Source: Blautia parvula (lineage in GTDB: Bacteria > Bacillota > Clostridia > Lachnospirales > Lachnospiraceae). Taken from it: a DNA stretch of 64,000 nucleotides. The translations under genes were made by a program, and so were the position numbers. Each line of letters starts with the position of its first letter. The first letter of the stretch is position 1. Below are positions 1 through 64,000 of the stretch, one piece after another. Location of the stretch: positions 5,616,501-5,680,500 of the forward strand of contig NZ_CP084061.1 in the NCBI RefSeq assembly GCF_020215665.1, read 5' to 3'. A model generated the notes under the pieces. That model was not told the DNA's origin. It worked only from the letters and a program-made list of their open reading frames with translations, and did not search any database.

Positions 1-945
1 CCGGGCAGAGGGACAGGGGGAAATCTGGCTGCGGACTGGATCGTTTGTGTGCTCACAGGTGTGTTATCCTTTTTTCTTTATAAAAAAAGGGAGGAGGAGA
101 AGTCTGTCCGGCAGATACTGTCCAGGACCGCAGTTGCGGGACTGATACTGACAGTGACGCTCACGGAGCAGAATATTCTTCCCATAGGAGAAGAGGAAAT
201 GCTGGCTCCTCTTATATTTGCCATGGTCCTTCTCATGGGAATGCTGGTGTATTATACGCAGAGGCAGTACGAGAGGGAAAAGGAGCTGGCAGAATTAAAA
301 TCTACCCAGAAGGAGCTTTTAGAGAGGGATTACAGGCGGCTCAATGAAATCTATGCGGGTAATGCAAGGCTTTTTCATGATTTTCACAACCATATGACAA
401 TTCTGGGACAGCTTCTCAGGGAGGGAAAAACAGAGGAGGCATCCGCTTATCTGGAGGACATACAGGGGCCTGTCAAGAGGATTGCCAAAACAGTATGGAC
501 CGGGGATGAAACCATGGATTACCTGATCAACAGCAAATTGATGGCGGCAAAGGAAAAGCAGATCCATATGGAGATCAATATAGAATTTCCTAGACAGACG
601 GGCATACGCAGCGCTGATTTGTGTGCGGTTCTCGGGAATCTTCTGGACAATGCACTGGAAGCGGCAGGGCAGGCAGAGGATGACAGCAGACGCAGCATTT
701 GGCTGACCATACGGCGCATCAATCATATGCTGGTCATAAAGGTTCAAAATACCTGTGAAAAACAGCCTGTGCGGGAAAATGGGGAATGGATGACCACAAA
801 AGAGGACAAATCCCTTCATGGATGGGGATTGAAGAGCGCTGCCGCCGCAGTGGAAAAATATAACGGCACCCTGCTGAACCGTTGGGAGAACTCTGTGTTT
901 ACAGCTACGGCGGTCATGTATTACCGGGAACAGGAGGAAATGTAA
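1..945 (+). CDS. AgrC-like GHKL sensor histidine kinase, 5' end cut by window
   Basis: Membrane sensor kinase of the quorum-sensing (AgrC/ComD, HPK10) type that would phosphorylate a response regulator outside the window. The frame is open from base 1, so the membrane N-terminus is incomplete; a GTG at 49 is only an internal candidate start. Visible parts in order: hydrophobic segments (one around LAPLIFAMVLLMGMLVYY), a charged linker, an H-box region with FHDFHNH, an N-box with LGNLLDNALEA, and a G-box with GWGLKS. The kinase domain belongs to the HATPase_c_5 type. It lies 107 bp upstream of a small operon that may be its target. Seen: kinase motifs. Known: such kinases usually detect peptides. 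Inferred: peptide sensing here. Confidence 0.85.
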   Translation, partial: PGRGTGGNLAADWIVCVLTGVLSFFLYKKREEEKSVRQILSRTAVAGLILTVTLTEQNILPIGEEEMLAPLIFAMVLLMGMLVYYTQRQYEREKELAELKSTQKELLERDYRRLNEIYAGNARLFHDFHNHMTILGQLLREGKTEEASAYLEDIQGPVKRIAKTVWTGDETMDYLINSKLMAAKEKQIHMEINIEFPRQTGIRSADLCAVLGNLLDNALEAAGQAEDDSRRSIWLTIRRINHMLVIKVQNTCEKQPVRENGEWMTTKEDKSLHGWGLKSAAAAVEKYNGTLLNRWENSVFTATAVMYYREQEEM

Positions 946-1052
946 AGTTTCCATTTGCGGACAAAATGCCTCCATTTACGCCCAAATCCGTACAGCGGAT
1001 TCCTCTGTGCTATGATAAGACCATAGAAAAAAGCAAAGAGGAGGAATCAAAT

Positions 1053-1217
1053 ATGCGTCATTATTACTTTCGTTTATTCTTTGGAATCATCTGGCTGTTG
1101 GCAGCATTGGTAAGCTTTCTCTCGGCAAATATCTGGTTTGGTATCCTGTATATAGTGTTGGGAGCTTGTTTTCTTCTTTCGGCATATCATTTGGGAAAGG
1201 ACAGGGAGGACAAATGA
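1053..1217 (+). CDS. small two-helix membrane protein, 54 aa
   Basis: The frame extends upstream to 882, but the ATG at 1053 follows a good AGAGGAGGAA ribosome binding site, so I start there. The product is 54 residues with two hydrophobic stretches (about residues 9-25 and 29-47) and a short charged tail (GKDREDK). Its TGA overlaps the ATG of the ABC ATPase gene, so the two are translationally coupled. No family recognised. The size and coupling suggest an accessory membrane subunit of the ABC transporter; this is inference only. Confidence 0.6.
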   Translation: MRHYYFRLFFGIIWLLAALVSFLSANIWFGILYIVLGACFLLSAYHLGKDREDK

Positions 1218-1909
1218 AAGCAGAATTTTCCGTAAAAGGCCTTACCGCCTGGTATGTGAAAGAGAAGCCGGTTCTGCAGAATCTGACCTTTCAGTTACAG
1301 GAACATGAGGCAGTGGGGATGATCGGGTTGAACGGTGCGGGTAAGACCACCTTGCTCAATTGTCTCTGCGGCCTTCATGACCGGTTTCAGGCAGAACACA
1401 TCCAATGGGAGGGCGAAGATATCTCTTTGAGAAATCCTGCATTTATGTCACGCAGATATGCTGTTTTTGACGGGGAGGCGCCTTTCGGATATTTTACATT
1501 TCGGGAATATCTGGCCTATGTATTCGGCACATACAAGAGGCAGGTTCCTGATATAGAAACGCTGGTGCAGGGGTTTTCCTTTGAGAAATATGAAGATGTA
1601 CTGATAAAAGAGCTGTCTACCGGTAATAAAAAGAAAGTGTATCTCATCACAGCATTTGCGCTGCGCCCGGAGCTTCTCTTCCTGGATGAACCGGTTAACG
1701 GGCTGGATTTTCAGAGTACGGAATTTTTGTATACGCAGATCAAAGAATATAAGGAGCACGGGACGGTTTTCTTTTCTTCCCACGTGCTGGAAAGTGTGTC
1801 TCTTACAGCGGACAGGATTCTGCTTCTGAAGAACGGAAGCATGGAGGAGCTTAAGGACAGGGAATGGAAAGAAAACGGGGATATAAGAGAGGTGCTTCGT
1901 CATGTATGA
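1214..1909 (+). CDS. ABC transporter ATP-binding protein
   Basis: Cytoplasmic ATPase of an export-type ABC transporter, about 231 residues. The ATG at 1214 follows AGGGAGGA and overlaps the preceding stop codon; the longer frame from 1166 has no comparable site. Walker A is GLNGAGKTT (near residue 40), the signature is a divergent LSTGNKKK instead of LSGGQ, Walker B is LLFLDEP followed by a D-loop, and the H-loop lies in FSSHVLES. This is the CcmA/YxlF-like class found with bacteriocin-type and multidrug exporters. It overlaps the permease gene by 8 bp, so the pair is one transporter. Substrate unknown; the adjacent AgrC-like kinase suggests peptide-linked regulation. Confidence 0.88.
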   Translation: MKAEFSVKGLTAWYVKEKPVLQNLTFQLQEHEAVGMIGLNGAGKTTLLNCLCGLHDRFQAEHIQWEGEDISLRNPAFMSRRYAVFDGEAPFGYFTFREYLAYVFGTYKRQVPDIETLVQGFSFEKYEDVLIKELSTGNKKKVYLITAFALRPELLFLDEPVNGLDFQSTEFLYTQIKEYKEHGTVFFSSHVLESVSLTADRILLLKNGSMEELKDREWKENGDIREVLRHV

Positions 1910-3134
1910 GACTTTTGCAGTGTTCTTAAAAAAGCTGCTGGGTAAGCGCTGGGAACGCGCTGGCAGGTCTTTTTTATACTGTGGGATCGGAGTTACCGCC
2001 ACTTATGCCGTCTGGGGCAGCATAGTCATCAGGGAAGAGATTTTTTATCTGATCCTGCTGGTGTTCTCGGCTGGTGTTATGTGGAAAGCCCTGTCTTCAG
2101 AGGAGAATCGTGTGGATCTGCGCGGTGTTCTGATGCTTCCGGTTCCCGGCAGTAAGGCAGTGCGGGCCTTTGCTGCGGCCCTTGCCGTCTATACCGTGGT
2201 GACGAAAACAGCGTTTCTGCTGACCGTTCTTCTGGCAGTGTCCGGCTTTGAGCCGTGGAAACTTGTAAACGGCCTTATCTGCGCGTTTCAGGTCTGCTTC
2301 TGTACGGCGGCGGGATACTGGCTGCTTTGTAAAAAAAGATTTCCGGCAGCAGCAGTGCTGGCAGCGGGAGAAGGATTCCTTGTTTTGGGAGCGGGAAAAT
2401 ACAGCCGGATGTTTCTGGTGCTTGCCTCTATGGGCGTACTGGCGGTGCTGCTTGGAAGAGCTGACCCCTGCTTACTCTGCCGGTCCCGTACAGGAGCTGC
2501 AAAACGGGTGGGAAGCCTGACAGGAGACGGAAAAAAGGGAAATGTACTACGGTACCTGTTCCGGTATATGGCCTCACACGGCAATTATATGGTGAACACG
2601 CTGGCTCTGTGCGGACTTGGCCTGATGTTCTCCTTTTTTATTCCTAAAATGGGCGGCATAAGCATGATGCCCATGGGATTTGCCCTGTTGTCCCTGAACA
2701 CGCCGGTGTCGATTCTGTTGTCCTCAGACCGCAGGCTCTGCCGGGGGATTCGCATGCTGCCCGGACAGATTGGGCGGTTTGCTGTTCCTTATGGCATATT
2801 TATAGCATGTAATTTACTGGTGCCGGAATCTGTATTTTTCCTTTCCTGTGCAGTACAGTTCCCGGAAGTGGGGATGGGAGAGGCCTTTACCGCTCTGCTT
2901 TTTATCCTGCACAGCGCCCTGCTTCTCACAGCGCTGGAGTGGAAATTTCCACTGACAAAATGGAAAATTGAAAGTGACCTGTACCATCATCCCAGGAAAT
3001 ACTGCGTGCCCGTGATCATGCTCCTGTGTGCAGTCCTGGTCAGCACATGGCCTGTGATGAGTTATGTGATGCTTGGTCTTCTTGCCGGGGAGGCGGGCTG
3101 GCTGGCAGTGAAAGTGAGAGGTGAGAGAATATGA
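1902..3134 (+). CDS. ABC transporter permease, polytopic membrane protein
   Basis: A 410-residue, very hydrophobic protein with many membrane spans. It starts with ATG inside the 3' end of the ATPase gene (8-bp overlap), as expected for ABC partners. I see no ATPase or FtsX motif; it resembles the loosely conserved ABC-2 permeases only in character and context. A positively charged cytoplasmic loop sits near the middle (around the segment with KRVGSLTGDGKKG). Its stop overlaps the next start by an ATGA. Function as the membrane half of the transporter is inferred from gene order. Confidence 0.7.
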   Translation: MYETFAVFLKKLLGKRWERAGRSFLYCGIGVTATYAVWGSIVIREEIFYLILLVFSAGVMWKALSSEENRVDLRGVLMLPVPGSKAVRAFAAALAVYTVVTKTAFLLTVLLAVSGFEPWKLVNGLICAFQVCFCTAAGYWLLCKKRFPAAAVLAAGEGFLVLGAGKYSRMFLVLASMGVLAVLLGRADPCLLCRSRTGAAKRVGSLTGDGKKGNVLRYLFRYMASHGNYMVNTLALCGLGLMFSFFIPKMGGISMMPMGFALLSLNTPVSILLSSDRRLCRGIRMLPGQIGRFAVPYGIFIACNLLVPESVFFLSCAVQFPEVGMGEAFTALLFILHSALLLTALEWKFPLTKWKIESDLYHHPRKYCVPVIMLLCAVLVSTWPVMSYVMLGLLAGEAGWLAVKVRGERI

Positions 3135-3355
3135 AGGAGACACATAAATGTCCGAAGTGTGCATCACACAACATTGTACGCATACCGGATAACTTCCGGT
3201 ATGCCAGCGGAAATAATATCTATACCACAACAATGACACTCTTGGGAAAAATACCGGTGATCCGCTACGTCTGCTGCGACTGCGGATACGTGGAGAACTG
3301 GGTAGAACAGCCATGGGAGCTGGAGAAATTAAGAAAAACCTTCGGTGGGAAATGA
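3131..3355 (+). CDS. small zinc-ribbon-like protein, 74 aa
   Basis: Begins at an ATGA overlap with the permease stop. The 74-residue protein carries two cysteine pairs, CPKC near residue 8 and CCDC near residue 49, a likely treble-clef or zinc-ribbon metal site, with a hydrophobic stretch between them (TLLGKIPVIRYV). It ends in a charged helix. No enzyme motif. As the last gene of the transporter operon it could be a regulator or adaptor, but nothing beyond context supports that. The 143-bp repeat begins only 8 bp after its stop. Confidence 0.65.
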   Translation: MKETHKCPKCASHNIVRIPDNFRYASGNNIYTTTMTLLGKIPVIRYVCCDCGYVENWVEQPWELEKLRKTFGGK

Positions 3356-3363
3356 GAGGAAGA

Positions 3364-3506
3364 GTTACTGTTCACTGCGTGCCCGGCAGCACGCTTCGCG
3401 ATGCACAGATATGGAGCATTTTGCTCCATATCGCGCCGGCTGCCTCGGGATTTTCATGCCTTCGGCCTGAAAACACCTCGCGGGACAGTGGCATGTGAAC
3501 AATAAC
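3364..3506 (+). repeat. 143-bp MITE-like element, copy A
   Basis: Matches 11440-11582 on the opposite strand with 8 differences over exactly 143 bp. Ends are near-perfect inverted repeats (GTTACTGTTCAC and GTGAACAATAAC). Inside is a perfect hairpin (GATATGGAGCA, 3-nt loop, TGCTCCATATC) and a second weaker one around CATGCCTTCGGC. It encodes no credible protein. No clear target duplication is visible at this copy. It separates the zinc-ribbon gene from the LacI promoter. Interpreted as a non-autonomous mobile or structured repeat. Confidence 0.85.
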
Positions 3507-3545
3507 GGGAGGAGCTTCTGTCCGGTCCTTTTCCTATCTTTGCCC

Positions 3546-3574
3546 TTGCATATCGCTGTTAAAAGAGATATAAT
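3546..3574 (+). promoter_or_regulatory. sigma-A promoter of the LacI regulator gene
   Basis: TTGCAT, 17-bp spacer, TATAAT. The predicted start of transcription is about 3581, leaving a leader of about 40 nt before the ATG at 3621. Confidence 0.75.
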
Positions 3575-3586
3575 AAGACAAAAGTG

Positions 3587-3594
3587 CGTGCACG
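3587..3594. promoter_or_regulatory. candidate LacI operator CGTGCACG (site 1)
   Basis: An 8-bp palindrome with a CG-type core placed just after the predicted transcription start of the regulator gene. The same palindrome recurs at 4768-4775 in front of the iol genes. With one site flipped, the shared core extends to CGTGCACGCA. The position fits autorepression. Inference from sequence only. Confidence 0.45.
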
Positions 3595-3620
3595 AGTACA
3601 TTTTGGGCAGGAGGATTATT

Positions 3621-4649
3621 ATGCCAGTAACATTACAGCAGATAGCGGAAGCGGCCGGGGTGTCCAGAGGGACGGTGGACCGGGCGCTGAAGGACAGAGG
3701 AAGAGTCCGGCCGGAAGTGGCGGAGAAGATAAAGAATATAGCAAAGGAAATGGGGTATCAGCCCAGTCTTGCGGGCAGGGCCCTTGTTATGGCAAAGCGG
3801 AATCTGAAAATCGGGATCATCATGCAGTCAGCCCAGACCCCTTTCATGGTACAGGTCTATGAGGGGATGAAAGCTGCCAAACAAGAGGTGGAAAGTCTGG
3901 GCGGTACTGTGGAGATCTTTCGTGTGGACGGCGTGGATGCAGGCCGTGTCATGGAAATCATGCAGGAAATGAAGGAGCAGGAGTATTCGGGCATTGCCCT
4001 GTCTCCGTCCGAAGATACCATGCTCAAGAAGATGATCAATCAGTTTTCCGAGGAGTATGGCATTCCTATTATCACCTTTAACTCGGATATTGAGGATACG
4101 AAAAGGATATGCTTTGTGGGGCAGAATACCATCCAGAGCGGAAGGACTGCCGCCGGGTTAATGGGAGAGATCACAGGCGGCAAAGGGGAGGTGGCTGTGA
4201 TCTCCGGCCATATTTCCAACCCTGCGCTGAACAACAGGATCAGGGGCTTTCAGTCCGAGATATTGGAGAGCTTTCCTGGCATCCAGCTTGTGGGAACAAA
4301 ATATTCCTATGATGACGAGTGGGTGGCAGCCAAAATCGTGGAGGAGCTGCTGGAGCAGTACCCGGATCTGAAGGGAATCTACGTGACAGGAACCGCAGTA
4401 AAGGGCGTCTGCGAAGCATTGGTAAAACAGGAAAAGGAACGGGAGATCAAAGTAATAGGCAACGATTTTCTGGATGAGAATAAAAAATGGGTAGAACGGG
4501 GAGCCATCAATTTTCTCATCGGCCAGGATTCCTATATGCAGGGATATGAACCGGTGATGATGCTGTTCCACTTACTTTTTGATGATGAAAAACCGGAATC
4601 TGTTTACCGGTATGCAGAGATTGTGATAAAAAACAGATATAATTTGTAG
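3621..4649 (+). CDS. LacI-family transcriptional regulator, probable iol regulator
   Basis: DNA-binding repressor of about 342 residues. I chose the ATG at 3621 behind GGCAGGAGG, because the LacI helix-turn-helix begins right there (IAEAAGVSRGTVDRAL, residues 7-22), followed by the hinge (YQPSLAGRAL) and a periplasmic-binding-like sugar sensor domain (from about residue 60, KIGIIMQSAQTPF). The upstream frame from 3495 runs through the promoter and is not coding. It lies directly before the inositol genes in the same direction, separated by a hairpin and a 490-bp AT-rich region, and probably controls them in response to an inositol-related ligand. Known: the family recognises palindromes with a central CG. 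Inferred: target and ligand. Confidence 0.85.
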   Translation: MPVTLQQIAEAAGVSRGTVDRALKDRGRVRPEVAEKIKNIAKEMGYQPSLAGRALVMAKRNLKIGIIMQSAQTPFMVQVYEGMKAAKQEVESLGGTVEIFRVDGVDAGRVMEIMQEMKEQEYSGIALSPSEDTMLKKMINQFSEEYGIPIITFNSDIEDTKRICFVGQNTIQSGRTAAGLMGEITGGKGEVAVISGHISNPALNNRIRGFQSEILESFPGIQLVGTKYSYDDEWVAAKIVEELLEQYPDLKGIYVTGTAVKGVCEALVKQEKEREIKVIGNDFLDENKKWVERGAINFLIGQDSYMQGYEPVMMLFHLLFDDEKPESVYRYAEIVIKNRYNL

Positions 4650-4680
4650 CAGTATGACCGCTTTTCAGGCGGTCATACTG
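4650..4680 (+). terminator. hairpin after the LacI gene
   Basis: Perfect 12-bp stem (CAGTATGACCGC / GCGGTCATACTG) with a 7-nt loop directly after the stop codon. There is no U-tract, so termination may be weak or factor-dependent, or the hairpin may protect the 3' end. Confidence 0.55.
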
Positions 4681-4767
4681 TGGTTAACACAGAAAAATGA
4701 CATATCCGCCGGAAAAAAGTATCTGAGGCACTTCAGCCGATTATTCCAAATGAAAAGAAAAAATATA

Positions 4768-4775
4768 CGTGCACG
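4768..4775. promoter_or_regulatory. candidate LacI operator CGTGCACG (site 2)
   Basis: Same palindrome as 3587-3594, here upstream of the inositol operon. Flanks also match when one site is reversed (about 14 of 18 positions). It fits a shared operator for autoregulation and for the operon. Inference. Confidence 0.45.
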
Positions 4776-5030
4776 CATCTTACATTACTAATATATACTC
4801 AAGATTTAATCATTATAATCCATAAATAATATAAAAATTACCATAAATATAGCTTGGAAAAGAATAAATAATAATGCTCCATTACTAAGCTAAAGTAAAA
4901 ATAAACAAAATTCCAGTCTGTCATCCAGGATAAAACTGGAAATAATAAACAACATGCACAAAAACATTGTTTGTTTTTTATCAATTAGCAAAAGTTAATA
5001 AAAATAGACTGTGAATCTTGTACAAAAAAA

Positions 5031-5056
5031 CCATAGCATTCACGTGAACGCTATGG
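5031..5056. promoter_or_regulatory. 26-bp near-perfect palindrome upstream of iolG
   Basis: Outer arms CCATAGC / GCTATGG around the core TTCACGTGAA; 12 of 13 base pairs match. It lies 85 bp before the iolG start. It could be an operator or an RNA hairpin in the leader; a U-tract is absent, so it is unlikely to be a terminator. Confidence 0.5.
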
Positions 5057-5140
5057 CATGATTGCATCATCAAGAAAGAACAAAAACAAAAAAACAAATA
5101 ACTGGGAAACAATGAAAAAGAGAAATGGAGGATATGTATT

Positions 5141-6145
5141 ATGTTAAGAGTAGGAGTTATCGGATGCGGCGGAATGGGTAAGGATCACATCAAAAGACTG
5201 ACAAACAAGATTCAGGGAGCTGAGGTAGTCGCAGTATCAGACGTATTTGAGGAGAGTGCAAAACAGGCGGCAGCCATCTGCGGAGCAAAGGTATACACAG
5301 ATGCAAACGAACTGATCAACGACCCTGATGTGGACGCAGTGTTCATTGTATCTCCGGGATTTGCACATGTAGAATCTCTTCTGGCAGCCATCAAGGCAGG
5401 AAAGAGAATTTTCTGTGAGAAACCGCTCTGCACAACTGCTGAGGACTGCCTGAAGGTAGTTGAGGCTGAGGTGGAATCAGGAAAACATCTGATTCAGCTT
5501 GGATTTATGAGAAGATACGACAAAGGCTATATGCAGGTGAAGGAAGCCCTCACATCCGGTGAATACGGCGAGCCCCTGATTCTTCACTGCACACACAGAA
5601 ATCCGGAAGTCGGAACCAACTACACAACTCCAATGGCTGTTCATGATACAGCAATCCATGAGATTGACGTGCTTCACTGGTTAGTGGATGATGAGTATGA
5701 ATCCGCACAGGTTATTATGCCGAAAGTGACAAAATATTCTCACTCTGAATTAAAAGACCCGCAGATCATGCTGCTCCGCACTAAAAAGGGTGTATGCATC
5801 GACGTTGAAGTATTTGTAAACTGCAAATTCGGATATGACATTAACTGTGAAGTAGTTTGTGAAGACGGCGCGATCAAGATGCCTTCACCGATTTACCCAA
5901 GCATCCGCAAAAATGCAGCCGTTGCCACAACCATCGACACAGACTGCTTCGTAAGATTCAAAGACGCTTATGATACAGAGGTTCAGGACTGGGTTGATGC
6001 TGCAGCTGAGGGCGTGATCAACGGACCGACCGCATGGGACGGATACCTGGCAGCTATCACAGCAGACGCACTTGTGAAAGCACAGGAGACAGGCGCAGTA
6101 GAACAGATCAACGCTGCAGTTGAGAAACCGGAGTTTTATAAATAA
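5141..6145 (+). CDS. iolG: inositol 2-dehydrogenase, Gfo/Idh/MocA family
   Basis: Cytoplasmic NAD-dependent oxidoreductase, 334 residues, the usual family length. It would oxidise myo-inositol (or an isomer) to 2-keto-myo-inositol, the first step of inositol catabolism. The Rossmann motif GVIGCGGMGKDH is at residues 5-16, the catalytic lysine lies in CEKPL near residue 92, and the catalytic Asp and His lie in HDTAIHEIDVLHW near residue 170, as in characterised IolG proteins. The ATG at 5141 follows AAATGGAGG. It is the first gene of the inositol cluster and is followed by a clear iolI, which supports the assignment over other sugar dehydrogenases of this family. Confidence 0.85.
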   Translation: MLRVGVIGCGGMGKDHIKRLTNKIQGAEVVAVSDVFEESAKQAAAICGAKVYTDANELINDPDVDAVFIVSPGFAHVESLLAAIKAGKRIFCEKPLCTTAEDCLKVVEAEVESGKHLIQLGFMRRYDKGYMQVKEALTSGEYGEPLILHCTHRNPEVGTNYTTPMAVHDTAIHEIDVLHWLVDDEYESAQVIMPKVTKYSHSELKDPQIMLLRTKKGVCIDVEVFVNCKFGYDINCEVVCEDGAIKMPSPIYPSIRKNAAVATTIDTDCFVRFKDAYDTEVQDWVDAAAEGVINGPTAWDGYLAAITADALVKAQETGAVEQINAAVEKPEFYK

Positions 6146-6249
6146 GCCGAAGTACGGCAATAAACCAAAATACAATAGAAATGAAGCCGGATGCACCAGA
6201 CAAAGCATCCGGCACAAATAAGACAAAAACCGAAAGGATGGTATATATT

Positions 6250-7080
6250 ATGAAACTTGGATTTAATGAGGCAACAGCACTGGAATGTAAAGGACAGTCC
6301 CTTCTGGCTGATATGGAAATGTGTGAAAAATACGGATTTGATTATATTGAGATTCGTTTTGACTGCGTAAAAGATTATCTGCAGGAGCATACCCTGGAGG
6401 AATTGGCTGACTGGTTCAAAAACCATCATCTGAAACCATGGGCATACAACACCCTGATCTATTTCAACCAGAGAGACGAAGCAGGTAAAAAAGAAATCGA
6501 CGATGAAGTGGATTTCATCCTGAAAGTTTCCAAAGCGATTGGTATGAAAATGCTGATCACAGTTCCGAATTTTGACGTAAAAGACAAAAGTGTCAGTGAA
6601 ATCAAGGAAGAAGCTGTGGAAAGACTCCGCTATTTATCAGACAAAGTAGGCGCTGATATGAAAATATCCCTGGAGTTCTGCGGTGCACCAAACTGTTCCA
6701 TCAATCAGTTCGGCACAGCATATGATGTGGTAAAAGCAGTAGACCGTGACAATGTAGGTATCACAGTTGACACCTTCCATTTCCATGAAATGTGCTCTAA
6801 ACTGGAAGATTTAAAAGCAGCAGACGGCAAGAAAATCTTTGCTTACCACTTAAATGACTGCGAAGACCTGCCCCTTGGCTCCTGCGGCGATGACAAACGT
6901 CTGTGGCCGGAAGAAGGTGTGGTAGACCATGCAGGAATCGCTGCAGCTTTAAAAGAGATCGGATTCGACGGCGTGTGCACGATCGAAGAGTTCCGTCCGG
7001 AATATTACGCTATGTCCCATGAGGAGAACGTGAAAAAAGCTGCTGAAGTGACCAAGGCATTTGTAGAAAAATATTTCTAA
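6250..7080 (+). CDS. iolI: inosose isomerase (2-keto-myo-inositol isomerase)
   Basis: A 276-residue TIM-barrel enzyme of the AP-endonuclease-2/xylose-isomerase-like fold. It matches my memory of Bacillus IolI over its whole length: it opens MKLGFNEAT, and has YDYIEIR-like, LEFCG, VDTFHFH, FAYHLND and EEFRPEYY segments, which carry the Glu, Asp, His and Glu metal ligands. It would interconvert 2-keto-myo-inositol and 1-keto-D-chiro-inositol. The frame opens earlier (6181), but ATG 6250 behind AAAGGATGG gives the family N-terminus; ATG 6238 is an alternative. It lies 104 bp after iolG. Confidence 0.88.
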   Translation: MKLGFNEATALECKGQSLLADMEMCEKYGFDYIEIRFDCVKDYLQEHTLEELADWFKNHHLKPWAYNTLIYFNQRDEAGKKEIDDEVDFILKVSKAIGMKMLITVPNFDVKDKSVSEIKEEAVERLRYLSDKVGADMKISLEFCGAPNCSINQFGTAYDVVKAVDRDNVGITVDTFHFHEMCSKLEDLKAADGKKIFAYHLNDCEDLPLGSCGDDKRLWPEEGVVDHAGIAAALKEIGFDGVCTIEEFRPEYYAMSHEENVKKAAEVTKAFVEKYF

Positions 7081-7207
7081 ACGATATATGTGCCCTTTGC
7101 AGGGCATAAGGAGATGGGATAAGCAAAAATGACAGGCTGTGCAAACTCCAAACGCTGAATGTGAAGACAGAAAAGCGCAGGGCTTGTCACAGAATGAGAG
7201 GAAGGAG

Positions 7208-7234
7208 CAGGGCGGATGGGTAAGCTCCGCCCTG
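7208..7234 (+). other. intercistronic hairpin upstream of the transporter-kinase gene
   Basis: Perfect 9-bp stem (CAGGGCGGA / TCCGCCCTG) with a 9-nt loop between iolI and the transporter gene, with no U-tract. A smaller hairpin (GCCCT/AGGGC) lies near 7091. These could be RNA processing or stability elements that set different expression of the flanking genes. Confidence 0.45.
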
Positions 7235-7302
7235 TAAAAGGTGATAGTATGGCAAAGGGAGGAATTCCCGAACTGCTGAATTTTAAGCAGAAGGGTAAAG
7301 AT

Positions 7303-9339
7303 ATGAATGAATTCATCAAAGTCCCAATGTCGGAAAAGCTGGCGTACTGTTTTGGTGACCCGGCGCTGACTTTGATGTATACGATGACAACAACACTGCT
7401 GATATATTTCTACACGAACGTGGTAGGCATATCTGCAGGCGCAGTGGGTATGATCATGCTGCTCTCCAGGGTATTTGACGGATTTTCCGATGTGCTCATG
7501 GGAACTATTATTGACAGGACCCATTCCAAATACGGAAAGGCCAGAATCTGGATTCTCCGACTGGCGATCCCGTATGCATTGGCAGCCATTTTGCTGTTTA
7601 CCATGCCTCCCATGGGGGATATGGGGAAGATTATTTATGCATTTGTAACTTATAACATTATGAACACAGTGGTATATACCGCAATCAGCCAGCCTTTCCA
7701 TGCACTTGGTTCACTTATGAGCCGTGACAGGAGAGAGAGGGACGTGATCTGCAACATCCGTATGGTGCTTTCTATTACGGCAAGTATGATCATCACAGCA
7801 TTTACCCTGCCTCTGATCAATAAAGTGGCAAAACTGATTGACAACCAGCAGATGGCCTGGATTCTTGTGACTGCGGCATATGCCATTGTATCCGTATTCG
7901 TTTTGATCAATACATACTGCACCTGTACGGAACGTGTGCAGGCATCCGGCGGCAAAAAGGAAAAAGAAAACACTCCGTTCTGGACTGCTTTCAAAGTTAC
8001 GGTTACCAACAGATATTTCCTTATCGCCCTTGGCCTGATGGTGTTCTATACTGCTTATCAGATCATCATCGGTACAGATCTGACCTATTATTGTCAGTAC
8101 GTGTTAAATGATGTGGATCTGGTTATGCCGCTTTCCGCAGCAGAGAAGATTTCCACTATCATCGGTATCGCAATGCTTCCGAAACTGCTTCCGAAATACG
8201 GCAAGAGAAACCTGATCTGTGCCGGATGTATCCTGGGTATTGCAGGACAGCTTCTCTTCCTGCTGAACATCACAAGTGTTCCGTTAGGTGTCGCAACCTG
8301 TATTATGAGAGGATTTGGTATCGCACCGTTCTACGGCGTACAGTATTCCCTGCCAAGTGATGCCATTGAGTATGGCCACTGGAAGACAGGTGTCCGCGTA
8401 GAAGGCCTTATGTTCTCCTCCATGAGTATGGGACAGAAAGCAGGTTCAGGCTTTACATCCGCTATCATGGGCGCAATTCTTTCCATGGCAGCATTTGACG
8501 GACTGAAAGCAACAGCAGCGGAGCAGACAGCATCTGCGATCTCCGCCATCAAGACCTTTTATCTGTATGTGCCCATCGCCATCTGGGTGATCATGTTTAT
8601 CATAGCAGCATGTTATAAGCTGGACAAAATGTATGATAAGATGATGCGCGAGCTGATTTCCAGAGAAGGAAAGAACGAGCTGGAAGAGATTCCGGTGGCA
8701 GCGCACTCTGAGAATAAGATCAATGTGGCCATTGGCCGTGTCTATGGCAGCAGCGGAAGAAAGATTGCGGAGGAAATCGCAAAAGAACTGAACTGCCGTG
8801 TCTATGACCGTCAGATCATCTGTCTGCTGGCAGAGAAGATGGGAATGGAAACTTCCAATCTGGAGGAAGTGCAGAAATATCTGGATAATTATAACTATGG
8901 GGACAAAGAGCCCACATTCTCTCCGTATGCCTACCCACAGGCAGGTGTAGCGGATGATATGAACGCTGTCAAAATGTTTGAAGAACAGAGCCGGATCATC
9001 AAAGGCCTTGCCAGAAGCGCGCCCGGCGTATTCCTGGGAAGATGTGCAAACTTTATCCTTGGCGGACAGGAACACACCTATTCCTTCTTCATCTATGCAG
9101 ATGATGAATACAGGGAAAAAGAAGGCAGGGAATATTACGGCGGCATTTCTCTGGAAGAACTGAAGGAGAAGGATGAGATGCGGAACAGCTATTATGAGAA
9201 ATTCACCGGCATGCGGCGTGATGACCCGAAACATTACGATATGGTTGTCAATGTATCAAAGACCGGTGTACAGGGCACAGTTTCCATGATTCTTGATTAC
9301 ATTAGGAACAAAGAAGAGAGCAGTAAGGGAGGAAATTGA
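7303..9339 (+). CDS. GPH-family sugar transporter fused to a cytidylate-kinase-like domain
   Basis: Two-part protein of 678 residues. Residues 1 to about 460 are a glycoside-pentoside-hexuronide cation symporter of the MFS fold: the start [11 protein letters not shown] and the loop [14 protein letters not shown] are hallmarks, with twelve or so membrane spans. After a charged linker, residues from about 471 to 670 match the cytidylate kinase-like family ([20 protein letters not shown], then VYDRQII, then [10 protein letters not shown]), with a P-loop that has lost the usual GKT. A typical GPH transporter ends near residue 460. I chose ATG 7303; ATG 7249 behind AAAGGTG is possible, while 7216 lies in a hairpin. 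Context says it imports inositol or a derivative. The role of the kinase-like tail is unknown. Confidence 0.85.
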
Positions 9340-9341
9340 TA

Positions 9342-10238
9342 ATGTTGGATAAAAGCAAAGTAAGACTGGGTATCGCTCCCATTGCATGGACCAATGATGA
9401 CATGCCTGATCTGGGCAAAGAAAATACATTTGAGCAGTGCGTCAGTGAGATGGCTCTGGCCGGATTTACAGGCTCCGAGGTGGGCGGTAAATATCCCGCA
9501 GATACAGAGGTACTGAAAAGAGCCCTTAATTTAAGAGGAATCCAAATCTGCAACCAGTGGTTCTCCTCCTTCCTCATTTCCAGACCATATGAGGAGACAG
9601 AGAAGGAATTCATCAAAGCCACGGATTTTCTGAAGGAAATGGGCGCAAAAGTGATCGGCGTATCCGAGCAGAGCTACAGCATCCAGGGAAAGATGGAGCA
9701 GCCTGTCTGGGAAGGCAAATATGTCATGGATGACCGGGAGTGGAAATTGCTTGCGGAAGGCCTGAATAAGCTGGGAAAAATAGCGAAGGACAAGGGCATG
9801 ACACTTACTTTCCATCATCACATGGGAACTGTTGTGCAGACAGAGGAGGAGATTGACCGTTTCATGGAAATGGTTGACCCTGAGCTGGTATTCCTTCTTT
9901 TTGACAGCGGACATCTGTCCTTTGCAGGCATTGATCCAGAAAATGTGCTGAAGAAATATGTAAACAGAGTAAGACATGTACATCTGAAAGACATCCGCAG
10001 AGAGATGGTGGAAAAATCCAGAAACGAGAGATGGAGCTTCTTAAAAGGTGTCCGTGAAGGCGTGTTCACCGTACCCGGAGACGGAGATGTGGACTTTGCA
10101 CCGATCTTCAAAATTCTTGAGGAGGCCGGATACGAAGGCTGGGTTGTTGTGGAAGCTGAGCAGGACCCCGCAAAGGCCAATCCTCTGGAATATGCAAAGA
10201 AGGCAAGAGCTTATATTGCGGAAAAAACAGGTTTATGA
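9342..10238 (+). CDS. iolE: myo-inosose-2 dehydratase
   Basis: TIM-barrel dehydratase of 298 residues that removes water from 2-keto-myo-inositol to give the trihydroxycyclohexane-dione intermediate. The N-terminus [18 protein letters not shown] is the IolE hallmark; further family segments are [32 protein letters not shown] and VRHVHLKD (metal ligands). ATG 9342 follows AGGGAGG with 9-nt spacing and lies 2 bp after the transporter stop, so it is in the same transcript. The upstream TTG 9336 is a poorer start. Confidence 0.9.
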
Positions 10239-10253
10239 TCAAAACAGTCTGCA

Positions 10254-10279
10254 CCTCCCGGTATTCTTACCGGGAGGTA
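10254..10279 (+). other. intercistronic hairpin between iolE and the iolH-like gene
   Basis: Perfect 11-bp stem (ACCTCCCGGTA / TACCGGGAGGT) with a TTCT loop and no U-tract, 15 bp after the iolE stop. Its right arm contains GGGAGG. Likely an RNA stability or processing element. Confidence 0.5.
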
Positions 10280-10309
10280 TCAGAGAATAAAGATTAGGAG
10301 GAAATCAAT

Positions 10310-11230
10310 ATGAAGATCGCATTTGACGTGGACGTACTGGCAAAACAGATGGACATCAACCGTATGGTCCATCAGGTTGCAGATTGGGGATATAAATATA
10401 TTGAACAGTCACCCCATCCGAGAATCAATCCGTTTTACAAACATCCGCTTTTTTCCAAAGAGTGCGAACAGGAATACAGGCAGGCTCTGAAGGAGACAGG
10501 CGTGGAGATCTCATCTTTCATCGTTGTATACCGCTGGTCAGGCCCCACGGAAGAGCAGAGACAGTTCGCGGTTGCCAACTGGAAACGTATGATTGAGATT
10601 GCAGTGGACATGGGTGTCCAGGTTATCAACACAGAGCTGTCCGGTGACCCGAACCAGCAGGAAATCTGCAATGGCATGTGGTTCAGATCCATGGAGGAAC
10701 TGCTTCCTATTATAGAGAAGGAAGGCATCCGTGTGGAAATCCAGTCCCATCCCTATGATTTCTGCGAGCTGAACAATGAGACCTGTGACCTGGTAAAATC
10801 CTTCCGTTCCAAAAATCTGGGATATGTATATTCTTCCCCTCACGGCTTCTTCTATGACGAGGGCAAAGGGGATGTGCGTTCCATGCTGAGATATGCGGGA
10901 GATGAACTGACCCATGTACTGTTTGCAGATACCTTTAATCAGACACTGGACTGCCGTTACATCGCCAATCCGCCGTGGCTGAACGGCCGGGGAAAAGCAG
11001 ATGTGACCATTCATCAGCACCTGGCAATGGGGGAAGGAGATGTGGATTTTGACGGCATCTTTGAAACTCTGCGTGATATGGATTTTGCAAATAAACAACT
11101 GAAAGAAAATGCCCCGAAAGTGGGCGGTGACAATATCGCCTGCGTCTCCATGTTCGGTTTTCCTGAGAAAATGGATAAACAGGCACCGGAGGCAAGAGAG
11201 AGGATCGAGAGAGAACTTCTGGGAAAATAA
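10310..11230 (+). CDS. sugar phosphate isomerase/epimerase, IolH-like
   Basis: TIM-barrel protein of 306 residues, third member of this fold in the cluster. It resembles Bacillus IolH in the opening (MKIAFDVDVLA, then YIEQSPHPRINPF), in the segment SSFIVVYRWSGPTEEQR, and in HVLFADTFNQ and HQHLAMGEGDVDFDG. IolH function is not firmly known; it is thought to act on keto-inositol or a later intermediate. ATG 10310 follows AGGAGGAAATCAAT. Last gene of the cluster, followed by a terminator. The exact reaction is inferred only from family and neighbours. Confidence 0.7.
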   Translation: MKIAFDVDVLAKQMDINRMVHQVADWGYKYIEQSPHPRINPFYKHPLFSKECEQEYRQALKETGVEISSFIVVYRWSGPTEEQRQFAVANWKRMIEIAVDMGVQVINTELSGDPNQQEICNGMWFRSMEELLPIIEKEGIRVEIQSHPYDFCELNNETCDLVKSFRSKNLGYVYSSPHGFFYDEGKGDVRSMLRYAGDELTHVLFADTFNQTLDCRYIANPPWLNGRGKADVTIHQHLAMGEGDVDFDGIFETLRDMDFANKQLKENAPKVGGDNIACVSMFGFPEKMDKQAPEARERIERELLGK

Positions 11231-11252
11231 TATATAATTAACGACTGACAGC

Positions 11253-11302
11253 AAACCGGCTTTTTCATATGGCAGTATACCATGTGGAAGGGCCGGTTTT
11301 TC
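11253..11302 (+). terminator. terminator of the inositol operon
   Basis: AAACCGGC pairs with GCCGGTTT across a loop that can form a smaller hairpin, followed by a run of Ts. Confidence 0.7.
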
Positions 11303-11379
11303 ATTGGGCAGTGCCGGTAAAATGGTTCTATATGCTGTCCTTCAAAATGTGAAAATAATGTGAATTCTAAAGCGTGTGC

Positions 11380-11408
11380 TTGACAATATGATGTATAAGT
11401 GTTATATT
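11380..11408 (+). promoter_or_regulatory. sigma-A promoter of hsp20
   Basis: TTGACA, 17-bp spacer, TATATT. It lies about 260 bp before hsp20; the 143-bp element sits between promoter and gene, so it would be transcribed in the leader. No CIRCE-type repeat seen. Confidence 0.75.
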
Positions 11409-11439
11409 ACAACTAGAACAAAGGAAAAGAAAATTTATT

Positions 11440-11582
11440 GATATTGTTCACATGTCATTGTCCCGCGAGGTGCTTTCAGGCCGAAGGCATGAAAATCCCG
11501 AGGCAGCCGGCGCGATATGGAGCAGAATGCTCCATATCTGTGCATCGCCAAGCGTGTTGCTGGGCACGCAGTGAACAGTAAC
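11440..11582 (-). repeat. 143-bp MITE-like element, copy B, with 8-bp target duplication
   Basis: Reverse-orientation copy of 3364-3506, 135 of 143 positions identical. The element is flanked directly by AATTTATT on the left (11432-11439) and on the right (11583-11590), a perfect 8-bp target-site duplication. Internal hairpin arms GATATGGAGCA / TGCTCCATATC are conserved although the loop differs. It has inserted into the leader of hsp20. Confidence 0.88.
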
Positions 11583-11666
11583 AATTTATTTCCTGGTTCA
11601 TAACAACAGGGATTCTCTGAAGAAGTAAAAAAATAATTTGTCATAGAAAGAAAGGAGAAATGACTT

Positions 11667-12116
11667 ATGTTGATGCCCAGTATTTTTGGAGAAAATTTAT
11701 TTGATGACTGGATGGATTTCCCGTTCGGAAGGGGCCTTTTTGGAAAGAACAATTCTCTTTTTGAAAATGGCGGCAATTATGGCATGAGCACAGATGTGCG
11801 GGAAACAGAAAATGGCTATGAGGTGGACATGGAACTTCCCGGATTCAGGAAAGAGGATATAAATGCCCAGTTAAAGAATGGTTACCTGACCATCCGGGCC
11901 GCGAGAACTTCAGACAAGGAAGAGAAAGATGAAAATGGCAGATATATCCGTCGTGAGCGGTATTCAGGAAGCATGAGCAGAAGCTTCTATGTGGGTGAGG
12001 ATGTGACAGAGCAGGATATTCATGCAAAATTCGAGGATGGAATTTTGAAACTGGCTATTCCGAAAAAGGATGCCAAAGCTGTGGAACAGCAGGAATATAT
12101 TGCTATTGAAGGCTGA
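11667..12116 (+). CDS. small heat shock protein Hsp20
   Basis: Alpha-crystallin-type chaperone of 149 residues that holds unfolding proteins in the cytoplasm. The N-terminal part is Phe-rich (IFGENLFDDWMDFPFG), the crystallin domain spans about residues 40-135 (TDVRETENGYEVDMELPGF near its start, KFEDGILKLAIPKK near its end with the conserved GxLxxxxPK pattern). The ATG follows AAAGGAGAAATGACTT. Single gene with its own promoter and terminator. The long leader holding a structured repeat may influence its translation. Confidence 0.93.
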   Translation: MLMPSIFGENLFDDWMDFPFGRGLFGKNNSLFENGGNYGMSTDVRETENGYEVDMELPGFRKEDINAQLKNGYLTIRAARTSDKEEKDENGRYIRRERYSGSMSRSFYVGEDVTEQDIHAKFEDGILKLAIPKKDAKAVEQQEYIAIEG

Positions 12117-12125
12117 AACTATTTG

Positions 12126-12160
12126 AATCCGCTGCGCCGAAAAGTGCGCAGCGGATTTTA
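12126..12160 (+). terminator. hsp20 terminator
   Basis: Perfect 12-bp stem (AATCCGCTGCGC / GCGCAGCGGATT), 8-nt loop, short T-rich tail. Confidence 0.75.
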
Positions 12161-12245
12161 TGTTCCGTCCTGACAGTTATACGTTCCATCTGGAATCATG
12201 CGTGTCTTCGGAGAAATCTACGTTCCTATGGCTTTGTCGGGTGAT

Positions 12246-12280
12246 AATATGATAGACAGAGTTTCGCATCATATTTTTTT
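12246..12280 (+). terminator. second terminator-like hairpin downstream of hsp20
   Basis: Stem AATATGAT / ATCATATT with a 14-nt loop and a run of seven Ts. A G+C-rich hairpin (GGCGGATG / CATCCGCC) follows at 12317-12337 and may serve the minus-strand gene. Confidence 0.45.
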
Positions 12281-12405
12281 GATTTTGTGGAATTTAATGA
12301 TAGAAATATTCAGACAGGCGGATGGTTCGCATCCGCCTTGTATGATTTGAAAATAACAGAGCCCTAAAGGGCAGAAAATTGCTTGGAGAGACGGTGAGTA
12401 TAAGA

Positions 12406-13257
12406 TTATAATCCGTATTCCCGATACAGAGATTCCAGCAGATGTACGTCAGAAGCAGCTTTTACGATCTGATCGTTCTTTCCATCATCTGCCAGAAGGA
12501 GAATTAACCGGCTGTAACGGCTCTGTTCTTTGCTCTTTCCTTCAGCAAGGCCCTCAGCAAGGCCTTTGGCAAGGCTTTCAGCAGCAGCTTCTTTCTCGGC
12601 ACTTTTGATCAGCTCATCTAACAACATATACTTTACCCCCATTTCCCGATTCTTTTTCAATTCTTTGATCTTATTATGGATTTTATGAACAGTTTCACTT
12701 TGAGTCTTCGCTGCACATTGATCTGTGCTGTTCTCTACATACTCCAGAAATGCAGCCAATTCTTCTGAGATATCTTCAGGATTGTTCCCTTTTGTGCTGA
12801 AAAAGATTTTCTGTGTCTCGTCTCCAAGTGCCATATCTGTTTCCAGACAGCGGTTTTCAAAGGTATACCTGTACAGACCCTTGCCAAAAGGGTCAAACGT
12901 GCAGATGAAAATAATGTAATTGGGCTTCAGATCGTTGTAAGTTTCCCCGGGTTTCAGGGAGGTTACATCCAATTCACTCTGATAGTATCTTGACCTTTTC
13001 GGTAAATTGTTCTCATTTTTATTCTGCATTTCCAGGTTATACCCCACCTTTATCTTGTCGCTGGCATAGATATCCAGCCGGACGCTTTTGAAATCAGAGG
13101 TGAGCAGAATACTGTGTTCCGCATGTACGGTTATATTGTTAATCGGATATCCTAAAAACAATTCTAATATCAGCCGGCATGTCTCCGGATCTTCCAGTGC
13201 AGCAGAAAACAAAAATGCATCCTGTAAATTTAACTGTTCAAATTTCTTCCTTGCCAT
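12406..13257 (-). CDS. Rpn family PD-(D/E)XK nuclease (putative transposase-like)
   Basis: 283-residue protein of the recombination-promoting nuclease / PDDEXK_2 family. The nuclease core is visible as VRLDIYASDK followed by YNLEMQNK (D...ExQ pattern), then a central domain and a charged C-terminus with LAEG repeats (AKGLAEGLAEGK), typical of this family. Start chosen at the ATG 13257 behind GGGAGG; the longer frame to 13284 has no site. Known: Rpn proteins are DNA endonucleases often listed as transposases, with proposed roles in recombination or phage defence. No terminal repeats are visible around it. Confidence 0.8.
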   Translation of the reverse strand: MARKKFEQLNLQDAFLFSAALEDPETCRLILELFLGYPINNITVHAEHSILLTSDFKSVRLDIYASDKIKVGYNLEMQNKNENNLPKRSRYYQSELDVTSLKPGETYNDLKPNYIIFICTFDPFGKGLYRYTFENRCLETDMALGDETQKIFFSTKGNNPEDISEELAAFLEYVENSTDQCAAKTQSETVHKIHNKIKELKKNREMGVKYMLLDELIKSAEKEAAAESLAKGLAEGLAEGKSKEQSRYSRLILLLADDGKNDQIVKAASDVHLLESLYREYGL

Positions 13258-13535
13258 ATGGTATCCTCCCGGAAAATATGACACGAAAGCAATCTGTCTG
13301 TGTGTATATTATAACGGATATAAAGCAAATTTACAATTACTTAAAGCGTTAAAATTATATAATTTTGCAAAATATAAATATATAAAATATAAAATTAAAA
13401 TAAAAATAACGGTTCAGCAGGTCTGCGCCTTTTCTGTTCGGCCCATCCGTTCCCGATATTTTTAAAATGATTTGTTTTTTTCTGTCTTTCAATCGTTATA
13501 TACTATAGATACCATACAGCAGAAAGGAAAATCCC
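13258..13535. other. AT-rich divergent intergenic region
   Basis: Low-complexity A/T sequence (13320-13410) between the minus-strand nuclease and the plus-strand sigma gene. A possible -10 (TATACT, 13499-13504) precedes the sigma gene, but I see no good -35, as might be expected for an ECF-controlled promoter. Confidence 0.35.
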
Positions 13536-14054
13536 ATGTCCGAAAAGAAAATTCTGAAGAACATCCGAAGCGGCCGGCAGGATTCCTTGGAAATCCTCAT
13601 AAAAGAATATTACCGGGATATCTATGCGTACTGTTACTGCCGCGTGGAGGACAGACAGACGGCTCAGGACTTGACCCAGGATGTCTTTCTGCGGTTTCTG
13701 CAGAATCTGGACAGCTATGAGCATACCGGGAAGCTGAAAAATTATCTCTATGTGACAGCCGGCAATCTGATAAAAGACCATTATAAAAAAAGAAAGGAAG
13801 TCCTTTTGGAGGAGGAAGATATGCAGCAGACTGCAGGCGGTTTTTCTTCCGGAACTGAGAATATCAGTGACAGGCTTACGCTGCAGGAAATCATCCGCGG
13901 ACTTCCGGAACCGGAGAAAGAGCTGATACTTCTTCGCTATTATCAGAATCTGCGGCTGTCTGAGATCGCCGGGATTGTCTCTATGCCTGTATCCACAGTC
14001 CGTTACAGGCTGAAGCTGGCAGAAAAATATATTAAAACCAGGTGGGAGGAGTGA
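13536..14054 (+). CDS. ECF-type sigma-70 family sigma factor
   Basis: 172-residue alternative sigma factor with region 2 (about residues 20-85, AQDLTQDVFLRFLQNL) and region 4 (about 115-170, LPEPEKELILLRYYQNLRLSEIAG and the helix-turn-helix VSTVRYRLKLAEKYI). It would direct RNA polymerase to a small set of promoters. It heads a four-gene operon with a membrane protein and an ABC transporter, which are likely its partner and targets. ATG follows GCAGAAAGGAAA. Confidence 0.9.
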   Translation: MSEKKILKNIRSGRQDSLEILIKEYYRDIYAYCYCRVEDRQTAQDLTQDVFLRFLQNLDSYEHTGKLKNYLYVTAGNLIKDHYKKRKEVLLEEEDMQQTAGGFSSGTENISDRLTLQEIIRGLPEPEKELILLRYYQNLRLSEIAGIVSMPVSTVRYRLKLAEKYIKTRWEE

Positions 14055-14058
14055 TGAC

Positions 14059-14838
14059 GTGAAGGACAGAAAACTGAGTAAGAAAATCAGGGAGATACCC
14101 ATACCGGACTATGAGGAGGATGCCTTTTTGCGGACGCTCTCGGCTGCCAAAGAAGCAGACCTTCACCCGGAGAGGAAGCGCGTGACAAAAGCGGAATTTT
14201 TTGCAGGACAGGTTCACTTTATCAGTAAAAGAGTCTGGGCACTGAAACTGCTTCTCACAGGGCTTCTGCTTCTGGGAATCCTGGAGACAGAACTGCGGTT
14301 TGACAGCAGTGCCTGGCCGCTCATATCCGTGACAGCCCCCATATTATGTCTGGTAAATGTCAATGAACTGTGCCATATCTGCAGGCCCGGCATGCGGGAA
14401 ATCCTGCAGACAGCCAGATATTCTTTGAGGGAACAGCTCCTGGTGCGCCTGCTGCTCTTCGGCGGTCTGGACGGGGCAGTGTGCCTGGCAGGCGCCTTTC
14501 TCGCAAGCGGTGTAACAGCGGGACTTTTTTGGCAGGCCATTTTATATTTTGCGGCGCCTTTCAGTGTTATGTGCGCAGGATGCATGGCAGTGCTGGGACG
14601 GTGCAGGGATGAAAATGCGCTTTGGTACTGCACGGCATGGGGAGGCTTCCTGGTTGTTGTAATAAATATGCTGCGGTCAACTTCCATTCCGGTCTATGAG
14701 ACAGACCGGGTTTTTGCCTGGGGTATCACAGCAGCTCTGGGTATGGCGGTCACAATACGGGAAATCAACAGGCTTTTGAAATATATGGGAGGAAATTATC
14801 ATGAAATTAACTATGGAACGGCTGACAAAACAATTTAA
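14059..14838 (+). CDS. membrane protein in sigma factor operon, possible anti-sigma
   Basis: 259 residues starting with GTG behind GGGAGGA, four bases after the sigma stop. A cytoplasmic N-terminal region of about 65 residues precedes about six hydrophobic spans. The layout (soluble N-terminus plus membrane helices, directly behind an ECF sigma gene) fits an anti-sigma factor. I do not recognise a zinc anti-sigma motif (no HxxxCxxC). Its 3' end overlaps the ABC ATPase gene by 38 bp. Function is inferred from position only. Confidence 0.6.
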   Translation: MKDRKLSKKIREIPIPDYEEDAFLRTLSAAKEADLHPERKRVTKAEFFAGQVHFISKRVWALKLLLTGLLLLGILETELRFDSSAWPLISVTAPILCLVNVNELCHICRPGMREILQTARYSLREQLLVRLLLFGGLDGAVCLAGAFLASGVTAGLFWQAILYFAAPFSVMCAGCMAVLGRCRDENALWYCTAWGGFLVVVINMLRSTSIPVYETDRVFAWGITAALGMAVTIREINRLLKYMGGNYHEINYGTADKTI

Positions 14839-15685
14839 AAATAAAATCGCAGTGGACAGGGTGAATATGGAGCTGGAGGAAGGCATATACGGCTTTCTGG
14901 GAGCCAACGGTGCGGGTAAGACAACACTTATGCAGATGCTGTGCGGCATTGTGACACCTACATCCGGGGAAGTCAGGCTGGATGGGCGCAATAATATAGA
15001 GATGGGGGAGGACTACCGGGATTTACTGGGGTACCTTCCCCAGGAATTTGGTTATTCCCCCAGTTTTACGGCCCGGGATTTTATGCTCTATATTGCAGCA
15101 GTGAAGGGACTTTTGCCGTCCTATGCAAAGAAAAGGACAAAAGAACTTCTGGAGCTGACCCATCTTTCCGGGGATGCAGACAGGAAAATCCGTACATTTT
15201 CCGGCGGTATGAAGCAGAGACTTGGTGTTGCGCAGGCCCTTCTCAATGATCCCAGGATACTGATTCTGGATGAGCCCACCGCGGGACTGGACCCTAAGGA
15301 AAGGGCATATTTCAGGAATATGATCTCCGGTCTTTCAAAGGACCGGATCGTTATTCTGTCTACGCATATCGTTTCGGACGTGGAATATATAGCGGATAAG
15401 ATCCTGATTATGAAAAAAGGCAGATTTATCATGAACGGTACCGTGACGGAACTGACGGAGACCATCAGCGGAGAGGTATGGGAGTGCGAGACCACGGAGA
15501 GGGAACTGGAAAATCTGGACCGCAGTATCTGTGTGGTAAATTCTCATCACCAGGGGAAACAGATCCGCCTGCGCGCTGTCAGTCCGACAAAGCCAATGGA
15601 AGCAGCAGTGAGGGCAGAACCGAATCTGGAGGATCTGTACCTGAGTGTATTTTACGATGAGGTGGATGAGAGGAGGAGATGGTAG
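14801..15685 (+). CDS. ABC transporter ATP-binding protein
   Basis: 294-residue ABC ATPase. Walker A GANGAGKTT (about residue 33), signature FSGGMKQRLG, Walker B ILILDEPTAGLDP, H-loop LSTHIVSD. A C-terminal extension of about 70 residues follows the ATPase core. Start at ATG 14801 behind ATGGGAGGAAATT, inside the previous gene. The next gene begins at the base after its stop, so ATPase and permease form one export-type transporter, probably switched on by the ECF sigma factor. Confidence 0.9.
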   Translation: MKLTMERLTKQFKNKIAVDRVNMELEEGIYGFLGANGAGKTTLMQMLCGIVTPTSGEVRLDGRNNIEMGEDYRDLLGYLPQEFGYSPSFTARDFMLYIAAVKGLLPSYAKKRTKELLELTHLSGDADRKIRTFSGGMKQRLGVAQALLNDPRILILDEPTAGLDPKERAYFRNMISGLSKDRIVILSTHIVSDVEYIADKILIMKKGRFIMNGTVTELTETISGEVWECETTERELENLDRSICVVNSHHQGKQIRLRAVSPTKPMEAAVRAEPNLEDLYLSVFYDEVDERRRW

Positions 15686-16918
15686 ATGAAGCGTCTGGTG
15701 AGATATGAATGGAAAAAAATATGGGGAAGCAGACTGAACCAGCTTACCGTACTGGGCTGCTGCCTGTTCCTGCTGTTTTGCGTCTATTCTGTTATTGTGC
15801 AGACCTATGCAGTAGATGAAAAGGGAAACAGTGTTTCCGGAATGGAGGCAGTGAAGACAATGAAAGAGCTGCCCACTGTGCAGGTTACCCAGGAAAATGT
15901 GGAGCAGTTTATGCAGAAGTATCTGGACTGCACGGAGGATCCCCAGACGAATTCCCGTAAGGAGGAGACCGATTTTCTAAATGAGGAGGTGTACGGGACA
16001 CTTTACAGAAGAAACCGGGATTTTTTTTCTCTTCTGATGACAAATTATCAGGGCAGCAGCAGAGAATTGAACATGAAAGAAGTATTTCAGAGGAACATGG
16101 GAAAAGACTTCTACAAGAGCCGGAGTGAGCAGCTTGCCATAGAACTGGATGGCTTTGTAAAGACGGGCATGATAAAGGAAAACCAGAAAGATTACTGGCT
16201 GGAAAAGGATGCGGAGGTCAAAGATTTAAAGCTAGGTAACTTTCAATTCTGGAAAAGCATGATAAATTCCGCCGGCTGGATCATACTGATCATGCCGCTT
16301 ATCTGTGTTGGAATCGCCCCGCTTTTTGCAGGGGAATACCAGACCGGCGCAGATTCCCTGCTGCTTACCATGCGCTATGGGAAGAGCAGGCTGGTAAGGG
16401 CAAAAATACTCTCCGCAGTTCTCTATGCAACGGCAGTATACTGGGGAATCGTACTGGCTTATGCAGGCATTTACCTGATGATATTCGGCCCTCAGGGAGG
16501 AAACTTGCCCATACAGGCGTATGACACTGCAAATCCAATCAGCTATTCCCTGACCATGTGGCAGGCTGTACTGCTGGTTGTGCTGCTGGGCTATGGGGCC
16601 GTGCTGTGCATGACTGCTGTTACTCTGCTGCTCTCTGCTGTTTTTAAGAACAGCTATGGTGTCATTATCACTGATTTTCTGCTGGTCCTGATACCAAGCT
16701 TTCTCTATGAAAGCGCAGGGGGATACCTCTGGAAGCATGTTCTGGCACTGCTGCCGTCTAAAATAACAGAATTTCGTTTTACAGATTATCTGGCATATAA
16801 CGTACCCGGAAGGGTGATCGGTCTGCCGGCCATGCTGTTTGTGGTGGATGTGCTCTGTATTGCAGGATTTATCCTTGCATCGGGATATGCCTTTAAGCAT
16901 CATCAGGTGAATAAATAG
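15686..16918 (+). CDS. ABC transporter permease
   Basis: 410 residues. One N-terminal membrane span (about residues 18-38), a large extracytoplasmic region of about 160 residues rich in charged residues, then five or six spans in the C-terminal half. This is the ABC-2 permease layout. It follows the ATPase without a gap. Substrate unknown; such sigma/anti-sigma/ABC operons often answer envelope stress or peptides. Confidence 0.8.
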   Translation: MKRLVRYEWKKIWGSRLNQLTVLGCCLFLLFCVYSVIVQTYAVDEKGNSVSGMEAVKTMKELPTVQVTQENVEQFMQKYLDCTEDPQTNSRKEETDFLNEEVYGTLYRRNRDFFSLLMTNYQGSSRELNMKEVFQRNMGKDFYKSRSEQLAIELDGFVKTGMIKENQKDYWLEKDAEVKDLKLGNFQFWKSMINSAGWIILIMPLICVGIAPLFAGEYQTGADSLLLTMRYGKSRLVRAKILSAVLYATAVYWGIVLAYAGIYLMIFGPQGGNLPIQAYDTANPISYSLTMWQAVLLVVLLGYGAVLCMTAVTLLLSAVFKNSYGVIITDFLLVLIPSFLYESAGGYLWKHVLALLPSKITEFRFTDYLAYNVPGRVIGLPAMLFVVDVLCIAGFILASGYAFKHHQVNK

Positions 16919-17045
16919 AAAAACCCCGGATTTTTTATGTGTATTTATAGAAAATTTAAAATTACATTCTATCCTGAATATAAGAAAAAGCCTGAAAACA
17001 AACAGATATCTGCAGGCGATTTTTCAATAGAAAGGATGGAAGCAC

Positions 17046-17747
17046 ATGAAAGAATATATTTTGAGAACAGAGAATCTGAGTAAATCATTCAAGGGGCACA
17101 AGGCGGTGAACAAAGTTTCCCTTGCCATAGAGGAGGGATGCATCTACGGCCTTCTCGGTCCAAACGGCGCAGGAAAATCCACGATGCTGAAAATGATCAC
17201 AGGAATGCTGAGACCAACAGGAGGAAAAATTTATTTTGGAGATCATGAGTGGTGCAGAAAAGATTTAAACCAGATCGGCGCATTGATCGAAAATCCTCCT
17301 ATTTATGAAAATCTCACAGCAGAGGAAAACCTGAGGGTACATACTCTGCAGCTGGGACTTCCGGACGAGAGGATCCGTCAGGTCCTGGATACGGTGGATT
17401 TGAAAAATACGGGAAAAAAGAAAGCCGGACAGTTTTCTTATGGAATGAAACAGCGTCTGGGGATTGCCGCAGCGCTCCTTGGAAAGCCCAGGCTTCTGAT
17501 CCTGGATGAACCCACCAACGGACTGGACCCCATCGGAATCCAGGAACTCAGAAACCTGATCCGGTGGTTCCCCGAGCAGGGGATAACGGTGATCCTCTCC
17601 AGCCATATCCTGAGTGAAGTGCAGCAGACTGCAGACCGCATCGGTATCATAGCAGGCGGCGTGCTGGGATATGAGGGGGATGTCGCCCGGGAAGAAGATC
17701 TGGAAGAGCTGTTTATGGATGTGGTGAGAAGGAACGGGAGGGATTAA
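17046..17747 (+). CDS. lantibiotic-immunity-type ABC ATPase (LanF-like)
   Basis: 233-residue ATPase with Walker A GPNGAGKST (residue 37 region), signature FSYGMKQRLG, Walker B LLILDEPTNGLDP and H-loop LSSHILSE. The segment IGALIENPPIYENLTAEENL is characteristic of the bacitracin/lantibiotic protection class (BcrA/NukF/LanF). Followed at 1 bp by two permease genes and a two-component system, the standard LanFEG-RK order. It would expel antimicrobial peptides from the membrane. Confidence 0.9.
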   Translation: MKEYILRTENLSKSFKGHKAVNKVSLAIEEGCIYGLLGPNGAGKSTMLKMITGMLRPTGGKIYFGDHEWCRKDLNQIGALIENPPIYENLTAEENLRVHTLQLGLPDERIRQVLDTVDLKNTGKKKAGQFSYGMKQRLGIAAALLGKPRLLILDEPTNGLDPIGIQELRNLIRWFPEQGITVILSSHILSEVQQTADRIGIIAGGVLGYEGDVAREEDLEELFMDVVRRNGRD

Positions 17748-17748
17748 G

Positions 17749-18477
17749 ATGAAGCGGATGATTCAGGCAGAATTACTGAAAATGCGGCACTCCACAATGG
17801 GAAAAATGACCTGGCTGGTGCCGGTGGCTGCGGTAGTGCTGGGATACCTCATAAGCCAGGTGGGGCTTTATGCGCAGCAGTTTACTTATAACATATGGTA
17901 TGGGACATTTTATCCTTGTCTGGTGCCTCTTATATGTGCCATGAACATGCGCTGTGAAATCAGGCTCCACTACCAGACCATGCTGGCCTCCCCGGTATTC
18001 GGTGCCGGGCAGTGGGCAGCGAAATGTGCGGCAGTGGCCCTGCGGCTGCTGTTTTCCCAGGTGATTTTCTGGGCACTGATGAGCTTGCTGGGAATAGTTT
18101 TTATTTCCTCTGTTCCGGCTGTCGCAGGCGGAGCGGGGATGCTGGTTGTGTGGGCGGTAAGTTTATGGCAGATTCCCCTTTATCTGATGTTGTCCGCTAA
18201 GCTGGGGATGATTCCCACTGTCATGCTGGGGCTTCTGGCTGCTTTTTTCAGCTTTTCCGTGGTGGAAAAAGGTTCCTTCTTCCTTTTTCCCTTCTCCATT
18301 GCAGACCGGCTGATGTGCCCGATACTGCAAATCCGTCCGAACGGGCTTCTGTTGGAACAGGGGGACACTCTTTTGAGTGCGTCTGTGTTCATTCCGGGGA
18401 TGGGTATGGTAATCATTTTGCTGGCAGCAGCCGCATTTGGGAGCATAAAATGGTGGATGAGACGGGAGGCAGTGTGA
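17749..18477 (+). CDS. lantibiotic immunity permease (LanE/MutE-like)
   Basis: 242-residue membrane protein with about six spans. It opens MKRMIQAELLKMRHSTMGKM, the KxRxS-type start seen in MutE/EpiE permeases. One base separates it from the ATPase and one from the next permease. Membrane half of the immunity transporter. Confidence 0.85.
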   Translation: MKRMIQAELLKMRHSTMGKMTWLVPVAAVVLGYLISQVGLYAQQFTYNIWYGTFYPCLVPLICAMNMRCEIRLHYQTMLASPVFGAGQWAAKCAAVALRLLFSQVIFWALMSLLGIVFISSVPAVAGGAGMLVVWAVSLWQIPLYLMLSAKLGMIPTVMLGLLAAFFSFSVVEKGSFFLFPFSIADRLMCPILQIRPNGLLLEQGDTLLSASVFIPGMGMVIILLAAAAFGSIKWWMRREAV

Positions 18478-18478
18478 A

Positions 18479-19228
18479 ATGACAGAATTTTACAGGTTTA
18501 TAAAAAGTAAGGGATACAGAATGCGGCACTCGCTCTTTTTCCCTGTCCATATTCTGATTCCGTTGGCGGGAATCTTTTTATATCTGGCATATATGGGGCT
18601 TCGGCAGGCAGGCGTGTGGGAGCATTTGACAACGTATGTGACACTTCTGGCAATGGCCTACCCTGCTATAGCCGGAATCGTAACGGCAATGCTCACGGAC
18701 CGGGAGGCAAAAGCGGGAAAAATGCAGAACCTGCTGGCAGTACCCGGCCGCACAAAAGCCCTGGCGGCGGAACTGATGCTTTTATATCTGCCGGGTCTTC
18801 TTGCTGTGGGGATTGCGATGTTTGGTTTTGGAGCTGCACTTGTTTTAAAAGGGGAAAAAGGAGTGGGGTTAGGAGTTCTTTTCCTTTTGGTTTTGGTACT
18901 CTGGGCATCCAATCTGCCGGTCTATGTCATGCATCTGTTCTTAGGCCTTCGGTTTGGTGAAGGGGTGACGATTGGTGTAGGCGTAGCAGAATCTGTCATC
19001 TCCGCAGTGATGCTCACCGGCCTTGGAGACGGTATCTGGTATGTGTGGTGGCCTTCTTACGGAATGCGGTTTTCCACCCTGCTGATTGCCCTGAGACAAG
19101 GGGCTGACCGGAGATTATGGGGCCAGATGCGCCTTGGGGGAATTTGCTATCTGACGGTATCTGTGTTATTCTTGGTCATATCATTTGTCTGGTTTCAGAG
19201 ATTTGAAGGACGCAGGGAGGAGGCGTAA
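18479..19228 (+). CDS. lantibiotic immunity permease (LanG/MutG-like)
   Basis: 249-residue membrane protein with about six spans, opening FYRFIKSKGYRMRHSLFFPVH, similar to MutG-type permeases and to its neighbour. Second membrane half of the transporter. It is followed by the response regulator gene at a 2-bp gap, so transporter and regulators share a transcript. Confidence 0.85.
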   Translation: MTEFYRFIKSKGYRMRHSLFFPVHILIPLAGIFLYLAYMGLRQAGVWEHLTTYVTLLAMAYPAIAGIVTAMLTDREAKAGKMQNLLAVPGRTKALAAELMLLYLPGLLAVGIAMFGFGAALVLKGEKGVGLGVLFLLVLVLWASNLPVYVMHLFLGLRFGEGVTIGVGVAESVISAVMLTGLGDGIWYVWWPSYGMRFSTLLIALRQGADRRLWGQMRLGGICYLTVSVLFLVISFVWFQRFEGRREEA

Positions 19229-19230
19229 AT

Positions 19231-19902
19231 ATGGCATCCATTTTGGCTGTGGATGATGATATTCTGCTGCTTCAATTGATTCGGAAGATACTGGAGAGGG
19301 ACGGACACCGTGTTACGGCTGTGAACGACCCTCTTGAGGTCAGAAAGCTTTCATTATCAGATTATTCTTTAATACTTCTGGACGTTATGATGCCCGGCAT
19401 AGACGGCTTTTCGCTGTGCAGGGAAATCCGGGATCTGGCAGACTGCCCTATTGTTTTTCTGACTGCCAAAAGCGGGGAGGCGGATGTTCTTCTGGGGCTG
19501 GGCCTGGGCGGGGATGACTATCTGAAAAAACCTTTCGGGGCAGAGGAGATCCGCGCCAGGGTGAACGCGCACCTGAGAAGAGAGCAGAGAGAAAAAAAGA
19601 ATGCTGTGGAAGTGTCCGGGTTCCGTTTTTATCTGGGAGCGAAACAGATGGAAAAGGATGGGCAGGTGCTGCCCCTTACAAAAGGGGAATATGCGATCTG
19701 CGAATACCTGGCACTGCATCACGGACAGACCTTGTCGAAGGAACAGATATATGAGGGTGTGTTTGGATACGACGCGGAGGGCGACAGCTCAGTGATCGCC
19801 ATGCATGTGAAAAATATCAGGCAGAAGGCAGAAGATTTCGGAAAGATACCCATACAGACCGTATGGGGGATTGGATACACATGGAAAGAGAAAGAAGTTT
19901 AA
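19231..19902 (+). CDS. OmpR-family response regulator (LanR-like)
   Basis: 223 residues. Receiver domain (1-115) with acidic pocket DDD near residue 7, phosphoacceptor Asp in LLDVMMPGIDG near residue 52, and Lys in KKPFGAEE near residue 100; winged-helix output domain with the C-terminal IQTVWGIGYTW. It probably activates the LanFEG operon when the adjacent kinase detects an antimicrobial peptide. Confidence 0.93.
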   Translation: MASILAVDDDILLLQLIRKILERDGHRVTAVNDPLEVRKLSLSDYSLILLDVMMPGIDGFSLCREIRDLADCPIVFLTAKSGEADVLLGLGLGGDDYLKKPFGAEEIRARVNAHLRREQREKKNAVEVSGFRFYLGAKQMEKDGQVLPLTKGEYAICEYLALHHGQTLSKEQIYEGVFGYDAEGDSSVIAMHVKNIRQKAEDFGKIPIQTVWGIGYTWKEKEV

Positions 19903-21236
19903 AAGGGCTTTTTATCAAATATCTCATAAGCTGGCTGGCAGGCTCTGTTCTTCTGGCTGTCATTGGGTTTGTAATGATGTCACTGGCTATGCAGAGAGGT
20001 CTTATTTACCCGGCAAATCATGGGGATACGGAGTATGAGCAGGAGAAGGAAAATCTGAAAAACGCGGAGAAGATCCGGGCAGAGGATATTCCGCCGCTTA
20101 TGGCGTATGCCCTTTTTACGGAAAATGGACAGTGGAAAGAGGGGACCATACCACAAAAAGATGCTGAGAAAGCCTGGGAGGTAAGTCACAGGGGATACAC
20201 AGGATTGGGCCGTGATTTTTATCGTGTGGTAGAGCGTGACGGCGAAGTCCTGGTGCTGCGCTATACTATGAAGGCCCAGTTTACGAATCCGAAACTGCGG
20301 AAATATCTGCCCGCAGCGGAGGAGATGATATATGGGATCATATTATTGGAAATTCTGGCGTATCTGATGTTCATGGCAGTGCGTTTCGGAAAAATGCTAG
20401 AGAATAAGATGAACGGAATCCAATACGCTATAGAAAAAATAGAGCAGGAAGATCTGGAATTTCAGGTACCAGACTGCGGAGTCCGGGAGATCGACCGTAT
20501 TGGAGAGGCTCTGGACCGAATGAAAGATGCCCTGAAAAAGTCACTGAAAAGCCAGTGGAAAATGGAGAAGGCAAGACAGGAGCGGATATCAGCCCTTGCC
20601 CATGACTTGAAAACCCCCATCACGATCGTGAGAGGATATAACGAACTGCTTCTGGAGGGGAATCTCCAGGGGGATGACCGCACCTGTGTGGAGGCCATTG
20701 AGGTCAGCGTCCGCCAGATGCAGGATTATGTGGAGCAGCTTTTGGATATGACCAGGGGCGGAGATATGGAGATGCCCGTAAAAACGGCCGTCCGGGCCGA
20801 TACCTTCCTGGAAGATATCAGGAAAAAGGCACAGGGTCTGACATCAGAAAAACAGGCAGTTCTTATATGGGAGGCGGCAGTGCCGGAGGGAACCATTCGG
20901 GCAGACAGGCAGCGGCTTGAACGGGCACTGTTGAATATTCTCGCTAACAGCGCTGAATATGCCGGATGCGGAGGCAGGGTTTTCCTGCGCGCAGAGGTCT
21001 GTGAGGAGACGCTGCGTATTACAGTGGAGGACAGCGGGCCGGGTTTTACAAAAGAAGCGCTGCAGAAAGGGAAAGAAGAATTCTATACCGGCAGCAGCGC
21101 CAGAAGCGGGGGAAAGCATTCGGGGCTGGGGCTGTTCATTGCAGACAGAATTATAGGAGAGCATGGGGGAAGACTGGAGCTGGGAAATTCGGAAGCCCTT
21201 GGGGGAGGGCGTGTGTGTGTTTGGCTGCCGCTTTGA
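19881..21236 (+). CDS. sensor histidine kinase (LanK-like)
   Basis: 451 residues from the ATG at 19881, which overlaps the regulator gene by 22 bp; the frame opens slightly earlier (19863). Two membrane spans (about 14-36 and 148-170) enclose an extracytoplasmic sensor region of about 110 residues, followed by a HAMP-like region, HisKA with LAHDLKTPITIVRG and an HATPase domain (NILANSAEY, DSGPGF, SGLGLFIAD). Pairs with the regulator just upstream. The terminator begins within its last codons. Confidence 0.92.
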   Translation: MERERSLKGLFIKYLISWLAGSVLLAVIGFVMMSLAMQRGLIYPANHGDTEYEQEKENLKNAEKIRAEDIPPLMAYALFTENGQWKEGTIPQKDAEKAWEVSHRGYTGLGRDFYRVVERDGEVLVLRYTMKAQFTNPKLRKYLPAAEEMIYGIILLEILAYLMFMAVRFGKMLENKMNGIQYAIEKIEQEDLEFQVPDCGVREIDRIGEALDRMKDALKKSLKSQWKMEKARQERISALAHDLKTPITIVRGYNELLLEGNLQGDDRTCVEAIEVSVRQMQDYVEQLLDMTRGGDMEMPVKTAVRADTFLEDIRKKAQGLTSEKQAVLIWEAAVPEGTIRADRQRLERALLNILANSAEYAGCGGRVFLRAEVCEETLRITVEDSGPGFTKEALQKGKEEFYTGSSARSGGKHSGLGLFIADRIIGEHGGRLELGNSEALGGGRVCVWLPL

Positions 21237-21269
21237 CGATTGAATGATCGTAAAGGCGGCAGTCTTTTT
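21225..21269 (+). terminator. terminator of the immunity operon
   Basis: Long hairpin with CTGCCGC / GCGGCAG outer arms and ACGAT / ATCGT inner pairing, followed by TCTTTTTC. It overlaps the kinase stop codon. Confidence 0.75.
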
Positions 21270-21458
21270 CTATGGAAATAAAGGATGGTCTGCCGGTCAG
21301 CTTGGGATGGATAAGTGAAAATATTAATATCCCGCAGTATAAACTTAGTTTTTAAAATAGAATAAAAATTTTGTAAAAGTGACCAACTTTTCTCTTCCCA
21401 TACGTTATTATTATTAAGAGTGATCATTCTGAAGCAAAAACAGAAGGGAGGACATGGG

Positions 21459-22001
21459 GTGGAAAACAAAAGAGAAAAGCAGTCAGACGCTGAACTTCTG
21501 GAATACATATTTATGAAATACAGAAACGGCATGTATGCCGTGGCCTTCTCTATCCTGCACGACCAATACCAGGCGGAGGACGCTGTGGGGGATGCCTGTG
21601 AAAAGTTCATACCATATTTGGGAAAATGCAGGGAAATGGAGGAACGGAAGATAAAGACCCTGCTGACAAGGTTTGTAAAAAATGCAGCCATAGACATATA
21701 CAGGAAGAACAGACGGGAACAGGGCAATATATCTGTGGAGGAGCAGGAGTGGCTGACAGATGCGTACAGGCCCATAGAATCCTATATGAAAAGCCTGCAG
21801 TACAGGGAGCTGATACGGGAGATCAGGAAAATCCTGCCCGCACAGTATTGGGAAGTGGTGTGTATGAGGTATTTTGAAGGAATGCCCGTTCATGAAATAG
21901 CGCTGCGCCTGAATCTGAGTGAGGAAAACGTCTATTCCAGGCTGCGCCGCGCGAAGGAAAAGGTGAGAAAGGCATTGGGAGGTGAAATGGATGAAGGATG
22001 A
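21459..22001 (+). CDS. sigma-70 family sigma factor
   Basis: 180 residues from a GTG behind GAAGGGAGGACATGG; an upstream GTG at 21420 lacks a site. Region 2 (about 15-80, DQYQAEDAVGDACEKFI) and region 4 (about 115-175, LPAQYWEVVCMRYFEGMPVHEIA then SEENVYSRLRRAKEKV) are both present. It overlaps by 11 bp the next gene, a single-pass membrane protein, giving a sigma/anti-sigma-like pair distinct from the one at 13.5 kb. Confidence 0.88.
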   Translation: MENKREKQSDAELLEYIFMKYRNGMYAVAFSILHDQYQAEDAVGDACEKFIPYLGKCREMEERKIKTLLTRFVKNAAIDIYRKNRREQGNISVEEQEWLTDAYRPIESYMKSLQYRELIREIRKILPAQYWEVVCMRYFEGMPVHEIALRLNLSEENVYSRLRRAKEKVRKALGGEMDEG

Positions 22002-23142
22002 CCGGAAGAAAAAAACAGACCGGGATGACAGCGTGGAATCCGTATTATATCTGCTGGGACAGGCATGGGAGATGGAGCATATGGAAGAAAACAGTGGGGA
22101 GCACAAATTTTCCGATACATTTGAAACACGACAGAGGGAATTGCTGGACAGAGTAAACAAAGGAAACTACACAGCAGGAAAGAACGGGAGGAGAAAACAT
22201 ATGGGTAAGAAAAAGCTGATCCTATTAGCTGCGGCAGTCGTAATGCTGGCAGGACTGGCTCTCACAGCCAGCGCATCTGATTTTTTCGGACTGAAAAGTA
22301 TTCTGGTGGATGATGAGATACATCCTGTGGCGGAAAAAGAATATGTCTATGAAAATGCAGAGGGCGAAGAACAGACAGGCAAAGAAAAAGAAGCTGTAAA
22401 TATGGCAGCCCATGCCCTTGCCGGGAGCAATGAATATAAAGCAGCGCAGGAGTGGAGCAGCTATTTCCTGGAAAACATGAATTCAGAAGAAGAATTACAG
22501 GCCATAGCGGAGGTCAGCAAAAACGGACTGCCGCAGGAACTGGAAAAATACAGTGCATACAATGCACTCAGTCAAAGAACAGCCGATAAGATTGATGAGA
22601 TAACCGGAAAATATAATCTGAAGCTGTTAAGCGAGCCGGAGACGATAGAAGGATATGACGAGATTATAAGTAAAGTTGGCATCAATGATTTTTTGCTGGA
22701 TAAGGAACATTTCATCTGGGATTATGCAAGAACATTTCCGGAAGGAAACTTTAACGGAGACATTATAGTAAAATTGGAAGAGGACCAGCCAGACTATCGG
22801 TATGTAGGGGGCATGTCTGTAAACAGAAACGGAGTATTTGGAGATCTTGTTCTGAATATGGGGGAATTGTCCGATTATGAGGAATGGGAGTATACCAACA
22901 GCAATGGGGATGATGTGGAGCTTATGATCAACAATATAACAAAACACAGTTATATTTTTTATAACGGAACACAAAATTTTGTGCTGGTCAATATGTCGGA
23001 TGTCCGGGAGGAAAATGTTGATATGGACACAGAAGGAAATTATATCAACACCCTTACAAACGAACCCGCCGAAGGACCTGTATCCTTGTCAAAAGAACAG
23101 CTTCAAAGTCTGGCGGATATGATCAATTTTTCAGTATTCTAG
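21991..23142 (+). CDS. membrane-anchored protein paired with sigma factor, probable anti-sigma
   Basis: 383 residues from ATG 21991 (GGGAGGTG in front; GTG 21982 is an alternative). Residues 1-70 are charged and cytoplasmic, one membrane span follows (KKLILLAAAVVMLAGLALTA), then a long, acidic extracytoplasmic domain of about 280 residues rich in Tyr, Asn and Glu. This topology and the overlap with the sigma gene suggest an anti-sigma factor with an outside sensing domain. I do not recognise the outer domain. Confidence 0.6.
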   Translation: MKDDRKKKTDRDDSVESVLYLLGQAWEMEHMEENSGEHKFSDTFETRQRELLDRVNKGNYTAGKNGRRKHMGKKKLILLAAAVVMLAGLALTASASDFFGLKSILVDDEIHPVAEKEYVYENAEGEEQTGKEKEAVNMAAHALAGSNEYKAAQEWSSYFLENMNSEEELQAIAEVSKNGLPQELEKYSAYNALSQRTADKIDEITGKYNLKLLSEPETIEGYDEIISKVGINDFLLDKEHFIWDYARTFPEGNFNGDIIVKLEEDQPDYRYVGGMSVNRNGVFGDLVLNMGELSDYEEWEYTNSNGDDVELMINNITKHSYIFYNGTQNFVLVNMSDVREENVDMDTEGNYINTLTNEPAEGPVSLSKEQLQSLADMINFSVF

Positions 23143-23165
23143 TCTAACATATCAGGCAGTTTCAA

Positions 23166-23200
23166 GAGCCCTTCCGGTCATACCCGGGAGGGCTTAATTT
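23166..23200 (+). terminator. terminator after the sigma/anti-sigma pair
   Basis: AAGAGCCCTTCCGG pairs imperfectly with CCGGGAGGGCTT, followed by AATTTCC; modest U-tract. Confidence 0.5.
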
Positions 23201-23219
23201 CCGCTTATCCGGTAAAAAA

Positions 23220-23248
23220 TAGACAGGTACACTTTCGTATGGTATAGT
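23220..23248 (+). promoter_or_regulatory. promoter of the S41-like protease gene
   Basis: TAGACA, 17-bp spacer, TATAGT; 50 bp before the chosen ATG. Confidence 0.6.
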
Positions 23249-23297
23249 GTTATTATATGATCTTACACGGAAATCCGATTTACTTAATGGAGGGAAT

Positions 23298-24773
23298 ATG
23301 AAAAAGAAATATCTGTTGATCAGTGCAGCGGTCTGTCTGCTGGGACCGGTACTTTTAAAAGTAAATCCATACTTTCCCCACGTACCGGAATATATGATGG
23401 TTCTTCTGACAGGACTCATGCTCGGGGCAGCGGTATTGTTTTTCCTGAAAAGCGGCGGCGGGATACTTTCAAAAATTTTAGTGACAGTTTACACTGTGCT
23501 GTTTGCCGTCGTTACGATTCAGGGTGTGTACTGCAATCCGTACTGGAACACTTATATGAACACAGAGATGGAATACGTGGATATCCTGGGACAGACACTC
23601 AGTTACAGGGAAGCCGAAAAAGATATAGACTATCTTATGCATTATCTGAAAAAAGACCATCCCATGTTCATAGACGGGGTCCCGGAAGATGTGCAGCAGG
23701 CCTGTGAAAAGGCAGTGCAGGAACTGAAAGATGAGGAAACGATCACGGGAATCATGCTGTACCGGAAAGTACAGAATATCGTTTCCGTATTGGGTGACGC
23801 GCATACTTCAGGCGGCGTAACACAGAAAATGAGGCACTACCTGAAGGATATGCATCAAAAAGAGAAAGATGGATATCAGATAACTGCGGTAAACGGCATT
23901 GGGCTGAAGGAATTATTCAGAGAAAAAGAAGACTTGTACTGTTATGAAACAGAAAGCAGGGCATTAAGCCGTATGGCCACAGACCTTATCACGTTGGAAG
24001 GTCTGGAATTTCTGGATATAGATCCGGACCAAGTGCGTTATACCTTCCGGAATGATACAGGCGAAGAGAAGGAAGCGGTATACGGAACGGCAGATTTTAT
24101 TCCATACGAGGAATACGAGGCGGCTGATGTTTCAGATCAGGGCGCAGATGAAAAACCTTTTGTCTCCTATCGTATTGATGTCCCCGGAAGTCTTGCCATC
24201 CTCACCTTAAATGAATGTAAGAACAGCGAGGAATACAGAACATGCCTTCAGGAAATGTTTACGGAGGTAAAAGCTGAAAATATCCGAAATGTGGCGGTGG
24301 ACTTAAGGGAAAACGGCGGCGGAAATTCCATGGTGGCAAATGAGTTCATCCGCTATCTCGATGTTGACACATATAAGACTGGAACGCATAGCTGGAGACG
24401 GGGGCCGTTTACCGTCGGCGGAGGAGACGGTGTCTGCCAAAATGACATACATAGCGACCTGGTATTTGACGGAGAGGTATTTGTACTTACATCTGCGGAT
24501 ACGTTCAGCTCTGCCATGCTGTTTTCAGAATTTATAAAAGACAATCATCTGGGCAGGATCATAGGCCAGCCGCCCGGAAATGCTCCCTCCGGTTATGGGG
24601 AGATCGCCATTTTCCAGCTGCCGAATTCAAAACTCTATGTCCAGATCTCAACAAAGAAGTTCATGAGAGCGGATGAGAAGACAGAAGATAAACTGGTGAC
24701 CCCGGATATTCTGTGCGATGCTGACAAGGCATTGGAAACTCTCTATGGGGAAATAGGAGTTCCTTTCGGATGA
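23298..24773 (+). CDS. S41 (tail-specific protease-like) membrane-anchored protein
   Basis: 491 residues from ATG 23298 behind ATGGAGGGAAT. Three hydrophobic segments occupy the first 85 residues, so the rest is anchored outside the membrane. The C-terminal half has the S41 core: VAVDLRENGGGNS, VFVLTSADTFSSAMLF with the likely catalytic serine, and GRIIGQPPGNAPSGYGE. No PDZ domain is obvious. The substrate could be an extracellular protein or peptide. It has its own promoter and is not part of the preceding sigma operon. Confidence 0.75.
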   Translation: MKKKYLLISAAVCLLGPVLLKVNPYFPHVPEYMMVLLTGLMLGAAVLFFLKSGGGILSKILVTVYTVLFAVVTIQGVYCNPYWNTYMNTEMEYVDILGQTLSYREAEKDIDYLMHYLKKDHPMFIDGVPEDVQQACEKAVQELKDEETITGIMLYRKVQNIVSVLGDAHTSGGVTQKMRHYLKDMHQKEKDGYQITAVNGIGLKELFREKEDLYCYETESRALSRMATDLITLEGLEFLDIDPDQVRYTFRNDTGEEKEAVYGTADFIPYEEYEAADVSDQGADEKPFVSYRIDVPGSLAILTLNECKNSEEYRTCLQEMFTEVKAENIRNVAVDLRENGGGNSMVANEFIRYLDVDTYKTGTHSWRRGPFTVGGGDGVCQNDIHSDLVFDGEVFVLTSADTFSSAMLFSEFIKDNHLGRIIGQPPGNAPSGYGEIAIFQLPNSKLYVQISTKKFMRADEKTEDKLVTPDILCDADKALETLYGEIGVPFG

Positions 24774-24840
24774 TGACACACAGTTGTCATGTTTCCTGTT
24801 GTAGAATACAGGTATCTTAACAGCAGAAAGGAAAAGAAAG

Positions 24841-25098
24841 ATGATAGAGTCAAGATGCGGATTACTGTGTAAGGAATGCAGGTTTTATTTGAAACAGGAG
24901 TGCAGCGGATGCACTGCCATCGAAAATCCGTTTTGGGGTGCCTGTCCCGTCAAGGGATGTGCAGAGGGGAAAAAACTGGAGCACTGCGGCGCATGCGGGG
25001 AATTTTCCTGCGAACTGCTGAAGAGTTTTTCCTATGCAGAGGAGGAAGGAGACAACGGGCAGCGTATCGAACAGTGCAGAATATGGAGTAAAACATGA
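24841..25098 (+). CDS. DUF3795-like cysteine-rich protein, 85 aa
   Basis: Small protein with eleven or so cysteines arranged as CGLLCKECRFY, CSGC, ACPVKGCAEGK, HCGACGEFSC, a pattern I associate with DUF3795, probably binding metal. ATG follows AGAAAGGAAAAGAAAG. It overlaps the next gene by ATGA. Function unknown. Confidence 0.75.
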   Translation: MIESRCGLLCKECRFYLKQECSGCTAIENPFWGACPVKGCAEGKKLEHCGACGEFSCELLKSFSYAEEEGDNGQRIEQCRIWSKT

Positions 25099-25814
25099 AA
25101 AATATAAGGAGTTATGAAGATTTTACGGAGGTTCTGCTGGAAGCCGGTTTTTCTATGGGCGGCGGCAGTTCAGAGGGGATTTATTCCATCATAAACTGGG
25201 AGTGGGACAAGGAACCGCCCTATGAGACGCCGGTCAGATGGCACACAGGAGACCGGGAGACAGATCCATGGGAGTGGCGCATGCGGGTCCTGGATGAGAG
25301 AGATGACATAGCCTATGCAAAGTGTTTTTTCAAAAAAAGCGGATATATCACGAGACAATGGTATCCCTGTTTTTTCGCCTGCCGCAGAGGAGGCATGGAT
25401 TTTATGGATATGTATCTGGAGGGCAGGATCAGCAATGAGGCAAAACGCATTTATTCCTGCATAGAAGAACAAGGTGTGATGCCGCTGCATGAACTGAAGA
25501 AGTCAGCCGGGTTTGGAAAAGAAGACAAATCACGGTTTGACCGGGCGCTGGTGGAGCTTCAGATGAATTTCTTCCTGACGATCTGTGGGAAAAGACATAA
25601 GCTCAGCGCGGAAGGAAAGCCTTACGGCTGGGATTCCACTGCTTTTTGCAGAACGGAGGACTTCTGGGACAGCGAGGTCTTAAAACTGGCGACATCCGTT
25701 GATGTTAAAGAAGCGGAGGAGAGAATCAGGGAACAGGTTCTGAAACTGAACCCTCTTGCTGTGGATAAAAACATACATAAATTTATTTACGGCAGGGCAG
25801 GGAGAGTGCGCTAA
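25095..25814 (+). CDS. AlkZ/YcaQ-related winged-helix protein (tentative)
   Basis: 239 residues, translationally coupled to the DUF3795 gene. Features: an N-terminal aromatic-rich segment (SIINWEWDKEPPYETP), a middle helix-turn-helix-like stretch (GVMPLHELKKSAGFGKEDKS), and a basic C-terminus. It resembles proteins annotated as AlkZ-related, but I cannot see the catalytic QxD/QxQ motif of true interstrand-crosslink glycosylases. Treat the assignment as weak. Confidence 0.4.
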   Translation: MKNIRSYEDFTEVLLEAGFSMGGGSSEGIYSIINWEWDKEPPYETPVRWHTGDRETDPWEWRMRVLDERDDIAYAKCFFKKSGYITRQWYPCFFACRRGGMDFMDMYLEGRISNEAKRIYSCIEEQGVMPLHELKKSAGFGKEDKSRFDRALVELQMNFFLTICGKRHKLSAEGKPYGWDSTAFCRTEDFWDSEVLKLATSVDVKEAEERIREQVLKLNPLAVDKNIHKFIYGRAGRVR

Positions 25815-25842
25815 GAAAGAGGCGAAAGGAGATATATAAAAG

Positions 25843-25884
25843 GACGGGCAGGCATATCCGCATATGCTGCCCGCCTTTTATTTT
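25843..25884 (+). terminator. bidirectional-looking terminator
   Basis: CGGGCAG...CATAT pairs with ATATG...CTGCCCG (one bulge), 4-nt loop, then CCTTTTATTTT. Confidence 0.75.
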
Positions 25885-25996
25885 CCCCGGTCATTGACGT
25901 CAGGGTGATAATTATATAGCATTTTCCCCATAGCAGTGATAAAATGAAACTATATTAAAATTACGAATATTGGGAAAGAATCATTGAGGATTGGTA

Positions 25997-28162
25997 ATGC
26001 TGGAAGATTGTAAATATAGAGAACTCCTGGAGGAGAACAGAAAGTTAAGGGAAAGTGTCATCCATCTCAGAGAATATGACCCGGTCACAAATCTGTACAA
26101 CAGGGAAGCTTTCTGTGCGTCAGCCGAAAGGACTATACGGCAGACTCCTCAGACACGTTTTGAGATCATCTGTATAGACATTGAGCGGTTTAAACTGATA
26201 AATGAATTATACGGCAGAGAGCAGGGCGACCTGCTTTTAAAGTACGTGGCAGAACAGTTAAAATGCCTGGTCCGTGAGGAAACACATATTGCGGGGAATC
26301 TGAGGGATGATGTCTTTGCACTCTGTATTCCCGCATACGAGGAAGAGGTCACGGTGGAGCGGATACTTCGGATCTTCAGCGATAAGCCCCTGAACTCCCA
26401 GGCGGTTCCCGCGGTTGGCGTCTATCGGATGGACGCAGAGGAGCCGGCAGCGGGGAGTATGTGCGACAGGGCCCTGATGGCTTTGAATTCTATCAAAGGA
26501 AATGACCACCATGTGGCTGTGTACCGGGAGGGAATGCGGGAAAATCTGCTGAGAGAGCAGGAGATCACAAACAGCATGGCAGCCGGGATACAAAACAAGG
26601 AATTTAAAATCTATATGCAGCCAAAATGCAATATGGAGACCGGAAAAGTGGTGGGAGCAGAAGTTCTGGTGCGCTGGCAGCACCCGGAAAAAGGTCTGCT
26701 GCGGCCAGGTGAGTTTGTACCATTGTTTGAGAAAAACCATTTCATAGAAAAGCTGGACCTGTATGTCTGGGAGGAGACAGCAGCCTGGGTCCGCCGGTGG
26801 CTTGACCGGGGCAGAGCGTGTGTGCCGGTATCGGTCAATCTGTCGCGCATGGACATTTTTAATATGGATGTGTGTTCCGTGCTGACAGACTTGATGGAGC
26901 GGTATCAGATTCCCACAGGTTTGATCGAACTGGAAATCACGGAGAGCGTATACGCAGGTCAGCCGGAGCGGATCATAAAGGAGACGGAGCGGCTGAAAAA
27001 AAGCGGATTCACGATTTTAATGGACGATTTCGGAAATGGCTATTCTTCCCTGAATATGCTGAGCAGCACCAATATCGACATTTTGAAAATGGACATGCGT
27101 TTTATGGAAGGGGAGGGGCTGAAAAGTCTGGGAATCCTGGATGCCATCTTACATATGAGCAAGTGGCTGAATCTTCCGGTGATCGCCGAGGGCGTCAACA
27201 GGGAACAGCATGTGAAAACACTGCGCAGTGTGGGCTGTGTCTACGGACAGGGCTTTTACTATTACCGTCCCATGAACACGGAAGAATTTGAACATCTGCT
27301 TCTGACACCGGGCAAAGTGGATTTTGCCGACGGAGGCAGAAAGAAGGTGGGAAGCGGTCATTTTCTGGATTTGACTGACTTGTTCCACAAGGACACCCTG
27401 ACAGACCGGCTTCTTGGCAATATCACAGGTGCTGTGGCTCAGTACAGCTATGACGGGACCAGGCTCTGCGTCCTGAGGGCCAACGGGGAGTATTACCGGC
27501 TGATGGATGAATACTGGATGAATAAGAGCGGCCATGTGGATGTGATGCGGGACATTCTGCCTGAGGACAGGGAGAAAATGACAGATGCGCTTTCCAGGGC
27601 AAAAGAGAGCAAAGAGAAGGAAGGCGCTGAGGTATTTGTGAGAAAGAGAAGAGGAAATACGGTTCTATGGCTCCGAATCCGCTTTTTCTGCCTGACTTCC
27701 CAATACGGAAACGATATCTTTTATGCGGCTCTCTCCGATGAGACAGTCCGTATGAACAGCATTGAGAGCCTCCGCATCAGTGAGGAACGTTTCCGTCTGG
27801 CTATGGAGGCCACCAACACGGTGATCTTTGAACTGGATACGGAGACGCGGACTGCATATTATTCGGAATATGCGCAGAAAGCCTTCGGCCTGGACGCCAC
27901 GGTTGCCAATGCCCCGGAGGGATTTATTGAACAGGGCACCGTGTGTGAGGGATATGAGGAGACTTTTCGCGAAATATACCGCGCCATTTACCGGGGGGAG
28001 GACAAGGCATCCTGTGTAGTCAGGGCAAAAATGGGGGATGGAAGTACGGTACTCAACCGCATTACACTCACTGCGATCAGGGATAAGGAAGGCAGTACGG
28101 TGAAGGCGGTGGGTATGGTGGAAAACGTATCCTGCAGTGAGGTGGAAGATGAAGAAAAATAA
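25997..28162 (+). CDS. cyclic-di-GMP phosphodiesterase: degenerate GGDEF + EAL + PAS-like
   Basis: 721 residues, soluble, from ATG 25997 behind TGAGGATTGGTA. Residues about 30-165 form a GGDEF domain whose active motif is lost (NLRDDVF at the place of GGDEF), so it is probably a regulatory domain. Residues about 185-430 form an EAL domain with an apparently complete set of catalytic positions: EVLVRW, NLSRMD, LEITES, MDDFGNGYSS, ILKMDM, IAEGVN, QGFYYYRP. C-terminal regions from about 440 look like one or two PAS domains. It should hydrolyse c-di-GMP. It overlaps the following diguanylate cyclase gene by 14 bp, so making and breaking enzymes are expressed together. Confidence 0.9.
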   Translation: MLEDCKYRELLEENRKLRESVIHLREYDPVTNLYNREAFCASAERTIRQTPQTRFEIICIDIERFKLINELYGREQGDLLLKYVAEQLKCLVREETHIAGNLRDDVFALCIPAYEEEVTVERILRIFSDKPLNSQAVPAVGVYRMDAEEPAAGSMCDRALMALNSIKGNDHHVAVYREGMRENLLREQEITNSMAAGIQNKEFKIYMQPKCNMETGKVVGAEVLVRWQHPEKGLLRPGEFVPLFEKNHFIEKLDLYVWEETAAWVRRWLDRGRACVPVSVNLSRMDIFNMDVCSVLTDLMERYQIPTGLIELEITESVYAGQPERIIKETERLKKSGFTILMDDFGNGYSSLNMLSSTNIDILKMDMRFMEGEGLKSLGILDAILHMSKWLNLPVIAEGVNREQHVKTLRSVGCVYGQGFYYYRPMNTEEFEHLLLTPGKVDFADGGRKKVGSGHFLDLTDLFHKDTLTDRLLGNITGAVAQYSYDGTRLCVLRANGEYYRLMDEYWMNKSGHVDVMRDILPEDREKMTDALSRAKESKEKEGAEVFVRKRRGNTVLWLRIRFFCLTSQYGNDIFYAALSDETVRMNSIESLRISEERFRLAMEATNTVIFELDTETRTAYYSEYAQKAFGLDATVANAPEGFIEQGTVCEGYEETFREIYRAIYRGEDKASCVVRAKMGDGSTVLNRITLTAIRDKEGSTVKAVGMVENVSCSEVEDEEK

Positions 28163-29330
28163 TACGGCACCCGGCTCTTTTAAGAGAATATACAGGGTAG
28201 ATTTACAGGTTTTCCTTATGACTGCCATCATTGTGGTCATCTCATGCGGGCTTACCTTTGGAGTGAGCTACCGTCTCTCCTATAACGGCATGATACGGGC
28301 ACTCAGTGTCAGGGCCAACAGTATCTATGAGTATGCGGACGGCAGACTGGATGTAGAGACATTTAAGAGGCTGAACAGCAGGGCTGACGGTACGTCTTAT
28401 CTTTATCAGGAAGCCAAAAAGACGCTGGAAAATGTGAGAACAGCTACAGGTGTCAGATATCTCTATACAGCAAAGGAAAAAGAGGACGGTACCTTTATCT
28501 ATCTGGTGGACGGGCTGCCGGTCACGAATCAAGATTTCCGCTGCATAGGGGATATGATTGAAAAAGAATGTATTCCGGATATGAAAAAGGCCATGGCGGG
28601 TCAGGTTGTACTTCCAAAAGATATTAACCATACAAGATGGGGAAATGTCTTCATCGCCTATTTTCCCATGCATGAAAAAGATGAAGTAGTAGGTGTGCTG
28701 GGAATAGAATTCGATGCCTCCGGACAGTATCATACCTTCAGTAATATGAAACTGGCGGCACCTGCCATCATCTGCATTTTCTGCATCATCGCGGCCATTA
28801 TCGCTGTGGTTCTGTTCCGCAGAATTTCCAATCCTGCCTATAAGGACATGGCCAATACGGACCTGCTCACAGGCCTGAAAAACAGAAATGCCTTTGAGGT
28901 GGATATGCATAACCTGGAGACCATGAAGGTAAAAAGCGGTTTTGCCTTTGTCTCTGTGGATCTGGATGGATTAAAACATATAAATGATACCTTTGGCCAT
29001 ACAGCAGGGGATACATATATCCAGGCAGGCTGCAGGATACTCAAATCCTGTCTTCCGAAACAGGCCACGCTGTACCGGACAGGAGGAGATGAATTTACAG
29101 TCATTCTCCACCAAGTCCCCCGTGACCGCATTTTGGAAATAATAGAAAAATCCTGCAGGAGAAGACGCGTGGACGGCCTGCCCGCGGACGCAGAGATTCA
29201 GATGTCTGCAGGATATGCCTGTTATGACGATAAGACAGATACCTCCCTGGAAGACACTTATAAAAGGGCGGACGCGCAGATGTATGTACAGAAAAAGGAA
29301 AAGCACGGGGAGACGGAGCGGCAGATATGA
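28149..29330 (+). CDS. membrane diguanylate cyclase (GGDEF)
   Basis: 393 residues from ATG 28149. Two membrane spans (about 18-40 and 200-225) enclose a Cache-like extracytoplasmic sensor domain. The C-terminal GGDEF domain begins at MANTDLLTGLKNRNAF and keeps an intact TGGDEF motif; no RxxD product-inhibition site is visible five residues upstream. It would make c-di-GMP in response to an outside signal. It sits between the EAL gene and a two-component system, overlapping both by a few bases. Confidence 0.92.
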   Translation: MKKNNTAPGSFKRIYRVDLQVFLMTAIIVVISCGLTFGVSYRLSYNGMIRALSVRANSIYEYADGRLDVETFKRLNSRADGTSYLYQEAKKTLENVRTATGVRYLYTAKEKEDGTFIYLVDGLPVTNQDFRCIGDMIEKECIPDMKKAMAGQVVLPKDINHTRWGNVFIAYFPMHEKDEVVGVLGIEFDASGQYHTFSNMKLAAPAIICIFCIIAAIIAVVLFRRISNPAYKDMANTDLLTGLKNRNAFEVDMHNLETMKVKSGFAFVSVDLDGLKHINDTFGHTAGDTYIQAGCRILKSCLPKQATLYRTGGDEFTVILHQVPRDRILEIIEKSCRRRRVDGLPADAEIQMSAGYACYDDKTDTSLEDTYKRADAQMYVQKKEKHGETERQI

Positions 29331-29998
29331 CAAAGATATTGATCGTGGAGGATGACCGGGAACTGCAGGAGGGGCTGGTATTTGCCCTGGAAGGAGAAGG
29401 GTACAGCACCAGGGCTGTCTCAGGAAAAGAGGAGGCAGTGCGCGCCGCGGCTTTGGACAATTATTCTCTTATGATTTTAGACTGTAATCTTCCTGACGGC
29501 ACAGGGTATGAGGTGTGCAGGGAAGTGAGAAAATTTTCCGGCATGTCCATTCTTATGCTGACAGCCCGGGATACCGAACTGGATGAGGTGAAAGCCCTGC
29601 AGATGGGAGCGGATGATTATATGTCAAAGCCCTTTTCCCTGGCAGTTTTGAAAGCCAGAATGGGGAATCTGCTGAGAAGGGGAAAAGTGCAGGATATTTT
29701 GTGTTCCAATGGGATAACCCTTGACAGGATATCCTGCAGGGCATACCGGCAGGATAAGGAGATCCCATGCAGCTCAGTAGAATTCCGACTGCTGCAGTAT
29801 TTTATGGAAAACAGGGGACAGGTTTTGTCAAAAGAACAGATTCTGGAGCGGCTGTGGGATAATCAGGGAAAATTCGTGGATGACAATACAGTGTCCGTGA
29901 ATATCCGCAGACTCCGCATGAAAATTGAGGAGGACCCTTCCAGCCCTCGTTTGATCAGGACAGTGCACGGTCTGGGATATATTTGGAGGGAGGACTAA
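29327..29998 (+). CDS. OmpR-family response regulator
   Basis: 223 residues, ATGA overlap with the cyclase stop. Receiver motif EDD near residue 8, phosphoacceptor Asp in LILDCNLPDGTG near residue 51, Lys in SKPFSLAVL; C-terminal winged helix ending RTVHGLGYIW. Pairs with the adjacent kinase. Together with the ABC transporter downstream it has the BceRS-AB arrangement of antimicrobial-peptide sensing and detoxification. Confidence 0.92.
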   Translation: MTKILIVEDDRELQEGLVFALEGEGYSTRAVSGKEEAVRAAALDNYSLMILDCNLPDGTGYEVCREVRKFSGMSILMLTARDTELDEVKALQMGADDYMSKPFSLAVLKARMGNLLRRGKVQDILCSNGITLDRISCRAYRQDKEIPCSSVEFRLLQYFMENRGQVLSKEQILERLWDNQGKFVDDNTVSVNIRRLRMKIEEDPSSPRLIRTVHGLGYIWRED

Positions 29999-30906
29999 TG
30001 ACGGGAATACTAGCGGTATTTTGTGCGGTTATGGGAGGCCTTGCAGTCCTTTACAGAAAAAAGTACAAAAATCTGTATCAGACCATAGATACCATGCTGG
30101 AGGAGGTGCTGAGTGAAAGAAAAATCACACAGTCTGCCCTCCGGGAAGGGGAAAAGTCTGCGCTGGCAGGCAAGATGCTGCGGCTGCAGGAAAAACTGGA
30201 TTTGGAAATCAGCCATGCCCAAATGGAGAAGGAGCAGGTGAAAAGTCTGATTTCCAATATGTCCCACCAATTGAAAACACCCCTTGCCAATGTGGTTATG
30301 TACGAAGAAATCCTGGAAGCAGGGGTTGAGGAGGCAGAAACACAAAGAGAATTTCAAAGGCGGCTGAAGGAGCAGACAAGGAAACTGGACTGGATTCTTC
30401 AGTCCCTTTTTAAAATGGTGAAGCTGGAACAGGGAGTGCTCTCTTTTGAGGCGGAGAATCTGGGCATCAAGGATACTATCCGAAATGCGGTCTCCGGCGT
30501 ATACGAGAAGGCTGAGAAAAAGGGGATGGAGATTTGTACGGAATCCTTTGAGGACAGATACCTCTATCACAACCGCCCCTGGACAGCGGAGGCCATTGAG
30601 AATATCCTGGAAAATGCAGTGAAATATTCGCCTGAGAACAGTAAGATAAGAATTACCCTGGAAGGATTTGAAATGTATACAAGGATAGGGATACAGGACC
30701 AGGGGATGGGAATACCGAAAAAGGAGCAGAGCAGGATCTTCCACCGTTTTTACAGGGGTAAGAATGCGGAAAACTTTGAAGGATCCGGTATTGGGCTGTA
30801 TCTGACACGCCTGATCCTGGAGATGGAGAAGGGATATATCACTGTGGAATCAGCGCCGGGAAAGGGAAGCACGTTTTTCCTTTACTTACAGAACTGTAAG
30901 AACTGA
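29998..30906 (+). CDS. sensor histidine kinase, short intramembrane-type
   Basis: 302 residues from the ATG sharing a base with the regulator stop (TAATG), behind GGAGGGAGG. Only one N-terminal membrane helix and no extracytoplasmic sensor domain; coiled-coil linker, HisKA with SNMSHQLKTPLANV, and HATPase with NILENAVKYS, DQGMGIP and GSGIGLYL. Kinases without a sensor domain often read the state of a partner ABC transporter; here that is the transporter at 30984-34324. Confidence 0.9.
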   Translation: MTGILAVFCAVMGGLAVLYRKKYKNLYQTIDTMLEEVLSERKITQSALREGEKSALAGKMLRLQEKLDLEISHAQMEKEQVKSLISNMSHQLKTPLANVVMYEEILEAGVEEAETQREFQRRLKEQTRKLDWILQSLFKMVKLEQGVLSFEAENLGIKDTIRNAVSGVYEKAEKKGMEICTESFEDRYLYHNRPWTAEAIENILENAVKYSPENSKIRITLEGFEMYTRIGIQDQGMGIPKKEQSRIFHRFYRGKNAENFEGSGIGLYLTRLILEMEKGYITVESAPGKGSTFFLYLQNCKN

Positions 30907-30983
30907 ATGTCTTTTTGTAGCATTTCCGTAAGAGGCGGGAGTTATGATAATGCCAATAAGACATAACAGGGAGGACAGGGACA

Positions 30984-31700
30984 ATGAAGATATTGGAACT
31001 AAAGCATGTATCCAAAGTTTACGGCGCAGGGGAAAATGCAGTGGAGGCACTGAGAGATGTGAGCCTGACAGTGGAAGCGGGAGAGTTTACTGCCCTTGTG
31101 GGAACTTCAGGGTCGGGGAAAACCACGCTTCTGAACATGATAGGAGGCCTTGATGTTCCTACAGAAGGGGAGGTCATTATCAGAAACCACAACATTGCCA
31201 GTCTGAAACGCAGAGAGCTGACTATTTTCAGACGGCGCAATCTGGGATTTGTTTTCCAGAACTACAGCCTGATGCCCGTACTTAATGTATATGACAATGT
31301 GGCGCTTCCGGTGAGCTTTGATAAGGGGAAGCATATAGATCATGACTATATCAAAAGACTGCTTCAGGATCTGGGGCTGTGGGATAAGCGGAGAAAATAC
31401 CCGGAAGAACTCTCCGGGGGCCAGCAGCAGAGAACAGCAATAGCAAGGGCGCTGGCAAACAAACCGGCTGTGATTCTGGCGGATGAACCCACAGGCAACC
31501 TGGATTCCAGAACAACAGCAGACGTCATGGGAGTCCTGCGGGAGAGCAGCCGGAAATATAACCAGACCATATTGTTGGTCACGCACAACGAAATTCTGGC
31601 CCAGTCCTGCCAGCGCCTCATACATATGGAGGACGGACAGATTGTGGGGGAAGAATTTGAGGAAACGCCGGCAGGGAGATGGGATGGTGAGACCGTATGA
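30984..31700 (+). CDS. MacB/BceA-type ABC ATPase
   Basis: 238 residues. Walker A GTSGSGKTT, Q-loop FQNYSLMP, signature LSGGQQQR, Walker B VILADEPTGNLDS, H-loop LLVTHN: the LolD/MacB/BceA class that works with FtsX-type permeases. ATG behind CAGGGAGGACAGGGACA, 77 bp after the kinase gene. Overlaps the permease by 4 bp. Confidence 0.93.
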   Translation: MKILELKHVSKVYGAGENAVEALRDVSLTVEAGEFTALVGTSGSGKTTLLNMIGGLDVPTEGEVIIRNHNIASLKRRELTIFRRRNLGFVFQNYSLMPVLNVYDNVALPVSFDKGKHIDHDYIKRLLQDLGLWDKRRKYPEELSGGQQQRTAIARALANKPAVILADEPTGNLDSRTTADVMGVLRESSRKYNQTILLVTHNEILAQSCQRLIHMEDGQIVGEEFEETPAGRWDGETV

Positions 31701-34324
31701 GGAATATTATCAGGCTGTCCCTGCATTATATCCGTCATTATAAAAAGCAGGCTGTGACTATTTTATTCAGCATCATACTGTCCATGGCGCTTGTTACTGG
31801 CATCAGCTCTTTATTGTACAGCAAAGAGCAGAGCAGCCTGGAAAAGGCCGGGGAACAGTATGGGAGCTGGCATTTCCTTCTGCCCATGACCCCGGAAGCA
31901 GAACCGCTTGTCAAAAATCCCCGCGGCAGGGGATATGAGGTGGAGAAAAGCGGCATGGCAGTGGTCAAAGATATGATATCTGACCCTTATGCCATCCGAT
32001 TTGTTTATGCGGACACAGGGTATCTGGAACTCCGAAATCGGACCGTGGAGGAGGGGAATTATCCGGAATCTTCTGATGAGATTGCCATGAGCCGGTATGC
32101 GCTCAATAATATAAGGGCAGAAGTGCATATAGGGGAATCAATCCATTTGGGAGGAAGAGAATATACACTGAGCGGCATTTTAACAGAGCAGTGGGCATCA
32201 GAACAGGATGGAAACGCCATAGAGGCTTTCGTGTGCAGAGATTTTCCGTCTGAATCACCAGAGGAATATTTGTATTTGGAATTTGATGAAAACAGGGATG
32301 TGGTCTCACAGATGAAAGCATGTATGAAAGCGTATCATCTGAAAGAGGCACAGATTAAAAACAACAGTGAGGTGGTCCGATATCTGACGAATGGTGATAT
32401 CAGGGTGATACCACACATTATCAGAACAGGTCTTCTGCTCCCGGAAGGGAAATTCACTTATATTCTGGCGAATTTATATCAGGAGTTTCATTTGGAGATT
32501 CACGGGACTATCTTCCTTCTGGGTATATTCAGTATTTTCATTATCTACAGTATTTTTAATGTGTCTGTGACAAAGCGGATCTCCCAGTACGGCATATTAA
32601 GGACACTGGGAATTGGAGACGGGGGTATTGCAGGCCTTGTGGTCACAGAGCTTTGGAGTTTATTTTTCATTGGGTATCCTCTGGGATGTCTGCTGGGAAA
32701 TGGAGCGGCGTGGTTTCTATACGGAAAATACGGGCGGCTGTTCACAGAAGCGGATGCCGCTGTGGGCGGCTTTGTGATCCACTGGAAGGCTATTGCGGAT
32801 ATTGCGGTTTATGTGCTGGTTTTGATGGTGTTTTCTGCTTTTTTGATACTACGGCGGATCAGGAAACTGACCATTATCCAGATGATGAAAAAAGAGAGCA
32901 GGAAAAGAAAAAAGCGTTCTGTGATATACAGTCTGCACACATCCGGCCTTACAGGAGTTCTGACTAAGAAATTTATGTTTTCCAGAAAAGGGGCGTTTGC
33001 CGGGATACTGGTCTCGCTTTCCCTTGGAGGAATCATCTTCCTTGGGACAACATATGTTGTGCGGAATACGAAAATAAACAATGAGCTGACTATGAAATCA
33101 GATGACGGCCTGGCATCGGATTATCGGATTTATGAGGAATCGTCCAGACTTGATGATGTGATTCCTGAATCTGCGGCCGCTTTAATAAAAGAAATAGGCG
33201 GGCTGTCAAATGTCTTTCCGGTCAGCTACATGCTGGGGGAAATTCCGCTTGAGGAAGACCGGCTTAAATGGAAAACTATTTATGCGGAACTGGACTATGA
33301 AGATGAGAGTCACAGACCTGACCCTGTTGTCATAGAGCGTTATAACGGGGAGGCAGTGCAGGAGGCAGACGGCAGTTACAAAATAAAAACCAATGTTTAC
33401 GGCTATGACGATGGGATGCTCTCAGGGCTGAACGAGTACATATTGGACGGCGTCATTTCGCCAAAAGAGATGAAAGAGAAAAATACCGTGGCTGTGCAGA
33501 TGCTCATGGACGGACAGGGAAACTACAATGGGATGGATCTCCATGTGGGCGGCACAGTCCGGGTGAAGGTGCCTGTCTCCCAGGATGTTCCGGATGAAGT
33601 GCTGAGATTTCAGGAGGGCGGGGAATGGTATCAGGAGAAAGAATTTACGATTTCTGCGCTGGTCAGCCGTTCCATGGGAAAAAACCAATATTTCATCGGA
33701 GACAGTGATGGGGCAAATCTGGGGATCATCATGAGTAATGAGCAGATGCAGCAAAATTTTGGAGTACAGGGTTATACCAGTATCAGTGCGGATAAGAAAG
33801 AAGGGGCAGACGGGGAAGCGGTGAAAAAAGAGATTCTCCGATGTACATCCGGCATACCCAGATGTCTTCTGCAGGATTATACCACGGCAATTGACAGACA
33901 GAATCGATTCCTGGAGCAGAAAATGGTTTTCTTTTACGGCATTGCAGTCATACTTCTGCTTATCAGCCTGTTTCACATCATGAACAGTATCAGCTATCTG
34001 GTTATATCACGAAGACGTGAATTTGGAATCCTGAGAGCCATGGGGATAACGGACAGCGGATTTATGAAAATGATGGTCAGGGAAGGGGTTCGCTACGGCA
34101 TCTATGCCAATCTTTTTATGCTTCTTATGTATGTGGCTGTGAGAAAAATACTGCTGTATTTTATGGTCCATATCAATCTGTTTCTCAGTCCTCACGAAGA
34201 GGTTCCGTTTTCTGTTCTGGCAGTTGTCCTGGCAGTCAATTTACTGGTGAGCCTGACAGCAGTGATCCTGCCGGCGAGAACCATCGTGCTTGGAAATGTG
34301 ATTGAGGAAATCGGAGAACAGTAA
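31697..34324 (+). CDS. FtsX-family ABC permease (BceB/MacB-like), 875 aa
   Basis: Large membrane protein. One N-terminal span (about 20-40), an extracytoplasmic domain, an FtsX block of three spans (about residues 270-400, with SVTKRISQYGILRTLGIGD), a further span, a second large extracytoplasmic domain, and a C-terminal FtsX block (about 750-865, with ISRRREFGILRAMGITD). The two-FtsX layout matches peptide-detoxification or mechanotransmission transporters; it is longer than Bacillus BceB. The transported or displaced compound is unknown. Confidence 0.88.
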   Translation: MRNIIRLSLHYIRHYKKQAVTILFSIILSMALVTGISSLLYSKEQSSLEKAGEQYGSWHFLLPMTPEAEPLVKNPRGRGYEVEKSGMAVVKDMISDPYAIRFVYADTGYLELRNRTVEEGNYPESSDEIAMSRYALNNIRAEVHIGESIHLGGREYTLSGILTEQWASEQDGNAIEAFVCRDFPSESPEEYLYLEFDENRDVVSQMKACMKAYHLKEAQIKNNSEVVRYLTNGDIRVIPHIIRTGLLLPEGKFTYILANLYQEFHLEIHGTIFLLGIFSIFIIYSIFNVSVTKRISQYGILRTLGIGDGGIAGLVVTELWSLFFIGYPLGCLLGNGAAWFLYGKYGRLFTEADAAVGGFVIHWKAIADIAVYVLVLMVFSAFLILRRIRKLTIIQMMKKESRKRKKRSVIYSLHTSGLTGVLTKKFMFSRKGAFAGILVSLSLGGIIFLGTTYVVRNTKINNELTMKSDDGLASDYRIYEESSRLDDVIPESAAALIKEIGGLSNVFPVSYMLGEIPLEEDRLKWKTIYAELDYEDESHRPDPVVIERYNGEAVQEADGSYKIKTNVYGYDDGMLSGLNEYILDGVISPKEMKEKNTVAVQMLMDGQGNYNGMDLHVGGTVRVKVPVSQDVPDEVLRFQEGGEWYQEKEFTISALVSRSMGKNQYFIGDSDGANLGIIMSNEQMQQNFGVQGYTSISADKKEGADGEAVKKEILRCTSGIPRCLLQDYTTAIDRQNRFLEQKMVFFYGIAVILLLISLFHIMNSISYLVISRRREFGILRAMGITDSGFMKMMVREGVRYGIYANLFMLLMYVAVRKILLYFMVHINLFLSPHEEVPFSVLAVVLAVNLLVSLTAVILPARTIVLGNVIEEIGEQ

Positions 34325-34346
34325 AAACCTATCAACCGTGAGGGAG

Positions 34347-34408
34347 GAACGGGAGCTGCTGCAAAGACAGAGAAATAATCTGTCGGAGCAGCAGCTCCGT
34401 TCTTATTT
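34347..34408 (+). terminator. long terminator after the ABC operon
   Basis: GAGCTGCTGC pairs with GCAGCAGCTC, with GAACGG / CCGTTC extending the base, and an inner GACAG / CTGTC hairpin; followed by TTATTTT. Confidence 0.7.
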
Positions 34409-34442
34409 TGACGGTTTTGACCATAATATGCGTAGGTATCTA

Positions 34443-34471
34443 TTGCATGCTTATACAAAGGATGGTACAAT
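34443..34471 (+). promoter_or_regulatory. promoter of the chemoreceptor gene
   Basis: TTGCAT, 17-bp spacer, TACAAT with an extended TGG before it. It looks like sigma-A rather than the flagellar sigma-28 consensus. Confidence 0.65.
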
Positions 34472-34611
34472 TTAATCAGTACCCAATATGAACAGGGATA
34501 TTTTAGAATCAGCCTTCTGATTGCAGAAAATCGAATCATGCCATGCAGAATGGAAGGCACGTGACGGGATTGGTTAAGACAGCGGTAAAATTATCGCTGC
34601 AGGAGGGGATT

Positions 34612-36303
34612 ATGTCAGCAAATATACGTAATATGAAACTAAAGTCCAGGATGTCGTTGTCCTATGTGATGATAATAGGAATCTGTATGATCGCCAGTAT
34701 CGCCGCGTTATTTATGCTGAATAAAATCGGTGACAACCTGTCCTCCTTTTATACGAACAATTATACGGTCACAGTCAATGTGTGGCGTGCTAAAAGGGAA
34801 ATGCAGGCCGCGCGCGCAGATATTCTGCACGCCATATTAGAACCGGATGCCGATGAGACGAGGGAGTCCTTGGAAGAGGCGAAGGACAGCCTTGCAAATA
34901 TGCGCGCAGCGTTCCCTGTGATACGTGAATCCTTTAAGGGAGATATTGCATTGGTTGACCAGGTGGATTCCCTTTTGCAGCGGGCAATTGTATACCGGGA
35001 CCAGGTGTTTGAGCTGATAGAGGCCGGGAAACAGGATGATGCCTATCAGGTCATGAAATCTGATTATATCCCGCTTTTGGACCAGATGGCAGATGCCCTG
35101 CAGAAAATAGCAGATACCGCGGGACAGAACGCGCAGCTTATGGTGGAAGAAGGAAAAGAGGCACAGAAATCTGCGGCGCTTGTTATTCTTGCAATTATGG
35201 CATTGAGTATTGTGTCTGCAATATGGTTAGGTGTTTATATTTCTAACGGTATCCGCAGACCGGTAAATGAGATTCAGGATGCAGCGCAGAAGCTGGCAAA
35301 GGGCGAGCTGGACAATGCGTCGGTAGCCTATACATCGAAAGATGAATTGGGTAAGATGTCAGACAGCATTCGCGATCTGATCGACTATCAGAAGACGATC
35401 ATTGAAGACATCAGCCGTATACTAGGTTCCATGGCAGAGGGAGACTTCAGGGTCAAATCAGGTGTAAAAGAATATTACCGGGGCCAGTATTACCGTGTCC
35501 TGACATCCATGAGAGGACTTCGCGACAAACTCAGCAGCATCCTTCTGCAGATCAGCCAGTCAGCACAACTGGTTGCGGACGGCAGTGAACAGATCTCTTC
35601 AAGGGCCCAGGCACTTGCATTGGGAGCGTCAGAGCAGGCAAGTTCGGTGGAAGAACTGGCAACGGCTGTAAATAACATATCGAAACATGTAAAAGCTACA
35701 GAGGAAAACGCAGTGGATGCACGTGCGCAGACGAATCAGGCCGGCACACGGGTCACCATGAGCAACCGGCAGATGCAGGAAATGATCGAGGCAATGAAGG
35801 GAATCAGCGAAAAGTCCAATCAGATCGGTGAGATCATAAAGACCATAGAGGATATTGCGTTTCAGACGAATATCTTGGCTTTGAATGCTTCTGTAGAAGC
35901 TGCAAGAGCAGGGGAAGCCGGAGTGGGATTTGGTGTGGTCGCAAAAGAGATACGCAGTCTGGCTGACAGAACATCTGTATCCTCTAAAAATACGTCTGCA
36001 TTGATTCAGGAAACGATGGAGGCTGTTGAAAAAGGGGATAAAGCTGCCCACGCAACGGCAGATTCCCTGTCCGATGTAGCAGAAATGACAAAGCAGGTGG
36101 TCATGGCCGTGGATAAGATAGCCTCCGCGTCCGAATATCAAAGTGATTCCATCTCACAGATCACAGCCGAGGTGGACCAGATATCTGATGTGGTCCAGAA
36201 CAATTCCGCAACATCAGAGGAACTGGCGGCCGCCAGTGAAGAATTATCCACGCAGGCGCAGGTACTGGAAAGTCTCATCAGCCAGTTTCAATTACACGAA
36301 TAG
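34612..36303 (+). CDS. methyl-accepting chemotaxis protein
   Basis: 563 residues from ATG 34612 behind GCAGGAGGGG; the frame opens earlier (34543) without a site. TM1 at about 14-36, a helical 4HB-type ligand domain with about 150 residues outside, TM2 at about 190-212, HAMP, then the signalling hairpin with [24 protein letters not shown] and [16 protein letters not shown]. It signals to CheA/CheW, encoded elsewhere. No flagellar or che gene is visible nearby, so this is an isolated receptor. Confidence 0.93.
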
Positions 36304-36371
36304 GCACTGCAGACAGGTAAATATTATTTGGGATCATGAGAATCCGGGATTTCTTTTTCATGGATTTTGTG

Positions 36372-36393
36372 ATATTCTATGTACATAGAATAT
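36372..36393. promoter_or_regulatory. perfect 22-bp palindrome before the ArsR-type gene
   Basis: ATATTCTATGT and its exact inverse abut without a spacer, ending 16 bp before the start codon. A possible -10 (TAGAAT) lies inside. The position suggests an operator, perhaps for self-repression by the downstream regulator. Confidence 0.6.
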
Positions 36394-36409
36394 ACGGCGG
36401 AGGAATTTT

Positions 36410-37441
36410 ATGAGTATCATATTGAAAAAGGAACTGGATCCAATCTATGAAACCCTTGCTTTGCTCAGCGTTGAGAATCCTGATAAATGGAGGGAAGAAG
36501 TCATCCGGGAACTTGGAAGCTGTGGGCTGGGGGGAGAGATTTTTTATCAGAAGCATTTCACGGTCATTGAAAAATATATCAGGACTTTTCTGAAATATAA
36601 AGTGAAGACACCGCAGGAAGAATTTTTTTACAAAGACAAATCCAATGACATGTTTTTCTGGATCACTGCGCTTGCTGTGGAAAACCGTGAATATGTGGAT
36701 CACCCCGAAACGGCTAATCCTGTAAAGCTGCGCAGAAAAATGGCGTATTATCTTGTGGACACAGAGAAAAACCAGGAAATAAAAACAGAGGACGACCTGC
36801 CTGACATTTCAGAGGACGAGGCGCTTCTGGACTTTATGGATACTCTGAGCATCAAGAGCGAAGAGATGTGGTATGTGCTGAGCTGGCTGAGAAAACCTGT
36901 CTATCGGCTGCAGCAGCTCAGTGATATGCTGAAATGCAACCTTCCGGCTTTTGAAAAAGCCAGGGAATCCGTTAAAAAACCTCTGGAAAAGCTTATGCAG
37001 AAAAAAGTTGACCCGGAAGAGAACGGATATTCAAAAATCGCGGAATCCTGCGGAAAAGACCATCTTGTCTATATGTCTCTGGGGATACCACTGGCACAGA
37101 TTATTATGGAAGGACGCGGTTATCAGGGAGTCCTCCTGGGATATCTGAACGCAGGAAAGCGCTCCGGAAATGACGCCAGGGAGATTGTCATCCGCCAGGC
37201 AAAGTCACTCAGCGATAAGAGCAAGCTGGATATCCTGTGTGACCTGAAGAAGTCAAAAAAATTCAACCTGGAGCTGGCTGAGAGCCTTGGCCTGTCTCCG
37301 TCAACGGTTTCACACCATATGAATTCCCTGCTGATATGTGATTTTGTCACAGTGGAAAAGCGGGATGGGAAAGTATATTATTGCTTACAGGAGGAGTCCA
37401 TACGGGAATTCTTAAAAAATGTGGAGGAGATGCTTTTATAG
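36410..37441 (+). CDS. long ArsR-type winged-helix regulator
   Basis: 343 residues, about three times the length of a normal ArsR repressor. Only the last 90 or so residues are the ArsR helix-turn-helix (LSDKSKLDILCDLKKSK, then LAESLGLSPSTVSHHMNSL and the wing with EKRDGKVYYCL). The first 250 residues are helical with no motif I recognise and may bind a ligand or dimerise. ATG behind GGCGGAGGAATTTT. A terminator begins inside its last codons. The ABC exporter gene follows and is the likely target. Confidence 0.78.
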   Translation: MSIILKKELDPIYETLALLSVENPDKWREEVIRELGSCGLGGEIFYQKHFTVIEKYIRTFLKYKVKTPQEEFFYKDKSNDMFFWITALAVENREYVDHPETANPVKLRRKMAYYLVDTEKNQEIKTEDDLPDISEDEALLDFMDTLSIKSEEMWYVLSWLRKPVYRLQQLSDMLKCNLPAFEKARESVKKPLEKLMQKKVDPEENGYSKIAESCGKDHLVYMSLGIPLAQIIMEGRGYQGVLLGYLNAGKRSGNDAREIVIRQAKSLSDKSKLDILCDLKKSKKFNLELAESLGLSPSTVSHHMNSLLICDFVTVEKRDGKVYYCLQEESIREFLKNVEEMLL

Positions 37442-37459
37442 TATCTCCTCCACTTTTTC
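37421..37459 (+). terminator. terminator overlapping the ArsR-type gene end
   Basis: Perfect 11-bp stem (GTGGAGGAGAT / ATCTCCTCCAC) with the stop codon in the loop, then TTTTTCT. Confidence 0.85.
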
Positions 37460-37593
37460 TATTCCTTCCCGGGAACCATGTTACAGGCCGGTCTGCATTT
37501 CATAAAAGGCGTGTGTCTGCAGGCTGCCGGCGTCATGGATGCCGGTTAAGGACGGGAAAAGATAACAGGGGAGGAGTAAGACGTTTTATTTTC

Positions 37594-37674
37594 TGTATTT
37601 GATAAAAGTGAAATGTATTTGACAAATATAAAATTGTATGATATTTTATGTGTATGAAATATATTTCAAATACA
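37594..37674 (+). promoter_or_regulatory. promoter and repeated motif upstream of the ABC exporter
   Basis: TGTATTTGA occurs at 37594-37602 and 37614-37622 in direct orientation and inverted at 37666-37674. The second copy overlaps TTGACA (37619-37624), with TATTTT 17 bp further on. A 14-bp palindrome TGAAATATATTTCA lies at 37654-37667. Candidate binding sites for the upstream regulator. Confidence 0.5.
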
Positions 37675-37717
37675 TGAAATGATATTACTGTAAGATGTAA
37701 TATCCGAAAGGAACCAT

Positions 37718-39346
37718 ATGAAACTGTATAAAACGAAGGACCGTCTGCTCCTGGGCGGAACTATTTTGTTTGGAGGACTGTCCTCGCTGCTGGTGGCGTT
37801 TGCCTCTATTTTGATGCAGCAGGTAATAGACGTGGCTGTTGCCGGGGATGTGAAGGGATTTTACAGGGTACTGGCTGTGATGCTGGTTTACCTGGCGGCA
37901 TTAGGGGGCATCAGTCTGCTGGAAGCTATCATGGGGAAAATTCTTATCAGGAATGTTACCAGGCATCTGCGGGACAGGATTTTTAAAGGTGTGATGAAGC
38001 AGAAACCGGTGCGGTTTTCATCAAGAAATACGGCTGATTACCTGTCTGCCCTTGTGAATGATGTAAAGCTGGTAGAGGAAAACTATCTGCTTCCGATGCT
38101 GCTCTGTTTCCAGATGATCGTGCTTTTTCTGGCTACGCTGGGAATCCTGTTTTATCTGAGTCCGCTGGTGACTGTTATTCTGCTGGGATTTCTGGTACTT
38201 TTGTTTGCAGTGCCTGCGCTTATGGGGAGAAAGCTCCAGGAGCGGCAGGATGCCTATTCAGAGCAGCTTTCTGTGTTCACAGCGGCAGCAAAGGATTTTC
38301 TTAACGGTTATGAAGTGATACGGGGATATTCTGCTTTTCGTTGTATTTTTGGCAGATACCTGAAGGTGAATAAAGAAACCGCAGAGAAAAAGTTTGCGTC
38401 AGACAGACTGATGGCAGTAAACGAGAGTTTTTCAGATATCCTCTCTTCTCTTATCACAATTGTGATCGTATTTGTGGCGGCCTGGCAGATGATGCGGGGA
38501 ACAGTGACGATGGGGACACTTCTGGCTTTGATACAGCTAAGCGGAACCTTTGTCATACCGGTGGTAATGATTCTGCAGAATTTCCCTAAAATTCAGGGGA
38601 TTCGGCCGGTCATGGAACATTTGGGGGAATGGATGGAGTATGAGGAAGAAGAGGCCGGGGAGACGATTGACAGACTGGAAAATTCCGGTATACCGGGGCA
38701 GAAGCGTGGAATATGCTGTTCGGATCTTACATTTGCCTATACGGAAAAGCAGCCTGTGCTGGAGCATGAAAACATGCTGTTTGAGGCAGGTAAGAAATAT
38801 GCTGTCACAGGCCGGAGCGGATGTGGGAAATCCACGCTGATCAAACTCCTAACCGGATATTCCGGAGATTTTGAAGGGCAGATATACATAGACGGAATTT
38901 CTGTCAAAGAGATGACGCAGCAGGAGATTAACAGACGTATAGCAGTCATCCATCAGAATGTATTTCTGTTTGACACGGATATCAAGGATAATATCTGTCT
39001 GGGAGAGGATTACACGGAGGAGGAGATACAGGCAGCGCTGAAAGAAAGCGGAATATGGGATTATCTCTCAGGCCTGGAAAACGGGATTTATACAAAAGTA
39101 GGGGAAGACGGCCACCTTCTGTCCGGCGGCCAGAGACAGCGGATCGCAGTGGCCCGGGCACTGATCAGAAAAACACCGGTTCTCATATTGGATGAAGGAA
39201 CATCTGCGATTGATCGGGAAACCGCGTTTGAAATCGAAAAAAATCTGCTGGAAAAAAAGAATCTTACGGTTATCACCATAACGCACCATATGGATGAACG
39301 TCTGGCCGGTCAGTACGATGCCGTTGTAAGACTGGGGGCTGCATAG
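37718..39346 (+). CDS. ABC exporter, fused membrane and ATPase domains
   Basis: 542-residue half-transporter. Six membrane spans in residues 1-300, then the ATPase: Walker A GRSGCGKST, Q-loop IHQNVFLF, signature LSGGQRQR, Walker B VLILDEGTSAID, H-loop ITITHH. Works as a dimer; exports lipids, drugs or peptides. No peptidase C39 domain. ATG behind CCGAAAGGAACC. Regulated probably by the ArsR-type protein upstream. Confidence 0.9.
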   Translation: MKLYKTKDRLLLGGTILFGGLSSLLVAFASILMQQVIDVAVAGDVKGFYRVLAVMLVYLAALGGISLLEAIMGKILIRNVTRHLRDRIFKGVMKQKPVRFSSRNTADYLSALVNDVKLVEENYLLPMLLCFQMIVLFLATLGILFYLSPLVTVILLGFLVLLFAVPALMGRKLQERQDAYSEQLSVFTAAAKDFLNGYEVIRGYSAFRCIFGRYLKVNKETAEKKFASDRLMAVNESFSDILSSLITIVIVFVAAWQMMRGTVTMGTLLALIQLSGTFVIPVVMILQNFPKIQGIRPVMEHLGEWMEYEEEEAGETIDRLENSGIPGQKRGICCSDLTFAYTEKQPVLEHENMLFEAGKKYAVTGRSGCGKSTLIKLLTGYSGDFEGQIYIDGISVKEMTQQEINRRIAVIHQNVFLFDTDIKDNICLGEDYTEEEIQAALKESGIWDYLSGLENGIYTKVGEDGHLLSGGQRQRIAVARALIRKTPVLILDEGTSAIDRETAFEIEKNLLEKKNLTVITITHHMDERLAGQYDAVVRLGAA

Positions 39347-39488
39347 GCGGAAGAAAAATGGCGTATGCAGGTATCTTGATTGTTAAAGCAAACTGCTGTA
39401 TTCTGTATTTGAGCTATTATCCCTGCGGCCGGTCCGGAGTGTGTTGGGCAAGAGGCAGCAGGACAAAGGAAGAAACGGAGAGAAGTGC

Positions 39489-40169
39489 ATGAAGATAAAC
39501 AGAATCGCCTGCATCCATACAGATTTCCCTACAAAATTCGGCATTCCCCGCCAGAGCGGCCTGGTGAAAGAGCTTGCCGGAACCATTATATTTGAGCCAA
39601 AGTACAGAAATCCCGACGCATTCCGGGGATTGGAGGAATTTTCTCATATCTGGCTTATTTGGGAGTTTTCCGAATCAGCCAGGGATACCTGGTCGCCTAT
39701 GGTGCGTCCGCCGAGACTGGGAGGCAATACGAGAAAAGGCGTGTTTGCCACGCGCTCCCCCTTCCGCCCGAACCCCATAGGCCTGTCTTGTGTCCGTCTG
39801 GAAGAGATTGAAATACATCCGGAATATGGTCCCGTACTCCATGTGACAGGGGCGGATTTAATGGACAAGACCCCCATTCTGGATATCAAGCCGTATATTC
39901 CCCACGCTGACAGCCACCCGGAAGCGCAAGGCGGATTTGCCTCCAGGCACAAGGAGGACAGGCTGGAGGTGGAGTTTCCGGAGGAGCTGGAGGAAAAGGT
40001 GCCGGAAAGCAAGAGAACAGCCCTGAGAGGCGTTCTGGCAAATGACCCGAGACCTGCATATCAAAATGACCCAAAGCGCGTCTACGGATTCGGGTTTGCG
40101 GGTCTGGAGGTCCGATTTACCGTCAGGGACGGGTGTCTCACTGTCTGTGAGGTGGTGCCGGAGATATGA
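39489..40169 (+). CDS. trmO: tRNA (t6A37)-N6-methyltransferase TrmO-like (UPF0066/TsaA)
   Basis: 226 residues from ATG 39489; the frame extends upstream to 39441 without a better site. N-terminal beta-barrel domain with FGIPRQSGL, then FSHIWLIWEF, FATRSPFRPNPIGLSCVRL and LDIKPYIP, the TrmO hallmarks; a C-terminal region ends with a conserved-looking VYGFGFAGLEVRF. It would methylate t6A37 of tRNA-Thr using SAM. The next gene overlaps by ATGA. Confidence 0.85.
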   Translation: MKINRIACIHTDFPTKFGIPRQSGLVKELAGTIIFEPKYRNPDAFRGLEEFSHIWLIWEFSESARDTWSPMVRPPRLGGNTRKGVFATRSPFRPNPIGLSCVRLEEIEIHPEYGPVLHVTGADLMDKTPILDIKPYIPHADSHPEAQGGFASRHKEDRLEVEFPEELEEKVPESKRTALRGVLANDPRPAYQNDPKRVYGFGFAGLEVRFTVRDGCLTVCEVVPEI

Positions 40170-40801
40170 CACTTCTGGGCATTGACAAGGTTCTGCATCT
40201 GTACGAATATGAAGATCTGCCACAGGAGCTTGTATATCAAAAAAACGATGATGAGCTGTCCAGCGGCACTCTTATTCCCGCACCGGTCATCTATGGGCAG
40301 CGGCAGATCGCTCTTCCCATTCCCAATCTGATTCAGGGAAAGCTGTGGGCAGACAGGCCGGGGGAACGTTTGAGCGTGGGAATCGGAAAATACGGTACAA
40401 AGAAAGACGGCGGCATATACATGTGTGTACTTTTGGATATGTATGACCAGAAGCCGGTCGCCTGTTCCTACGGTGTGTATTACGGTCCGCAGCTTGTACA
40501 GAAGGCCCTGGAAATCTATTTTTTCCTTCTGGAGCAGGAAGGACTCGGAAGGCGTAAAAGGAATCCCATTCTCCACAGCAGCCGTAATCCTGTATTCAGA
40601 AACAGGACTTACTGCGGCATACTGGGCCGTTTCCCGGTCAGGCCGTCCATGACATCGCCGGGAGAGAGAGGCGGTATTGCCAATATCAGCACTTATTTTT
40701 CATGTCTGAAACGGAGGCTGGGTGGCTGCATTTTTGAGGACTGGCAGGATGCGGTAGACTGGCTGGAGAATGACAGGGAGAGACATTCCCAGCCTTTTTG
40801 A
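40166..40801 (+). CDS. IS3-type integrase-core-like protein with lost DDE residues
   Basis: 211 residues, intact frame, ATGA overlap with trmO. From about residue 60 the layout follows IS3 OrfB integrase cores: LWADRPGERLSVGIGKY, then GGIYMCVLLDMYDQKPVACSYG (first Asp region, like the usual VxDLxSRxIVG), then ILHSSRNPVF where HSD is expected, then PSMTSPGERGGIANISTYFSCLKRRL where NAxxESFF is expected, and FEDWQDAVDWLENDRERHSQ at the end. The second Asp and the Glu appear replaced (Ser and Thr). It has no OrfA or inverted repeats nearby. Either a decaying transposase piece or a domesticated protein. Confidence 0.65.
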   Translation: MTLLGIDKVLHLYEYEDLPQELVYQKNDDELSSGTLIPAPVIYGQRQIALPIPNLIQGKLWADRPGERLSVGIGKYGTKKDGGIYMCVLLDMYDQKPVACSYGVYYGPQLVQKALEIYFFLLEQEGLGRRKRNPILHSSRNPVFRNRTYCGILGRFPVRPSMTSPGERGGIANISTYFSCLKRRLGGCIFEDWQDAVDWLENDRERHSQPF

Positions 40802-40822
40802 ACATCTGCCGCGCCTGCATAT

Positions 40823-42673
40823 TTATAAAATACGGATTTTATATTTTTCCAGCCAGTAATTCACCTGCAGCATGTAGGCCAGCATCTGCGGGCCTGCCAT
40901 GAGCTGGCCATAGAAAGGTTTTCCGTAGTCTGAGGGACTTTCCAGAAAAGCATGAACCTTTTTCGTGTCCAGAATCTGCCGGACGGGGGCATTGGGGTCA
41001 GCCAGAACTTCTTTTAAGCGGTCACCCAGGAGCTTTTCGTAAGCCGGGTCATAGGTTTTTGGATACGGGCTCTTTTTTCGCCAGAGAATCTCTCTGGGGA
41101 GATGACCTTCCCCGGCGTGGCGGAGCAGGCCTTTGACGATACCGTCCGGGCATTTCATGCTCCAGGGGACATTGAAGACATATTCCACGATCCGATGGTC
41201 TGCAAACGGAACCCTGGCTTCCAGGCCGGAGTACATGCTGGTGCGGTCCATACGGTCCAGAAGAGTCACCATGAACCACCGCAGGTTCAGATAGGAGATT
41301 TCCCGGCGGCGTTTTTCATGGGCATCCTCACCGGGCAGAACAGGGGTTTCCCGGATGGTCTTTTCATAGGCTGCATGGGCGTATTCCTCCATGCCGAGAG
41401 AATCGGCAAAGTCATCGGAAAGCAGGATTTTTCTTGGCTCCATGCTCGTGGACCAGGGGAAATGATCACCTTCAAACGCTTCCTTTTTATGGAACCACGG
41501 ATATCCTCCGAAAATCTCATCCGCGCATTCCCCTGTAAGGGTCACTTTGTTGTGCTCTACTACCTGGGAACAGAAATAGAGCATGGAGGATTCCACATCC
41601 GCCATACAGGGCAGATCTCTGGCATCTACAGCCTTGAACAGACAATCCACCTGCGCCTTATTGTCACATTCCAGAAAACGGTGGTTTGTACCTGCATACT
41701 CTGCCATTTTTTCCACCCAGGGGCGGTCCTGGCTGGGCTGGAAGGCGTTGGATTTGAAGTATTTATTGTTGTCTTTGAAATCAAAGGAAAAGGTATTCAG
41801 GACTTTCCCCTGTTTTTTCAGTTCCCTGGCGCAGATGGATGTGACCAGGCTGCTGTCCACTCCGCCGGAGAGGAAGGTACTTATGGGAATATCGGAGAGC
41901 ATCTGCTTTTTCACGGCATCCTCCACAAGCCAGGCTGTCTTTTCCACTGTCTTTTCAAAAGAATCCGTATGGGGGCGGCTTTCCAGTTTCCAGTACGCAT
42001 GTTCAGAGACGCCGTCTTTGCCCAGGGTCAGGCAGTGCCCGGGAAGAATCTCCTGAATCCCTTTGAAGACGCCCTTTCCATAGCTTTTGGCAGGCCCCAG
42101 AGCGAATACCTCGCACAGTCCGTCCCGGTCCAGTTCGGGTGTTACGCCCGGATAAGCGAACAGCCCTTTGAGCTCTGAGGAGAATACAAGTGTTGTGTCA
42201 GCCCAGGTATAGAAGAGGGGTTTGACTCCCAGACGGTCCCGGATAAGGCGAAGTTGTTTTTTACCGGAATCCCAGAGGGCTATGGCAAAAATTCCGTTTA
42301 GTTTCTTGATATATTCCTCCCCGTGCAGCATAAAACCATGGAGGATCACTTCTGTATCGCTGGTGGTCTGAAAGACAACACCTTCCTTTTCCAGCTCTTT
42401 TTTCAGTTCAGGCATGTTATAGATCTCACCATTGTAGACAATGGCGTATGTCCCGGAGGCGTTTTTTTGTACCATGGGCTGATGGCCTGTGACAAGGTCG
42501 ATGATCTCCAGTCTTACGTGGGACAGGCCGCAGCCGCTGTCCAGGTAAGTTCCCTGGTCATCAGGCCCCCGGCGTTTCTGCGTTTGGTTCATTTTGTCCA
42601 GAATGTGATTCCATTTCCCTTTCTCCTCAGAAAAATTTCTTTTCGGATTACAAAATCCTGCAATTCCACACAT
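40823..42673 (-). CDS. asnB: asparagine synthase (glutamine-hydrolysing)
   Basis: 616 residues. The frame runs upstream to 42736, but the true start must be ATG 42673, because the next residue, Cys2 of MCGIAGF, is the N-terminal nucleophile; AAAGGGGAATTATC precedes it. Glutaminase domain about 2-190 (YNGEIYN, SDTEVILHG), synthetase domain from about 215 with the ATP pyrophosphatase loop FLSGGVDSS. Makes asparagine from aspartate with glutamine and ATP. It lies 127 bp behind dpaB on the same strand; spore-coat or germination links are possible but not shown. Confidence 0.93.
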   Translation of the reverse strand: MCGIAGFCNPKRNFSEEKGKWNHILDKMNQTQKRRGPDDQGTYLDSGCGLSHVRLEIIDLVTGHQPMVQKNASGTYAIVYNGEIYNMPELKKELEKEGVVFQTTSDTEVILHGFMLHGEEYIKKLNGIFAIALWDSGKKQLRLIRDRLGVKPLFYTWADTTLVFSSELKGLFAYPGVTPELDRDGLCEVFALGPAKSYGKGVFKGIQEILPGHCLTLGKDGVSEHAYWKLESRPHTDSFEKTVEKTAWLVEDAVKKQMLSDIPISTFLSGGVDSSLVTSICARELKKQGKVLNTFSFDFKDNNKYFKSNAFQPSQDRPWVEKMAEYAGTNHRFLECDNKAQVDCLFKAVDARDLPCMADVESSMLYFCSQVVEHNKVTLTGECADEIFGGYPWFHKKEAFEGDHFPWSTSMEPRKILLSDDFADSLGMEEYAHAAYEKTIRETPVLPGEDAHEKRRREISYLNLRWFMVTLLDRMDRTSMYSGLEARVPFADHRIVEYVFNVPWSMKCPDGIVKGLLRHAGEGHLPREILWRKKSPYPKTYDPAYEKLLGDRLKEVLADPNAPVRQILDTKKVHAFLESPSDYGKPFYGQLMAGPQMLAYMLQVNYWLEKYKIRIL

Positions 42674-42800
42674 GATAATTCCCCTTTCTGCTATTGGCCC
42701 GGCAGGACATTTACCCCACGGCCGGTTACTATTCACAGCCGTGCAGAAAAAGCCCCGCCGGATAAATGATCAGGCTGCGATTTGCGGCAGCAGCGGTTAT

Positions 42801-43379
42801 TTACTGTATAACCGGCTGATATTGTTTTCCGTTTAAAGCTGCCTCAATAGAAGGTATGAGAAGTTCTGTGCGGGCAATCATGGAGTTGGGCTTTTTTTCC
42901 GGGTTATCCTGGCCAAAGGGAACAAAATAGATATTCTTGGCATTCAAAAGCAAGCCGATATTTTTCATATTCATTCCCAGCGCGTCATTGGTGGAGATGG
43001 ATATGAGCAGCGGTTTATCGTTTCTGAGATGTGCCTTGGCTGCCATGAGGGCAGGTGTATCTGTGATGCCGTTGGCAAGTTTGGCTATGGTATTGCCTGT
43101 GCAGGGCAGGATAACAAGAATATCCAGCAGGCTCTTAGGACCGATCGGCTCTGCCTGGGGGATGGTGAGCATGGGCTCTTTGCCTGTGATACTGCGGGCT
43201 TTTGCCACAAAGTCCTCCGCATTGCCGAAACGGCTGTCAATACTTTTGGCGGCATCGGAAAATATGGTCTGTATTTCGGCGCCTTCGTCCGCCAGCTTCT
43301 GTAATTCATCAAACACTTTTTTATATGTGCAGAAGGAGCCGGTAAAGGCCACTCCCACTTTCCTTCCTTTTAACGACAT
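42801..43379 (-). CDS. dpaB: dipicolinate synthase subunit B
   Basis: 192-residue flavoprotein-like subunit (SpoVFB) of dipicolinate synthase. Opens VGVAFTGSFCTYKKVFDEL and carries LVILPCTGNTIAKLANGI, as in the family. With DpaA it converts dihydrodipicolinate into dipicolinic acid in the mother cell; the product is stored in the spore core. Its start is 17 bp downstream of the dpaA stop, in one operon. Confidence 0.92.
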   Translation of the reverse strand: MSLKGRKVGVAFTGSFCTYKKVFDELQKLADEGAEIQTIFSDAAKSIDSRFGNAEDFVAKARSITGKEPMLTIPQAEPIGPKSLLDILVILPCTGNTIAKLANGITDTPALMAAKAHLRNDKPLLISISTNDALGMNMKNIGLLLNAKNIYFVPFGQDNPEKKPNSMIARTELLIPSIEAALNGKQYQPVIQ

Positions 43380-43396
43380 AATTCTTCTCCTTTTAT

Positions 43397-44254
43397 TTAT
43401 GACGACATATCATTAAATTCCTTTAATATACGAAAAACAGCTTCCGCTATGGCATGGGCGGAGGAACGAGGGGCATATCTCCCCGGAAGTCCCGGGCAGA
43501 GATATGCGGATATCCCCAGGTCCCTGGCCGCGGCAAAATCCACGCCGCCGGGAGCAGAAGCGATATCAATAATAAGAGCCTGTTTTCGGAGGCTCTTTAA
43601 AAGTGACCTGTCTAGAATCGGCGCGGGAATCGTGTTGAAGATAAAATCAAAACTGTCCGCGTGTTCTTTCAGTGCTTCCGGGGCGATGACCTTTCCTGTC
43701 AGGGTTTCGGCTTCTGCCCGTATACCGGGTCTTCTGGCACATACAGTTACATGACAGAACATGCCTGTAAGATACGAGACCAGGGTTTTTCCGCAGGTTC
43801 CGTATCCCAATACGAGACAGCGGCTCCCGTGTAGATTGCGGCTGCTTTTCTGAATGGCTTCCGCAATGGCACCCTCAGCGGTTGCGATACTGTTTTTTAC
43901 TGTGAGAATCTCATCCTTCATCAGATCAGAGACAAAGATTCCTTTTGAAAAAACTTTTTCCTGAAAGTCTCTGGGTATGCATCCTGCAAAAAAGGACTGG
44001 CCCTCCCGGAGCATATCCGGCAGAAGGGACAGGGGAATCTCTTTGCTTTTATTTATGGGAATCGGCGCAAGGACAGTCTCCGCGTTAGAAACTGCTTCCG
44101 AAAGAGAGGAGGCAGCATAACAGGAAGAGTCCGGAATATCTGCGCAGAGTGCATATTTACAAACCCTGCAGCCGCATTCCAGGAGATACTCTGCCAGGTA
44201 GACCTGGCGCATATCTCCCCCGATCACTGCAAAATCAAATTTTAAGTGACTCAT
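43397..44254 (-). CDS. dpaA: dipicolinate synthase subunit A
   Basis: 285 residues (SpoVFA). The N-terminus reads FAVIGGDMRQVYLAEYLLECG, and a Rossmann nucleotide-binding segment CLVLGYGTCGKTL lies near residue 150. ATG behind CAGGAG. A sigma-K-like promoter stands upstream. The presence of dpaA and dpaB supports a spore-forming organism. Confidence 0.92.
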   Translation of the reverse strand: MSHLKFDFAVIGGDMRQVYLAEYLLECGCRVCKYALCADIPDSSCYAASSLSEAVSNAETVLAPIPINKSKEIPLSLLPDMLREGQSFFAGCIPRDFQEKVFSKGIFVSDLMKDEILTVKNSIATAEGAIAEAIQKSSRNLHGSRCLVLGYGTCGKTLVSYLTGMFCHVTVCARRPGIRAEAETLTGKVIAPEALKEHADSFDFIFNTIPAPILDRSLLKSLRKQALIIDIASAPGGVDFAAARDLGISAYLCPGLPGRYAPRSSAHAIAEAVFRILKEFNDMSS

Positions 44255-44285
44255 TGCCTGGCTCCTGAATGTCTGAACTCTTATT

Positions 44286-44313
44286 TACTATATGTAAGAG
44301 GAAAAAAAGATGT
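44286..44313 (-). promoter_or_regulatory. sigma-K-like promoter of dpaAB
   Basis: On the minus strand the -10 reads CATATAGTA (consensus CATANNNTA), with an AC dinucleotide 17 bp upstream at the -35. It lies about 30-60 bp before the dpaA start. It fits late mother-cell expression. Confidence 0.65.
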
Positions 44314-44333
44314 GCCCCGGTATGGGGGGCGGA

Positions 44334-44374
44334 CAGAGGGGAACGCCGTTTATGACGGATTCCGTTCCCCTCTG
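44334..44374 (-). terminator. hairpin at the 3' end of the AraC gene
   Basis: Perfect 11-bp stem (CAGAGGGGAAC / GTTCCCCTCTG) with a smaller inner hairpin, overlapping the stop codon; no U-tract. It separates the regulator from dpaA. Confidence 0.5.
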
Positions 44375-45195
44375 GCGGAAGTGTGGAACAGCTTTTTATA
44401 AGCTCTGGAAAAGGAAGAATAGTTTTTAAATCCGCACTGGTAACAGGCATCTGTGACGGACATACCGTTTTGGATCAGTGCCCTGGCCCGCAGCAGACGT
44501 TTGGTAGAGATATAGCTGGCTACACTGTATCCTGTCTCCTGTTTGAACAGGTGCATGAGATAATAACGGCTCATATAGAACCTGGACGCCAGCAGGTCGA
44601 TGGAAATGTCCTCAGCCAGATGTTCTCCGATATAATCCAGCACAGGAAGGATTTTGGAATTACAGCGGCTGTTTTCTATATACGTGCCTGTGTAGGCATC
44701 CATGGAGAAGCGGTTTAAAAGGATCAGAAATTCCAGAAAAAGGGCCTTCTGGTACAGGGCGGCTGCAAAGGCATCCCCGCCGAAGGATTTCTCCAGCTCC
44801 TGCAGAACCTGATACAGCCGGCTCTGGCTGAACAGCTCTACGCGCAGTACATTGGAGCGGCTGGTCTGGGCCTGCACAAAGCACCGGTTCAGGGAATCTG
44901 CCCCGTCCCGGCAGGCATCCATAAATGCAGGCGAGATATAGAGGATCATGCGCTCATAGACAGATTTGCTGTTGATGACCGGTTTGTGGATCTCACCGGC
45001 ATTTACAAGGACAATGTCATAGGGCTTCAGGTCAAAAGACTTACCTTCAATATGATATGTGACATCACCGCGTATGAAAATCAGTATTTTATAAAAGTCA
45101 TGATAGTGGTAGGAAAAGCTGTGTTCCTCCTCATCGGTAATGTGAAAAAGGCGGAAATCGTCTTTCAGATAACCGGTTTTGCTGTAAGAATCCAA
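44350..45195 (-). CDS. AraC-family transcriptional regulator
   Basis: 281 residues from a TTG start behind AGGAGGG at good spacing. N-terminal cupin domain (HYHDFYKILIFIRGDVTYHIEG, then YDIVLVNAGEIHKP), a middle linker, and two helix-turn-helices at the C-terminus (DISIDLLASRFYMSRYYLMH and VTDACYQCGFKNYSSFSRAYK). Likely a sugar-responsive activator; no obvious target on its strand. Divergent from the dapF-like gene. Confidence 0.88.
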   Translation of the reverse strand: MDSYSKTGYLKDDFRLFHITDEEEHSFSYHYHDFYKILIFIRGDVTYHIEGKSFDLKPYDIVLVNAGEIHKPVINSKSVYERMILYISPAFMDACRDGADSLNRCFVQAQTSRSNVLRVELFSQSRLYQVLQELEKSFGGDAFAAALYQKALFLEFLILLNRFSMDAYTGTYIENSRCNSKILPVLDYIGEHLAEDISIDLLASRFYMSRYYLMHLFKQETGYSVASYISTKRLLRARALIQNGMSVTDACYQCGFKNYSSFSRAYKKLFHTSARGERNPS

Positions 45196-45265
45196 TTTGG
45201 GTCCCTCCTGTGGGCTGATTTTTTTGGTTCAGCATATTTTGCAATGTTTTTAACACGATGCTTAT

Positions 45266-45294
45266 ATTATAACATAAAAGTGTCTGATAAACTA
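45266..45294 (-). promoter_or_regulatory. probable promoter of the AraC gene
   Basis: On the minus strand TAGTTT, 17-bp spacer, TATAAT. The -10 is perfect, the -35 weak. Confidence 0.5.
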
Positions 45295-45433
45295 GATACA
45301 GACTCTAAGACTGATGCTTAAAATTGTTTTGAGCCGCAGAGGTATCTGGGACGGCACTGTGGGCTGTGACATAAAATAGGGTATGGCGCGTCAGATTCTG
45401 CAGACGCATCGCAGCAGGAAAGGAAAGAGAGCA

Positions 45434-46279
45434 GTGAAATTTGAAAAATATCATGGAATAGGAAATGATTATCTGGTATATGACTGTCAGAAAAATACGG
45501 AGGAGCTGGATGCTGATAAAATCCGTAAAATCTGTGACAGGAATTTCGGGGTTGGTTCAGACGGTATTCTGGCAGGCCCTTATATAGAAGATGGAGAATT
45601 TGCCGTCCGTGTGTTCAATCCGGACGGCAGTGAGGCAAAAAGAGCAGGAAACGGTATCCGTATCTTTGCAAAATATCTGAAGGATGCCGGATATACTTTG
45701 AGTGAACGGCTGACGATCCGGACAAAAGGCGGGAAAGTGCAGGTGCGTTTTCTCAATGCGGACGGCACGCGGATTCAGGCGGATATGGGAAAGCTGTCCT
45801 TTTCCAGCAAAGACGCGGGACTTGCGGGGGAGGCCAGGGAAGCGCTCAGAGAGAAGATGGTATTCGGGCAGAAGGAATATGACTGTTCCTGTGCATCCAT
45901 GGGCAATACCCACTGTGTGATCCCCATGGCGGAGATATCCAGGGAGAAGGTCTGCACAATAGGTGCTTTTTCTGAGCGCTCTGCATACTTTGGTGACCGG
46001 GTGAATACACAGATCATGAAGGTTTTGGATAAAAATAACATTCAGATAGAGATATTTGAACGGGGTGTGGGATATACGCTGGCTTCCGGCACCAGCAGCT
46101 GCGCAGCGGCAGGGGTGGCCTACAAGCTGGGGATGATCGATTCGGATGTGATGGTACACATGCCCGGCGGCAAGCTCTGGATCCAGATCGATGAGGACTG
46201 GCATGTGATGATGACCGGCAGTGTACAGAGTGTGTGCCGGGTTGAAATGACCGAGGATTTCCTTCGGTTTGAGCCGTAG
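45434..46279 (+). CDS. diaminopimelate epimerase-like protein lacking one catalytic Cys
   Basis: 281 residues from GTG 45434, giving the family start MKFEKYHGIGNDYLVYDC; the longer frame from 45383 is not needed. DapF fold with two similar halves. The usual first catalytic motif (xxCGNGxR) reads KRAGNGIRIF here, with Ala at about residue 71. The second catalytic cysteine is present at about residue 223 in ASGTSSCAAAG. True DapF uses both cysteines as acid and base to invert LL- to meso-diaminopimelate. This protein may therefore act differently (for example one-base isomerisation) or depend on another group. No lysine-pathway gene is adjacent. Confidence 0.75.
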   Translation: MKFEKYHGIGNDYLVYDCQKNTEELDADKIRKICDRNFGVGSDGILAGPYIEDGEFAVRVFNPDGSEAKRAGNGIRIFAKYLKDAGYTLSERLTIRTKGGKVQVRFLNADGTRIQADMGKLSFSSKDAGLAGEAREALREKMVFGQKEYDCSCASMGNTHCVIPMAEISREKVCTIGAFSERSAYFGDRVNTQIMKVLDKNNIQIEIFERGVGYTLASGTSSCAAAGVAYKLGMIDSDVMVHMPGGKLWIQIDEDWHVMMTGSVQSVCRVEMTEDFLRFEP

Positions 46280-46401
46280 GTCCTCAGGTTGAGTAAAAAC
46301 CCGTTAATGCGTCCAAACGGTGCTTTTCACTGCGCGGTACCTGCGTTAAAATGAATCTGTGTAAAGAGGAACGGATTCATTGGCAGCAAAGGGAGAGGAA
46401 G

Positions 46402-46578
46402 ATGCAGATGGATGAGAGGACCTTCCGTGTGACTGTGAGTTCACAGCAATATCATACCTGGCAGGGAGTTCTGGAATATGAGAATCGGACATATTCTTTT
46501 CTCAGCGAGCTGGACCTGGTAAGGATGATGGATGATTTTTTGAGAGACAACAAAGAAAAAACAGATACTGAGGAATAA
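46402..46578 (+). CDS. small protein of unknown function, 58 aa
   Basis: Start chosen at ATG 46402 behind GGGAGAGGAAG; ATG 46408 is possible. Sequence is mixed alpha/beta-like (TFRVTVSSQQYHTWQGVLEYE, then FLSELDLVRMMDDFL) with a charged tail. The pattern of a strand pair followed by a helix resembles small proteins I have no name for. Followed by a strong hairpin. Confidence 0.55.
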   Translation: MQMDERTFRVTVSSQQYHTWQGVLEYENRTYSFLSELDLVRMMDDFLRDNKEKTDTEE

Positions 46579-46585
46579 AAAGAGC

Positions 46586-46629
46586 AGAAAGGCTTCCGCG
46601 CAGCATACAGGCTGAGCGGGAGCCTTTCT
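46586..46629 (+). terminator. terminator after the small protein gene
   Basis: 14-bp stem (AGAAAGGCTTCCGC / GCGGGAGCCTTTCT, one wobble), 16-nt loop, then GTCTGTTCTG. Confidence 0.7.
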
Positions 46630-46653
46630 GTCTGTTCTGCTGCCGCTGCCTGT

Positions 46654-46691
46654 AAAACTGCCGGTTTTTCCGCTTTGTTGGGCAGTTTTTT
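46654..46691 (+). terminator. second terminator-like hairpin
   Basis: AAAACTGCC pairs with GGCAGTTTT, followed by TT; T-rich on both strands, so possibly bidirectional. Confidence 0.5.
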
Positions 46692-46809
46692 GGGGCTGAG
46701 TTTACAACAAACCTGGCATTTGATACAAAAACAATGAGGCAAAGTTGCTAAAAATGATTGAAAATGCAAAAAAACGAATCGATTATGAGTAAAATAACCG
46801 GATATATGA

Positions 46810-46818
46810 TGGTATAAT
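46810..46818 (+). promoter_or_regulatory. extended -10 promoter
   Basis: TGGTATAAT, an extended -10, with no clear -35. It points toward a 130-nt structured region that ends in eight Ts. Confidence 0.5.
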
Positions 46819-46824
46819 TGATGA

Positions 46825-46957
46825 AAACCAAGGGGCAAAAGCCGAGGTGATTAGGCCGATTGACAACAGGGATTGGAGAAAAATCCTGGACAAGGGGGAA
46901 TTTCTTATAAGAAAAGTCTGAGAGAGTCCGTGATAACGGAAGTTGTACGTTTTTTTT
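46825..46957 (+). ncRNA. candidate structured RNA or leader upstream of an AraC gene
   Basis: Lies between an extended -10 promoter and a run of eight Ts (46950-46957), about 90 bp before the AraC gene. Hairpins seen: GGC-AAAA-GCC, AGGGAT/ATCCTG-type pairing near 46868-46890, TTTCT-TATA-AGAAA, and TCCGT-GATA-ACGGA. ACAAC (46863) could pair with GTTGT (46942) to close the structure. It does not match the riboswitch classes I know. It may be a small RNA or an attenuator. Confidence 0.3.
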
Positions 46958-47049
46958 CAACAGGTTCTTAAAAATTTGACGAAGCCTAAGGGGCTATGAT
47001 AAGCTAAAGTATAAAGTTATGAGTTTATTATGGAAACGAGGGCTTACAG

Positions 47050-47982
47050 ATGAAGAAGAGAGAAAAAGAATATGTGGAATTCCGATATTATGAGATTCCG
47101 CAGCGTGTGCCTCTGATCGCACTCATGGGCGAACGCTGGGTAACAAGGTATGGAAGTGATCCTATGCATTTCCATAACTATATGGAGATAGGCTACTGCT
47201 GTTATGGCGAGGGTGTTATGCACCTGGGAAAAGAGGACGTCAGGTACGGGGAAGGCACTGTCACAGTGATACCCAAGAATTTTCCCCACCACACAACGGG
47301 AAGGGACGACGTCTTTGACAGCTGGGAATACCTTTTTATAGATACGGAGCGCTTCTTAAAGAATGTATATGCAGATAAACCTGTGTATGCCAACACGGTG
47401 CTTGAACGGCTTCACAGCCGCATGTTTCTGACCAGCAGGGAAGAAGCACCGGAAATCGATGCGCTTGTACGTGTCATTCTGAATGAGATGCGGAACAAAG
47501 AGGAGTTTTATCTGGAGAGCGTGCAGGGATGCCTGCTCACACTGCTCCTCAAAATAGCCAGAATGAATCCGGCAGACAGCGTGCCGGAGGCTAAGGTCAT
47601 AGATGACGGAAGCCTGAACAGTATTCTGGCAGTTCTGAATTACATAGAAAAGCATTATCAGGAAGAGATCAAGGTAGGACAGCTGGCACAGATATGCCAT
47701 ATGAGCGAGACACATTTCAGGAGAGTGTTTACGGAATACATGAATACCTCTCCGGCAGAATATGTGAATCTTGTGCGGATCGAAAGGGCCTGTGAATTTC
47801 TGGCCAAGTCAGATGAACGTCTGGAAGACATTGCCGTTAAGGTTGGTTTCCAGGCATCCGCCACATTCATCCGTAACTTCAAGAAGATTGTGGGAACTGC
47901 TCCACACCAGTGGAGAAGTGCGGCAAGGGGAAAAGAAGACAACCCCTCCAACTATAATGTATCGGTTTTAAAGGGCTGGTAA
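47050..47982 (+). CDS. AraC-family regulator of the beta-galactoside locus
   Basis: 310 residues. Cupin sensing domain (MHFHNYMEIGYCCYGEGVMHLG, residues about 38-60), linker, and a C-terminal pair of helix-turn-helices (IKVGQLAQICHMSETHFRRVF and LEDIAVKVGFQASATFIRNFKK). It is encoded just before a sugar ABC transporter and two beta-galactosidases in the same direction and is their likely activator, with a galactoside as ligand. Family is certain; target and ligand are inferred. Confidence 0.9.
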   Translation: MKKREKEYVEFRYYEIPQRVPLIALMGERWVTRYGSDPMHFHNYMEIGYCCYGEGVMHLGKEDVRYGEGTVTVIPKNFPHHTTGRDDVFDSWEYLFIDTERFLKNVYADKPVYANTVLERLHSRMFLTSREEAPEIDALVRVILNEMRNKEEFYLESVQGCLLTLLLKIARMNPADSVPEAKVIDDGSLNSILAVLNYIEKHYQEEIKVGQLAQICHMSETHFRRVFTEYMNTSPAEYVNLVRIERACEFLAKSDERLEDIAVKVGFQASATFIRNFKKIVGTAPHQWRSAARGKEDNPSNYNVSVLKGW

Positions 47983-48045
47983 GGCCCCGAATGCGGGTAA
48001 ATATCAGAAAAAAATAGGGAATGTACAAATTAGACAAATAAATTA

Positions 48046-48074
48046 TTGACATATGCGGCGAAGTGATGTAATAT
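48046..48074 (+). promoter_or_regulatory. promoter of the beta-galactoside uptake operon
   Basis: TTGACA, 17-bp spacer, TAATAT; leader of about 115 nt before the solute-binding protein gene. Confidence 0.8.
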
Positions 48075-48196
48075 ACATATATGCTGGACCGTGAAAAAAC
48101 GGAAATGTGGTCATATTACACAAACAATTTGTCGAATAATAGGACCGTATGTACATTCATGTGTTTGATGCTAATAATTAAAGGGAGGCATTTATT

Positions 48197-49573
48197 ATGA
48201 GAAAAAAAATTGTTGCAGCTATGCTGGCTTCTATGATGGTTGTTTCACTTGCAGCCTGCGGAGGCGGAGATGACGGAAGCGGAAGTACCGGCGGAGATAC
48301 CAAAAAGGAAGAGACTACCGGAACAGACGAGAAAAAAGATGACGCGGCAGATGACGCCGTAGCAGCTACAGATGATGAGAATACCCTGACCGTATGGTGC
48401 TGGGACCCGAACTTCAACATCTATGCAATCAATAAAGCAGCTGAGATTTACGCAAAAGATCATGAAGGATTTAACGTTAAAGTTACTGAGATCCAGTCAG
48501 ATGATATCGAGACAAAACTGACAACTGCTATGTCAGCAGGTGATTTAAGTACATTACCTGACATCTTCCTGATGCAGGACAACTCCTTCCAGAAATATGC
48601 TACAAACTACCCGGATATCTTCGTTGACTTAACGGACAAGGGTATTGACTATACACAGTTCTCCGAAGCTAAAGTAGCTTACTCTACATTAGACGGCAAG
48701 AATTACGGTGTTCCGTTTGACAACGGTGCTGCTATCAGCTGCTACAGAACAGATATGCTGGAGCAGGCAGGATATACTGTAGATGACTTTACAGATATCA
48801 CATGGGATGACTTTATGGAAAAAGCTAAAGTTGTCAAAGAAAAAACAGGACAGCCTCTGCTGACACAGCAGGCAGGTTCTACTGATATTATCATGATGAT
48901 GATCCAGTCTGTAGGAGCTTCCTGCTTCACAGAAGACGGAAAAGCAAACATCGTTGATAATGAAGCTGTTAAGAAAGCTGTTGAGATTTATTCTCAGATG
49001 GTAAAAGACGGCACATTACTTGAAGTAACTGACTGGGATCAGTATGTTGCATCCATCAACAACGGTACCGTTGCAGGCGTTATCAACGGATGCTGGATCA
49101 TGGCTACTGTTACAGCACAGGAAGATCAGTCCGGTAAATGGGCAGTTACAAACATGCCTAAGATGGAAGGCGTTGGCGAAGCAAGCAACTACTCCAACAA
49201 CGGTGGTTCTTCATGGGCAGTTACATCTAACTGTAAGAAACCGGACGTTGCTGTAGATTTCCTGAAATCCACATTCGGCGGAAGCACAGAACTGTATGAT
49301 GATCTGATCGCTAAGGGCGCTCTGGCAACATGGGCACCGGCTGGTGATTCTGATGTTTACAATCAGGAAGTTCCGTTCTTCTCAAATGACAAAGTATATG
49401 CTAAGATCGTAGATTTTGCTACAAAGACACCTTCTAACGTTACAGGACCGTTCTACTATGACGCTCGTGATGCTATCGGTGTTGCACTTTCCCAGATCAC
49501 ACAGCAGGGTATTGACATCGGAACCGCACTTCAGGAAGCTCAGGATACTGTAGACTTCACAATGGGCGGCTGA
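48197..49573 (+). CDS. sugar ABC transporter substrate-binding lipoprotein
   Basis: 458 residues, extracellular, lipid-anchored: lipobox VSLAAC with Cys21, then a Gly/Asp/Lys-rich linker to about residue 60, then a family-1 solute-binding domain (TLTVWCWDPNFNIYAINKAAEIY onward). It would bind an oligosaccharide; neighbouring beta-galactosidases suggest a galactoside. ATG behind AAAGGGAGGC. Its codon use is noticeably biased toward favoured codons, as in highly expressed genes. A hairpin terminator separates it from the permease genes. Confidence 0.92.
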   Translation: MRKKIVAAMLASMMVVSLAACGGGDDGSGSTGGDTKKEETTGTDEKKDDAADDAVAATDDENTLTVWCWDPNFNIYAINKAAEIYAKDHEGFNVKVTEIQSDDIETKLTTAMSAGDLSTLPDIFLMQDNSFQKYATNYPDIFVDLTDKGIDYTQFSEAKVAYSTLDGKNYGVPFDNGAAISCYRTDMLEQAGYTVDDFTDITWDDFMEKAKVVKEKTGQPLLTQQAGSTDIIMMMIQSVGASCFTEDGKANIVDNEAVKKAVEIYSQMVKDGTLLEVTDWDQYVASINNGTVAGVINGCWIMATVTAQEDQSGKWAVTNMPKMEGVGEASNYSNNGGSSWAVTSNCKKPDVAVDFLKSTFGGSTELYDDLIAKGALATWAPAGDSDVYNQEVPFFSNDKVYAKIVDFATKTPSNVTGPFYYDARDAIGVALSQITQQGIDIGTALQEAQDTVDFTMGG

Positions 49574-49616
49574 TAAATAACAGACCCCTGAATTGATTCT
49601 TTATTTCTAAGAAATG

Positions 49617-49660
49617 AAAGGTCTGCTGCTGCTCATCAAAAGCAGCGGCAGACCTTTTTG
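49617..49660 (+). terminator. intercistronic terminator between binding protein and permeases
   Basis: 17-bp stem (AAAGGTCTGCTGCTGCT and its inverse, one wobble), CATCAAA loop, then TT after a T-ending arm (five Ts). It probably allows only partial read-through, giving more binding protein than permease. Confidence 0.8.
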
Positions 49661-49730
49661 AATCGGGTACAGAGGCGGAAAGCGCACTGTATCTGTTCAC
49701 AATTAAAAATGAAAAGGAGGGTGCATATTT

Positions 49731-50618
49731 ATGAGTGGTCCTAATAAAAAAGGGATGTCTCTGGAAAAGAAACATAATGTGACAGGCTGGGTCTTCCTGA
49801 TTCCGGCAACAGCCCTGATCTGCTGGATGAGTTTTTATCCCATGATCAAAGCGTTCATTATGTCAATGCAGACAGGTATTGGTATTAATTTAACCTTCGG
49901 AGGTGCTGCGAACTATCTCCGTATTCTGAAAGACCCTACATTCAAACAGTGTTTGTTCAACACATTCTTCTACCTGATCATTCAGGTACCGGTCATGCTG
50001 GTATTGGCGCTGGCACTGGCTTCTATGCTGAACAACAAGCATCTGCGGTTCAAAGGACTGTTCCGTACAGCGATTTTCCTTCCCTGTGCAACATCCCTTG
50101 TATCCTATGCTATGATTTTCCGTTCCATGTTTGCAAATGATGGTTTCATCAACACAGTCTTAAGAGGCTTTGGCATGAACCCTATTATGTGGTTTGCAAA
50201 TGCATGGACCGCAAGAGCAGTTATCATTATCGCCCTGATCTGGAGATGGACAGGATACAACATGGTATTCTATCTGTCAGGCCTGCAGAATATTGAATAT
50301 TCCGTTTACGAGGCTGCCAAGATTGACGGTGCTTCACCGGTACAGTCTTTCTTCAAAATCACAGTACCGCTTTTGAAACCAACGATTCTTCTGACAACTA
50401 TCATGTCCACAAATGGTACACTGCAGTTGTTCGATGAGTCCCTGAACCTGACAAACGGCGGACCGGGTAAATCAACAATGACTCTGTCCCACTACATATA
50501 CAATACGTCCTTTGTACAGAGCCCGAATTTCGGCTATGCGGCTGCAATGTCCATCATTGTACTGATCATGGTTGCGATTCTGGCAGTTATTCAGATGAAA
50601 GTAGGTGATGAACGATGA
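49731..50618 (+). CDS. sugar ABC transporter permease (MalF type)
   Basis: 295 residues, six spans, with the ABC importer loop motif EAAKIDGASPVQSFFKITVPLL near residue 195. ATG behind AAGGAGGGTG. First membrane subunit of the galactoside importer; overlaps the next permease gene by ATGA. Confidence 0.92.
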   Translation: MSGPNKKGMSLEKKHNVTGWVFLIPATALICWMSFYPMIKAFIMSMQTGIGINLTFGGAANYLRILKDPTFKQCLFNTFFYLIIQVPVMLVLALALASMLNNKHLRFKGLFRTAIFLPCATSLVSYAMIFRSMFANDGFINTVLRGFGMNPIMWFANAWTARAVIIIALIWRWTGYNMVFYLSGLQNIEYSVYEAAKIDGASPVQSFFKITVPLLKPTILLTTIMSTNGTLQLFDESLNLTNGGPGKSTMTLSHYIYNTSFVQSPNFGYAAAMSIIVLIMVAILAVIQMKVGDER

Positions 50619-51421
50619 ATAAAGGCCAAAAAATATTCCAGTATGTATTCCTGACGATCGTTTCCCTGTTATCTGTATTTCCGCTGTACTACATGTTCTG
50701 CGGAGCAACAAATAAAAGTACAGACGTAGTTGCCGGCAAGCTGATTCCCGGAGGTTATGTTGCAGAAAACTTCAAAGCCCTTCTGGCAAATCAGGATCTG
50801 GCAAGAGCTATGTGGAACTCCTTCAGAAATGCTGTTATCCTTACAGCTCTGGCTCTGCTGGTATGTTCCATCGCAGGCTACGGCTTTGAGATTTACCATG
50901 ACAAAGGCAAGGATGTGGTTATGACACTCCTTCTGACAGCTATGATGATTCCTTTCGCAGCGATCATGATTCCTTTGTTCAAGATGTTCTCCACTTTGAA
51001 AATGGTTAACAGCATGGCAGCCTTCATGCTGCCCACCATATCGACACCGTTTTTGATCATGTTGTTCAGGCAGAGCGCGCGTTCGTTCCCACATGATATC
51101 ATCGAGGCAGCACGTCTTGATGGTTTGAGTGAGACAGGAATTTTCTTCCGCATGTTCTTCCCGACCATGCGCTCCACTTATGCGGCAGCCATGACCATCA
51201 CTTTCATGAACGCATGGAACAACTATCTGTGGCCAAAGGTAATCTTACAGACAGACAGCTCCATCACCATGCCTATGCTGGTAGCCAACCTGTTAGGTGG
51301 TTATACGGTTGATTATGGTATGCTGATGCTCGGTGTACTTATCTGTACCTTGCCTACCGCAATTGTATTCTTCTGTCTGCAGAAGAGCTTTGCCGAAGGT
51401 ATCACAGGTGCTGTTAAATAA
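50615..51421 (+). CDS. sugar ABC transporter permease (MalG type)
   Basis: 268 residues, six spans, with EAARLDGLSETGIFFRMFFP as the ATPase-contact loop. Second membrane subunit. The ATPase (MsmK/UgpC type) is not encoded here and is probably shared with other importers, as is common in Firmicutes. Confidence 0.92.
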   Translation: MNKGQKIFQYVFLTIVSLLSVFPLYYMFCGATNKSTDVVAGKLIPGGYVAENFKALLANQDLARAMWNSFRNAVILTALALLVCSIAGYGFEIYHDKGKDVVMTLLLTAMMIPFAAIMIPLFKMFSTLKMVNSMAAFMLPTISTPFLIMLFRQSARSFPHDIIEAARLDGLSETGIFFRMFFPTMRSTYAAAMTITFMNAWNNYLWPKVILQTDSSITMPMLVANLLGGYTVDYGMLMLGVLICTLPTAIVFFCLQKSFAEGITGAVK

Positions 51422-51473
51422 AAAAGAGACAGTATTCGGTCTTGTGCCGGGCTGTTGAAAATAAGTAATTTAC

Positions 51474-51516
51474 AGGCGGATATTTTGTTTTCATGAGATA
51501 TCCGCCTTATTTTTTA
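51474..51516 (+). terminator. terminator after the importer genes
   Basis: Stem AGGCGGATAT / ATATCCGCCT, 14-nt loop, TATTTTTT tail. The enzyme genes follow, so read-through or a separate promoter is needed for them. Confidence 0.8.
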
Positions 51517-51575
51517 ATCATACGGCAGATAAAAAATAAAGGATTGTCCGCCGGATAACCAACAGGAGGTAAAAA

Positions 51576-54500
51576 ATGAAAGCATTTCAGTACGAGAAAG
51601 TAAAAGACCCTGCCTGGTTCCAGGAAAACAGGGCAGCGGCCCATTCGGACCACAGATATTATGGTTCCATGGAAGAGATGGAGCAGAAGCAGGAGAATTT
51701 CAGGTACAGCCTGAATGGTCTGTGGAAATTCCACTATGCAAATAATTACCACAGCACAATTCCGGGGTTTGAGTCCATGGATTACTGCTGCAGGTCCTGG
51801 GATGACATCCATGTGCCGGCCCACATCCAGATGGAGGGATATGACCGTCCTCAGTATGTCAATGTGCAGTACCCCTGGGAGGGCTGGGAAGAGCTGGAGC
51901 CAGGTCAGATCCCTACACGGTTTAATCCTGTGGCAAGTTACGTGAAATATTTTGAAGTACCTGAGAACATGAAAGGAAAGCGTGTGTTTATTTCCTTCCA
52001 GGGTGCCGAGAGCGGCATTGCAGTTTGGCTGAACGGCAGTTATGTGGGATACAGTGAGGACACATTTACACCGTCCGAGTTTGAACTGACACCATACCTG
52101 CAGGAGGGAGAGAATAAACTGGCAGCCCAGGTCTTCAAATTCACAAGCAGCAGCTGGTGTGAGGACCAGGATTTCTTCCGCTTTTCAGGTATTTACAGAG
52201 ACGTCTATCTCTATGCGGTGCCTGAGGTACATGTGGAGGACATGAGGATCCGTACTCTGCTGGATGACACCTTTACAAAGGCAGATCTGGAGATCGTGCT
52301 CAAGGCCACAGCAAAGGGCAACGTAAAGATTGCTCTGTCAAAGGATGGAAATGTGCTGATGACAGAGGAAAGTGCTCTGGGCAGTGACACAAGGCTGGTA
52401 ATGAAAGTGGATAACCCCGCGCTTTGGAGTGCGGAGTCACCGGTGCTTTATGACCTGCTTTTCCAGGTGTTTGACAATGCAGGTACTCTGACGGAAGTGA
52501 TTCCTTACAGGGTAGGCTTCCGCAGATTCGAGATGAAAGACAATATTATGATGCTGAACGGCAGAAGAATCGTGTTCAAGGGCGTGAACCGTCATGAATT
52601 CAGCTCTGTAAGCGGCCGTCATGTGTCGAGAGAAGAGCTGGTGAAAGATATTGTCACCATGAAGAGAAACAACATCAATGCCATCCGTACCTGCCATTAT
52701 CCGGACGGTTCAGATATCTATGATCTGTGTGATGAGTACGGGCTCTATATGATCGCAGAGAACAATCTGGAATCACACGGCTCCTGGGATTCCCAGGCGG
52801 AGAAGAAGGAACCGGATCTGAACAAGGTAGTGCCTTGTGACCATCCGGAATGGCTGGGCATGATGCTGGACCGCGTAAATTCCATGTATCAGAGGGACAA
52901 AAACCATACGGCTATCCTGATCTGGTCCTGCGGAAATGAATCCTTCGGCGGCAAAGACATCTATGAGATGTCAGAGTTCTACCGCAAAGAGGACCCTACA
53001 AGGCTGGTGCACTATGAGGGGGTATTCTGGGACCGCAGATATAACGGATCCAGTGATATGGAAAGCCAGATGTATCCTTCTGTGGAGAGCATCAAGGCAT
53101 TTCTGGAGAAAGGCAGGAGCAAACCGTTTATCTGTTGTGAATACACGCATGCCATGGGAAATTCCTGTGGTGCCATGCACAAATACACAGATCTGACAGA
53201 TACAGAGCCATTGTATCAGGGCGGATTTATCTGGGATTATATTGATCAGTCCATTTATAAAAAAGACCGTTACGGAAAAGAATTTCTTGCATACGGCGGA
53301 GATTTTGATGACCGCCCCTGCGATTACAATTTCAGCGGCAACGGTATTGCATACGGCGGAGACCGCATGCCATCCCCGAAGATGCAGGAAGTAAAGTTCA
53401 ATTACCAGAACATTACGGCTGTTGTGGAGAAGGATAAGGTGCGGGTGGTCAATAAAAATCTGTTTGTAAATACAGACAGCTTTGACTGTGTTGTTCTGGT
53501 GGAAAAGGACGGACATCTGCTGAGAGAGGCAGGTCTGGAAACACATGTGGCACCTCTTTCTGAGGAAGTCTACGAGCTGCCGGTCAGTGTCCAGACTCTG
53601 CCGGGAGAGTATGCCGTCACGGTATCCTTCCGTCTGAGAGAGGATACGCTCTGGGCCAAGAGAGGGCATGAGGTTGCCTTCGGACAGGGTGTGTATGAGG
53701 TTCCGGCACCTGCTGCGCTGCACAGGGGAAAGATGGAGATCGTAAAGAGCATGCACAATATCGGCATTCACGGAGATGGATTCCGTATTCTCTTTTCCTA
53801 TCTGAACGGCGGCCTCGTGTCCTATGTGTACGGCGGTGTGGAGATGATCAAGGCAATACCGAAACCGAACTTCTGGAGGGCACCTACAGACAATGACTGC
53901 GGCAATCTGATGCCCATGCGCTACGGGCAGTGGAAGCTGGCCAGCATGTATCTGAACCACAAAGACCCCCAGGGCGGATACCGCATTCCGAAGCTGGAAG
54001 TCCTGGAAGACAGTGCTGTGATCACATACACATATTATATGCCGTCCATTCCTTCCGCAGAGTGCAGCCTTGCTTACAGGGTATACGGTGATGGGACCGT
54101 GGAGACCACATTGTCTTATGACCCGGTAAAGGAACTGGGCGATATGCCGGAGTTCGGCGTGATGTTCAAGTTCGACGCGGATTATGACAATGTGGCATGG
54201 TACGGCATGGGGCCGGAGGAGACCTATGTGGACCGCTGCCTCGGTGCAAAGCTGGGAATCTACAAAAATAAAGTGGCTGACAACATGGCAGAGTACCTGG
54301 TTCCGCAGGAATGCGGCAATAAGGTGGGCGTACGCTGGGCCAGCGTCACAGACAGAAAGGGCAGGGGAATGCTCTTTACAGGAGATAAGATGGAATTCTC
54401 CGCACTTCCCTATACGCCGCATGAGATTGAAAACGCTATGCATCCCTTTGAGCTTCCGGAAGTACACTACACGGTTGTCAGGGTATCTGCAAAACAGATG

Positions 54501-54602
54501 GGTGTTGCGGGAGATGACAGCTGGGGTTCCAAAACCCATCCGGAATATCTTCTGAACACGGACGGCAGAATGGAATTTACATTCAGCTTTAAAGGGGTAT
54601 AA
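51576..54602 (+). CDS. lacZ: beta-galactosidase, GH2 family
   Basis: 1008 residues, close to E. coli LacZ in length and layout: N-terminal sugar-binding domain (about 40-220), immunoglobulin-like domain, TIM barrel (about 320-620), and C-terminal beta-sandwich with small-chain domain (about 730-1005). Acid/base Glu at about 455 in CGNES; nucleophile Glu at about 522 in CCEYTHAMGNS. No signal peptide, so cytoplasmic: it cleaves galactosides after import. ATG behind ACAGGAGG. Confidence 0.95.
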   Translation: MKAFQYEKVKDPAWFQENRAAAHSDHRYYGSMEEMEQKQENFRYSLNGLWKFHYANNYHSTIPGFESMDYCCRSWDDIHVPAHIQMEGYDRPQYVNVQYPWEGWEELEPGQIPTRFNPVASYVKYFEVPENMKGKRVFISFQGAESGIAVWLNGSYVGYSEDTFTPSEFELTPYLQEGENKLAAQVFKFTSSSWCEDQDFFRFSGIYRDVYLYAVPEVHVEDMRIRTLLDDTFTKADLEIVLKATAKGNVKIALSKDGNVLMTEESALGSDTRLVMKVDNPALWSAESPVLYDLLFQVFDNAGTLTEVIPYRVGFRRFEMKDNIMMLNGRRIVFKGVNRHEFSSVSGRHVSREELVKDIVTMKRNNINAIRTCHYPDGSDIYDLCDEYGLYMIAENNLESHGSWDSQAEKKEPDLNKVVPCDHPEWLGMMLDRVNSMYQRDKNHTAILIWSCGNESFGGKDIYEMSEFYRKEDPTRLVHYEGVFWDRRYNGSSDMESQMYPSVESIKAFLEKGRSKPFICCEYTHAMGNSCGAMHKYTDLTDTEPLYQGGFIWDYIDQSIYKKDRYGKEFLAYGGDFDDRPCDYNFSGNGIAYGGDRMPSPKMQEVKFNYQNITAVVEKDKVRVVNKNLFVNTDSFDCVVLVEKDGHLLREAGLETHVAPLSEEVYELPVSVQTLPGEYAVTVSFRLREDTLWAKRGHEVAFGQGVYEVPAPAALHRGKMEIVKSMHNIGIHGDGFRILFSYLNGGLVSYVYGGVEMIKAIPKPNFWRAPTDNDCGNLMPMRYGQWKLASMYLNHKDPQGGYRIPKLEVLEDSAVITYTYYMPSIPSAECSLAYRVYGDGTVETTLSYDPVKELGDMPEFGVMFKFDADYDNVAWYGMGPEETYVDRCLGAKLGIYKNKVADNMAEYLVPQECGNKVGVRWASVTDRKGRGMLFTGDKMEFSALPYTPHEIENAMHPFELPEVHYTVVRVSAKQMGVAGDDSWGSKTHPEYLLNTDGRMEFTFSFKGV

Positions 54603-54625
54603 GAATACAGAATAGTTTAAGAACA

Positions 54626-54650
54626 GGGCCGGCCTGCCACAGACCGGCCC
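54626..54650 (+). other. intercistronic hairpin before the GH42 gene
   Basis: GGGCCGG / CCGGCCC with an 11-nt loop, just upstream of the GGAGG ribosome binding site; no U-tract. Could limit or stabilise expression of the downstream enzyme. Confidence 0.45.
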
Positions 54651-54664
54651 ATTGGAGGACAGAT

Positions 54665-56692
54665 ATGGGCAAAGACGTAAATTTCGGTAAAATGATTCAC
54701 GGCGGGGACTACAATCCGGAACAGTGGCTGGATTCCCCGGATATCCTGGAAAAAGACATCGAGTATTTTAAGAAAGCAAAAATCAATGAAGTTTCCCTGG
54801 GGATTTTCTCCTGGGCAGTTCTGGAACCCCGTGAAGGGGAGTACCATTTCGGCTGGATGGAAGATATCATAAACCGTCTCTGGGAAAACGGTATCTCCAC
54901 AATCCTGGCTACTCCTTCCGGTGCCCGCCCAAAATGGATGGCAGACAAATATCCCGAGGTCCTGCGGGTGGACGCGGACAGGCACAGAAACCTGTTTGGC
55001 GGCAGACATAACCACTGCTATACCTCCCCTGTATACAGAGATAAAGTACGCCGGATGAATATGGCTTTGTCCGAAAAATTCGGAAAGCATCCCGGTGTCA
55101 TTGGCTGGCATCTGTCCAACGAGTACGGCGGAGAATGCCACTGTCCCCTCTGCCAGGAAGCGTTCCGCAGTTGGCTGAAGGAAAAATACGGGACTATTGA
55201 GGCGCTGAACAAAGCCTGGGCGACAACCTTCTGGAGCCATATATACAATGATTTTTCACAGGTGGAAAGCCCGTCCCCGAGAGGGGAATCCGGACTTCAC
55301 GGGTTAAACCTGGACTGGAAACGTTTTGTTACGGACCGGACCGTGGATTTTGTACGCCACGAGGCACAGGCTGTGAAAGACGGCGGCTCAGACCTTCCGG
55401 TCATGATCAATATGATGTATAACTACGAAGGCCTGAATTACCACAAATTCAAGGATGTGGTGGATATCGTCACATGGGACAATTACCCCACATGGCATAA
55501 GGGGCCGGAATCCCACACTGCCATGGATACGGGAATGCAGCATGATATTATGAGGAGCATTCTGAAAAAGCCGTTCCTCCTCATGGAATCATGTCCTTCA
55601 GCCACTAACTGGCAGAGTGTGAGCAAGCTGAAAAAGCCGGGGATGCTGCGGGCAGCGTCTCTGCAGGCAGTGGCACACGGCTCAGACAGCGTGCAGTATT
55701 TCCAGCTCCGCCAGAGCCGTGGTTCCAGCGAGAAATTCCACGGCGCTGTCATTGACCACTACGGCGGGGATGACACCAGAGTGTTCGGTGAAGTCACAGA
55801 AGTGGGAGAAGCGCTGGAAGCTCTTGGCGAAATGGCGGGCAGCCGTACTATAGCCCGGGCGGCAGTCATCTATGACTGGGAAAACCGCTGGGCCATGGAG
55901 GACGCGGCAGGTCCGAGAAATAAAAACCTGTATTATAAAGAGGCAGTGGAGAAATCCTACTATGCATTCCGTAAGCTCGGGCTGGATGTGGATGTCATTG
56001 ACATGGAACAGGATCTGGAAGGTTATAAGATAGCGGCGGCTCCCATGCTTTATATGTTCCGGGCCGGGTTTGAGGAGAAGGCAAGGAAGTTTGTGGAAGC
56101 AGGCGGTAAGCTGATCCTTACATACTGGTCAGGGATTGTGGATGACACGGACCTCTGTTTCCTGGGCGGAACACCTCACGGACTTATGGACGTGTGCGGT
56201 CTGCGCAGTACGGAGATTGACGGACTCTATGACGGAGAGACCAACAGCGGTGTTCCGGTGGAAGGAAATACCCTGTGCATGACAAAGAGCTACACCTGTG
56301 AGCACCTCTGTGACCTGGTGAAAACAGACGGCGCGGAGGTTCTTATGACCTTTGGCAGTGATTTTTACGCGGGAATGCCGGCACTTACCTGCAATGCTTA
56401 CGGTGAGGGGAAAGCTTACTATGTGTGTGCGGATTTTGAGCAGGGCTTCTATGATGAATTATACAGGAAGCTGGTAAAAGAATGCGGTATCAAACGCTAC
56501 ATTCATCATATTCCCGCCGGAATCGAAGTGACATCCAGGGAGACAGAGGATGCGCTCTACCTGATCGTACAGAACTTCAACCGGGAAAGCACAGAGGTGC
56601 GCCTGCCCAAAGGGCCGTTTTCAGTCTGGTATGGGGAATATGACGGTACGGTGAAGGGCTTTGACATGGTGGTTCTCAAAAAAAGAAAATAG
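54665..56692 (+). CDS. beta-galactosidase, GH42 family
   Basis: 675 residues, cytoplasmic. TIM barrel (1 to about 390) with acid/base Glu at about 153 in LSNEYGGE and nucleophile Glu at about 308 in LLMESCPS, a CHCPLC cluster typical of the GH42 zinc site, a flavodoxin-like trimer domain, and a C-terminal beta-domain. GH42 enzymes often prefer beta-1,3/1,6-galactosides or galacto-oligosaccharides, so it may complement the GH2 enzyme encoded just upstream. Confidence 0.93.
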   Translation: MGKDVNFGKMIHGGDYNPEQWLDSPDILEKDIEYFKKAKINEVSLGIFSWAVLEPREGEYHFGWMEDIINRLWENGISTILATPSGARPKWMADKYPEVLRVDADRHRNLFGGRHNHCYTSPVYRDKVRRMNMALSEKFGKHPGVIGWHLSNEYGGECHCPLCQEAFRSWLKEKYGTIEALNKAWATTFWSHIYNDFSQVESPSPRGESGLHGLNLDWKRFVTDRTVDFVRHEAQAVKDGGSDLPVMINMMYNYEGLNYHKFKDVVDIVTWDNYPTWHKGPESHTAMDTGMQHDIMRSILKKPFLLMESCPSATNWQSVSKLKKPGMLRAASLQAVAHGSDSVQYFQLRQSRGSSEKFHGAVIDHYGGDDTRVFGEVTEVGEALEALGEMAGSRTIARAAVIYDWENRWAMEDAAGPRNKNLYYKEAVEKSYYAFRKLGLDVDVIDMEQDLEGYKIAAAPMLYMFRAGFEEKARKFVEAGGKLILTYWSGIVDDTDLCFLGGTPHGLMDVCGLRSTEIDGLYDGETNSGVPVEGNTLCMTKSYTCEHLCDLVKTDGAEVLMTFGSDFYAGMPALTCNAYGEGKAYYVCADFEQGFYDELYRKLVKECGIKRYIHHIPAGIEVTSRETEDALYLIVQNFNRESTEVRLPKGPFSVWYGEYDGTVKGFDMVVLKKRK

Positions 56693-56740
56693 ACAGGAAC
56701 CGTATGAGCTGAGATACTGAATAACAGTTAAGAGGATATA

Positions 56741-56783
56741 AATGCAGACAAAGAAGTCTTACGGACTCTTTGCCTGCATTTTT
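56741..56783 (+). terminator. terminator of the beta-galactosidase genes
   Basis: AATGCAG...CAAAG...AGTC pairs with GACT...CTTTG...CTGCATT, TTAC loop, five Ts. Confidence 0.8.
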
Positions 56784-56860
56784 CATGGAGAAAAGGGGAT
56801 GGACAGATTTTTGCAGGGGCTGCATCCGACAGTGGTTGTTAAGGAATTTCCAGGTATACA

Positions 56861-56888
56861 TTGACTTTTCTTTCTGAGGGGGTATAAT
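56861..56888 (+). promoter_or_regulatory. promoter of lrgAB
   Basis: TTGACT, 16-bp spacer, TATAAT. A CAACGTTG palindrome (56905-56912) follows near the transcription start and could bind a regulator. Confidence 0.7.
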
Positions 56889-56932
56889 TTTTAAGGTATA
56901 TTGACAACGTTGAAAAGACAGAAGGAGGAGCT

Positions 56933-57304
56933 ATGAAGTATTTGAGACAATTCTGTATTATTTTACTTTTTTCATTTCTGGGAGAAGGGCTTCATATTAT
57001 CCTGCCGCTTCCCGTGCCTGCCAGTGTCTATGGTCTTGTTCTGATGCTGGCCGCGCTTCAGACAGGGATTCTGAAGACGCGTCAGGTGAGGGAAACGGCG
57101 GGTTTTTTGATTGAGATCATGCCTGTGATGTTCATACCCGCTGCCGCGGGGCTGCTGAATTCATGGGGCGTGCTGAAACCTGTCTTCGTTCCGGTTGCAG
57201 TTATAACTGCGGTCACCACGGTTTTCGTCATGGCAGTGACAGGACTTGTGACCCAGGGGATTATACGGAAGGGGAAAAAGAAAAATGAAAGCATTTCTGA
57301 GTGA
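56933..57304 (+). CDS. lrgA: LrgA/CidA-family membrane protein
   Basis: 123 residues, four spans, opening RQFCIILLFSFLGEGLHIILPLPVPASVYGLVL, the LrgA/CidA signature. The family is holin-like; some pairs are now known to transport pyruvate or similar small acids. ATG behind GAAGGAGGAG. Overlaps lrgB by 20 bp. Confidence 0.9.
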   Translation: MKYLRQFCIILLFSFLGEGLHIILPLPVPASVYGLVLMLAALQTGILKTRQVRETAGFLIEIMPVMFIPAAAGLLNSWGVLKPVFVPVAVITAVTTVFVMAVTGLVTQGIIRKGKKKNESISE

Positions 57305-57977
57305 TTCTGTTTTCTGGGGAGCTGTTTTAAGCCTGCTTGGGTATGAAGCGGGGCTGCTTCTCAAGAGAAAATTTAAAATGGCAGTCTTTAACCCACTGCT
57401 TATAGGTGTTATCTGTGTGATGGGTGTGCTGGCAGTGGGGCATATTGATTATGACAGTTATTATGAAGGCGGCAGGTATATCAGCTACCTTCTGACACCG
57501 GCAACGGTATGCCTTGCAGTGCCTTTGTATGAACAGATGGGGCTGTTGAAGAAAAATCTGAAGGCTGTGGCAGCAGGGCTGATTTCCGGCGTGCTTGCCA
57601 GCCTTGTCAGTGTATTTCTTCTGGCAAAGCTTTTCGGCCTGAACCATGCCCAGTATGTGACGCTGCTTCCAAAGTCCATTACAACAGCGATCGGTATGGG
57701 AGTGTCTGAGGAATTGGGCGGAATTGTCACAATTACCGTGGCAGTTATCATTATTACCGGGATATTGGGCAACATGATAGGAGAAGTGATATTTAAGATT
57801 TTCCGTATTCAGGAGCCTGTGGCAAAAGGACTGTCCCTGGGGGCCGCGTCCCATGCCATCGGAACGGCAAAAGCTATGGAGCTTGGTCCGGTGGAGGGCG
57901 CCATGAGCAGTCTGGCAATCGCGGTAGCAGGTCTGTTGACTGTGATCGGTGCCTCAGTGTTTGCAGGGTTTATGTAG
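57285..57977 (+). CDS. lrgB: LrgB/CidB-family membrane protein
   Basis: 230 residues, about six to seven spans, with [19 protein letters not shown] and [17 protein letters not shown], both diagnostic for LrgB. Works with LrgA in autolysis control or organic-acid transport. The next gene, a cytidylate-kinase-like protein, starts 18 bp later and is probably cotranscribed. Confidence 0.92.
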
Positions 57978-57995
57978 CGGAAGGGAGCGGTTGAG

Positions 57996-58574
57996 ATGGA
58001 AAAAGGAATCATTACCATAGGAAGACAGTACGGAAGCCAGGGGAGGGCAGTGGGGAAGATGCTTGCGCAGCGCCTGGGCTGTGCCTTTTATGACAAAGAA
58101 GAGCTTGCCAGGATCGCCAGGGGAAGAGATTATGAGGAAGTAAGGGAATTTTATGAGGAACAGCCTGTAGACAGCCTTTTGTATGCCATTGCCATGAACA
58201 ATGAGGAGGGAGAAGTGGGAAGGATACCCTTTGCCCGTATCCGGGAATTGTGCGGCAATGGTCCCTGTGTACTCATTGGCCGGTGCGGAAATGAGATCTT
58301 CCGGGAAAAACAGGATGCCGTAAGTATTTTTATACACGGGGATATGGAAAAGAGGGTTCAATATGTGACGGAGACAGAGGGGATTTCCGCACACGGTGCC
58401 AAAAAGAAAATAGACAGGGTGGATGAGGAGCGGGCATCTTTCCACAGGTATTATACCCACAGAGAATGGGGAAGGGCGGATGCCTATGAGCTGTGTCTTG
58501 ACAGCAGTGTTCTGGGGGCGGATAAGTGTGCAGAGGTGATATTTGATTATCTTAAGATCAGGGGGCTGTTTTAA
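57996..58574 (+). CDS. cytidylate-kinase-like family protein
   Basis: 192 residues: IITIGRQYGSQGRAVGKMLA at the start is the family's altered P-loop, then FYDKEEL, VLIGRCGNEIF, FIHGDMEKRV and a C-terminal LCLDSSVLGADKCAEVI. The family is related to CMP kinase, but the normal GxxGxGKG loop is absent, so nucleotide kinase activity is uncertain. It resembles the C-terminal domain of the transporter fusion at 7303-9339. ATG behind GGAAGGGAGCGG. Confidence 0.85.
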   Translation: MEKGIITIGRQYGSQGRAVGKMLAQRLGCAFYDKEELARIARGRDYEEVREFYEEQPVDSLLYAIAMNNEEGEVGRIPFARIRELCGNGPCVLIGRCGNEIFREKQDAVSIFIHGDMEKRVQYVTETEGISAHGAKKKIDRVDEERASFHRYYTHREWGRADAYELCLDSSVLGADKCAEVIFDYLKIRGLF

Positions 58575-58700
58575 GGCCTTTGGGGTTGATATTTCCGTCC
58601 ATTATGATTATCATTATAAGCAGTAAGGTGCTTCAGAAGTTTAAGGATTTCCGGGTTGTGCAGGATGCGTTTTACGGCCTGCGCCCGGCGGAGGATTTGT

Positions 58701-59288
58701 ATGGCATTTTTTGAAAAACCATTGACCAGGAAAGAGATTTTTTCCATTCCGAACATCATGGGGTATTTCCGGATTCTTTTGATCCCGGTCTATGTCCTTT
58801 TGTATTATCATGCGGAGTCGGTGAGGGAGTATTATATTGCCGCTGTGCTGGTGGGGATTTCCGGGATCACGGATATGCTGGACGGCAAAGTGGCGAGGCA
58901 TTTTCATATGATCACAGAGCTGGGGAAAGCCCTGGACCCGGTGGCGGATAAGCTGACTTTGGGTGCTATGATCCTATGTCTGGCTTTCCGGTATGAAAAT
59001 ATGCGCTGGCTGGTGGGGCTGTTTATATTGAAAGAGGGCTTCATGGGAATCATGGGGCTTTTGCTGTCACATTACCGGGGCAGAAAGCTGGATGGGGCAA
59101 AATGGTATGGGAAGGTCTGTACTGCGTTTTCTTATGTGGTGATGTTTGTGCTGTTTTTCTTCCTGCGGCTGCCCTTATCCCTGGTAAATGCCCTGATTGT
59201 GTGCTGCGGCGTGCTCATGGCTGTGACCTGGGTGCTGTATGTGCCGGTGTTTGTGAAGATGTGGAAAGAAAAAGGACAGGCTTATTGA
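58701..59288 (+). CDS. CDP-alcohol phosphatidyltransferase (PgsA-like)
   Basis: 195 residues from ATG 58701 behind CGGAGGATTTGT; the frame opens at 58656. Membrane enzyme with about five spans and the CDP-alcohol motif: DGKVAR, then G and D in LGKALDPVADK (DGxxAR...GxxxDxxxD). It would join a CDP-diacylglycerol-type donor to glycerol phosphate or another alcohol in phospholipid synthesis. Inositol phosphate as acceptor cannot be excluded from sequence alone. Confidence 0.88.
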   Translation: MAFFEKPLTRKEIFSIPNIMGYFRILLIPVYVLLYYHAESVREYYIAAVLVGISGITDMLDGKVARHFHMITELGKALDPVADKLTLGAMILCLAFRYENMRWLVGLFILKEGFMGIMGLLLSHYRGRKLDGAKWYGKVCTAFSYVVMFVLFFFLRLPLSLVNALIVCCGVLMAVTWVLYVPVFVKMWKEKGQAY

Positions 59289-59313
59289 AAATATTTAAAC
59301 TTTTTGATAAAAT
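59284..59313 (+). promoter_or_regulatory. promoter of the tandem LacI genes
   Basis: TTGAAA, 18-bp spacer, TAAAAT; the -35 overlaps the stop codon of the upstream gene. Confidence 0.55.
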
Positions 59314-59367
59314 ATTTATATGTAAATTTTATATGCAAAAAGTCTGGATAAAGGGATAGGTCGGAAT

Positions 59368-60399
59368 ATGAAAGTAAGTATAAAAGATATCAGTGAGCGC
59401 ACAGGATTCTCGCCTGCTACGGTTTCCAATGCACTGAACCACAAAAAAGGGGTCAATGCAGATACGGCAGCCGAGATTTTCCGTGTGGCGAAAGAGATGG
59501 GTTATATCAGTGAATCGCGTATCGGGAAAATCAAATTCGTTATCTTCAAGAGAAATGGTTTGATCATAGACGATACGCCTTTTTTTTCACTTCTGATTGA
59601 CGGAATCGAGAAAGAGTGCCGGGCATCGGGGATGGAGATGGTGCTGTGCCGCCTGAATTATGAGGACGAGGACTACGAGGAACAGGTGAACTGGCTGATA
59701 CATGACAATTCTTCCGCGGTGATCATGCTGGGAACAGAGCTGATGGAGGAGGATGTGGCTCTCTATAAGAATGCGTCCTGCCCCTTTCTCATGCTGGACT
59801 ACTGGAGCTGGGACATGAGCTTTAACGGCGTTCTGATCAACAACGCGGATTCTGCCCGTATGGCAACAGAATATCTGCTGCGAAAGGGGCATAGAAGGAT
59901 TGGTTATCTGAGAGGGGAATTCAGGATCAAAGCATTCCGCTCCAGAGCCGTCGGGTATGCGACTGCCCTCAATAAAGCGGGGCTGGTTCCGGAGAAGAGA
60001 TATACTGTTACGCTGTCCACCACTATCAATGGCGCTTATGAGGATATGAAGGCATATCTGAAGACCGGGCCTGAGCTTCCCACAGCCTATTTCGCGGATA
60101 ATGATATGGTGGCTCTGGGGGCGATCCGGGCGCTGCAGGAAAAGGGGTATCAGGTGCCGGAAGATATCTCTGTGGTGGGATTTGATGATCTGCCGTTCTG
60201 TGAGATCGCCAATCCTCCGCTTACGACTCTGCGGGTTCCGAAGCAGGAGATGGGGCGTGTGGCGGTCAGAAGGATTCTGGAAGTGATAAACGGTACCGAT
60301 AAGATCAAGACCAAGACCCAGGTATGCACAATCTTTGTGGAGCGCGACAGTGTCAGGGATCTGAAGGACAGAAACGGCGGTGACGGCGATGAAGGTTAA
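59368..60399 (+). CDS. LacI-family regulator, first of an overlapping pair
   Basis: 343 residues. Helix-turn-helix ISERTGFSPATVSNALN (residues 7-23), hinge, and sugar-sensing domain with the family segments YLLRKGHRRIGYLRG, AYFADNDMVALGAIRALQEKG and SVVGFDDLPFCEIANPPLTTLRVP. Overlaps the next lacI-type gene by 11 bp. With it, it probably controls the ABC importer at 62557 onward. Confidence 0.92.
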   Translation: MKVSIKDISERTGFSPATVSNALNHKKGVNADTAAEIFRVAKEMGYISESRIGKIKFVIFKRNGLIIDDTPFFSLLIDGIEKECRASGMEMVLCRLNYEDEDYEEQVNWLIHDNSSAVIMLGTELMEEDVALYKNASCPFLMLDYWSWDMSFNGVLINNADSARMATEYLLRKGHRRIGYLRGEFRIKAFRSRAVGYATALNKAGLVPEKRYTVTLSTTINGAYEDMKAYLKTGPELPTAYFADNDMVALGAIRALQEKGYQVPEDISVVGFDDLPFCEIANPPLTTLRVPKQEMGRVAVRRILEVINGTDKIKTKTQVCTIFVERDSVRDLKDRNGGDGDEG

Positions 60400-61384
60400 A
60401 TCAAAAGAGGTGGCAGAGGCCCTGGGTGTGTCCACCGCCACGGTATCCCTTGCCATCAACGGCAAACCGGGGGTAAATGAGGAGACAAGGAAGCGGATAC
60501 TGGAATATATCAGCGGCCAGCAGGGAAAAGATGTGACGAAAGGAACCTTTGTGAAACTGATCATCTTTGAAAATTCTCCCCGTGTACTGTCAGGGGGGAT
60601 GGGGTCGTTCTTCAGGATCACCTATGTGGAGAGCGTGGAGCGCCTTCAGAGGGACAAGCTGGAGGTCAGGCTTGTGTATGCTTACGGCTATGAGGAACTG
60701 AAGGAGGCGCTGCTGAAAAGCAATACGGACGGGACCAGGGGCATACTGCTGCGGGCGGATGAATTCGGTGAGAAGGATTATGAACTGATCTCCCTGTGCA
60801 GGGTTCCCCTTGTCATGAGTGACTGCGGATCCGGGGAGGCCGGCTGGAATATGGTGAACTTTAACAACCGTCAGGCTGTCTTTCAGGGGATGGAATATCT
60901 GAAAGCCCATGGCTGCAGAAGGATCGTATATTTTCAGAACGCGGAGGCCATCTATAATTTCAGGGCAAGAAGAGAGGCTTTTTTGGAGTATCTCAACAGA
61001 AATCCTGAGATTTCAGGCAGCTTTTGGGAGACAGGGAACGAGAGGGAGGAGATAGAGCGGAGGGCAGAGGAATACTTTACCCGCTGTGATGTGCTGCCGG
61101 ACGCGGTGTTTCTGGAAAACTTTCTGGTTTCCGTGGGGACGGCCCAGTCCCTTATGAAGCTGGGCATATCCGTGCCGGATCAGATATCTCTTCTGGGAAT
61201 TGACGCCATTCCCGACACGGTACTGCTGCCCTATAAACTGACCCACTTTGAAGTACCTCATAAAAAGAGGAGTGTACTTATGGCAGAGCTCCTTTTGGAA
61301 CTTATGAACCGCCCGGATGACGGCTTTGGGCGGATGGTGCTGGTGAATGAAAAAATGGCGGAGGGCAACAGTGTAAAGGGGTAG
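60389..61384 (+). CDS. LacI-family regulator, second of an overlapping pair
   Basis: 331 residues; start ATG 60389 (GTG 60380 possible) inside the previous gene. Helix-turn-helix VAEALGVSTATVSLAIN near residues 7-23. The hinge region is shorter and less conserved (ISGQQGKDVTKG) and the sensor domain is divergent but keeps the overall order (GMEYLKAHGCRRIVYFQN, then DQISLLGIDAIPDTVLLP). Two coupled LacI proteins suggest joint or heteromeric control; inference. Confidence 0.88.
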   Translation: MKVKSKEVAEALGVSTATVSLAINGKPGVNEETRKRILEYISGQQGKDVTKGTFVKLIIFENSPRVLSGGMGSFFRITYVESVERLQRDKLEVRLVYAYGYEELKEALLKSNTDGTRGILLRADEFGEKDYELISLCRVPLVMSDCGSGEAGWNMVNFNNRQAVFQGMEYLKAHGCRRIVYFQNAEAIYNFRARREAFLEYLNRNPEISGSFWETGNEREEIERRAEEYFTRCDVLPDAVFLENFLVSVGTAQSLMKLGISVPDQISLLGIDAIPDTVLLPYKLTHFEVPHKKRSVLMAELLLELMNRPDDGFGRMVLVNEKMAEGNSVKG

Positions 61385-61668
61385 GCGGGAAGGCAGAAGT
61401 ATCTTGATTTTCGGTTTGTTTTTGAAACAGCAGATTGTGACCTTCTCAGTGATCCAGATTTCATCATTCCGGATTTCCAGGGAATATCCGTCTGTCACGT
61501 CTTTGGGAAACCGGCTCATAACAGCATCAAAATCCGGAGCCGGTTCCCAGATCCAGGATTTTCATTTCGGCATTCCGTCAACGCCTGCGACCAGACTGTG
61601 GATTACCGTATCCTTAATGCATTTTACGCTGAATCCCCTGTTTGATACAGGAATGATACTGGATTATA
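61385..61668. other. gene-poor stretch, possible coding remnant on the minus strand
   Basis: No convincing gene. On the minus strand a protein-like frame (CIKDTVIHSLVAGVDGMPK, an in-frame TGA, then KSWIWEPAPDFDAVMSRFP and onward) runs from about 61620 to 61385, ending without a recognisable domain. It may be debris of a lost gene. Confidence 0.25.
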
Positions 61669-61673
61669 TTTTA

Positions 61674-62141
61674 TCATTTTTGATAAAAAACTAAAGTCAT
61701 TTTGTCATTTACCTTTTCGGTTTTCCCAGTGCTTTTGAATCCCATTTTTTCATACAAATAGCAATTTCCTTTTTCCGATAAAATTGTATCTAATTCCCAA
61801 TTATCATTGCCGTGTATGCGTTCCGCTTCGATAATTGCCGCCTGCGCAATTCCCATATTTCTATATTTTTTCAAAATAAATATAGGCGAGATACGTTTCG
61901 CACTTCCTTTTTCCTTTTTGTCCACGACACGTAATGCCCCGACGATATTTTTATCAACTTCTATTATGTAATAATAGGTAAAGCATTGCCGGAGGCGAGA
62001 TAAAATTTTTTCAAGTGGTTCAGTTGCAGGACTGGTATCAGTGTCCTGATATTTTTCGTATAAGTCAGAAAACGCTTCAATCTGCATTTTCCAAATAAGT
62101 TCTGCGTCTTCGCAAGTTGCCCTTTTTAAAATAAGTTCCAT
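61674..62141 (-). CDS. GNAT-family N-acetyltransferase
   Basis: 155 residues. GNAT fold with substrate-binding N-terminus (LILKRATCEDAELIWKMQ), YYYIIEVDKNIVGALRV, the acetyl-CoA loop region ISPIFILKKYRNMGIAQAAI (RNMGIA in place of QGxGxG) and the C-terminal NCYLYEKMGF. Substrate unknown. The gene is visibly more A+T-rich than its neighbours and lies alone on the opposite strand, which suggests recent acquisition. A TTTTATCA-TTTT-TGATAAAA hairpin overlaps its 3' end (61669-61688). Confidence 0.85.
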   Translation of the reverse strand: MELILKRATCEDAELIWKMQIEAFSDLYEKYQDTDTSPATEPLEKILSRLRQCFTYYYIIEVDKNIVGALRVVDKKEKGSAKRISPIFILKKYRNMGIAQAAIIEAERIHGNDNWELDTILSEKGNCYLYEKMGFKSTGKTEKVNDKMTLVFYQK

Positions 62142-62556
62142 AAATATTACCCCACTAAAGTCTAATTTGCCTCATTATACAATATCCCAGGTCAGAAGTA
62201 TAGCAGTGCAGTTTTCTTTTTTGTTAAGGTTCGGTATGAAAATAAAATAATTTTAGTTTTATATAAAATATATCCTGAATTTATTTGCATAAAAATTTAT
62301 ATAAAACTTTATCTAAACACTAAAATGCAGGTGAGGATATAGATTTAAATAACAACTTTATGTGCAATATATATAAAAAAAGAATGTAAATATTATGAAA
62401 ATGAGCAAAAAGCAAAAACACACTTGAAAAATATATAAACAAATGCTAAAATAAATTTAAATCAAGAGCAAGAAAATTTAAATAAACGACGTCGATATTT
62501 AAATGAAAGCAAAAACGATTTAAACAATGTGTTTAAAATTTCAGGGAGGATTCAAA
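62142..62556 (+). promoter_or_regulatory. AT-rich regulatory region of the second sugar importer
   Basis: About 415 bp without a gene. It contains a promoter (62424-62452: TTGAAA, 17 bp, TGC-TAAAAT extended -10), a CGACGTCG palindrome at 62487-62494 flanked by ATTTAAAT on both sides, and TTTAAACA-ATG-TGTTTAAA at 62519-62537. The two palindromes downstream of the promoter are candidate LacI-family operators. Confidence 0.6.
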
Positions 62557-63855
62557 ATGAAAATTAAAAAAGTAATGGCATTGACAATGGCATCAGCAAT
62601 GGTGATCTCTATGGCACTTTCAGGATGCGGAAGCGACGGCGGTTCCGAGACAAAAGAAAGCAGTACCCAAGGGGAAGGCGCCAAGAGCGGAGCTACGGAA
62701 GTTACCTTCTGGACACTGAACACAAGGCAGAATGCAGTGGATCCCATTGTGGAGGAGTTCAACAAACAAAATGAAGATGTCCATGTAACCGTTTCCTATT
62801 ATGATACAGACGGAATCAAGGATGCCTGCAAAGTTGCCGCTTCTTCTAAAACCCTTCCGAATATGTGGTTCAACTGGGGCGGAAGCCTGGGAGGCTTCTA
62901 TGCAGAGAACGGCCTTACATATGACCTGACAGATTATGCAAAAGAAAACAAATGGGATGAGAAATTTACACAGACATCCATGGACCTTTGTACATTGGAT
63001 GGAAAACTTTCCGGATATCCTACAAGCTACAATGTTCTGGGTGTTTATTACAGAAAAGATATCTTTGAGGAGAACGGCATAGCAGTACCCACTACTTTCG
63101 AGGAGTTTGAGGCAGCCTGTGCAAAATTAAAGGAAAACGGCATCACTCCCATATCCACAGCGGGTCTCAACGGCTGGCACACCATGCGTTTTGTGGAACT
63201 GCTCATTGAACACTATGCAGGTTCTGAACTCCATGACAAGATGAACACATTTGATGAGAGCTATGACAACGACGCAGTGGTACAGGCTCTTGCAAAATAC
63301 CAGGAGTTCTGTGAGAAAGGCTATTTCCCGGACGGATTCCTGACCCAGGACCCAAATGACACCCTGATCGGTATGGCAAACGGACAGTGCGCAATGGATA
63401 TCCAGGGACAGTGGCAGGATGGCAAGATCATTCAGGAAGGTCTTGATATGGACCAGTACGGTGTCTTTGCATTCCCAAGCGGTGAGACAAACAGAATGTC
63501 AGCATTTGCTGAGATGACACAGTTCAATGTGGACAATACAGAGGAAGAGCTGGATGCCTGCATGCGTTTTACAGATTACTATTATAATGAAGAAAACACA
63601 GTAAAATATGCGGAGTATTACAACCTTCCGCTGCCGGTAGTAGGCGCAGAAATGCCGGAAGGACAGCCGAACGTACCTGTACTGTTAGAGACATCTGAGA
63701 AAAACGGCATCTTCACCATCACAGACCAGGCATTCCCCACAGAGGTTGCGGATGTACTGTTCAATGCGCAGGATGCCATTGCCAATGGTCAGATGACACC
63801 GGAAGACGGAGCGAAGAGCATTCAGGAGGCAATTGAGGCTTACAATAACAAATAA
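62557..63855 (+). CDS. sugar ABC transporter substrate-binding lipoprotein
   Basis: 432 residues from ATG 62557 behind CAGGGAGGATTCAAA; an upstream ATG (62527) lies inside a palindrome. Lipobox MALSGC with Cys24, linker rich in Ser/Gly/Glu, then a family-1 solute-binding domain (VTFWTLNTRQNAVDPIVEEFN onward). First gene of an importer whose permease begins at 63954. Sugar not predictable; regulated probably by the LacI pair upstream. Confidence 0.92.
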   Translation: MKIKKVMALTMASAMVISMALSGCGSDGGSETKESSTQGEGAKSGATEVTFWTLNTRQNAVDPIVEEFNKQNEDVHVTVSYYDTDGIKDACKVAASSKTLPNMWFNWGGSLGGFYAENGLTYDLTDYAKENKWDEKFTQTSMDLCTLDGKLSGYPTSYNVLGVYYRKDIFEENGIAVPTTFEEFEAACAKLKENGITPISTAGLNGWHTMRFVELLIEHYAGSELHDKMNTFDESYDNDAVVQALAKYQEFCEKGYFPDGFLTQDPNDTLIGMANGQCAMDIQGQWQDGKIIQEGLDMDQYGVFAFPSGETNRMSAFAEMTQFNVDNTEEELDACMRFTDYYYNEENTVKYAEYYNLPLPVVGAEMPEGQPNVPVLLETSEKNGIFTITDQAFPTEVADVLFNAQDAIANGQMTPEDGAKSIQEAIEAYNNK

Positions 63856-63883
63856 CAGAGAAAAGACATGTAATATAAGAACG

Positions 63884-63914
63884 CGGAGGGGTGAAGGCCA
63901 CTCCTCCGTTTTTT
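63884..63914 (+). terminator. intercistronic terminator after the binding-protein gene
   Basis: 8-bp stem CGGAGGGG / CTCCTCCG (one wobble), 9-nt loop, six Ts. Same placement as at 49617-49660. Confidence 0.8.
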
Positions 63915-63953
63915 GAAAACCACTGCACTGACCAAACAGATTGGAGTGAAACC

Positions 63954-64000
63954 ATGAAAAAAAAGAAAAATTATACCAGGACGGACAAAGCCGCGTATTT
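63954..64000 (+). CDS. start of next gene, probable sugar ABC permease (cut by window)
   Basis: ATG behind TTGGAGTGAAACC; only MKKKKNYTRTDKAAYF is visible. The basic start and its place after a binding-protein gene and terminator suggest a MalF-type permease. Too short to confirm. Confidence 0.5.
   Translation, partial: MKKKKNYTRTDKAAY

Follow-up and report, generated by a model that had tools for sequence, protein, structure and literature searches.

The gene at 7249..9339 (+) of the window, the whole stretch of 64,000 nucleotides analysed here, encodes a GPH symporter whose C-terminal end carries a complete domain of the Pfam family PF13189, named 'cytidylate kinase-like' (Cytidylate_kin2) and abbreviated here as CK2. 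The bacterium that carries it is probably a gut-type member of the Lachnospiraceae. The fusion is real, rare and spread over several genera. Its tail belongs to a family in which the Walker A lysine is missing in every sampled member, and genes of this family lie beside transporter-type genes far more often than control genes do. The best reading of the sequences is that CK2 is a regulatory module, which probably binds a phosphorylated ligand and is no working CMP kinase. On balance, it is probable that the protein is a GPH symporter with a CK2 tail derived from a GPH-CK2 gene pair, and that CK2 serves as a portable regulatory partner of transporters.

The fusion gene and its surroundings

The frame at 7303-9339 (+) is uninterrupted over 678 codons, in an ORF that opens at 7216. 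Because the 'ELLNFKQ..KDM' region ahead of codon 7303 is kept in six relatives, a start at 7249 is likelier than one at 7303, which would then be internal. In the fusion protein, the MFS_2 domain (PF13347, E 7.3e-80) covers residues 15-442, at 7345..8628 (+), and PF13189 covers residues 475-653, at 8725..9261 (+), matching positions 2-176 of the 176 in its profile with an E-value of 7.2e-33. The continuous frame from a membrane domain into a cytidylate-kinase-like domain, which an earlier sequence-only reading had claimed, is thus confirmed, with both Pfam domains complete. The tail is a full member of its family, scoring 114.7 bits against a curated cut-off of 28. The linker between the two parts, at 8629..8724 (+), is poorly conserved, with an amino acid identity of 0.33-0.60 to six relatives over 30 codons. 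The membrane part matches TIGR00792 over positions 1-437 of 437 with 310.9 bits, above the cut-off of 231.35, and its nearest solved relative in the PDB is MelB (E 3.5e-37), while those nearest to the tail are 3hdt and 3fdi. It is a GPH:cation symporter by this model, and cation-coupled sugar transport is predicted. Following MFS_2, PF13189 is the sole Pfam match in the fusion protein at E <=0.01, and no EIIA-Glc-like C-terminal domain is found there.

Searching other genomes for the same fusion, as had been suggested, yields eight further distinct full-length copies, nine with that of the window. Two of the frames are 706 and 705 aa long (L025 and L026), while an additional copy (L014) is cut by the end of its contig. 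The records of Faecalicatena orotica and Clostridium sp. Marseille-P2415 are strain records bearing the same join. In the genome's own family, the fusion is present in 4 of 299 genomes representing 298 genera, its own included, one of the four probably being the same assembly as one of the eight copies. One other genome of the same genus, among those listed in the family draw, has no fusion at the threshold used. In the class-level draw of 291 genomes, a fusion-length frame appears among the matches only in the genome itself, so the earlier description of the fusion as unusual is right.

The tail is 62-76% identical to that of the window in seven relatives and 66-69% in the family draw; the transporter part is better conserved than the tail, and the linker less so. 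The dN/dS ratio of the tail, computable in two of eight pairs, is 0.08-0.11, with dS near saturation. The tail seems, from these comparisons, to be kept by selection. That two genes were merged by a sequencing or assembly error, or joined by a frameshift, has a negligible probability and is rejected, because the eight further full-length copies come from independent assemblies, two of them records of named strains, and the family draw contains the fusion as well. Neither a frameshift nor an absence from all relatives is therefore found. A tail that is a neutral leftover of the loss of a stop codon, on its way out, would be expected to change faster than the transporter part and to have altered conserved sites, both of which are seen here, but this explanation is very improbable given that the tail is present in nine full-length fusions, stays at the identities given above while the linker is less conserved, and has a dN/dS of about 0.1, albeit with dS near saturation.

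The genes around the fusion lie on the same strand. Upstream are a LacI-type regulator with a periplasmic-binding-like domain (3621..4649, +; PF00356 and PF13407), whose start is inferred in an ORF that opens at 3495, a Gfo/Idh/MocA dehydrogenase resembling inositol dehydrogenase (5141..6145, +) and a xylose isomerase-like TIM barrel (6181..7080, +; AP_endonuc_2 by Pfam), which in relatives starts at about 6250. Downstream are the myo-inosose-2 dehydratase IolE (9336..10238, +; TIGR04379) and a second xylose isomerase-like TIM barrel (10310..11230, +; Pfam). The opening TTG of the IolE ORF overlaps the stop codon of the fusion, and the true start of IolE is probably a few codons downstream. 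In relatives with enough flanking sequence, inspection by eye shows largely the same set of genes, though their order varies, and look-alikes of the 6181..7080 TIM barrel adjoin both fused and unfused GPH-CK2 loci. IolE scores 430 bits against a cut-off of 290, while the dehydrogenase, at 473 bits, is below the inositol dehydrogenase cut-off of 540 (NF052679), and because of this mixed result inositol or a keto-inositol is put forward as a plausible substrate, read from the neighbouring sequences.

Fold and conserved residues of the CK2 domain

The predicted structure of the tail has a pLDDT of 79.4, with weak regions at 48-51 and 66-86. In Foldseek, it shares the fold of the solved PF13189 members, with 3hdt (E 3.1e-12, TM 0.71/0.88) and 3fdi ranking best, followed by CMP and shikimate kinases; the gluconate-kinase fold is also among the hits. 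The match to the CMP kinase 2h92 has an E-value of 3.2e-6 and TM scores of 0.56/0.55. The cytidylate-kinase-like fold that had been assigned to the tail, together with the suggestion to compare its predicted structure with CMP kinase, therefore holds up, with a full PF13189 profile and 2h92 among the structural matches, even though 3hdt and 3fdi are closer. The model of the full-length fusion, with a pLDDT of 46, is too poor for the packing of the tail on the transporter to be read from it.

In the 157 distinct CK2 domains sampled, the position of the Walker A lysine, set by eye in an ungapped alignment to the Cmk of the same genome, is occupied by Gly in 155 and by Ala in two. At the following position, 125 of the 157 have Arg, Lys or His, and six have Ser or Thr. 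The corresponding ten-residue stretch of the window protein does not fit the canonical Walker A pattern, GxxxxGK[ST]. The altered P-loop noted in the sequence-only reading is thus real, but it is no peculiarity of the fusion, and a loss of the lysine specific to the fusion is rejected, since the change is common to the whole sampled family. The tail reaches 19 bits with the (d)CMP kinase model TIGR02173 of NCBIfam, whose cut-off is 102.1. With this score and no Walker A lysine, the candidate function of a canonical CMP kinase is rejected, and CK2 is, as far as its sequence tells, unlikely to be a canonical kinase. An anion- or nucleotide-binding role is suggested instead.

Several sites are well conserved among the 157 domains: an Arg before the loop (97%), GSGG, YD, GRC, an Arg of the LID, D..R..YY, a Trp (81%) and a further YD. 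Four Arg residues, R12, R113, R137 and R160 in the numbering of the first row, are invariant in an alignment of 15 sequences taken from fusions, from GPH pairs and from the copy linked to LrgAB. In the fused clade, all ten rows have G[SA]SG in place of GSGG, Arg in place of Trp and Glu in place of the second LID Arg; the change of Trp to Arg also occurs in two of the 147 rows outside this clade. Because sites that are well conserved in the family are changed in all ten, the putative ligand site of the fused tails may be different or lost.

Origin of the fusion and transporter partners of the family

The 169 CK2 hits include two that are too short to align, and the other 167 reduce to the 157 distinct domains, from which a tree was built with FastTree (three long rows, L036, L146 and L162, are flagged). 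All 24 GPH-labelled rows, nine fused and 15 adjacent, are located inside one 29-row clade with a local support of 100. The ten fused-type rows, one of which is the contig-cut L014, form a single clade nested within it, also with a local support of 100. The five rows of the larger clade that have no GPH label are L014, L159, where an MFS_1 gene precedes CK2 by 50 bp, and three in which no transporter was found. A search with the tail alone finds seven loci in which CK2 is fused or the gene is cut by the contig end, and it also matches unfused CK2 five times, in Mitsuokella, Megasphaera and Veillonellaceae. Counting one more that lies in a flank, these unfused loci contain six distinct CK2 genes, spread over four contigs, and each has a GPH gene upstream, with a gap of -11 to 58 bp. 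TIM-barrel- or IolE-like genes are seen by eye in these loci too. The genome studied here has the unfused GPH-CK2 pair twice, with gaps of 3 and 113 bp. Since all 24 GPH-labelled CK2 domains are in one 29-row clade, the sequences are most simply explained by a fusion that arose once, from an existing pair in which the CK2 gene followed the GPH gene.

The class of transporter follows the CK2 tree closely. The 80 labelled rows require nine class changes, where the minimum possible is seven; three of 200 label shuffles, which ignore kinship, gave 46, 47 and 46. With the unlabelled rows included, there are 26 changes, compared with a shuffled mean of 73.7. Taken singly, GPH against all other rows requires six changes, and MATE five.

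The genome has nine PF13189 genes and a separate Cmk that looks canonical by sequence. Transporter fusions account for two of the nine: the window gene and L031 (4445-6478), whose MFS_1 part is presumably of the DHA2 type and whose CK2 domain is in another part of the tree than the GPH fusion. Two more follow GPH genes, one sits between MATE and AI-2E family genes, one follows lrgA-lrgB, one adjoins an RluD-type gene, and for two no transporter is seen. The lrgA and lrgB genes (56933..57977, +; PF03788 and PF04172) are directly upstream of the second CK2 gene of the window, which is free-standing (57996..58574, +; PF13189, E 3.8e-42) and begins 18 bp past lrgB. As LrgAB, too, is a pair of membrane proteins, CK2 is linked to membrane proteins twice within the window.

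In other genomes, CK2 is fused to EamA in L146, to DUF6198 in L035 and to MATE in L034, L145 and, partly, L147. In L147, the MATE part seems to be divided between the frame at 3953-5011 and a frame upstream that overlaps it. In L035 (4959-6149), a TAG lies within the match, and CK2 stops at position 159 of the 176 in the profile. Five Pfam families are thus found fused to CK2, yet they are not five unrelated proven transporters, because GPH and MFS_1 share a superfamily and no function is known for DUF6198. The adjacent partners identified by Pfam are ABC ATPases, MATE, GPH, CitMHS, CitMHS_2, AI-2E, AcrB-type RND, amino-acid permease and MFS_1 proteins. In three loci (L044, L091 and L096), CK2 comes after the ABC ATPase of an operon that is, by eye, of the branched-chain amino-acid type, and overlaps the next gene, which encodes a membrane protein of 767-774 aa, by four bases. 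In the phylum draw, PF13189 of other families lies in longer open frames, which reach about 316-366 aa in G492, G585, G610 and G539, among others. One CK2 clade, represented in seven loci (L027, L039, L042, L051, L058, L060 and L083), has an RluD-type pseudouridine synthase beside it and no labelled transporter, and several of its loci are, by eye, near lspA-like genes; a different role is possible for this clade. An expression table for Fusobacterium has a cytidylate kinase-like entry, RS03620, and an RND permease, printed as RS3610, which are apparently two tags apart (an entry in the table of PMC9848294).

The neighbour statistics draw on 142 CK2 genes, of which six are fused. They comprise all 111 order-draw matches from genomes other than its own, seven of the genome's own nine, both window copies being left out, and 24 from 22 regions of the phylum draw. 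Because these regions included long frames chosen deliberately, the counts of fusions are not frequencies. A transporter-type neighbour on the same strand within 100 bp is present for 52 of the 98 unfused CK2 genes and for 18 of the 147 controls, which are genes for soluble proteins of about the same size, taken from the same loci at a distance of at least 2.5 kb (Fisher 6e-12). Neighbours on the opposite strand show no excess (7/52 against 11/76), which disfavours a merely transporter-rich region as the explanation. The excess is also found in the order draw alone (35/75 against 15/122, P 1.8e-7) and with one gene per 50%-identity cluster (17/39 against 18/147, P 3.8e-5, the controls being unclustered). 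The baits of the transporter classifier, in which RluD does not count as a transporter, were proteins from CK2 loci, a choice that favours CK2 neighbours. A test free of baits, based on neighbours of at least 300 aa with at least six TM segments within 30 bp, gives 18/55 against 4/119 (P 2.8e-7). Gene calls and TM counts in these comparisons come from simple scripts, and related genomes are not independent.

By Pfam, 123 CK2 neighbours and 123 control neighbours, drawn from 196, contain ABC_tran in 23 and 4 cases, MatE in 9 and 2, MFS_2 in 8 and 0, and CitMHS in 7 and 0, respectively, where 0 means absence from the 25 families listed. The classifier leaves 77 of the 157 CK2 rows unlabelled, for seven of which Pfam later identified a transporter-type gene alongside, and an RluD-type gene adjoins seven of the 157. 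Among four fresh loci, two have MATE, one a UppP-like protein (by eye), one nothing labelled, and none GPH. At E <=1e-20, PF13189 is found in 55 of 116 genomes of the order-level draw, its own included, and in four of 14 control genomes, three of them archaea; the archaeal matches are perhaps the archaeal CMP kinase.

Possible mechanism and comparison with known systems

In the mechanism proposed here, the fusion protein would be a cation-coupled GPH symporter for sugars or polyols, probably for inositol or a keto-inositol. The C-terminus of MelB is cytosolic and, by analogy, the end of the fusion that carries CK2 would also face the cytosol. CK2 would keep the NMP-kinase fold and conserved arginines that could bind a phosphorylated ligand, without the canonical catalytic P-loop, and in its ligand-bound form would permit or block the transporter with which it is paired. 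The ligand would be a common intracellular one, and fusion would guarantee that CK2 is paired with its transporter. In this lineage, the two genes of an ancestral pair, with CK2 behind GPH, would have merged into one. A control module is the most economical reading, because one conserved site is paired with both importers and exporters of many families; several of the partner families, MATE, RND, MFS_1 and EamA, are often exporters. The sequence-only reading had proposed control of transport by nucleotides, of which it is the control part that gains indirect support, from this pairing with many families, the usual exporters included. A wider proposal is tentative and somewhat less probable than not: PF13189 would serve anaerobic Bacillota generally as a module for the control of transporters, a catalytically retired NMP kinase whose copies all respond to the same phosphorylated signal. 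It would gate both importers and exporters, from about a dozen Pfam families, as an adjacent gene or a fused domain; a genome would have as many as nine copies, and many copies would serve one transporter each.

Two other accounts give CK2 an activity of its own. It may be a substrate-trapping kinase, each copy phosphorylating the solute imported by its partner, here inositol or a keto-inositol, by means of a non-canonical P-loop. The fold shared with NMP, shikimate and gluconate kinases, the conserved Arg and Asp residues, and the clades that track transporter class, as solute-specific kinases would, are all in keeping with this account. It is nevertheless unlikely, since the Walker A lysine is absent from all 157 domains with a Ser or Thr adjacent in just six, and since a kinase for the transported substrate would have little purpose next to MATE or RND proteins, or other partners that are often exporters such as MFS_1 and EamA. 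In addition, the inositol route to which the neighbouring genes point begins with a dehydrogenase and a dehydratase, whose steps need no prior phosphorylation. The coupling of uptake to phosphorylation, also raised in the sequence-only reading, is disfavoured on the same grounds, with Gly or Ala at the lysine position throughout and Arg, Lys or His most often following it. Hardly more probable is a CK2 that works on its own, as an enzyme or as a sensor of some common metabolite, and does no more than share operons with transporters; fusion would then provide equal amounts or a membrane location. The unlabelled half of the rows and the clade that goes with RluD-type genes are compatible with such a protein, but the fusions to five Pfam membrane families and the agreement of CK2 clades with transporter class fit a physical partnership better.

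PF13189 is common among relatives and bears the name of an enzyme in Pfam, while the titles of the two solved members found here give no function. If the family is a true partner of transporters, an uncharacterised family would offer a regulator that can be tested for sugar uptake, drug efflux and amino-acid import alike, the natural fusion would offer a single protein for finding the ligand and measuring its effect, and a misleading enzyme label would be corrected.

The literature search found no paper for 'Cytidylate_kin2' and no discussion of PF13189 together with transporters in the portions of the sources covered. The terms 'cytidylate kinase-like' or 'PF13189' appear as table entries in PMC8756737 and PMC9848294 and are absent from the main text of PMC7806268, and 'cytidylate' and 'kinase-like' are absent from the main text of PMC10710835. 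The claim of novelty is limited, because the C-terminal domain fusions of MFS transporters treated by Willson et al. 2019 (as cited in PMC10710835) may already include one with PF13189. A regulatory domain attached to a transporter is a known idea; PF13189 is apparently undescribed in such a role, and its reach is unexpectedly broad.

Among known proteins, the tail is of the same family and fold as 3hdt and 3fdi, whose titles are 'putative kinase' and 'uncharacterized protein', although the fused clade has changed sites relative to the family. It shares its fold with bacterial Cmk (2h92) but, unlike Cmk, CK2 does not have the Walker A lysine. PII-family proteins are cytosolic signal proteins with an action on several transporter families (AmtB, NrtABCD and SbtA), as outlined in PMC10710835. 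They are another protein family, and their action on transporters is reported there, whereas that of CK2 would follow from its genomic partners. UspA, CBS, CNBD and PAS domains, some of them nucleotide-binding, are fused to MFS and other transporters, and UspA is also encoded within transporter operons (passages of PMC10710835). The CK2 tail resembles these attachments in being a small add-on domain on a transporter, and differs from them in fold and motif. A further parallel in PMC10710835 is LacS of streptococci and lactobacilli, in which HPr phosphorylates a fused EIIA-Glc-like domain and thereby changes transport. Like LacS, the protein described here is a GPH symporter with a fused domain, which in LacS is regulatory. 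Unlike LacS, its tail is a PF13189 domain with the NMP-kinase fold and not a IIA domain, and the family of this tail is paired with many other transporter families.
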